A stretch of DNA of 32,198 nucleotides from Methylococcaceae bacterium (lineage in GTDB: Bacteria; Pseudomonadota; Gammaproteobacteria; Methylococcales; Methylomonadaceae), in the NCBI GenBank assembly GCA_029937975.1, contig JAPYOW010000014.1, positions 8,591-40,788 on the forward strand, written 5' to 3'. Below the pieces are notes generated by a model. The model worked only from the letters and a program-made list of their open reading frames with translations, ran no database searches and was not told the DNA's origin. Positions within the stretch are counted from its first letter, which is position 1; every line of letters begins with the position of its first letter. Of this stretch, positions 1 through 32,198 are shown piece after piece. A program made the position numbers and the translations under genes.

Positions 1-56
1 TATGGGCAATGTTGACCTGATTTAAAGGCGTATTCTTGGTTTTAATGGGTTTTAAC

Positions 57-89
57 AAAAAGGTAGCTTAGAGATCAGCTGCCTTTTTT
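57..89 (+). terminator. Rho-independent terminator of an upstream gene outside the window
   Basis: An A-rich arm with GGTAGCT (62-68) pairs with AGCTGCC (77-83), with one G-U pair, around an 8-nt loop, and is followed by six T. The A tract on the left extends the stem into the T tract. No gene is visible to its left within 56 nt, so it probably ends a rightward gene that stops before the window. Confidence 0.7.
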
Positions 90-639
90 GTTTTTTGCTC
101 AGGGTTCAGCTAATGAGGGTCGTGCTTTTAATTACCCCCGGTGGTTTTTACTGCGTCCAGCGGTCGTGTGTTTAGAGGCCATAGAGGGTGTTAAGCCTTA
201 GTCAGTCGTGCTGAAAACAGTTTTAGGTAGTCACTAGTTGATGTTCCCGCCATTCAGCCCCTTTAAGCGTATAGGTCGCACTGGTTTTACTGGCTGTATG
301 TCTCTGTTAAGTTCTGGGTTTTGCCTCAATGTATCGATGACAGTGTTTAAAATGCGACAAAACCGAGGTTAAATGTCGTTTTTATCGGTGTCAAACTGAC
401 TCTTTATTGATAGCCCAGCAACCTTGTGCGTTGACGGCGGTTCCGTTGGTGGAATTAAGGTGTTCGGCATGACGACCAGCAAAATACTCTTTTGATCAGC
501 ATTTATTTTCTTTAAATACACTGGGTTTAATTATTACGCTGTCAGGGAAAGAGTGGTTTTTATACTGTAAACATTCACCTTTGTTGGATAGCATGAAATA
601 ATAGACAGATTAGGTTGAACAATTAATAAGGTGTCTTAA
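90..639. other. Gene-poor intergenic stretch
   Basis: About 550 nt with no open frame that looks coding on either strand and no recognisable RNA gene. Stop codons occur in all frames. No convincing sigma-70 promoter was found for the Sel1 gene at its right end, although TTGTTG/TTGGAT-like hexamers occur near 581-589. Confidence 0.5.
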
Positions 640-1101
640 ATGTCTAGAGTAATGAAATGTGTGTTGATTTTATATTGTTTGCTTTTCAGTCTTGTTGCTG
701 GTGCGCAAACAACCGAGGAAATTCAGCAATTGGCTGAACAAGGCGATGCTTTGGGTCAGGCTAAATTAGCTTCGCTTTATATTTTAGGGAAAAATGGTGT
801 AAAGCCTGATAAAAAAAAGGCTGCAGCCTGGATGAAGAAGGCCGCAAAACAAGGTTTGGTAGAGGCTCAGGCAACATTGGCAGCAATGTATGATATTGGG
901 TATGGTTTACGAAGCGATAGAAGCCAGTCAACTCAATGGTATGAAAAAGCAGCCGAGCAAGGTCACGGTACTTCGATGGCTGTTTTAGGTATAAACCCGA
1001 CAGCCAAAGGTAGTGTCCAGTTTAGTTACAAGTCTATGCGCTTGAATGCATCCAAATCCATTCCGCGAGGATACGCAAAAAGATTTTTAAAAAAGAAATA
1101 A
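640..1101 (+). CDS. Small exported Sel1-repeat protein
   Basis: A 153-residue protein. Residues 1-22 form a signal peptide (basic MSRVMK, hydrophobic core, cleavage near VAGAQ), so it is probably periplasmic. Residues ~37-72 and ~73-108 are two Sel1-like (TPR-related) repeats with the A-x-x-x-L-A-x-x-Y pattern, ending WMKKAAKQG and WYEKAAEQG. The basic tail (last 30 residues) has no recognised domain. Sel1 proteins usually act as protein-protein interaction scaffolds in the envelope; the partner here is unknown. The start is supported by AAGGTG at 628-633, six bases before the ATG. gltX begins 14 nt after its stop, so the two may be co-transcribed. Confidence 0.85.
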   Translation: MSRVMKCVLILYCLLFSLVAGAQTTEEIQQLAEQGDALGQAKLASLYILGKNGVKPDKKKAAAWMKKAAKQGLVEAQATLAAMYDIGYGLRSDRSQSTQWYEKAAEQGHGTSMAVLGINPTAKGSVQFSYKSMRLNASKSIPRGYAKRFLKKK

Positions 1102-1115
1102 ACAATACTTAATTA

Positions 1116-2522
1116 ATGACAATAAAAACACGCTTTGCCCCGAGTCCAACGGGGTATCTACATGTCGGTGGTGCAAGAACTGCTCTGTTTTCCTGGTTAT
1201 ACGCACGTAAACAGGGGGGGGAATTCATCTTAAGGATTGAAGATACGGATTTAGAACGTTCAACACAAGCCTCTGTTGACGCAATTTTTGATGGCATGAA
1301 CTGGTTGGGTTTAGCTCATGATACCGGTCCTTTTTATCAAACGCAGCGATTTGATCGCTACCAAGAGATTATTCAGCAATTGCTCGACCAGGGTGATGCC
1401 TACCATTGTACATGTAGTCGTGAAGAGCTGGATCAACTCAGAGAACAGCAGAAAGCCAATAAGGAAAAACCCCGATATAACGGTAAATGCCGGTCTGCTA
1501 ACATCAGTTCAGAGCATGAAGCGGTGATACGGTTTAAGAATCCTGTGGGCGGTGAGGTCATCATAAGCGACTTGGTCAAAGGCACTATTACAGTTGCTAA
1601 CAAGGAGCTGGATGATTTAATTATTGCGCGTTCGGATGGCACCCCCACCTATAACCTGACGGTGGTGGTTGATGATATGGATATGGGGGTTTCTCATGTC
1701 ATCAGAGGCGATGATCATATCAATAACACCCCACGGCAAATTAATATTTTAAAGGCTTTGCAAGCCCCTTTGCCCTACTATGCACATGTCCCTATGATTC
1801 TAGGATCTGATGGTGCCAGACTATCTAAAAGACATGGTGCGGTAAGCGTAATGCAATATCGTGACGAGGGTTATTTGCCAGATGCACTGTTGAATTATCT
1901 AGTGCGTCTGGGCTGGTCGCATGGTGATCAGGAGATTTTTTCAATAGATGAAATGATCGCGTTGTTTGAGCTGAAAGATGTCAATGTTTCTGCATCTACC
2001 TTTAACCCGGAAAAATTATTATGGCTCAATCACCAGTATATTATGAACAGCAAGCCAGAGCATGTTGCCCATCATTTGCAATGGCATATGGATCATCAGG
2101 GGATAGACTGTCATAACGGACCTGAGTTGGTGGATATCGTTAAAGCGCAAAGAGAGCGTAGTAAAACGCTGGTAGAAATGGCAGCAGCCAGTCATTATTT
2201 TTATCAAGAATTTGAAGCTTATGATGAAAAGGCGGCCAAGAAAAATTTCAAACAAGGTGCGGATGATGTTTTACAACATTTGATGGATGAATTTAGCAAA
2301 CTGGAGCAGTGGGATGGTGAAAAATTACATCAAATTGTTTTGGATGCAGTAGAAGTGTTGGCGCTCAAATTAGGTAAAGTGGCGCAGCCTTTGCGTGTAG
2401 CCATTTCTGGGTCTGGTGTTTCCCCAGCCATTGATGTAACATTAGCTTTATTAGGAAGAGAGAAAACATTGGCAAGAATGTCGAGAGCCATTGAATTTAT
2501 AAAAGAAAAAAATAAAGTGTAG
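1116..2522 (+). CDS. gltX: Glutamyl-tRNA synthetase
   Basis: Class I aminoacyl-tRNA synthetase, 468 residues, the usual length for the bacterial enzyme. It charges tRNA-Glu with glutamate in the cytosol. The HIGH-type motif HVGG is at residues 16-19 within [17 protein letters not shown], and the KMSKS-type motif LSKRH at 236-240. Cys98, Cys100 and Cys125 match three ligands of the zinc site described for E. coli GltX, but the expected His127 is Ser. The anticodon-binding helical region follows to the C terminus. There is no clear Shine-Dalgarno sequence before the ATG, and the gene may depend on coupling to the Sel1 gene. A run of eight G lies in codons 33-36. tRNA-Glu lies about 145 nt downstream, so enzyme and substrate tRNA are neighbours. 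Confidence 0.97.
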
Positions 2523-2547
2523 ACAAGGCAGGGAAAGGCTGTATAAT
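2520..2547 (+). promoter_or_regulatory. Promoter of the tRNA-Ala/tRNA-Glu unit
   Basis: A -35-like TAGACA (2520-2525) and a perfect -10 TATAAT (2542-2547) are separated by 16 nt, with the predicted start just before the tRNA at 2564. The -35 overlaps the gltX stop codon, so the tRNAs can be transcribed independently of gltX. Confidence 0.6.
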
Positions 2548-2563
2548 TGTCGAACTCAACTAA

Positions 2564-2639
2564 GGGGCCATAGCTCAATTGGGAGAGCGCAACACTGGCA
2601 GTGTTGAGGTCGGCGGTTCGATCCCGCCTGGCTCCACCA
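2564..2639 (+). tRNA. tRNA-Ala (anticodon GGC)
   Basis: A 76-nt cloverleaf. Acceptor GGGGCCA (2564-2570) pairs with TGGCTCC (2629-2635) with one G-U pair. D stem GCTC/GAGC is at 2573-2588. Anticodon stem CAACA/TGTTG flanks the loop CTGGCAG, giving anticodon GGC (2597-2599). The T arm contains GGTTCGATCC, and CCA is encoded at 2637-2639. Confidence 0.96.
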
Positions 2640-2667
2640 AATTTGGTTCAATGTAGAAACAGTCTTA

Positions 2668-2743
2668 GTCCCCATCGTCTAGAGGCCTAGGACACCGCCC
2701 TTTCACGGCGGTAACGGGGGTTCGAACCCCCCTGGGGACGCCA
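2668..2743 (+). tRNA. tRNA-Glu (anticodon TTC)
   Basis: A 76-nt cloverleaf. Acceptor GTCCCCA (2668-2674) pairs with TGGGGAC (2733-2739). Anticodon stem CCGCC/GGCGG encloses CTTTCAC, giving anticodon TTC (2702-2704). The T arm contains GGTTCGAACC, and CCA is encoded at 2741-2743. It lies 28 nt after tRNA-Ala and is probably processed from the same transcript. Confidence 0.96.
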
Positions 2744-2748
2744 TATAT

Positions 2749-2784
2749 AAAACCCCTCTGCTCATTGAGCAGAGGGGTTTTTTT
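2749..2784 (+). terminator. Strong terminator after the tRNA pair
   Basis: A perfect 13-bp stem, AACCCCTCTGCTC (2751-2763) with GAGCAGAGGGGTT (2767-2779), has a 3-nt ATT loop and ends in a run of seven T (2778-2784). Confidence 0.93.
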
Positions 2785-3204
2785 ATGTCTGTTGTTTATC
2801 GGGATCGATGCCTTTGCGAGTTGTTGCTGTCCATGGCAAGGTGCAGACAGACGCTATTGGTTTGAAAATCATCACGTATCACATTTCAATCTGGCATGGT
2901 CTTTGTAAGTCCAGAAATCTCTCCGTAGCCGGTACGATAGCGAGCAACCCGTTTGTGTCGGCGGCCTGGTTTTTAACTTTTTAAAGGGTGTGTTTGTCAG
3001 TATATGGCGCAGCCCGGATTCCATTGGCTGCGAGTGTTTTTTAAGACCTGCTGGTATAAGCGTATGTCTAGGCGTAGGCGTGAATAACGGACAATCCATC
3101 AGGCACGGCATGCCATTCCATTCCATTCAGGCAAGAGCAGAGCAATAGTTGGCTGGTCTAAAGCTGTGGGCTATTGCCCTGGCAAGGTTTTAAACAGTAA
3201 AAAA
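2785..3204. other. Intergenic stretch downstream of the SUMF1-fold gene
   Basis: About 420 nt with no recognisable gene. An 84-codon leftward frame (2872-3126) has no recognisable domain. One hairpin is visible: CGCAGCC (3008-3014) with GGCTGCG (3026-3032). A short ATTCC microrepeat lies near 3113-3127. It contains no copy of the adenine-rich template repeat, nor any reverse transcriptase, that would be expected beside a complete diversity-generating retroelement. Confidence 0.5.
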
Positions 3205-4104
3205 TTAACGTGTTCTGGCTAGGCGGAAGCCTAGATAGTAATCGACATTGTCTGGGCTGAATCCGAGGCGATTCGTTGAGCGCAGGTAGAGGGCATAGAA
3301 GAACCAGCTGCCACCCCGGAGAACGCGGAAGGAGCCATCTGCTGCACCTTTGGGATTATGGATGGGGCTGTTGCAGTAATAATCACCATCATACCAGTCT
3401 TGTACCCATTCCCATACATTGCCACTCATATCATAAAGGCCTAGTTCGTTGGCCTGTTTTTGGCCTACCTTATGGGTGGTGCCGCCGGCATTAATATCAT
3501 ACCAGCCGACACTGTCCGCAGAGCCACTACCACAATAGTTTTGCTCTTTTCCTCCGCTACGGCAGGCATATTCCCATTCGGCTTCTGTGGGTAGGCGATA
3601 GTGTTGTCCGGTCTGTTGATTCAGTTTGCGAATAAACTCCTGAACTTCATCCCAGCTGACCTGTTCTACCGGATGGTTACTGTGTTTGAAATAGGATGGG
3701 TTATCCCCCATCACTTGTTGCCATTGCGCCTGGGTCACTTCGTATTTACCCATTTCATAAGCACTTAAGCATACCGGATGTACCGGTTTTTCATCATTGT
3801 ACTTATTACTCCCCATTTGAAAGCAACCCGATGGGATGCTGATCATTGCCATGGTGCTGTAGTCATTTTCTGAAAGTTTTGCTGTGACAAGGGGTTGGCT
3901 CGCTTGGCTGAGTGGTTGTTTTGCTTGTAAAACACTAGGGCAGGGGGGGGCTGCTTGAGCAATTTTACACGCTTCAATCGCTAAATCACTGCAGACTTGC
4001 TCTTTCATATTTCCAGTCACATGGTCTTGGGCTAACACATCTGTGGTCTGGGCAAGAGCGCACACGGCCAACATAAGTATTATTTTTATATATGATTTAT
4101 TCAT
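3205..4104 (-). CDS. Exported SUMF1/C-type-lectin-fold protein, possible DGR target
   Basis: A 299-residue protein. Residues 1-26 form a signal peptide ending DVLAQ. A Cys-containing, Pro/Gln-rich linker runs to ~90. From ~residue 89 it is a formylglycine-generating-enzyme (SUMF1) domain: IPSGCFQMGS, HPVCLSAYEMGKYEVTQAQW, HPVEQVSWDEV, YRLPTEAEWEYACRSGG, LYDMSGNVWEWVQDWYDG, RVLRGGSW and LGFRLAR. The two catalytic cysteines expected after RGGS in true sulfatase-activating enzymes are absent (GGSWFFYALYLRSTNR instead), so it is more likely a ligand-binding member than an oxidase. Residues 268-290 have the pattern of a DGR variable region (see findings). Eight consecutive C in the coding strand (3943-3950) lie in the linker. 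It is flanked on both sides by long gene-free DNA. The function is inferred from the fold only. Confidence 0.9.
   Translation of the reverse strand: MNKSYIKIILMLAVCALAQTTDVLAQDHVTGNMKEQVCSDLAIEACKIAQAAPPCPSVLQAKQPLSQASQPLVTAKLSENDYSTMAMISIPSGCFQMGSNKYNDEKPVHPVCLSAYEMGKYEVTQAQWQQVMGDNPSYFKHSNHPVEQVSWDEVQEFIRKLNQQTGQHYRLPTEAEWEYACRSGGKEQNYCGSGSADSVGWYDINAGGTTHKVGQKQANELGLYDMSGNVWEWVQDWYDGDYYCNSPIHNPKGAADGSFRVLRGGSWFFYALYLRSTNRLGFSPDNVDYYLGFRLARTR
3219..3234. repeat. Inverted repeat with GGAA loop at the 3' end of the SUMF1-fold gene
   Basis: On the plus strand, CTAGGC (3219-3224), loop GGAA (3225-3228) and GCCTAG (3229-3234) form a perfect 6-bp stem with a tetraloop. It lies within codons 291-296 (LGFRLA), directly after the suspected variable positions. 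There is no T tract, so it is not a terminator. Hairpin/cruciform elements with short conserved loops are known next to the variable regions of phage-type DGRs; that role here is inference. Confidence 0.6.
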
Positions 4105-4169
4105 TGTCTTGTTCTCTTGGGTGAAGACTATGGCACGTGGTTCGAATCAACTTTGCACCCTCGGGGCTG

Positions 4170-4197
4170 AATATATCTTTAGTATAGGCAATGACAG
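4170..4197 (-). promoter_or_regulatory. Candidate promoter of the SUMF1-fold gene
   Basis: Read leftward: CTGTCA (4197-4192), a 16-nt spacer and TATATT (4175-4170), about 65 nt before the ATG. The hexamers match the consensus at 4/6 and 5/6 positions. Confidence 0.35.
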
Positions 4198-4790
4198 GCT
4201 TTAGGTGGTTTGGTCGGTTCGTGATCTTTTCAGGGTAATGGTGGTTGTCGGTCAGTTGTGCTTGTCTCATAACAATCCTTTTACGCATAAGGCCTGTTTA
4301 AACGGTTAAATGCAGTGAGCTGTATGCACTGTGTTGTGACAATGTCGCCAACTGTATTTTGTCTGTTTAAAGCCCGTGTTGATAAGCGGATACCCGCCTG
4401 TTTTGCAGGTGCATTTGTCATGATCTGTTGATAATAAACAGTAAGTTTTACTTCAATACTGGGCCATTATCATTTTTTGACTAAAAAAAGGCAGGTCAAT
4501 TCATAAAACAGGCAGATTATTCGGTCAGGTTGCATATGCCGGCTAGCGCTGGCTTGCTGTTTGAGTCAGGAAGCAAGGGCAAGAGTTTTCCGGTTTGTTG
4601 GGTTGTCTGGACGAAAGGAGTTATTGCGACTTAAAAACCAGCTAAAAAGAATTTAACCTGCCTTAATGAGTTGGTGGGGGGTAAGTGCTAGTCAGTGGAT
4701 CTATATGAAGTCCCTGAGATGCTCTCAGGCTTGTCGGTTGCCGGTGTTGAGGGGTAAGCCTGCCTCAATCAGTTTATACGATAGGGGTGC

Positions 4791-4818
4791 TTGCTAAAGA
4801 CGCGGTCAGGCTTATAAT
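4791..4818 (+). promoter_or_regulatory. Orphan sigma-70-like promoter facing ypjD's 3' end
   Basis: TTGCTA (4791-4796), a 16-nt spacer and a perfect TATAAT (4813-4818), predicting a start near 4825. No rightward gene follows. Transcription would run into the antisense strand of ypjD (from 4906), so the product would be a small or antisense RNA. This could be a chance match. Confidence 0.4.
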
Positions 4819-4905
4819 GTCGGGCTTTTTCACTGTTGGCGAGGGCTGTGCTGATGTCAGTTGCTAGGGTAAGGTTTTACTTTACGTCAACAGGGCGTGC
4901 ATGGC

Positions 4906-5703
4906 TTATGTCTTTTGTAAAATGAGTTCCAGAGCTAATTTACTGCCAAAATAAGCAAGCAATAGGGAGGTAAAGCCAATCAAGGTCCATTGAATGGCTG
5001 TTTGCCCTCTCCATCCATAACGGCTACGACCATAGAGTAAGGCTGAAAAAATCAGCCATGCCAAAATAGACAAGACGGTTTTATGGGCAAGATGTTGGGC
5101 AAATAAATCATCAATAAAGATAAACCCGCTGAATAAAGAAACAGTCAGAAAAATGACCCCTGTGCTTATGAGCTGGAATAACAGTGATTCCATAGTTTGC
5201 AGTGGGGGTAGGGTCAGGATGATTTTTCGCGGGGGGTGTTTTCTTAGTTGTTGTTCTTGAATGGATAGGAAAATAGCTTGTAAGGCGGCAATATTTAATA
5301 AGCTGAAAGCAATGATTGAGCTGAAAATGTGTGTATTCATTTGCCAGCTATAGTTTTGTATAGTCTGGATGGTGGTGGGGTAAACCAGGGTCAGGGTTAG
5401 CATGAGGACGGCAAGAGGGAAAATGGCAACGCCCAGTTTGTCGATTGGTTTACTCAGGCTGAGCAATAGCAATAAAAGCGCAATGATGGCGGTAATGGTC
5501 GAGCCAATGCTAAAAAAACCAAAGTCCAATGCGTTGTGTTGCAGGGATGTTGTAGTTATGTATGCAAAGTGTGAAAAAACGGCCATCCATCCTGGGTAGA
5601 TAGAATGAATGTGTGATTTTTCTTTGATAATGTCTGCTGATAACAGTACGGTACTTATCACATAACAGCTAATCGATAGGATGCCAATAGTTAAAGGGGA
5701 CAT
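4906..5703 (-). CDS. ypjD: CcsA/YpjD-family inner-membrane protein
   Basis: A 265-residue, very hydrophobic protein with about eight predicted membrane segments. It belongs to the cytochrome-c-assembly (CcsA/CcmC-like) superfamily, in the short YpjD subgroup, and lacks a WWD-type haem-handling motif. Histidines in membrane-proximal positions are visible (FSHFAYI, NTHIFSS, AHKTVLS). YpjD proteins have been linked to inner-membrane haem-related or stress functions, but their reaction is unsettled. It lies divergent from ffh, the arrangement seen in E. coli and many other Gammaproteobacteria, which supports the assignment. ATG start at 5703. Confidence 0.85.
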   Translation of the reverse strand: MSPLTIGILSISCYVISTVLLSADIIKEKSHIHSIYPGWMAVFSHFAYITTTSLQHNALDFGFFSIGSTITAIIALLLLLLSLSKPIDKLGVAIFPLAVLMLTLTLVYPTTIQTIQNYSWQMNTHIFSSIIAFSLLNIAALQAIFLSIQEQQLRKHPPRKIILTLPPLQTMESLLFQLISTGVIFLTVSLFSGFIFIDDLFAQHLAHKTVLSILAWLIFSALLYGRSRYGWRGQTAIQWTLIGFTSLLLAYFGSKLALELILQKT

Positions 5704-6018
5704 AATTTGCTCTTTTTGCGTTCAGTAAGCTAATGAAAATGAGTTGTTAACAAGGCACCATAAAGAAGGGTGTGATTGAAAACGGCAGTTTAGCGGCGAA
5801 ATGTGTGCCTGCGGATCGGACTTCAATTCGCAATGCCCGCAGAAACTTAGTGGGCTAGTGCCCAACCTATAGTACTGTCTTTTATAGTTTGCTGTATTTC
5901 TTTCAGTTGCTCATTAAAAACCGCAACTGTTGCTATTCACGGACTATGTTAATATATTCGATTACATAGTCATAGTGTAAAAAACTCAGATTGACTTAAT
6001 TTAAAATAAGATGGCGAT
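5704..6018. other. Divergent control region between ypjD and ffh
   Basis: 315 nt without a gene. Visible structures are CTGCGG (5809-5814) pairing with CCGCAG (5837-5842), TGGGC-TAGT-GCCCA (5851-5864), and a dyad around the proposed ffh -10 (5943-5970). CATAGT is directly repeated at 5965-5970 and 5971-5976. Confidence 0.45.
5930..5958 (+). promoter_or_regulatory. Candidate ffh promoter with overlapping dyad
   Basis: TTGCTA (5930-5935), 17-nt spacer, TATATT (5953-5958), about 60 nt before the ffh ATG. An inverted repeat ACTATGT (5943-5949) / ACATAGT (5964-5970) brackets the -10 box and could be an operator. Confidence 0.45.
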
Positions 6019-7374
6019 ATGTTTGATAATTTAACCGACCGATTAAGTAGTACCCTTAAGGATTTAAAGGGCAAGGGGAAGCTCACTGAGAGCAACATTA
6101 AGGATACCTTGCATGAGGTGCGGATAGCTCTGCTTGAGGCAGATGTGGCTTTGTCTGTTGTGACTGACTTTGTTGATAACGTGAAAGAGGGAGCCTTGGG
6201 TAAAAAGGTTCAATTAAGTCTGAATCCAGGGCAAGCGTTAGTTAAGTTGGTTCAGGCTGAGTTGGTACGTGTTATGGGAGAGGCGAATCAGGAATTAGAC
6301 CTGAAAGCCAATCCTCCTGCCATCATTTTAATGGCGGGTTTACAAGGTGCGGGTAAAACCACCACAGTAGCTAAACTAGGTCGGTGGTTACAAGAGACGA
6401 AAAAGAAAAAAGTCGGTGTGGTAAGTGCCGATGTCTATCGTCCGGCAGCGATTAAACAATTGCAAACATTGGCAGAAGATACCAATCTGGTGTTTTTTGA
6501 GAGTGATGTGTCACAAAAGCCTGTTGATATTGCGGTCAATGCCATTGAAGCGGCGAAAAAACAGTTTCTGGATGTGGTCATCGTGGATACCGCCGGTCGT
6601 TTACATGTCGATGATGAGATGATGGGCGAAATTAAGGCCTTGCATGCAGCGATTAATCCTGTTGAAACATTATTCGTTGTGGATAGTATGACGGGGCAGG
6701 ATGCGGCCGTCACCGCCAAGGCCTTTAATGATGCATTGCCTTTGACAGGTGTGGTACTGACCAAGGCCGATGGGGATGCGAGAGGGGGTGCGGCATTATC
6801 TATCAGGCATGTTACAGGTAAGCCGATTAAATTCATTGGTATGGGTGAGAAAACCGATGCCCTGGAACCGTTTTATCCGGAAAGAATTGCTTCCCGTATC
6901 TTGGGTATGGGTGATATGCTTTCTCTGATTGAAGAGATTGAGCAGACAGCGGATAAGAAAAAAGCGGCTAAGCTGGCTAGAAAAGTTAAAAAAGGCAAGG
7001 GATTTGATTTTAACGATTTTAAAGATCAGTTGCTGCAAATGGAAAAAATGGGTGGAGTGGGCGCTATGTTGGATAAATTGCCGGGTATGGCCAATGTGTC
7101 GCAGGAAACGAAAGATAAAATCAATGATAAGGAATTATCACGACAAGTTGCAGTGATTAATTCAATGACTTTGCAAGAAAGGCGTTACCCGGAGTTAATT
7201 AAGGGTAACCGGAAAAAACGGATTGCCGCAGGTTGTGGTCAGGAATTACAGGATGTTAACCGGATGTTGAAGCAGCATAAAATGATGCAGAAGATGATGA
7301 AGAAATTTGCTAAGGGCAATGCGGCAAATATGGTGCGAGGCATTAAGAATAATATGCGCGGCATGCGAATGTAA
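6019..7374 (+). CDS. ffh: Signal recognition particle protein Ffh
   Basis: A 451-residue SRP54-family GTPase. With 4.5S RNA it binds signal sequences of nascent inner-membrane and exported proteins and brings ribosomes to FtsY. The N domain is ~1-95. G-domain motifs are GLQGAGKTTT (107-116), DTAGR (190-194) and TKADGDARGGA (248-258). The Met-rich M domain starts near 300, with the RNA-binding stretch around RRYPELIKGNRKKRIAAG followed by MMQKMMKKF and MVRGIKNNMRGMRM. Length is normal. The Shine-Dalgarno is weak (AAGATGG at 6008-6014). It heads the cluster with rpsP-rimM-trmD-rplS, although a 155-nt gap suggests that rpsP has its own promoter. Confidence 0.98.
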   Translation: MFDNLTDRLSSTLKDLKGKGKLTESNIKDTLHEVRIALLEADVALSVVTDFVDNVKEGALGKKVQLSLNPGQALVKLVQAELVRVMGEANQELDLKANPPAIILMAGLQGAGKTTTVAKLGRWLQETKKKKVGVVSADVYRPAAIKQLQTLAEDTNLVFFESDVSQKPVDIAVNAIEAAKKQFLDVVIVDTAGRLHVDDEMMGEIKALHAAINPVETLFVVDSMTGQDAAVTAKAFNDALPLTGVVLTKADGDARGGAALSIRHVTGKPIKFIGMGEKTDALEPFYPERIASRILGMGDMLSLIEEIEQTADKKKAAKLARKVKKGKGFDFNDFKDQLLQMEKMGGVGAMLDKLPGMANVSQETKDKINDKELSRQVAVINSMTLQERRYPELIKGNRKKRIAAGCGQELQDVNRMLKQHKMMQKMMKKFAKGNAANMVRGIKNNMRGMRM

Positions 7375-7483
7375 GAAGGCGCTATAGTCGGTGAAATTAA
7401 GCCGGAAAGGTGATATTTATTTGAGGTCATTAATTATTTAAGCTTAATGATTAAATAATATTTCCTATCTATAGAAAATCGCG

Positions 7484-7489
7484 TAGAAT
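7484..7489 (+). promoter_or_regulatory. Weak candidate -10 element before rpsP
   Basis: TAGAAT (7484-7489) with a poor -35 (TTTCCT, 7461-7466) at 17 nt. An AT-rich perfect dyad ATTATTTAA (7433-7441) / TTAAATAAT (7451-7459) lies just upstream. The 7375-7529 gap contains no gene. Confidence 0.3.
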
Positions 7490-7529
7490 AAGCGGATTAA
7501 ATTTTGATTGAATACTTTAAGGTAACTAC

Positions 7530-7781
7530 ATGGTAACTATTCGTCTTGCAAGAGGTGGTTCGAAAAATCGCCCTTTTTATCACGTCGTTGTAACAGACAG
7601 CAGAAACAGTCGTGATGGTCGTTATATTGAGCGTCTAGGTTTTTTTAACCCATTTGCTCGTGGTAACGAAGAAAGATTACGCTTAGAAGATGAGCGTATC
7701 ACTTATTGGAGATCTGTAGGTGCACAACCTTCGGATCGTGTTGCACGATTACTTAAAGACGCAGTAAAAGCAGCCGCATAA
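7530..7781 (+). CDS. rpsP: 30S ribosomal protein S16
   Basis: An 83-residue protein starting [10 protein letters not shown], with the typical [15 protein letters not shown] core. It is a structural and assembly protein of the small subunit. The start is supported by AAGGT (7518-7523 region) six to seven bases upstream. It is the first gene of the conserved rpsP-rimM-trmD-rplS operon; rimM starts 19 nt after its stop. Confidence 0.98.
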
Positions 7782-7800
7782 ATAATTTTTAGGCAGTATT

Positions 7801-8310
7801 TTGTCCGATAGTGAACTTCTGAAAGTAGGTGAAATATCCGGTGTCTTTGGAATCAAAGGCTGGGTTAAAATTTATTCGTTGACCGATCCGAGAGAGAATA
7901 TTTTAAATTATTCTCCCTGGGTTCTAAAAAAAGGCAATGATAGCAAACGGGTTCATGTGGTGAATGGAAAACGCCAAGGAAAATCTGTTGTTGTTTGTCT
8001 GGAAGGTGTTGACGATAGGGATGTTGCCAGTTCGTTTTGTGGCTGGGAAATTCTAATCGAAAAGAGTCAGTTGCCAAAGTCGGCAAACGGTGAATTTTAC
8101 TGGGCGGACCTTGTTGGTTTGAGGGTGGAAACGGAGTCAGGGATTGCCCTGGGTGTGGTTGATCATCTGATTGAGACAGGGGCTAATGATGTGCTTGTGG
8201 TTAAGGATGATGAACGCGAACGCTTGGTGCCTTTTTTGCACGAACAAACTATCAAAAAGATTGATCTTGAACAGAAGTTGATGATTGTTGACTGGGATCC
8301 TGATTTTTGA
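7801..8310 (+). CDS. rimM: Ribosome maturation factor RimM
   Basis: A 169-residue protein that binds S19 and assists maturation of the 30S head. The N-terminal RimM domain starts LKVGEISGVFGIKGWVKIYSL, and the C-terminal PRC-barrel has FYWADLVGLRV and VVKDDERERLVPFL. The start codon is TTG (7801), with AGG at 7791-7793 seven bases before it. There is no in-frame ATG in the conserved N terminus, and the encoded start aligns with known RimM proteins, so TTG is well supported. It ends 18 nt before trmD. Confidence 0.96.
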   Translation: MSDSELLKVGEISGVFGIKGWVKIYSLTDPRENILNYSPWVLKKGNDSKRVHVVNGKRQGKSVVVCLEGVDDRDVASSFCGWEILIEKSQLPKSANGEFYWADLVGLRVETESGIALGVVDHLIETGANDVLVVKDDERERLVPFLHEQTIKKIDLEQKLMIVDWDPDF

Positions 8311-8328
8311 GTCTATTTTTCGGATAAT

Positions 8329-9072
8329 ATGCGATTCGATGTAATAACGCTGTTTCCAGAGATGATTCTGGAGGGAGCAGGGCATGGTGTTACAGGTAAC
8401 GCGATAGCGCAGAATGTTGTTGGTTTATCGGTTTGGAATCCGCGGGATTACACGCAGGATAAACATCGGACAGTGGATGATCGGCCTTATGGTGGTGGTC
8501 CGGGCATGGTGATGAAGTATCAACCCCTTGTTGATGCTGTTGAAGATGCCAGGAAGACACATTGTCATGCTGATTGTAAGGTTGTTTATTTAAGCCCTCA
8601 AGGCAAACAGATTACACAGGAGTTGCTAGAGGAAGTCCGGCATATTCCCCAGTTGATTTTAGTTGCAGGGCGTTATGAAGGTATTGATGAACGTTTTGTT
8701 GATGCTTTGTGCGATGATGAGTGGTCGCTGGGTGACTATGTCATTAGCGGTGGTGAATTAGCGGCATTAGTTGTTATCGATGCGGTGACGCGCCTTATTC
8801 CAGGTGTTCTAGGGGATGATGATTCCGCTAAACAAGACTCTTATGCAGAGGGCTTACTGGATTACCCGCATTTTACCCGACCTGAGCAGGGTCAATTAGG
8901 ACAGGTTCCGAGTGTCCTGTTAAGCGGTAATCATCAGGCAATTGATAGTTGGCGTATGAAGCAGGCATTAGGGCGTACAGCCTTGAGACGACCCGACTTG
9001 CTGGAAAGAAAAGAGTTAACAGCAGAGCAAGAGGCTTTGTTGGAAGAGTTTCTGAATGAAGTACAGGCTTAA
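8329..9072 (+). CDS. trmD: tRNA (guanine-N1)-methyltransferase TrmD
   Basis: A 247-residue SPOUT-family enzyme that makes m1G37 in tRNAs with G36, using S-adenosylmethionine, and so prevents +1 frameshifting. Family hallmarks are all present: RFDVITLFPEM at the start, RPYGGGPGMVMKYQP, VYLSPQGKQ, LVAGRYEGIDERF, the knot sequence SLGDYVISGGELAA, and YAEGLLDYPHFTRP. The length is that of typical TrmD. Third gene of the rpsP operon, with only a weak GGATAAT before the ATG, consistent with coupling to rimM. Confidence 0.98.
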   Translation: MRFDVITLFPEMILEGAGHGVTGNAIAQNVVGLSVWNPRDYTQDKHRTVDDRPYGGGPGMVMKYQPLVDAVEDARKTHCHADCKVVYLSPQGKQITQELLEEVRHIPQLILVAGRYEGIDERFVDALCDDEWSLGDYVISGGELAALVVIDAVTRLIPGVLGDDDSAKQDSYAEGLLDYPHFTRPEQGQLGQVPSVLLSGNHQAIDSWRMKQALGRTALRRPDLLERKELTAEQEALLEEFLNEVQA

Positions 9073-9124
9073 GGCCTATGTGCAATGTTCTTTTAGAATT
9101 AAATTGAATGTTTAAGGTGTGGTA

Positions 9125-9472
9125 ATGACAAATATTATTGATGCAATTAATGCAGAACAGTTAAAGAAAGATATACCTGATTTTTCACCGGGTGATACAG
9201 TGGTCGTACAGGTTAAGGTAAAAGAGGGCGATCGCGAGAGACTTCAGGCTTATGAAGGTATTGTTATTGCAAAACGTAATCGCGGATCGAATTCTGCTTT
9301 TACAGTGAGAAAAATTTCTCATGGTGTCGGTGTTGAGCGTGTCTTCCAGACCCATAGTAAGTCAGTAGGTAGTATTGAAGTTAAACGTCGTGGTGCAGTA
9401 CGTCGGGCTAAATTGTATTACTTGCGTAACTTGACAGGAAAAGCCGCAAGAATTAAAGAAAAATTGGGATAA
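9125..9472 (+). CDS. rplS: 50S ribosomal protein L19
   Basis: A 115-residue protein at the 30S-50S interface. The start is set at the ATG at 9125, five bases after AAGGTG (9114-9119). A GTG two codons upstream (9119) overlaps that ribosome-binding site and is unlikely. The core [24 protein letters not shown] and [12 protein letters not shown] is typical. It is the last gene of the rpsP-rimM-trmD-rplS operon and is followed by a terminator. Confidence 0.97.
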
Positions 9473-9486
9473 GTGTATTATCTTTT

Positions 9487-9518
9487 AAAAAAGGCAGCTT
9501 TTAAGCTGCCTTTTTTTT
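9487..9518 (+). terminator. Terminator of the rpsP-rplS operon
   Basis: GGCAGCTT (9493-9500) pairs with AAGCTGCC (9503-9510). The stem is extended by an A run on the left, and eight T follow at 9511-9518. Confidence 0.9.
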
Positions 9519-9633
9519 GCGCTGGGTTTTATGCGGGTTGATGTCCATGTGTGGTCTGACAGTTTACTTGAATCTCGCTTTGCTCTGCTCGGGTCTGACA
9601 GGACTGATATCTAGCAGTCTCCCCCTTTGATAG

Positions 9634-10137
9634 ATGACTCTGCGGATAGAGTGGCTGGAACGGGTTGATACTGAAGAAGCGGCTATTAATGTCTTAACTG
9701 CGGCTGGAATCCTGCGTTTATATCTGTGCAATGATGTTATAACAAAGACAGAATGGTGTTTGGGTGGATTGGAGATGGATCTTTCTGACAGCGAGCTGGC
9801 GAGACGGGTGCAGACATACTTGCATAATCAATCTTGTGATTTAGCGATAAAATTGCTAAAACAAGGGACGAATTATAGGCATAAAGTATGGAATGAAATT
9901 TGTAAGATACCGGCGGGAGAGGTCATCTATTATTCCGACTTAGCTAAAAAAGTAGACTCTGGGGCTAGAGCGGTTGCCAATGCCTGCAGGGATAATCCAT
10001 TTCCTGGCATTATTCCTTGTCATCGGGTGCTTTCAAAATCAGGCTTAGGTGGTTACATGGGGCAAACCCGTGGGCGGTTTTTAACGATAAAGAAAAAACT
10101 GTTGGCGATTGAGGCCGGTTCATATGAAATGGATTGA
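9634..10137 (+). CDS. ogt: Methylated-DNA-protein-cysteine methyltransferase
   Basis: A 167-residue suicide DNA repair protein that removes the methyl group from O6-methylguanine (and O4-methylthymine in some members) onto its own cysteine. An Ada/Ogt-type N-terminal region (~1-75) precedes the C-terminal methyltransferase domain. The DNA-binding helix ARAVANACRDNP contains the nucleotide-flipping Arg (R112), and IIPCHRVL carries the acceptor Cys129. The glycine-rich GLGGYMG loop follows. The upstream ribosome-binding site is weak. It lies 50 nt before xerD on the same strand, but a functional link is not evident. Confidence 0.95.
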   Translation: MTLRIEWLERVDTEEAAINVLTAAGILRLYLCNDVITKTEWCLGGLEMDLSDSELARRVQTYLHNQSCDLAIKLLKQGTNYRHKVWNEICKIPAGEVIYYSDLAKKVDSGARAVANACRDNPFPGIIPCHRVLSKSGLGGYMGQTRGRFLTIKKKLLAIEAGSYEMD

Positions 10138-10186
10138 GCTTTCGAACCTGAAAAATGTTAAATAACGATAGGCCATTCTGTGCTAA

Positions 10187-11074
10187 ATGAAAAAGTCCAT
10201 AGAGCTCATTGATTTGTTTTTAGATTCACTATGGAGTGAATCCGGTTTAAGTGAAAATACCTTGTCGGCGTATGGTAGCGATTTAACTATTTTTGCAAAA
10301 TGGCTTAAGCATAAGGCGTTACTGGATGTAAGCGAAAGGGATATCGGTTTATTTCTGGAAAGTCGTTATAAAGCAGGTATAGGCAGTCGCTCATCCGCTA
10401 GGATTCTATCCAGTTTGCGGCGCTTTTATGGCTATTTACAAAGGCAGGGGTCGATAGAGATTGATCCTACCGTATTAATTGCAGCGCCTCGTGTCGGCAA
10501 AATATTACCGGTATCACTTTCTGAAGCCGATGTTGAGTTGTTACTTGATGCACCTGAAATCACAAGTGTTCTGGGTTTTAGGGATAAAGTGATGCTGGAG
10601 TTACTTTATGCAACCGGTTTGAGAGTGACAGAGCTGATTGGTTTAAAGTTTGCACAAGTGAGTTTTAGACAAGGCTTGGTGCGGGTTATCGGGAAAGGTA
10701 ACAAGGAGCGGTTGGTACCTGTGGGGGAGCAAGCCCTGGACTGGCTTGAGCAGTATGTGGCGGGTGTGAGGGAGGATATTTTATCGGGCAGACAAAGTGA
10801 TTGGTTGTTTGTAACTCAACGGGGCACTGGTATGACACGACAAGCCTTCTGGTATATTATCAAGCGATATGCGCACAAGTCAGGAATTAATAAAACCCTC
10901 TCACCCCATACCCTTAGACATGCCTTTGCGACACATTTATTGAATCATGGTGCTGATTTACGTGTAGTGCAATTATTATTAGGCCATTCTAATCTGGCGA
11001 CTACTCAAATATATACCCATATTGCTCAGGAAAGATTAAAGCAATTGCATGCTGAATTTCACCCTAGAGGATAA
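10187..11074 (+). CDS. xerD: Tyrosine recombinase XerD
   Basis: A 295-residue site-specific recombinase that with XerC resolves chromosome dimers at dif under FtsK control. The N-terminal SAM-like core-binding domain is ~1-95. All catalytic residues are visible: Arg146 (ATGLRVTE), Lys170 (GKGNKER), His241 and Arg244 (HTLRHAFATHLLNHGAD), His267 (LLGHSNLATTQIYTHI) and Tyr276. The C terminus, KQLHAEFHPRG, resembles XerD rather than XerC. No att-like repeats or mobile-element genes surround it, so it is a housekeeping gene and not a phage integrase. Confidence 0.95.
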   Translation: MKKSIELIDLFLDSLWSESGLSENTLSAYGSDLTIFAKWLKHKALLDVSERDIGLFLESRYKAGIGSRSSARILSSLRRFYGYLQRQGSIEIDPTVLIAAPRVGKILPVSLSEADVELLLDAPEITSVLGFRDKVMLELLYATGLRVTELIGLKFAQVSFRQGLVRVIGKGNKERLVPVGEQALDWLEQYVAGVREDILSGRQSDWLFVTQRGTGMTRQAFWYIIKRYAHKSGINKTLSPHTLRHAFATHLLNHGADLRVVQLLLGHSNLATTQIYTHIAQERLKQLHAEFHPRG

Positions 11075-11379
11075 GAGGTCTTTAAAAGACAGGGGTTGTT
11101 CCAATTTATCGAGACAGGATTGAAGCCTGTGGTCAGTTGGAAGCTGGCGTAAGGCGATGGGTTGGAAGTGCGCAACGCCGGTATGGTGCCGGGTTTTCAT
11201 ATCGTTGCCAAAGTGGTTAATTAAATTGGTAGTGGATGCCTAATCCTGCCCTTCAAGCTAGGCTTATTTAGTATAATAAAGTTGTCGAATGTTATAGGAA
11301 TAGCGTTTTATCCTTTGTCAGTAGTCAAGGGTATTTCCTAATGGCATAAAGTTTAAATCAATCGAGGATCACTGCAAAA
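11075..11379. other. Intergenic region before the lpxA-like gene
   Basis: About 305 nt without a gene. A perfect TATAAT (11272-11277) could be the -10 of the lpxA-like gene, but no good -35 lies 15-18 nt upstream. GAGG at 11364-11367 is the nearest ribosome-binding-site-like sequence, rather far from the ATG at 11380. Confidence 0.4.
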
Positions 11380-12156
11380 ATGACACAAAATATACATCCG
11401 ACTGCCTATATAGCCCCTAATGTCAGCTTGGCTGAAAATGTCAGTATCGGTCCTTTTGCTGTGATCGAAGACCATGTTTCTTTAGGTAATAATTGTCAGT
11501 TGGGAGCGCATGCCGTAATTCAGTCTTATGTAAAAATGGGCGACGGTAATATTCTGCATCCTCATGCCGTATTAGGCGGTTTGCCGCAGGACACGAGCTT
11601 TAAAGCTGAAACGGTATCGTGGCTTGAAATTGGTGATAACAATGTATTTCGAGAAGGTTTTACCGCGCATAGGTCATCTGTTGAGGCCGGCGTGACTCGG
11701 ATAGGTTCGGACTGCTTTTTTATGAATAACAGTCATGTTGCGCATGATTGCAAGGTCGGCAATAGCACTATTTTTGCTAATAATGTAGCCATTGGCGGGT
11801 TTGTTGAAGTGGGTGACAAGGTCTTCATGGGCGGCGCAGTGGTTGTTCATCAATTCTGTCGGGTCGGTTCATATGCCATTGTGCAAGGTACTACCGGCTT
11901 AAATAAAGATGTTATTCCTTTTATGTTGATTGGTGGCAGACCTCCCAAGCATTATCGCTTGAATTCTGTTGGGTTGAGGCGTGCAGGGATTAAAGGGGAT
12001 CGTTATAAGGTGCTTTCAGCGGCATTTAGATTGCTGAAAAACAATCAGGATTTGAGTGGCTTGGAGCAGACGGCTGAAATAACATATTTGGAGCAGTGGC
12101 TGGCGGCTGGGTCTAGCAGGGGATCACATGGTTTTATAACGGTTACTCCCGTTTAA
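11380..12156 (+). CDS. lpxA: LpxA-type UDP-N-acetylglucosamine acyltransferase
   Basis: A 258-residue left-handed beta-helix protein of hexapeptide repeats (IHPTAYIAPNVSL, SIGPFAVIEDHVSLGNN). It matches LpxA, which transfers a hydroxyacyl chain from acyl-carrier protein to the 3-OH of UDP-GlcNAc, the first step of lipid A synthesis, in the cytosol. The catalytic-base motif SHVAHDCKVG is present (His122, equivalent to E. coli His125), as are VVHQFCRVG and a C-terminal helical domain (GLRRAGIKG). The segment FREGFTAHRSS differs from the usual VTIHRGT-like sequence. The gene is not in the common lpxD-fabZ-lpxA-lpxB order, so it may be a second copy or a paralogue with a different acceptor. LpxA-type is sure; exact identity is less so. 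Confidence 0.85.
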   Translation: MTQNIHPTAYIAPNVSLAENVSIGPFAVIEDHVSLGNNCQLGAHAVIQSYVKMGDGNILHPHAVLGGLPQDTSFKAETVSWLEIGDNNVFREGFTAHRSSVEAGVTRIGSDCFFMNNSHVAHDCKVGNSTIFANNVAIGGFVEVGDKVFMGGAVVVHQFCRVGSYAIVQGTTGLNKDVIPFMLIGGRPPKHYRLNSVGLRRAGIKGDRYKVLSAAFRLLKNNQDLSGLEQTAEITYLEQWLAAGSSRGSHGFITVTPV

Positions 12157-12174
12157 CAAGACGAAAGGTAATAT

Positions 12175-12930
12175 ATGAAACAAGCGGTTATTTATGCCTT
12201 GGATTTTGATGGCGTGATTTGTGATAGTGCTCTGGAAACTGGAATTTCAGGTTGGAAAGTCGCATGCCATTTATGGGGTGATTTTCGGGCATCACTGCCT
12301 ACGCAGCAAGTGATAGATGATTTTCGTAAAGTAAGACCGATGATGGGCACAGGTTACGAAGCCATCGTGATTAACAAATTGCTGCATGATGGGGAAACTG
12401 TCGAATCAATAGTTAATAATTATGAGGCTAAAAAAGCGGCAGTGATTCAGGACTCAGGGCTTGAAATAGATGAGCTAAAACGCTTATTTGGCGAGACGCG
12501 AGATGCCTGGATTCATGAGGATATCGATGGCTGGGTGGAGAAAAACCCTTTGTTCCCGGGTATTGCCGAGAAGTTGCAAGATTTAACAGATAAAGGGCTT
12601 TGGTATATTGTCACGACTAAGCAAGAGCGATTTGTGAAGCGGATACTCACTGCCTGTAATGTTCAAATACCCGATGAAAGGATTTTTGGACTGGACCGGA
12701 ATATGACTAAAGAAGCCATTTTAATTGATTTGCTTAATAAGCATCCCGATGAAAGGCTATGTTTTGTTGAAGATATGCTGGCCTCGTTGCTCAGGGTAAA
12801 AAATAATCATCAGCTGGCGTCTGTTAAGTTGCTTTTAGCACCATGGGGCTATAACACGGCACAAGACAGGTTAGATGCAAAAGATCTGGCGATAGATCTT
12901 ATTGATTTTGATGATTTCCTTGAAGAATAA
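12175..12930 (+). CDS. HAD-superfamily hydrolase of unknown substrate
   Basis: A 251-residue protein. HAD motif I is ALDFDGVICDS, with the nucleophile Asp10 and general acid Asp12. Motif II is VTTK (in WYIVTTKQERF), and motif IV CFVEDMLASL carries the acidic Mg2+ ligands. A helical cap lies between ~25 and 125. These features fit a phosphatase-like reaction, and its substrate cannot be read from the sequence. A good ribosome-binding site, AAAGGTAA, precedes the ATG. It starts 18 nt after the lpxA-like gene and is probably co-transcribed with it, so a role in sugar-phosphate or envelope metabolism is possible but unproven. Confidence 0.9.
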   Translation: MKQAVIYALDFDGVICDSALETGISGWKVACHLWGDFRASLPTQQVIDDFRKVRPMMGTGYEAIVINKLLHDGETVESIVNNYEAKKAAVIQDSGLEIDELKRLFGETRDAWIHEDIDGWVEKNPLFPGIAEKLQDLTDKGLWYIVTTKQERFVKRILTACNVQIPDERIFGLDRNMTKEAILIDLLNKHPDERLCFVEDMLASLLRVKNNHQLASVKLLLAPWGYNTAQDRLDAKDLAIDLIDFDDFLEE

Positions 12931-12986
12931 ACGTGGAGTCTTCTTTTTCTTCATTTTACGACAATTAATTGAGACTTGATAGGATA

Positions 12987-15230
12987 ATGAATTTAGCTAC
13001 TCGCTCGGTATCGAAACAAAATTTTTCCCACATTGTATTATTTGCTGGCACATTGTTTATCAGTGCCACATTAATGTTTGTGCTGCAACCCATGTTCGGG
13101 AAAACGCTGCTCCCCTTTTTAGGGGGAACGCCTGCAGTGTGGAATACCTGTATGGTCTTTTATCAGACCCTGCTTTTTCTGGGTTATCTGTATGCGCACT
13201 ATTTATCTTCCAGGCTCAATCAGCGTCGACAAGTTCAGGTACATGCTGTTGTGATAGCGATAAGTTTTATCGCTTTACCATTGGTTGTGCCGGGAAATAC
13301 GGCGCCTCCGACAGAAAGTGATCCGACTTTATGGTTAATGGGAACGTTGTTGATGGCTATCGGATTGCCTTTTTTTATCGTTTCCACCACATCGCCTTTA
13401 CTACAGAAATGGTTTTCGCAGATAGGTCATCATACCAGTGAAGATCCTTATTATCTTTATGCGGCCAGTAATGCAGGCAGTATGATTGCTCTGTTAAGTT
13501 ACCCCTTTTTGATAGAGCCAAATATAGGGCTGTTTGAGCAGAGAGGTTTTTGGAGTATAGGGTATGGCTTACTTTGTATGCTTATTCTCGGCTGTGCTAT
13601 TACCTTATGGCGTAGTCAGGCAGTTGCTGTGGAGGAAGAGCTTGAGCCGGAAATTATTGTGGCTGAAGTGGAGACAGAGTTATCCTGGAAAACAAAGCTG
13701 CATTGGCTGGCGTTAGCTTTTGTACCGTCTAGTTTATTACTGGGTTTAACCAATTTTATTAGTACAGATATTGCTTCCGCACCTTTGCTGTGGATTATAC
13801 CTCTGGTGCTGTATTTGTTGACCTTTATTGTGGTTTTTAGTAAATGGGCGGATAAGGTTCATCCGTTAATGGTGACCATGCAGCCCATGGTGTTATTGCC
13901 ATTTATTGCCTTTTCATTTGTTGACCCGGCGGCATTGCCCTTCTGGATGAATCTTATAATTCATCTGCTGGCTTTTTTTCTAGCGGTGATGGTTTGCCAT
14001 GGTGAGCTGGCCAAAAACAGACCCCATACCCGGCACTTAACTACGTTTTATTTGGTTATGTCATTTGCTGGTATGTTAGGTGGGATGTTTAATACCTTTG
14101 TGGCACCTTTTATTTTTAATGCGGTTTATGAATATCCTATGATGATTGTAGCGGCATTGTGTTTGCGTCCTGGTGGCAGTACACAAAAACTGGAGAAGCA
14201 ACTGCTTTTTCCAATACTACTGTTATGTCTGGGAGTCGGTGTTTATTTATTCAGCGAGAATTTGTCACAATCCTTGATATATGGTGCAACGAACGCCCTG
14301 ATTTTACTGGCAGGACTCAGTTATGCCTTTCGTTCAAAACCCCTCACCTTGTCTTTGCTCACGGCGGTTATTTTATTCTTTAGCCTGGGTATTCAGCATT
14401 TAATGTCCAATACTATTTATCAGGAGCGTAGTTTTTTTGGGGTATTATCTGTTAGAGAGAGTGTATTGATTAATGAAGATAATCGTCCAGAAAAGTATCA
14501 TGAATTATTTCATGGTACAACCAAGCATGGTGCTCAGCGCCTGGCGACACATTTACAAACCACACCTTTAACCTATTACAGTCGCCCAGGACCCATGGGG
14601 CAATTGTTTGATATATTTGATAGTCAGAGTGAGCAATGGGAAATAGGCGCTGTAGGTCTGGGGGCAGGGGCTTTAGTCTGTTATGCAAAACCCGGGCAAC
14701 ATTGGACTTTATACGAGATTGATCCATTAGTGATTGATATTGCTGAGAACTCAAAGTATTTCACCTATTTAAAACGCTGTAGTCAGAACTCGACAATCGT
14801 GGTCGGGGATGCCCGTTTATCTTTGGCAAATGAAGCGGATCAGCATTTTGATTTGCTCATCATGGATGCTTTTAGTTCTGATTCAGTGCCAACTCATCTT
14901 TTAACCCGCGAGGCCATGGCTTTATATTTTGCCAAGCTTAAACCGAATGGCATTCTGGCTTTTCATATTACCAATCGGCATTTGGAATTAAAAAAGGTCA
15001 TTGCGGATCATGCGCGTTATTTAAAGCTATCGGCATTAATACAAGAATTTAAACCGCAAAGTGACAAGCCGCTGGTGATTGCAACGGATTGGGTGGTGAT
15101 GGCAAGAACAGCTGAAACGCTCAATACTTTACGGCAAAGTGGTTTGGGAAGCTGGCAAAAGCTACCCTTGTACTTTGATATGAAACCGTGGACTGATGAT
15201 TTTACTAATATAATTGGAATCTGGAAATAA
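12987..15230 (+). CDS. Fused membrane transporter-like / spermidine-synthase-like protein
   Basis: About 747 residues. The N-terminal ~490 residues hold around 13 hydrophobic segments of an MFS-like membrane domain, starting FSHIVLFAGTLFISATLMFVLQ. The C-terminal ~220 residues form a spermidine-synthase-like Rossmann domain: GLGAGALVCY at ~557, YEIDPLVIDIA and MDAFSSDSVPTHLLT with Asp at ~627. Such fusions are widespread and usually labelled fused MFS/spermidine synthase; actual aminopropyl transfer is not shown for most of them. The start is set at the ATG at 12987, just after AGGA (12981-12984, short spacing); an in-frame TTG at 12969 has no ribosome-binding site. lpxD starts one base after its stop, indicating tight coupling. 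Confidence 0.85.
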   Translation: MNLATRSVSKQNFSHIVLFAGTLFISATLMFVLQPMFGKTLLPFLGGTPAVWNTCMVFYQTLLFLGYLYAHYLSSRLNQRRQVQVHAVVIAISFIALPLVVPGNTAPPTESDPTLWLMGTLLMAIGLPFFIVSTTSPLLQKWFSQIGHHTSEDPYYLYAASNAGSMIALLSYPFLIEPNIGLFEQRGFWSIGYGLLCMLILGCAITLWRSQAVAVEEELEPEIIVAEVETELSWKTKLHWLALAFVPSSLLLGLTNFISTDIASAPLLWIIPLVLYLLTFIVVFSKWADKVHPLMVTMQPMVLLPFIAFSFVDPAALPFWMNLIIHLLAFFLAVMVCHGELAKNRPHTRHLTTFYLVMSFAGMLGGMFNTFVAPFIFNAVYEYPMMIVAALCLRPGGSTQKLEKQLLFPILLLCLGVGVYLFSENLSQSLIYGATNALILLAGLSYAFRSKPLTLSLLTAVILFFSLGIQHLMSNTIYQERSFFGVLSVRESVLINEDNRPEKYHELFHGTTKHGAQRLATHLQTTPLTYYSRPGPMGQLFDIFDSQSEQWEIGAVGLGAGALVCYAKPGQHWTLYEIDPLVIDIAENSKYFTYLKRCSQNSTIVVGDARLSLANEADQHFDLLIMDAFSSDSVPTHLLTREAMALYFAKLKPNGILAFHITNRHLELKKVIADHARYLKLSALIQEFKPQSDKPLVIATDWVVMARTAETLNTLRQSGLGSWQKLPLYFDMKPWTDDFTNIIGIWK

Positions 15231-15231
15231 T

Positions 15232-16275
15232 ATGACGCTTACATTACAGGAACTCGCTCAGCAATGTGATGCTGAAATACAAGGCGAGCATGCTTCTATA
15301 GAGATAGTTGCAGCTGCGGATATCATGACTGCAACAGGGTATCAGGTAACGGTTTTAAGTAGCCCTAGCTATGTGAAATACTTAAAAGATACTCAGGCTT
15401 CGGCGTGTTTTGTTTCCAGCCAGATTCCTTGCCAGGATGCGCCGGAAAATCTGATTTTACTGTTATGCGCAGACCCTGAAATAAGTTTTCTGAAAGCCGT
15501 GCATGCGCTTCATCCCGAGCCGAAATATACGCGATCAATATCTAAACAAGCCGCTATAGCGGAGAATGTTGTACTCGGTGAAAGCATTAATGTCGGGGCT
15601 TTTTCCACCATAGAAGAGCATTCTGTAATAGGTGACAATACCGAAATTTTTGCCAGTGTCAATATTGGGCGACATGTCACGATAGGTAAAAACTGCCGGC
15701 TCTATCCTAATGTGGTGATTTACGATAATACTGAAATTGGGGATAATGTCACTATTCATTCAGGGGCTATTATTGCGGCTGATGGTTTTGGTTATAAATA
15801 TCGCAATAATGAACATATTAAAGTGCCGCATGTAGGTAATGTCGTTATTGCGGATAATGTCGAAATCGGCGCAAATACCTGTATTGATAGGGGAGCATTA
15901 GGTTCAACAACCATTGGTGCGGGCAGTAAAATAGATAACCTGGTGCAATTGGGGCACAATAATCAAGTCGGCAGGAATGTGATTATTTGTGGTCAATCCG
16001 GCATTTCAGGCTCTTGTACGATAGGTGATGGTGCTGTGCTCGCTGGAAGCTCCGGTGTTGCTGATCATGTGAATATTGGTCAGCAGGCCGTTGTTATGGC
16101 GAGGTCCGGAGTGCCTGGGGACATAAAGCCTGGCGCACAAGTTTTTGGTTTTCCAGCGAAAGATAAAAGAGTTGCCTGGCGTGAGTTGGCCGCTTTAAGT
16201 AAGTTACCTGAGCTGTTTAAGAAATTTAAAGCATTAGAAAAAAGGCTGAGTCAGCTTGAACAGCATACTGAATAG
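15232..16275 (+). CDS. lpxD: UDP-3-O-acylglucosamine N-acyltransferase LpxD
   Basis: A 347-residue protein, the typical length, catalysing the N-acylation step (third step) of lipid A synthesis in the cytosol. The N-terminal LpxD-specific domain (LQELAQQCDAEIQGE) is followed by a long hexapeptide-repeat beta-helix from ~105 to 310 and a C-terminal coiled helix (FKKFKALEKRLSQLEQ). The catalytic His242 is in QLGHNNQVG (E. coli His239). The start at 15232 aligns with known LpxD N termini; an in-frame TTG at 15214 inside the previous gene is less likely. It is separated from bamA/fabZ, its usual neighbours, and follows the MFS/spermidine-synthase-like fusion by one base. Confidence 0.93.
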   Translation: MTLTLQELAQQCDAEIQGEHASIEIVAAADIMTATGYQVTVLSSPSYVKYLKDTQASACFVSSQIPCQDAPENLILLLCADPEISFLKAVHALHPEPKYTRSISKQAAIAENVVLGESINVGAFSTIEEHSVIGDNTEIFASVNIGRHVTIGKNCRLYPNVVIYDNTEIGDNVTIHSGAIIAADGFGYKYRNNEHIKVPHVGNVVIADNVEIGANTCIDRGALGSTTIGAGSKIDNLVQLGHNNQVGRNVIICGQSGISGSCTIGDGAVLAGSSGVADHVNIGQQAVVMARSGVPGDIKPGAQVFGFPAKDKRVAWRELAALSKLPELFKKFKALEKRLSQLEQHTE

Positions 16276-16305
16276 ATAGCCGGGTTTATTGCATTTTGAG
16301 TGCTG

Positions 16306-16389
16306 TCAGCCCGGATGGGCTGATAGTCCTCGGCAGGCGAGGGGGTTTTGTGAAGCGGAGTGCAAAAACACGGGGATAAGAGCTTATCC
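16306..16389. repeat. Three consecutive hairpins after lpxD
   Basis: TCAGCCC-GGAT-GGGCTGA (16306-16323), CCTCG-GCAGG-CGAGG (16328-16342) and GGATAAG-AG-CTTATCC (16374-16389) are perfect short stems in the lpxD 3' region ahead of the terminator. None is followed by a T tract. They may stabilise the 3' end of the message or belong to a small RNA. Confidence 0.4.
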
Positions 16390-16430
16390 TGATACGTTGT
16401 GGAGCGGGTTGATTTGCTGCTGACACGGCA

Positions 16431-16466
16431 AAAAAAAGGCCGATGTTTTTCAACATCGGCCTTTTT
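16431..16466. terminator. Bidirectional terminator between lpxD and rpsI
   Basis: A perfect 10-bp stem GGCCGATGTT (16438-16447) / AACATCGGCC (16452-16461) with a TTTC loop is flanked by seven A on the left and five T on the right. It therefore serves both the rightward lpxD and the leftward rplM-rpsI transcripts. Confidence 0.93.
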
Positions 16467-16491
16467 AAACAGAAATAAATCTGAAAAAGTC

Positions 16492-16881
16492 TTAACGTTT
16501 TGAGTATTGAGGACGTTTTCTCGCTTTGTGTAATCCCACTTTCTTACGTTCAACACAACGTGAGTCACGGGTTACATAGCCTGCTGCTCTCAATTGAGGG
16601 CGTAATTCTTCATCAAAGTCCATTAATGCTCTTGTTACACCATGACGGATTGCACCGGCTTGGCCTGAAGGTCCCCCTCCTTTAACAATGACATTTAAGT
16701 CAAAGTCTGATGTCTTTTCTAGAAGCTCTAGTGGTTGTTTTGCAACCATTTGATCGGTTTTTCGACCAAAATACTCTTCTATAGATTGGCTGTTTATAGT
16801 GAATTTTCCTGTACCAGTCACTGCGTAAACACGTGCTACTGCACTTTTACGACGTCCTGTTCCGTAATATTGAGCTGCCAT
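16492..16881 (-). CDS. rpsI: 30S ribosomal protein S9
   Basis: A 129-residue protein beginning [19 protein letters not shown] and ending with the typical [11 protein letters not shown] tail, which reaches the P-site tRNA. The glycine-rich [14 protein letters not shown] is present. A ribosome-binding site AGGATAG precedes the ATG, eight bases after the rplM stop. It is co-transcribed with rplM, the canonical rplM-rpsI pair. Confidence 0.98.
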
Positions 16882-16889
16882 GGTCTATC

Positions 16890-17318
16890 CTATAATTCCA
16901 ATACTTTGGGTTGTTGAGCTTGATGGTCGTGATTCGGTCCTGCGTAAACTTTTAGTTTCTTGAACATGGCACGGCCTAGCGGGTTTTTAGGTAACATACC
17001 TTCAACTGCTTTATTAATAATACGATCAGGGAAAGTTTTTCTTAACTTTCCTAGGGTTACCGATTTTAAACTGCCGATGTAACCTGTGTGATGGTAGTAT
17101 ATTTTGTCGGTTTCTTTGTTACCAGTAACACCAATTTTTTCCGCGTTAACGACAATAATATAATCGCCGGTGTCAACGTGAGGTGTGTATTCTGGTTTAT
17201 GTTTGCCGCGAAGACGTCGTGCAATTTCAGTAGCAAGGCGACCTAAAGTCTTTCCTTCCGCATCAATTACGTACCAATCGCGCCTAACTTCTGCTGGTTT
17301 TGCACTAAATGTTTTCAT
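16890..17318 (-). CDS. rplM: 50S ribosomal protein L13
   Basis: A 142-residue early-assembly protein of the large subunit. It shows [21 protein letters not shown], the [11 protein letters not shown] core, [10 protein letters not shown] and the C-terminal [20 protein letters not shown]. It is the first gene of the rplM-rpsI operon, with a well-formed promoter directly upstream between it and ntrX. Confidence 0.98.
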
Positions 17319-17354
17319 TGTTACTTAGTTTGTTGAGGCCATTAAAGAGCGAGA

Positions 17355-17383
17355 ATTTTACTGGTTTTTTCAATATTATTCAA
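17355..17383 (-). promoter_or_regulatory. Promoter of rplM-rpsI
   Basis: Read leftward: TTGAAT (17383-17378), a 17-nt spacer and TAAAAT (17360-17355), about 37 nt before the rplM ATG. It lies in the 71-nt gap after the ntrX stop codon. Confidence 0.6.
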
Positions 17384-17389
17384 GTTTAT

Positions 17390-18751
17390 TTATAGCTTAA
17401 TCTTTAAAGAATGTAACTTACGGTATAAATGGGTTCTTTCCATGCCGACTGCAGCAGCTAATTTGGCGACACTGCCTCCTGTTTTTTCAAAATGATATTC
17501 TAAATAGGATTTCTCAAAATGTTCTCTGGCTTCTTTCAGCGGAAAATTAAAAAACTCAGGAATGGAGGTGTTGATTAACGATTTATCACTGTTTGAACCT
17601 AATGCTGTTTTAGTTTCATTTAGTTCAATATCATCGCCAGCCCCTAAAATCATTAGGCGTTGAACCAGATTTCTGAGTTCTCTGACGTTACCTGGCCAAG
17701 TATAATTGCGCAAATAATTTTGTGCAGCAATAGTAAACTTTCTAAAAGGTAATTTTTCGACGTTAATAAAATGATCGACATAAAAGTTGAGTAATTCTGG
17801 AACATCTTCGCCATGTTTTCTTAACGGTGCAATTTCGATAGAGACTTCGTTAAGCATGTAATAGAGATCCTGACGAAATCGTCTGGCATTGACTTCTTTT
17901 TGTAGGGATTCACGTGTTGAAGCGATGATCCTGACATCAACACGCACGGATTCACTACCGCCCACTCTAAGAAAAGAGCTGGATTCCAGCGCACTAAGCA
18001 ATCGTGTTTGGGTTTCCGCATCCATGCCGGCAATTTCACCTAAAAACAAGGTGCCGCCTTGCGCTTGTTCCAGCAGGCCTTGATAGACTTTGCCATTTTC
18101 TTCTTTGCCAAAGAATTCGACGGCAGAGTTTTCAGGGAAAATGCTGCCCACGGCAACATCAATGAACGGTCCTTCGCGGCGGCTGGTGTTATTGTGCAGA
18201 TAATGGGCAAATAACTCTTTACCTACCCCGGCTTCACCTACCAGCAATACTTTGGCATTATGCTGGGATAAACGCTTAAGCTGGTCTTTTGTACGCTCTA
18301 TAACGGCGCTTTTACCAATGGGCTCTATGTCCAGCATTAGCTGTTGTTTAAGCCCTGCATTTTCACGTTGTAAGTGGCTGGTTTCTAGTGCGCGTTCGAC
18401 GGTTAGTAACAGCTTGGCTAAGGATAAGGGTTTTTCCAGAAAGTCGTATGCACCGAGCCTGGTGGCTTCTACGGCAGATTCAACAGAGCCATGCCCAGAC
18501 ATCATAATCACCGGGCAAAGGGGTTGATTGCTAGCAGCCCATTCTTTTAGCAGGGTGATACCATCCGTGTCAGGCATCCATATGTCCAGTAAAATCAATT
18601 GGGGCTGGTGTTGATCTTTTGCCAGCCTGGCGGCCGCTGCATGTTCAGCCATGCTAACTTGATAACCTTCATCTTCAAGAATTTCTGAAACCAGTTGTCT
18701 TATATCAGGTTCATCATCAACCACTAAAATGTGAGGTGATTTTGTATTCAA
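17390..18751 (-). CDS. ntrX: NtrX-type response regulator with altered Walker B
   Basis: A 453-residue regulator. The receiver domain (1-120) has acidic Asp12/Asp13, phospho-acceptor Asp56 (LLDIWMPD), Ser85 and Lys107. The AAA+ domain (~140-375) has Walker A GEAGVGKE (172-179). The C-terminal Fis-type helix-turn-helix is GGSVAKLAAAVGMERTHLYRKL. As in other NtrX proteins the GAFTGA loop that contacts sigma-54 is missing (VYQGLLEQAQGGTLF instead). Unusually, Walker B reads LFLGEI where LFLDEI/LYLDEV is expected: Gly238 (GGT) replaces the Mg-coordinating Asp. It probably binds DNA under control of NtrY in nitrogen or redox regulation; ATP hydrolysis is doubtful. It lies 9 nt after ntrY. Confidence 0.93.
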   Translation of the reverse strand: MNTKSPHILVVDDEPDIRQLVSEILEDEGYQVSMAEHAAAARLAKDQHQPQLILLDIWMPDTDGITLLKEWAASNQPLCPVIMMSGHGSVESAVEATRLGAYDFLEKPLSLAKLLLTVERALETSHLQRENAGLKQQLMLDIEPIGKSAVIERTKDQLKRLSQHNAKVLLVGEAGVGKELFAHYLHNNTSRREGPFIDVAVGSIFPENSAVEFFGKEENGKVYQGLLEQAQGGTLFLGEIAGMDAETQTRLLSALESSSFLRVGGSESVRVDVRIIASTRESLQKEVNARRFRQDLYYMLNEVSIEIAPLRKHGEDVPELLNFYVDHFINVEKLPFRKFTIAAQNYLRNYTWPGNVRELRNLVQRLMILGAGDDIELNETKTALGSNSDKSLINTSIPEFFNFPLKEAREHFEKSYLEYHFEKTGGSVAKLAAAVGMERTHLYRKLHSLKIKL

Positions 18752-18760
18752 TGTTGCTTC

Positions 18761-20899
18761 CTACGTTGTTGGTAACTGAATAATAAAGCCAGCGCCTTCA
18801 TTATACGTTGTATCTGCCCAGATTACGCCCCCATGTTCTTCAATAATTTTTTTAACGATGGCCAGACCTAACCCCGTGCCTTTAATTTTTGTAGTGACGT
18901 AAGGTTCGAAAATTGTGTTGATTTGTTGTTCATCAAGCCCGCTACCATTATCATAAATGGTTAATTCAACGTATTCCGAGTTGTGGCGAAATACTTTGTC
19001 CAATGTTATTTCTATTTGGCCATTGTCAGGAATGGCTTCCTGAGCGTTTTTAAGTAGATTATGCAAAACCTGTCGAATACTGACGGGGTTTGCATTAATC
19101 ATAATATTGGTCACTTGAAATGTGGTTTTAATATGGATGGTGGGCGATAAATACAAGAGTAAAACTTCATTGACCAGTTTATTAAGATTAATATGCTCCA
19201 CGAGTTCTTTGCTTGGTTTGGCGTATTCTGAAAAGTCATCAACCATAGATTTCAGGGCTTCTACTTGATTGACAATGGTCTGGGTTGAGCGTAGCAGAAT
19301 CTGTGCATGTGTGGCAGATAGTTCAGCAGATAATTTATGCTGTAATCTTTCGGCTGCCAACTGAATCGGGGTTAACGGATTTTTGATTTCATGCGCCAGA
19401 CGCCGGGCAACTTCAGCCCATGCGGCATTTTTTTGCGCCTGAATTAAATCGGTAATATCGTTAAAAACCACAATGGCACCTACACGATCCCCTGAATAGT
19501 CAAATAACGGGGTGCCTCTGCACAGTAACTCCTGACGCCCATTACTGCTCAAAAAAGCAAATCTGTGTTCCCAGATGTCCTCTGCTTGTTGTAGCAGTAT
19601 TTGTATGTTGTTCAATAATTGTGCTAACTCGGTGTGAGTTTTTGCAATATCTAATAAAGTTTTTCCCACAAAATGACTGACTTGTATGTGTAATATTCTG
19701 TAGGTGGCCTGATTTGCAGTACGGATGGTATGCGTGTCACTAAAACTGATCACACCGGCGGTTAAATTAGATAACACGGTTTCCAGGTAGGCGCGCTGGT
19801 GTTCCACTTCCATACTAGCAGCACGTGTTTCATCGCTAGATTGTGCAATTCGCTGGGTCATGGCATTAAATGACTCTACCAGAAAACCCAAGTCATCTTG
19901 CGACATGACGGGGAGTTGTTGCCTATAGTTTCCATTAGCAACGTCCTGGGTGCCTTTTACCAATTCTTTAACCGGGGCAACGATTTGTCTAATGCTGATG
20001 AAAGCGACCCAGATGGCGGCCAATAAACTTAATAGTAAAACTAAAGATAACACCAGGATAAAACTGGTTTTTAAAGAATCACGTAGAAATGACATCTGCT
20101 GAAAACGGATAAATGCAAAATCTATGGAGTCAGTCAGGTCTGCGATGCGTAAGGGGACGTGAAATAATGCTTGTAAATAGCGAGGTTCATCATCATGAAC
20201 TGCAACGATGACATGAATATACAAGCCGTCATTTTCACTGGGGCTTAAGGCATAATACTCCTGGTTCTGTCGGGCTTGTAACCAGATATGTTCTTCCGGT
20301 ATTTTAGGCAGAATACTACTGGGTTCTATATTGTTTGAGGCAATAATGTGGCCTTGCCGCGAAAACAGGGCGATTTCTATAGCATCGATTTTTTCTCGGT
20401 GCTCGCCCATTTCCAGAGTGATTAATGTTCTGGATTTGCCGGTGATTTCTTTCGCTATTTGTCGTGTTTGCTTTAAATGTAATCGCATTCTATGATCAAG
20501 TGATACTTCACTGAGCTCTAGTGCATCCTCCATAGCCCTATCTGTTTCCACATTAAACCAGCTGTCTATGCCCTGATGTAAAAACTGTACTGAAAAATAA
20601 AACACAATGACTGCAGGTGCTATGGCCAATAAAACAAATAAGGAAACCATTCGGGTGGTGAGTCTTGACCCTGCTGCTCTCTTTTTTAATTCACGTAGCA
20701 GTGAGTAAACATTGATAGCAACGAGAATAAATAAAGTCAGTGAACCCAGGCTATTGCCCAGTAATAACCAGGAATAAATATCGTTAAGTTCAGAAGATTC
20801 CTGAGTTGCTGTACTCATCAGCTGTAAAGACAGCAGGATGACGCCGAATAAAATAAGGCTGAAAATACGAACAGGTATCTTTAATTTTGTAATTGCCAT
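18761..20899 (-). CDS. ntrY: NtrY-type membrane sensor histidine kinase
   Basis: About 712 residues. Several N-terminal membrane segments (IFSLILFGVILLSL, LLLGNSLGSLTLFILV, LFVLLAIAPAVIVFYF) are followed by a periplasmic sensor part, then a membrane segment near 285-310 and a HAMP linker (VKELVKGTQDVANGNY). A PAS domain comes next, then HisKA with the phospho-acceptor His503 in ARRLAHEIKNPLTP, and a HATPase domain with LLKNAQEA, DNGSGL and GTGLGLAIVKKI. It phosphorylates NtrX. The start is placed at the ATG at 20899, which overlaps the DUF4390 gene by 19 bases; an in-frame ATG at 20926 gives nine more residues and cannot be excluded. Confidence 0.93.
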   Translation of the reverse strand: MAITKLKIPVRIFSLILFGVILLSLQLMSTATQESSELNDIYSWLLLGNSLGSLTLFILVAINVYSLLRELKKRAAGSRLTTRMVSLFVLLAIAPAVIVFYFSVQFLHQGIDSWFNVETDRAMEDALELSEVSLDHRMRLHLKQTRQIAKEITGKSRTLITLEMGEHREKIDAIEIALFSRQGHIIASNNIEPSSILPKIPEEHIWLQARQNQEYYALSPSENDGLYIHVIVAVHDDEPRYLQALFHVPLRIADLTDSIDFAFIRFQQMSFLRDSLKTSFILVLSLVLLLSLLAAIWVAFISIRQIVAPVKELVKGTQDVANGNYRQQLPVMSQDDLGFLVESFNAMTQRIAQSSDETRAASMEVEHQRAYLETVLSNLTAGVISFSDTHTIRTANQATYRILHIQVSHFVGKTLLDIAKTHTELAQLLNNIQILLQQAEDIWEHRFAFLSSNGRQELLCRGTPLFDYSGDRVGAIVVFNDITDLIQAQKNAAWAEVARRLAHEIKNPLTPIQLAAERLQHKLSAELSATHAQILLRSTQTIVNQVEALKSMVDDFSEYAKPSKELVEHINLNKLVNEVLLLYLSPTIHIKTTFQVTNIMINANPVSIRQVLHNLLKNAQEAIPDNGQIEITLDKVFRHNSEYVELTIYDNGSGLDEQQINTIFEPYVTTKIKGTGLGLAIVKKIIEEHGGVIWADTTYNEGAGFIIQLPTT

Positions 20900-21450
20900 A
20901 AGGTCCAGGGACTGGATAATGCCCATTGCGGATTAAAATAAGACATAGGCCGTAAGGGGGTCGGCAATGTTTCGCGGTTAAACTGTATTCTAATAGCAAC
21001 TAGGTATTTTATACCTGATTGTAACAAGCGTTGGTCAATGAGATGGAAGTTGCGGAGGGTAGACATATAGTTCAAGGCAGCGGTTAAGCTTGAAAACATG
21101 TTTTTTGAGCTAGGCTCTGCCTGCTCAACGCTATACAAATTCAATAGAGCATGGTTTTGCATCTGATAACTCAGGATTGATTCTGTTATGGTCGTATCGT
21201 AGAAAATGCCTGCTTGCTGTATTTTGATGTGCACAGACCAGTTTAAAGGGATGCCATTTTCTAAGGCTTCTTTTGCTATTGGGCTCAAGCGGTAGACGAT
21301 GTCGGCATTTAATTCGTGATTGCTGCCTTGTAAAGTGATGTTCACATGGGGGATGGATGCAGCAAATTCCGCAGAGCACACCTGTTGAGAGCTTAAGCTG
21401 AACAACAAGGTGATTATGCCAAGTCGCTTATGTTTTAAGCAACTTGGCAT
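20881..21450 (-). CDS. DUF4390 exported protein
   Basis: About 189 residues. The start is put at the ATG at 21450, which gives a clear signal peptide (KHKRLGIITLLFSLSSQQVCSA); upstream in-frame candidates are an ATG at 21462 and a TTG at 21471. The mature part matches the DUF4390 pattern (HELNADIVYRLSPIAKEALENGIPL, and a C-terminal LVAIRIQFNRETLPTPLRP followed by W-x-LSSPW). The function is unknown. It is typically found between rsmB and ntrY, as here. It overlaps rsmB by 23 bases and ntrY by about 19, implying translational coupling along the ntrYX operon, which suggests it supports NtrY sensing in the periplasm (inference). Confidence 0.85.
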   Translation of the reverse strand: MPSCLKHKRLGIITLLFSLSSQQVCSAEFAASIPHVNITLQGSNHELNADIVYRLSPIAKEALENGIPLNWSVHIKIQQAGIFYDTTITESILSYQMQNHALLNLYSVEQAEPSSKNMFSSLTAALNYMSTLRNFHLIDQRLLQSGIKYLVAIRIQFNRETLPTPLRPMSYFNPQWALSSPWTLWQLQN

Positions 21451-22732
21451 AATAAAACCCATCCATATCAAAATCGCCCGTTAACACTTGTCGCCCAAAC
21501 TTTCTCTGTATACCCCAGGTTGCGTTAATGCGTATTTCGGATGCATCGGCATGATGTTTTAAAAAGTCTTCAATTTGGTTTTCGTTTTCCTGTTTTAGAA
21601 TGGAACAGGTGGCATATAATAAAATCCCGCCGGGTTTTAAACGCTTCCAGGCGGCTTTCAAGATTTTTTGTTGTATAAGTCGCAATGCATCAATGTCACT
21701 TTCACGGCGCAAAACCTTGATGTCAGGATGGCGTCTTATCACACCGGTGGCAGAGCAGGGCGCATCCACTAAAATACGATCAAAAAGTTGGTTTTCCAGC
21801 CATGAGTCTGGGTCAGTTGCATCACCCGCTAGGAGTGTGGCCTGAAGGTTTAAGCGCTGTAAATTCTCTCTTACCCTGTCGAGTCTTTGCTCATCTATGT
21901 CAACGGCAAGTAATGATACGGAATCGGTGTTTCTTTCAAGTATGGCAGCTGTCTTACCTCCGGGTGCGGCACATAAATCCAGTACGCTATGATGAGCATG
22001 AACATCAAGTAATGAGGCGGCTAATTGCGCTGCAGTGTCTTGTACAGACACCAGTCCGGCACTAAACCCGGGGAGTTTATCGACAGTCACTGCTTGGTTA
22101 AGCACAATGGCGGTATCAGAAAAGGGCAGCGTGTGGGCAGCAATGGCTTGTTCAGCCAATAAGTCAAGATAACCGTCACGGCTATTTTTTGCCAGGTTTA
22201 CCCGTAAGGCCATAGGTGCTTGTTTATTGTTCTCCTGAAAGAGTTTTAAAGCATGGTCAGGCCAATCCGTAGTAATGTGATGAATGAGCCAGGAGGGGTG
22301 AGAATAGCAGGCTGAACTTTGTTGATCGGCTTGTTGATTCAGGGCTTCCTGTTCACGGATAAATTGGCGGAGGACGCCATTAATTAAAGACTTTGCCCAG
22401 CTTTTTTTCTTGGCTGCCGAGACTGTTTCTGAAACTGCGGCATGAGGTTTTACTCGCATATAGTGCAATTGAAACAGGCCGATAATCAGCAACATTTTAA
22501 TATCACTGTCTTTGTTTCTAAGGGGTTTGTCTAACAATTGCTGAAGGATATAGTCCAGACGATGATACTGGCGAATTACCCCGTAGCATAAGGCCTGTAT
22601 AAAGGCCGAGTCTTTAGGGCTTTCAATGGGCTGTAAAGCCGTATCTAAAGCCTGAGTCAGCGATTGACCGTCTTTAATTACTGATGATAAGACCCTGGCA
22701 CTGATGTGTCGTAAATTCATTTGTTTAAGCAC
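21428..22732 (-). CDS. rsmB: 16S rRNA (cytosine-967-C5)-methyltransferase RsmB
   Basis: A 434-residue enzyme that methylates C967 of 16S rRNA. The NusB-like RNA-binding domain is ~1-140. The methyltransferase domain has the SAM motif LDLCAAPGGKTAAILE, DIDEQRLDRVRENLQRL, the first catalytic Cys in DAPCSATGVIRRHPDIK and the second in ATCSILKQENE. The start is GTG at 22732, overlapping the fmt stop by 8 bases. The encoded MLKQMNLRHISARVL lines up with the E. coli N terminus, which supports GTG over the ATG at 22720. It lies in the def-fmt-rsmB cluster. Confidence 0.96.
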   Translation of the reverse strand: MLKQMNLRHISARVLSSVIKDGQSLTQALDTALQPIESPKDSAFIQALCYGVIRQYHRLDYILQQLLDKPLRNKDSDIKMLLIIGLFQLHYMRVKPHAAVSETVSAAKKKSWAKSLINGVLRQFIREQEALNQQADQQSSACYSHPSWLIHHITTDWPDHALKLFQENNKQAPMALRVNLAKNSRDGYLDLLAEQAIAAHTLPFSDTAIVLNQAVTVDKLPGFSAGLVSVQDTAAQLAASLLDVHAHHSVLDLCAAPGGKTAAILERNTDSVSLLAVDIDEQRLDRVRENLQRLNLQATLLAGDATDPDSWLENQLFDRILVDAPCSATGVIRRHPDIKVLRRESDIDALRLIQQKILKAAWKRLKPGGILLYATCSILKQENENQIEDFLKHHADASEIRINATWGIQRKFGRQVLTGDFDMDGFYYAKLLKT

Positions 22733-23657
22733 CTATCCCAAGAATAGTACCGTCAATATTATGCGCATTTAAAAAAGCTTGAATATCCATGCGTTTTTTC
22801 CCCGGCAGTTGAATTTCGAGTAAATCAATAATACCGTTTCCAGTGCTGACACTGATACGCTTGTTTTTTTGCACCACTGTCCCAGCAGGGAGTTTATTGG
22901 TTTCAGGGGCTATAGTGGCTTTCCAGATGCGTAGGATCTTATCCTGGCATAAGGTTTGAGCGACAGGCCAGCTGTTAAGTCCCCGGATGTGTCTGTCAAT
23001 TTCTATTGCTGAAAGATTCCAGTTTATTAAGGCTTCTTTTTTGTCCAGCTTTTCTGCGTAGGTGACTAATGACTCATCCTGTTTTATGGCAACCGATGTG
23101 CCAGCAGCAATTTGAGATAAGACCTTGAGTAGACCGCTTGCACCCAGGTCCGCTAATTTGTCATGTAAATCACTACTGCTGTGATGTGCTTCAATCAGGC
23201 ATTGTTCTTTATGTAACATATCCCCCGCATCCAGTTTTTTAATAATTTGCATGATGGTAATGCCAGTCATTTTATCGCCAGCCATTAAGGCACGATGAAT
23301 GGGGGCGGCACCTCGCCAGCGTGGCAATAAAGAACCGTGGATATTGATACAGCCCAGAGATGGGATATCTAAAATAGATTGAGGCAGTAGGATGCCATAA
23401 GCGACCACCACCATCAGATCGGCCTCCAAGGATGAAAATAAAGCGATATCTTCAGCTGTTTTTAAGGTTTCTGGTTGAAAAACAGGGATGTCAGCACTTA
23501 ATGCCAGTGTTTTAACAGGGCTGGGGCTTAGTTTACGGCCTCTGCCTGAGGGTCTGTCAGGCTGGGTATACACGGCACACACCTGATGATTCGAGGCAAT
23601 CAGTTGTTGCAAGGCAGGTACGGCAAAGTCAGGCGTTCCGGCAAAAATAATTTTCAT
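22725..23657 (-). CDS. fmt: Methionyl-tRNA formyltransferase
   Basis: A 310-residue enzyme that formylates initiator Met-tRNA using 10-formyltetrahydrofolate. MKIIFAGTPDFAVPALQQL starts the formyltransferase domain. The catalytic Asn/His lie in INIHGSLLPRWRGAAPIHRA and the catalytic Asp in KKLDAGDML. A C-terminal beta-barrel domain follows from ~205. Its ATG is 2 nt after the def stop. It works in sequence with Def: formylation at initiation, deformylation of the product. Confidence 0.97.
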   Translation of the reverse strand: MKIIFAGTPDFAVPALQQLIASNHQVCAVYTQPDRPSGRGRKLSPSPVKTLALSADIPVFQPETLKTAEDIALFSSLEADLMVVVAYGILLPQSILDIPSLGCINIHGSLLPRWRGAAPIHRALMAGDKMTGITIMQIIKKLDAGDMLHKEQCLIEAHHSSSDLHDKLADLGASGLLKVLSQIAAGTSVAIKQDESLVTYAEKLDKKEALINWNLSAIEIDRHIRGLNSWPVAQTLCQDKILRIWKATIAPETNKLPAGTVVQKNKRISVSTGNGIIDLLEIQLPGKKRMDIQAFLNAHNIDGTILGIGA

Positions 23658-23659
23658 TG

Positions 23660-24169
23660 TTATCTTTTACCTTGCTGTTTATGAATTTTATCCAGTTTGG
23701 CTTTGATTCTTTGTCGTTTAAGTGGTGATAAATAATCGACAAATAATTTGCCGTCAAGATGATCTATTTCATGTTGAATACAGACAGACAAGAGTTCATC
23801 CGCTTCCAATTCAAAGGTTGCCCCCTCTTTATCGACGGCTTTTATTTTTATGTGTTCGGCACGCGTTACCTTTTCAAAAAAACCAGGGACCGATAGACAG
23901 CCTTCTTTAGACTCTTCAATGCCTGTTTCTTCAATAATTTCAGGATTAATCAGGCATAAGGGTGCGTCTTTTTCATCACTGATATCAATCACAATGACAC
24001 GCTGATGAACATTGACTTGGGTTGCCGCTAAGCCGATTCCTTGAGACTCGTACATGGTTTCCAGCATGTCATCAATTAGTGTTTTGATGGTTTGATCGAA
24101 AATAGTAACCTGTTTTGCTTGGGTGCGTAATCGCTTATCAGGAAATTCAAGAACAGTTAAAATGCTCAA
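23660..24169 (-). CDS. def: Peptide deformylase
   Basis: A 169-residue metalloprotease that removes the N-formyl group from new proteins. All three family motifs are intact: GIGLAATQ (45-51), EGCLSVPG with metal ligand Cys91, and QHEIDHLDG with His133, Glu134 and His137. The start codon is TTG (24169-24167), six bases after a strong GGAG (24179-24176). The encoded [15 protein letters not shown] matches the E. coli N terminus, so the rare start is well supported. It is the first gene of def-fmt-rsmB-DUF4390-ntrY-ntrX and divergent from the LysM-dprA unit. Confidence 0.96.
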
Positions 24170-24268
24170 TTACAACTCCACTTTAAAAATGTTTAAATAC
24201 TGGGATTTTATCTGATTTCATCTAAACTTTAAATTCAGATTAGGATAATTTTATAAGTGTGCCAAAAA

Positions 24269-25291
24269 ATGGTTGATCTAAAAACTTTGAGTTTAGTGTT
24301 TTCTGGCCTTATTAGTATGAATATTTGGGCGGATACACTGCAAATCAACCCCCGCCACCCGGCTCAATATACTGTGGTAAAAGGCGATACTTTATGGGGC
24401 GTTTCTGGCCAATTTATGGAAAATCCGAGGCAATGGTCCCAATTATGGATGAATAACCCTCAAATTAAAAATCCAGATTTGATCTATCCAGCGGATACTT
24501 TGTATTTTTCTGGGGTGGATGGTCGGCCGCAACTCGGTTTTTCTAAAGCGGTCGTGGTTAAGCCCCGGATAAGGGTATCTCCAATAGCAGCAGCCAGTGA
24601 AATTATTCCTAGGGATGCTATTTCACAATTTTTAATATCACCCAAAGTGGTAGGCCCCAAGGTGTTATCTCAGTCTCCTTATGTTGTTGACTTTGCAGGT
24701 GAACACATGATTGCAGCTGCGGGTGATAAAGTCTATGTTAAAGCAATTACTGCGCCAGAAAGTCTCCGTTATACCATTTATCGGGAAGGTGATGTCTATG
24801 TGAGTCCGGTGACAAAAGAAATTTTAGGGTATGAAGCAAAATATATTGCCGATGCAATGCTAGAAAAGGCAGGTGACCCCGCGACCCTCAGAGTGATTAG
24901 ATCAAGCCGTGAAATCCATAAAGGTGACAGGCTTATGGTCAGTGACAAGGGTGAACTCGCATTGAATTATTTTCCGCACGCCCCTCAGAAACCTATTATG
25001 GGTAGTATTATCAGTGTCTTCGAGGGTGTTTCTCAAATTGGACAATATCATGTTGTAGTGATTGATAAGGGATTGGTGGATGGGCTTGAAACCGGACATC
25101 TCCTTGATGTCTATCAGCGTGGCGATATAGTGCCTGATCGCGATACTGAGGAAACACACAGTGCGGTTAAGTTACCTGATGAATTAGCCGGTGTATTAAT
25201 CGTTTTTCGCCCCTTTCAACGCTTGAGTTATGCTTTGGTGCTGGAAGCGACACAAGCAATACATTTGCTTGATATCGTGCAAACACCTTAA
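24269..25291 (+). CDS. Exported LysM-domain protein
   Basis: About 340 residues. An N-terminal signal peptide (LSLVFSGLISMNIWA) precedes a LysM domain (YTVVKGDTLWGVSGQFMENPRQW, NPDLIYPADTLYF; ~29-80), which binds peptidoglycan. The remaining ~250 residues have no assigned enzymatic domain; they contain a conserved-looking GDKVYVKA region and a C-terminal DELAGVLIVFRPFQRLSYALV. The start is set at the ATG at 24269; a GTG at 24257 is in frame and also possible. A LysM protein between divergent def and dprA is a common gammaproteobacterial arrangement. A role in envelope maintenance is inferred. Confidence 0.87.
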   Translation: MVDLKTLSLVFSGLISMNIWADTLQINPRHPAQYTVVKGDTLWGVSGQFMENPRQWSQLWMNNPQIKNPDLIYPADTLYFSGVDGRPQLGFSKAVVVKPRIRVSPIAAASEIIPRDAISQFLISPKVVGPKVLSQSPYVVDFAGEHMIAAAGDKVYVKAITAPESLRYTIYREGDVYVSPVTKEILGYEAKYIADAMLEKAGDPATLRVIRSSREIHKGDRLMVSDKGELALNYFPHAPQKPIMGSIISVFEGVSQIGQYHVVVIDKGLVDGLETGHLLDVYQRGDIVPDRDTEETHSAVKLPDELAGVLIVFRPFQRLSYALVLEATQAIHLLDIVQTP

Positions 25292-25367
25292 ACTGTATAC
25301 TTTCTTAAATTTCTTACCGGAACGTGATATTTTTTCTTAATCCTCTTCATTTTTATTTTTTTCAGTG

Positions 25368-26459
25368 ATGGTATCGGTAGCAAGCTCGCTTAAATATTGG
25401 CTTTTATTGTTAAGAGCCCCTGGTATTGGCAGTAAAACATTTTTAAACACGCTGGATTCATATCAGCCTGAACAATTATTTAAGCAATCGCATAGTCGGC
25501 TTGCTGTGTTAGGGTTAAAAGATCAAAGTATTGATTTTATAAAAAATCCGGATTGGACGCTGATTGAACAGGATTTAGATTGGTTAAAGCAGCAAGGTAA
25601 CAGTGTTTTAACTATTAATGATGCTTTGTATCCTTATCAGTTAAAGCAAATCGATAATCCGCCTCCCTTACTCTTTGTCAGAGGGAATGAACATATTTTA
25701 TCTCAGCGGCAAATAGCTATCGTAGGGAGTCGAAACCCATCGGCTTCAGGCTTACAGACGGCGACAGCATTTGCAAAATCCCTGTCACAAGCCGGTTTTA
25801 TCATAACCAGTGGCTTGGCTTTGGGCATTGATGCAGCCAGTCACCAAGGTGCATTAAATGCGGGGGGCAAGACGATTGCTGTGGCTGGTACGGGCTTAGA
25901 TCGAGTTTATCCTGCACGCAACAAACGTTTGGCAACGGATATTGTTAATTCCGGTGCTCTTATTTCTGAATTTCCACCCGGCACTGCAGCGCAAGCAAAT
26001 CATTTTCCAAGAAGGAATCGAATTATCAGTGGGCTTTGCATGGGATTATTAGTGGTAGAAGCCGCTCAACGCAGTGGATCCTTGATTACAGCAAGAATGG
26101 CATTGGAAGCCAATCGGGAAGTTTTTGCCATTCCAGGTTCTATTCATAACCCTTTGGCGCGCGGTTGTAATGCCTTGATCAAGGAAGGTGCTAAACTGGT
26201 TGAAAACACCCATGATATTTTTGATGAATTAGTTGAGTATAATCAACAACCTGAGGATGATTTTCAGGAAAACTTACAATCAGTGCTTGACCTGGAGCAG
26301 CAAAATCTATTGAATCTCATTATGTTTAGCCCCACATCCATTGATTGGTTGGTGCAAGAATCCGGATATTCAGTGGAAGTTATATCATCCATGTTATTGA
26401 TGTTCGAGCTACAAGGCTCTATTGCAACGGTACCCGGGGGCTACATCCGGACTAAATAA
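25368..26459 (+). CDS. dprA: DNA-processing protein DprA
   Basis: About 363 residues. DprA loads RecA on incoming single-stranded DNA during natural transformation. An N-terminal SAM-like helical region is followed by the Rossmann-like DprA domain with IAIVGSRNPSASG, ITSGLALGIDAASHQGAL, KTIAVAGTGLDRVYPARNK and FPRRNRIISGLC. A C-terminal winged-helix-like segment (NLIMFSPTSIDWLVQESGYS) ends the protein. The ATG at 25368 is chosen over a GTG one codon earlier; no clear ribosome-binding site precedes either. Its presence does not by itself show that the organism is competent. Confidence 0.95.
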   Translation: MVSVASSLKYWLLLLRAPGIGSKTFLNTLDSYQPEQLFKQSHSRLAVLGLKDQSIDFIKNPDWTLIEQDLDWLKQQGNSVLTINDALYPYQLKQIDNPPPLLFVRGNEHILSQRQIAIVGSRNPSASGLQTATAFAKSLSQAGFIITSGLALGIDAASHQGALNAGGKTIAVAGTGLDRVYPARNKRLATDIVNSGALISEFPPGTAAQANHFPRRNRIISGLCMGLLVVEAAQRSGSLITARMALEANREVFAIPGSIHNPLARGCNALIKEGAKLVENTHDIFDELVEYNQQPEDDFQENLQSVLDLEQQNLLNLIMFSPTSIDWLVQESGYSVEVISSMLLMFELQGSIATVPGGYIRTK

Positions 26460-26468
26460 AAAGGTTAT

Positions 26469-26933
26469 ATGAAAGAAAATATATTTGATGTTCTCATCTA
26501 TCTGTTTGAAAATTATTTTGATGATGACATAGCGTTACTTCCTGATAGTGAAGGTGTTAAATCCGAATTACTGCAAGCGGGTTTTGAATCCGCTGAAGTA
26601 AACAGTGCTTTTGATTGGTTGGGGGGGTTGGCAAAACAGAGTGACAGCACCTCCAGTATATCTTCATCATTTCGAATTTTTGGTGCTCAAGAACAGAAAA
26701 AGCTGGATATAGAATGTCGTGATTTTTTGCTTTTTCTGGAGCATGGCGGAATTTTAACTGCATCGACCCGGGAAATTGTGATTGATAGGGTCATGGTACT
26801 GGAACATGAAGCATTGTCATTGGAAGAGTTAAAATGGACGGTCTTAATGGTTTTATTGAGTCAGTCTGATGATGTGGCTTTTTCGAGAATGGAAGATATT
26901 GTTTACGAATTAACCCCCGCACTTTTACATTAA
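26469..26933 (+). CDS. smg: Smg family protein (DUF494)
   Basis: A 154-residue acidic protein with the N-terminal signature MKENIFDVLIYLFENYF and the C-terminal VLMVLLSQSDDVAFSRMEDIVYE typical of Smg/DUF494. The biochemical role is unknown. It starts 9 nt after dprA with AAGG as ribosome-binding site, and topA follows 14 nt after its stop; the dprA-smg order is conserved in Gammaproteobacteria. A run of seven G (26621-26627) lies in the coding sequence (LGGL). Confidence 0.93.
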   Translation: MKENIFDVLIYLFENYFDDDIALLPDSEGVKSELLQAGFESAEVNSAFDWLGGLAKQSDSTSSISSSFRIFGAQEQKKLDIECRDFLLFLEHGGILTASTREIVIDRVMVLEHEALSLEELKWTVLMVLLSQSDDVAFSRMEDIVYELTPALLH

Positions 26934-26947
26934 TTATTAAAGAAAGC

Positions 26948-29272
26948 ATGAGTAAAAATCTTGTCATTGTAGAGTCACCTGCCAAATGTAAAACCATCGA
27001 GAAATATTTAGGTAAAGATTTTCGAGTATTAGCATCATACGGTCATGTAAGAGACTTGGTTCCAAAAGAAGGCGCTGTCAATACAGATAATGATTTTGCC
27101 ATGAAATATCAGCTGATCGAGCGTAATCAGCGCCATTTACAAGAAATCACTAAATCTGTTAAAAAAGCGGACACATTATATCTCGCCACTGACCCGGATA
27201 GAGAAGGGGAAGCTATTTCTTGGCATGTCTTAGAATATTTGAAATCAAAAAAGGCGCTAAAAAATAAGCAGGTGAAACGGGTGGTTTTTCATGAAATCAC
27301 TAAAAAGGCAGTGACCGAGGCGATTGCAAACCCGACTGAATTATCCATCAATATGGTGAATGCACAGCAGGCGCGCCGTGCTTTAGATTACCTGGTTGGT
27401 TTTAACTTGTCGCCTTTGTTATGGAAAAAAATACGTAGAGGTTTATCTGCAGGTCGCGTGCAAAGTCCCGCTTTAAGAATGATCGTTGAACGCGAGCTGC
27501 AGATTGAAGCCTTTAAGAAGCGAGAATACTGGACGCATACTGCTGAATTAAGTAGTCATGACCAGCTTTTTAAAGCAAAATTAACACATTTTGCCGGTGA
27601 AAAACTCAAGCAATTCAGTATTGTTGACGAGGCCAAGGCTGAAAAAGTAAAACAAATACTGATGGATGCGGCAGATGGTCAATGCGTTGTCGAAAAACTG
27701 GAAAAAAAGCAACGCAAGCGAAACCCGGCAGCCCCGTTTATTACTTCGACATTACAGCAAGAAGCTTCCAGAAAACTGGGTTTTACCACCAAAAAAACCA
27801 TGATGGTTGCACAGCAGCTTTATGAAGGTATTGAGGTTAATGGTGAAACGGCGGGTTTAATATCCTATATGCGTACCGATTCGGTTAACTTGTCAGAAGA
27901 AGCATTGGGACAGATTCGAGGCTTAATTGCAGAGAAATACGGTGCAGAAAACGTTCCCAAAGTACCTCGTTTATTTAAAACAAAAGCAAAAAATGCGCAA
28001 GAGGCGCATGAGGCGATCAGACCCACATCGGCTTTTAATTTGCCGGATGAAATTAAAAAAAACCTGACAGCAGATCAATTTAAACTGTATGAATTGATCT
28101 GGAAACGAACCGTGGCTTGCCAAATGGTTCATGCGACGCTTAATCAGGTTGCTGTTGATTTAAGTTGTGGCAGTAAAGAAAATGTTTTTAGAGCGACAGG
28201 GTCTACCATTGCCAAGCCTGGGTTTATGGCTGTTTATCTAGAAGGCAAGGATGACGCTAAAGAGGGTGACGATAATAAAGAGAGCTTTTTACCGCCGATG
28301 GAAGAAGGTCGTCCTGTTGCTCTTAAAGCCATTATTGCCGCTCAGCATTTTACAGAACCTCCACCTCGGTTTGGTGAGGCAAGTTTAGTCAAATCCCTGG
28401 AAGAACATGGTATTGGCCGGCCATCCACTTATGCGGCCATTATCTCGACCTTGCAAAATAGAGAATATGTTACGCTGGAAACCAAACGGTTTTATCCGAC
28501 GGATGTAGGACGCATCGTTAATAAATTTCTGACTGATCATTTTACTAAATATGTTGATTATGATTTTACCGCAAATTTAGAAGATGATCTGGATGCCGTT
28601 GCGAGAGGAGAAAAAGAGTGGGTTCCTTTGATGCATGCTTTTTGGAAGCCGTTTACGCAATTAATTGACGAGAAAGAAGCCAGTGTTCAGCGTAAAGATG
28701 TGACTCAGGAAGTGATTGATGAGAAATGTCCTGAATGTGACAAACAACTTTCTATTCGCTTAGGCCGTAATGGGCGGTTCATTGGCTGTACAGACTATCC
28801 CACATGTTCCTATACGCGTAATTTGAATGATGATGGTGCAGAGGCACCAGCACCGGAAATTGTCGAGGGCAGAGTTTGTCCTAAGTGTGAATCAGATTTA
28901 GTGATAAAAACCGGACGATACGGTAAATTTATTGGTTGTAGTGGATATCCCAAATGCAAACACATAGAACCCTTGGAAAAACCTTTGGATACCGGGGTAG
29001 AATGTCCTCAATGTAATAAAGGCAATATTCTTAAGCGAAAGTCACGTTATGGTAAGGTGTTTTATTCTTGTTCTGAATATCCAACATGTGATTATGCCTT
29101 GTGGAATGCCCCGGTAAAAGAAGATTGCCCCGATTGTAACTGGCCTGTGCTGACGTTGAAATCTACCAAAAGACGAGGTCCAGAGAAGGTCTGTCCACAA
29201 AAAGCATGTAAATATGCTACGCCCTATGAAGGTGATCCCGAAGATATTAATGGTCCGAAAGAGCTTTCCTGA
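26948..29272 (+). CDS. topA: DNA topoisomerase I
   Basis: A 774-residue type IA topoisomerase that relaxes negative supercoils. The TOPRIM domain at the N terminus (LVIVESPAKCKTIEKYLG, ATDPDREGEAISWH) carries the acidic Mg2+ ligands. The catalytic Tyr307 is in ISYMRTDSV. RGLSAGRVQSPALRMIV and HGIGRPSTYAAIISTLQ are conserved. From ~594 there are three CxxC...C zinc-ribbon repeats (CPEC, CPKC, CPQC) and a fourth, looser one (CPDC...CPQKAC). It is full length, in the place where E. coli has only the zinc-finger fragment yrdD between smg and tsaC. Confidence 0.97.
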   Translation: MSKNLVIVESPAKCKTIEKYLGKDFRVLASYGHVRDLVPKEGAVNTDNDFAMKYQLIERNQRHLQEITKSVKKADTLYLATDPDREGEAISWHVLEYLKSKKALKNKQVKRVVFHEITKKAVTEAIANPTELSINMVNAQQARRALDYLVGFNLSPLLWKKIRRGLSAGRVQSPALRMIVERELQIEAFKKREYWTHTAELSSHDQLFKAKLTHFAGEKLKQFSIVDEAKAEKVKQILMDAADGQCVVEKLEKKQRKRNPAAPFITSTLQQEASRKLGFTTKKTMMVAQQLYEGIEVNGETAGLISYMRTDSVNLSEEALGQIRGLIAEKYGAENVPKVPRLFKTKAKNAQEAHEAIRPTSAFNLPDEIKKNLTADQFKLYELIWKRTVACQMVHATLNQVAVDLSCGSKENVFRATGSTIAKPGFMAVYLEGKDDAKEGDDNKESFLPPMEEGRPVALKAIIAAQHFTEPPPRFGEASLVKSLEEHGIGRPSTYAAIISTLQNREYVTLETKRFYPTDVGRIVNKFLTDHFTKYVDYDFTANLEDDLDAVARGEKEWVPLMHAFWKPFTQLIDEKEASVQRKDVTQEVIDEKCPECDKQLSIRLGRNGRFIGCTDYPTCSYTRNLNDDGAEAPAPEIVEGRVCPKCESDLVIKTGRYGKFIGCSGYPKCKHIEPLEKPLDTGVECPQCNKGNILKRKSRYGKVFYSCSEYPTCDYALWNAPVKEDCPDCNWPVLTLKSTKRRGPEKVCPQKACKYATPYEGDPEDINGPKELS

Positions 29273-29622
29273 TCAAGGCTTGATGTGACAAGGGTCAAGA
29301 GTGTGATTGAACCCATGCTCTTAACTTGAGGCTCATTGTCGCCAAAGTTATCGCCGAATCCTTGCTCTATGCGTTATCGGGTCGTTCATGCTTGGCTCGA
29401 AATTTCTGCATACGCTGGGCAGGAATTGAGTCTGCTGAAATAATAGATTGCTGCTAAAAGACTGCGAAAAAAACGGAAATTTTGCTGACACAGGATTGTC
29501 AGCTAGCATGACTTCTAGACGGTAAATATTTTTAAGGTAATGCATGTATTAGACTTTTGCAGGCCTAGGGAAGGCCGGGTGAAAGACGATAAAAGGTTTT
29601 TAATCGAAACTTACAAGGCTAT
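29273..29622. other. Intergenic region between topA and tsaC
   Basis: 350 nt with no recognisable gene. It holds only weak dyads (AAGAG/CTCTT at 29297-29322 and GGCCT/AGGCC at 29562-29576) without T tracts, so no terminator for topA could be called. Confidence 0.45.
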
Positions 29623-30180
29623 ATGTCATTAGTATCACAATTTAAAATTAGACAAGCGGTACAAAAAATCCAGATAGGTGAGGTTATTGCTTACCCTACA
29701 GAGGCCGTGTTTGGATTAGGCTGTGACCCGCTTAATGAGGAAGCAGTCTATAAATTATTAGCCATAAAAAAAAGACAAGTAGACAAAGGACTTATTTTAA
29801 TTGCCTCTTCGCTTGCGCAACTTGAACCTTATTTACTTTTAGATGACGCTATTATTGATCGCGTGCAAAAAACCTGGCCAGGTGCAGTGACTTGGATAAT
29901 CCCTGCACAATCCTGGGTGCCAGAATGGTTAACTGGTGAGCATGCTTCATTAGCCGTCAGGGTGACAGCACATCCCGTTGCTCGGCAATTATGTGAACAT
30001 TACGGTCAGCCTCTGGTTTCAACCAGTGCAAACATAAGTTCAAAGCCTCCGGCAACAAGGTCATGGCAGGTTGCAAAAAGTCTGGGTGCGCATGCGCTGT
30101 ATATTCTATCCGGCAGGGTTGGGACGCTCAGGCAACATACTTCTATATACAATGTTCTGGATAATCAGCAAATTCGTTAA
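29623..30180 (+). CDS. tsaC: Threonylcarbamoyl-AMP synthase
   Basis: A 185-residue YrdC-domain protein of the short TsaC type. It makes threonylcarbamoyl-AMP from threonine, bicarbonate and ATP, the precursor of t6A37 in ANN-decoding tRNAs. Motifs are AYPTEAVFGLGCDP, the KKRQVDKGLILIAS substrate loop, PGAVTWIIP, SLAVRVTAHP and VSTSANIS. No Sua5 C-terminal domain is present. It is in the usual position downstream of dprA-smg-topA. Its stop overlaps the purK stop on the other strand by 3-4 bases, with no terminator between. Confidence 0.95.
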   Translation: MSLVSQFKIRQAVQKIQIGEVIAYPTEAVFGLGCDPLNEEAVYKLLAIKKRQVDKGLILIASSLAQLEPYLLLDDAIIDRVQKTWPGAVTWIIPAQSWVPEWLTGEHASLAVRVTAHPVARQLCEHYGQPLVSTSANISSKPPATRSWQVAKSLGAHALYILSGRVGTLRQHTSIYNVLDNQQIR

Positions 30181-31271
30181 GAATCATCGGTGGACTGTGC
30201 TAATTTAAGCAATCGTTGCAGGGATTGTGAATATTGGCTGGCATCATCGGATCTAATGGTTGCATGAGCCACTTTCCGGCCTTTTCTTGGGTCTTTGTCA
30301 TAAAGATGAATATGGGCATGAGGAATCTCTAATACACGCTCCGTTGAGGCGGCTCCCCCAATAAAATTAACCATACCTGTATGTCCACGGGCCTTAGTTG
30401 AACCTAGAGGCAAATCTAAAATAGCACGTAAGTGATTTTCAAACTGGCTGGTTTCAGCACCTTCTATGGTCCAATGGCCTGAATTGTGTACACGCGGTGC
30501 AAATTCATTTGCAAATAATTTGCCATTAACATCAAATAATTCGAGTGCAATAATACCCACATAATCTAAGGCATTCAAAACCCGAACGACGACATCTTCT
30601 GCCTGATGCTGTAGAGCATCATTTTTACAGCATTCCGAAACTCGTAAAATCCCTTGTTGATGAATATTTTCAGATAAAGGGTAAAAAACAATTTCACCGC
30701 TTGCGCGTCTTGCTGCGATAATTGAAATTTCTCGTTGAAAGGGCACGAAACTTTCGACAATTGACGGGGCGCCTTGCATTGCATCCCACGCTTGCGCTAA
30801 TTGACCGGATGATTTTAAAACAATTTGGCCTTTACCGTCATAGCCCATTCTGCGGCTTTTTAAGATCGCAGGGTAAGCTATTGAGGTCATTGCTTGTTGT
30901 AAGTCCTCTAAACAGTTAACTGTGGCAAAATCAGCGGTGGGAATATTTAATTGATGAAAGAAATTTTTTTCTTCCAGACGGTCTTGGGCAATACATAAAG
31001 CATTGGGTGCAGGATAGACTTGGGTATGTTCAGCTAAGAACTCGGCAACTTCAGCCGGTACATTCTCAAATTCGTAGGTGATTACATCGGCTTCTTCGGC
31101 AAGTTCCGCCAATAAAGCCGGGTCGTCATATTGACCATGCAGGTGTTTTCCTAATCTTGTTGCCCCTGCATCTTTGCTGGGGTCAAGGATAATGAATTCT
31201 AACCCTAATGGATAGCCAGACAAGGCAAGCATACGGGCGAGTTGTCCACCTCCTAAAATTCCGATTTTCAT
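30177..31271 (-). CDS. purK: N5-carboxyaminoimidazole ribonucleotide synthase
   Basis: A 364-residue ATP-grasp enzyme that converts AIR and bicarbonate to N5-CAIR in purine synthesis. Features are [12 protein letters not shown] at the N terminus, the ATP-grasp sequence [15 protein letters not shown], and the C-terminal [19 protein letters not shown]. Its ATG overlaps the purE stop by four bases (ATGA), indicating translational coupling. Normal length. Confidence 0.97.
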
Positions 31272-31765
31272 TGACTTACCTTTCGCGGGTCAGAATTGGC
31301 GGATACCTTGTCAGTCTGGTTTTGTCGATAGTCATTGATGGCGTTACGATATTCAGGATGTTTATTGCTCACAATGGAAGCGGCTAATAATGCCGCGTTG
31401 ATGGCACCTGCACGACCGATGGCTAATGTACCGACCGGAATACCGGCGGGCATTTGTACGATAGACAATAAGGAATCCATCCCGTTAAGTGCTTTGGATT
31501 GTACAGGCACGCCTAATACGGGAATGACTGTCTTAGCCGCAGTCATGCCCGGTAAGTGGGCAGCGCCGCCGGCTCCGCCAATGATTACCTCCAGACCTTT
31601 AGCTTCAGCTGTTTCAGCATATTGAAACAATTTGTCGGGTGTTCTGTGTGCAGAAACGACTTCCACTTCATGTGGGATTCCAAGTTGTTTTAGTGTGTCA
31701 GCAGCATGAACCATGGTGTCCCAATCTGATGTTGAGCCCATGATAATGCCAATCAATGCTGTCAT
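31268..31765 (-). CDS. purE: N5-carboxyaminoimidazole ribonucleotide mutase
   Basis: A 165-residue enzyme that rearranges N5-CAIR to CAIR, the next step after Pur[14 protein letters not shown] and [10 protein letters not shown], with active-site His40, identify class I PurE. A strong Shine-Dalgarno AGGAG lies at 31776-31772 before the ATG. First gene of the purE-purK operon. The dyad ATCTCA (31840-31845) / TGAGAT (31851-31856) upstream is a possible control site. Confidence 0.97.
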
Positions 31766-31839
31766 GTCTATCTCCTGCTATCGATGCAAACCAAGGTAAA
31801 AGGCTTGTATTAAGGTGTCTTTAATTCAAAGTGCAGATT

Positions 31840-31856
31840 ATCTCACAAACTGAGAT
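31840..31856. promoter_or_regulatory. Dyad upstream of purE
   Basis: A perfect inverted repeat ATCTCA-CAAAC-TGAGAT about 75-90 nt before the purE ATG. It does not match the E. coli PurR box. A GATAAT next to it (leftward) could be a -10, but no good -35 accompanies it. The role is uncertain. Confidence 0.25.
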
Positions 31857-31906
31857 GAATATAGCTAGGAAAAATGAAATGCATCTTGAATATGTATGAA
31901 GAAATA

Positions 31907-32086
31907 TTAAAAGCCAACTCTAACACCGCCACTTATTGTATCTCGATTGAGATAGCGATAATCTTCAGTTCGCTGATAGTTAATAAATAACTGCACGTTG
32001 TGGTCCAGAATAGCTGGGGATACCTTCACCAAATATAAATAATCTCTATCGGGCTTTGTGGATTTTAAATTGTAGGCCAGAGTGTG
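31907..32086 (-). pseudogene. C-terminal remnant of an outer-membrane beta-barrel protein
   Basis: A 59-codon leftward open stretch with no start codon in a plausible place, preceded by an in-frame TAA (32089-32087). The translation alternates polar and hydrophobic residues (DYLYLVKVSP, VQLFINYQRTEDYRYL) and ends SGGVRVGF with a terminal Phe, the usual C-terminal signal of outer-membrane beta-barrels. It therefore looks like the 3' end of a barrel gene whose upstream part has been replaced or interrupted near 32085. The exact family cannot be told. Confidence 0.5.
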
Positions 32087-32198
32087 TTAAGTTTTGGACA
32101 AAAGAAGCATGAATTTAAGGGGTAATAACGCCCCAGAGCATGCTAATGCGTATGAGCTATTAACATCCAGATTGGATCTAAATGATTGAATATTTTGA

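Follow-up and report, generated by a model that had tools for sequence, protein, structure and literature searches.

A gene at 3205-4104 on the minus strand of a stretch of Methylococcaceae DNA encodes, on the reading that we favor at slightly less than even confidence, a binding protein derived from a diversity-generating retroelement (DGR) that is now orphaned and probably frozen. The whole 32,198-nucleotide stretch is referred to here as the window. The encoded protein has an FGE fold, shares its C-terminal frame with DGR templates, lacks the catalytic cysteine pair of FGE and shows an excess of C-ending codons in its C-terminal segment; neither a reverse transcriptase (RT) nor a template was found in the source assembly, and relatives carry DGRs of the right type. 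Active hypermutation of the segment is not supported.

An FGE-fold protein with a segment resembling a variable region

The gene and its surroundings comprise the following features:

3205-4104 (-): FGE/SUMF1 (C-type-lectin) fold protein of 299 aa, from the ORF and its translation; proposed orphan DGR-type variable protein
4027-4104 (-): hydrophobic, signal-peptide-like N-terminus, residues 1-26, from the sequence and a predicted helix at residues 3-23
3214-3852 (-): FGE-sulfatase domain, residues 85-297, from hmmscan (PF03781, E 2.3e-51)
3217-3318 (-): segment resembling a variable region (VR), RGGSW...LGFRLA, residues 263-296, of which 12 codons are putatively variable, from codons, template frame and C3 excess (see below)
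3219-3234 (-): hairpin CTAGGC-TTCC-GCCTAG (stem 6 bp, loop 4 nt) at the 3' end of the VR-like segment, from the sequence
2564-2743 (+): tRNA-Ala (2564-2639) and tRNA-Glu (2668-2743) on the gene's downstream side, from ARAGORN
4906-5703 (-): conserved neighbor on the gene's other side, a membrane protein, from matches in eight of nine genus genomes

The original prediction had read positions 3222-3330, which correspond to codons 259-295 of the ORF, as the VR of a DGR target. A codon table reproduced the gene, frame, coordinates and codons that it gave. Residues 263-296, near the C-terminus, read RGGSWFFYALYLRSTNRLGFSPDNVDYYLGFRLA, and the 12 named codons are TTC, TTC, TAT, CTC, TAC, CTC, GGA, TTC, GTC, GAT, TAC and TAT, of which 11 end in C or T. 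The SUMF1 fold was also called correctly, and the VR-like segment is placed C-terminally as in DGR targets. From its sequence, the protein is probably secreted or exported.

An AlphaFold2 model built from 32 sequences had a mean pLDDT of 85, with values above 90 from about residue 91 on. Its best fold match was TvpA of Treponema denticola (PDB 2Y3C; Z 33.6, rmsd 1.7 over 218), ahead of PvdO (Z 29.8), FGE (28.5), EgtB (22.3) and Mtd (15), and TvpA was also the best sequence match (E 4.3e-34). Both proteins have the FGE-type C-lectin fold, a VR or VR-like segment at the C-terminus and the frame RGGSW...SP....LGFRLA. Similarity to TvpA was nevertheless rejected as evidence of DGR origin, since the conserved relatives L006 and L047 have TvpA as their best PDB match as well, and so does a DGR-linked target. 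Two differences separate the systems: the T. denticola variable proteins carry predicted lipoprotein signals, according to PMC4891356, unlike the window protein, and no RT or template repeat (TR) was found in the window's assembly.

FGE (SUMF1), PvdO and EgtB share the fold of the window protein, which falls well short of the curated score cut-offs for both PvdO and EgtB. The catalytic cysteine pair is that of FGE and is absent here, as had been predicted. In an alignment to human FGE, whose catalytic cysteines we take to be numbered 336 and 341 (cf. the titles of C336S/C341S structure entries), Phe269 takes the place of Cys336, and the part that holds Cys341 belongs to an insertion missing from the window protein. 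Since Phe269 aligns to Cys336, the variable patch occupies the place of the FGE active site.

The gene sits between tRNA-Glu and the conserved membrane-protein gene, whose product (4906-5703, -) we take to be cytochrome c assembly-like. When seven other loci of the genus were compared with window positions 1-8000, only the 4906-5703 gene and the 5915-7374 side aligned. Directly after tRNA-Glu, a perfect 16-bp inverted repeat with Ts behind it (2749-2781) is a likely transcription terminator. At the place of the window's FGE gene in the same-genus genome G001, a large ORF (L265:2363-3793, -) adjoins the conserved neighbor; its product presumably resembles a portion of the HsdR subunit of type I restriction enzymes.

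Codon composition of the VR-like segment

The segment had been described as richer in C-ending codons than neighboring genes, with TTC for every Phe, and this held. C occupies the third position in 19 of 34 VR codons (263-296) and in 73 of the gene's 261 other codons (Fisher p 0.0015). TTC encodes Phe in 4/4 cases in the VR and 2/4 elsewhere in the gene, compared to 14% of the 137 Phe codons of ten other genes in the window; CTC, used twice in the VR, accounts for 6% of the 464 Leu codons in those ten genes. The C-richness of the VR is thus above chance against window-gene codon usage, whereas the bare count of 11 C/T-ending codons is not, when set against FGE-fold genes. At least 11 of the 12 codons end in C or T in 31 of 101 aligned FGE genes (the window's counted), among them the conserved genes L006, L060, L075, L078, L086 and L095. 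We therefore rejected this count, which the original prediction had taken as a sign of a DGR.

A second measure, the C3 statistic, relates the C-ending codons in the 33-residue VR to the number expected from the gene's own synonymous usage. Genes with a VR longer or shorter than 33 residues (e.g., L034) are absent from this statistic, from the C/T count and from the column-pair test described below; the C3 comparison also leaves out L094 (short upstream) and L015 (31-residue VR). The groups were set after the data were seen: DGR-linked targets have an RT or template in the same locus, and conserved genes are those whose near-identical VR recurs in another gene, together with the ordinary clade of a VR-free tree. 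The window gene scored z = 2.2, compared to medians of 2.84 for DGR-linked targets (n = 19), 0.48 for conserved genes (n = 30) and 2.3 for the 51 remaining genes; 16 of the 19 DGR-linked and four of the 30 conserved genes scored at or above this value. With the ten canonical Asn columns only, the excess in the window gene was weaker, with z = 1.57, and 18/19 DGR-linked and 7/30 conserved genes equalled or exceeded it. Three members of the conserved group, L035, L083 and L099, score as high as DGR-linked genes, and their VRs may be frozen. Overall, the C3 excess gives moderate support to a DGR-written past of the window VR.

The proposal of a DGR target stood in part: the fixed frame of RT-adjoining templates and the C3 excess agree with it, and its reading of all 12 codons as AAC/AAT altered at the adenines is doubtful for three. 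Judged by sequence, nine of the 12 codons fit common columns of 18 template-like sequences, and codons 272, 281 and 287 hardly do. The column of codon 272 (CTC) contains AAC in 1/18; that of codon 281 (GGA) contains AGG in ten, AAC in five and CAC/CAT in three, none of which becomes GGA by changes at A only; and that of codon 287 (GTC) contains CGN or GCN in 18/18. If AAY codons were the source, nearly all of their adenines would have changed and those at codons 277, 278 and 283-286 would have remained, a pattern not expected from uniform A-mutagenesis. The hairpin at 3219-3234 may be of DGR type or due to chance: among 119 aligned sequences the window gene alone has a 6-bp stem centered there, and DGR-linked genes have at most 3 bp.

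Search for a reverse transcriptase and template

The source assembly has 2,196,795 bases in 133 contigs and is 97.78% complete; the window lies on contig 123. The prediction had noted that no RT or template repeat is in the window, and this extended to the whole assembly, in which the proposed search for a near-identical template copy next to a DGR-type RT found neither. A PF00078 profile search for a DGR-type RT gave no matches in this 97.8%-complete assembly, and neither did a search with the RT of the same-genus genome G003 at E 1; the PF00078 model does detect the IGNL[TS]SQ-type RTs of G003, G007, G009 and G045. A search of the assembly for a template copy of the VR returned the VR itself and an 18-nt match (E 0.59, on C98) only, and the G003 template found nothing there better than E 0.57; a weak 36-residue match lies on C103. 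Control blastn searches of like length and search space recovered the template for 6/6 VRs (from five loci) at E 1e-31 or better, these pairs having first been found by identity, such that a very diverged template could still escape.

In a search of 237 family genomes, the VR matched only itself, 32 nt of G081 and an FGE homologue carried by G229. In viral contigs, two loci are related to the window protein (33% and 36%); 22 phage records match it below 60% identity and five plasmid records have partial FGE matches. RT relatives are present in 56 viral loci, and in pooled scans L208 alone of those reported has an FGE-like frame. An exact 18-nt stretch of the VR on the viral contig L302 was dismissed as a chance match, with no FGE frame. 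The literature searched yielded no paper covering both diversity-generating retroelements and Methylococcales; some papers mention DGRs together with the term methanotroph.

DGRs and templates in relatives

A DGR-type RT with the motif IGNLTSQ (RVT_1, E 1.9e-23; L144 3872-4876, -) is encoded in G003, and directly 3' of it lies the template RGGSWNNNARNLRSANRNNNSPDNRNNNLGFRL (L144:3715-4876, G003:C18). No second copy of this template, i.e., no VR partner, was found in the G003 draft genome. Its non-Asn residues agree with the window VR save in three columns (Arg/Leu, Ala/Thr and Arg/Val), and SPDN and LGFRL are common to both. At the DNA level the two differ at 39/99 positions, 17 at template adenines and 22 elsewhere; given these 22 mismatches at non-A positions, we rejected the G003 template as the direct template of the window VR. 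With a non-A-position agreement of 0.68 it is still the closest of the 18 template-like sequences, compared to a median of 0.72 between templates and 0.65 for the best non-template sequence, L035.

In 38 of 237 family genomes the G003 RT has matches with E values no higher than 1e-25, group II intron RTs probably being among them, and in several family genomes an FGE-type template adjoins such an RT. Differences between VR and template fall at template adenines in 15/15 cases for L053, 13/14 and 9/10 for L076, 11/12 for L094, 15/17 for L026 and 15/20 for L015. Of the genomes with other homologues, 47, drawn from 50 of 80 loci, were scanned with a profile built from DGR RTs; 17 of them gave matches with E values no higher than 1e-30, not all of which are DGR RTs.

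The same-genus genome G007 (L154:7255-8361, -; IGNLSSQ) and the genome G009 (L140) carry IGNLSSQ/IGNLTSQ-type RTs more distant from that of G003, and no FGE templates were found in these two loci. In a further RT-containing locus (L296, around position 1169; G285:C39), one strand carries a VR-like FGE frame and the opposite strand a frame richer in Asn, perhaps a VR and template in inverted orientation.

Homologues and candidate frozen variable regions

No homologue at E 1e-55 or better was found in the other genomes of this nine-genome genus; weaker FGE matches occur in G003, G004 and G008. Two same-genus genomes of similar size that are 98-99% complete, G001 and G002, have neither this gene nor an RVT_1 match, and no close strain carrying the window gene was found.

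The closest homologue in the family, in G190, is 58% identical over window residues 51-298. It is an 818-aa caspase-FGE fusion (L330 7259-9715, -) with an N-terminal Peptidase_C14 domain; the corresponding region of the window protein is short. Its VR has the same residue as the window VR in 18/21 fixed columns and differs in 10/12 variable columns. Compared with the VR of G194, another species of the same genus as G190, it shows 11 synonymous and two non-synonymous changes in 33 codons, and of the 12 VR codons 12 end in C or T in G190 and 11 in G194. By this pattern, the G190/G194 VR looks like a frozen, formerly written VR. In G190, listed as 100% complete, the G003 RT matched nothing at E 1e-25; this silence weighs little because RTs of the IGNL[TS]SQ type in G007 and G009 escaped the search at that threshold.

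The long homologues of G229 and G197 (L327, L332) resemble the G190 fusion N-terminally, by sequence alone. The caspase-FGE architecture is reminiscent of conflict-system sensors, a role that PMC10907252 discusses for FGE-fold targets. A remnant of the caspase part around the window gene was considered and rejected, as the long proteins of four relatives align to positions 2500-6000 by their FGE part only. Three further pairs of FGE genes from different species, L305/L306, L035/L038 and L086/L106, have 10-12 of 12 codons ending in C or T and 11 or 12 of 12 variable residues identical, and are candidate frozen VRs.

In the VR-free tree, the source-family genomes are mixed among named Methylococcaceae and Crenotrichaceae, which suggests a methanotroph-type gammaproteobacterium as the source. 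There the window protein falls in a supported 24-member clade that holds one DGR target (L053) and also the plainly conserved genes L047, L048 and L050; a second tree does not resolve its placement. A test of identity in variable versus fixed columns at first looked decisive, the ordinary group having then been chosen partly by its VR motif. Among pairs with at least 17/21 fixed columns alike, all five involving the window gene share at most 2/12 variable columns, compared to 0/35 inside the ordinary clade, 2/5 between this clade and others, and 32/49 among the rest. Once the group was taken from the VR-free tree and a cross-lineage control was used, this measure was non-discriminating as DGR evidence and was rejected: 311 of 374 cross-lineage pairs of ordinary genes also share at most 2/12 variable columns.

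Origin of the segment

The window gene might instead encode an ordinary non-catalytic FGE-fold protein that was never a DGR target, in which a conserved frame (RGGSW...R...P....GFR) leaves free positions between; we regard this as possible, if somewhat doubtful. Such an origin would agree with the attainment of 11/12 C/T-ending codons by conserved, non-diversified FGE genes, with the variable columns of ordinary cross-lineage pairs, with the poor template fit of codons 272, 281 and 287, with the lack of an RT and template in the source assembly, and with the predominantly synonymous VR changes between the nearest homologues in the family. It fits less well with a C3 excess above that of 26 of the 30 conserved genes, with the use of TTC and CTC that neighboring genes seldom employ, with a frame matching that of the same-genus template down to SPDN and LGFRL, and with the 5/5 close-frame window pairs that diverge in their variable columns, compared to 0/35 in the ordinary clade (2/5 and 32/49 in the other groups).

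The original prediction had envisaged a remote target. If live, it would be written in trans by an RT and template that the assembly has missed or that sit on a plasmid or phage outside the bin. We consider this improbable. Remote targets are described for T. denticola and cyanobacteria in PMC4891356 and PMC7517822, respectively; the source assembly, in 133 contigs, is short of complete; and drafts can miss a partner, as G003 has an RT and template and no second template copy. Against it stand the empty searches of the source assembly beside controls that recovered every template, the absence of both the gene and an RVT_1 match from G001 and G002, and the searches of 237 family genomes, which gave the VR itself, the G081 match and the G229 homologue only. 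Of the two findings that the prediction named as counting against it, the absence of RT and template was observed for the source assembly, and synonymous-dominated VR change was seen in another genus only (G190/G194).

Our preferred reading remains a DGR-derived protein that has been orphaned. The window gene would encode an exported binding protein of FGE/C-type-lectin fold whose C-terminal patch was written in the past by a DGR from an Asn-rich template, through A-directed mutagenesis and, presumably, retrohoming at the gene's 3' end. The RT and template would then have been lost, or may never have arrived with the gene when it was acquired, and the patch, rich in aromatic residues (F,F,Y / L,Y / L,G,F / V,D,Y,Y), would consequently have become fixed. 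The fixed patch may form one particular ligand-binding surface at the place of the FGE active site. There is a precedent in T. denticola, where isolates without RT and TR keep target genes, called leftovers in PMC4891356.

Implications

A broader proposition, which we hold to be rather unlikely as it stands, is that the FGE genes of this family and its neighbors include a class of frozen DGR VRs, kept by selection after loss of RT and template, to which the window gene and G190/G194 would belong, and perhaps L035/L038 and L086/L106. For genome scans, our results indicate that an FGE frame with C/T-ending codons is not in itself proof of a working DGR. Should the window VR be of DGR origin, its fixed aromatic patch on a stable scaffold would make ligand binding a concrete hypothesis, and the DGR of G003, whose template frame matches, would serve as a comparison system. 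Orphan targets of this kind would reveal the fate of a hypermutated binding site after loss of its mutator, and, on the broader proposition, DGRs would be not only continuous diversifiers but also generators of specificities that are fixed later.
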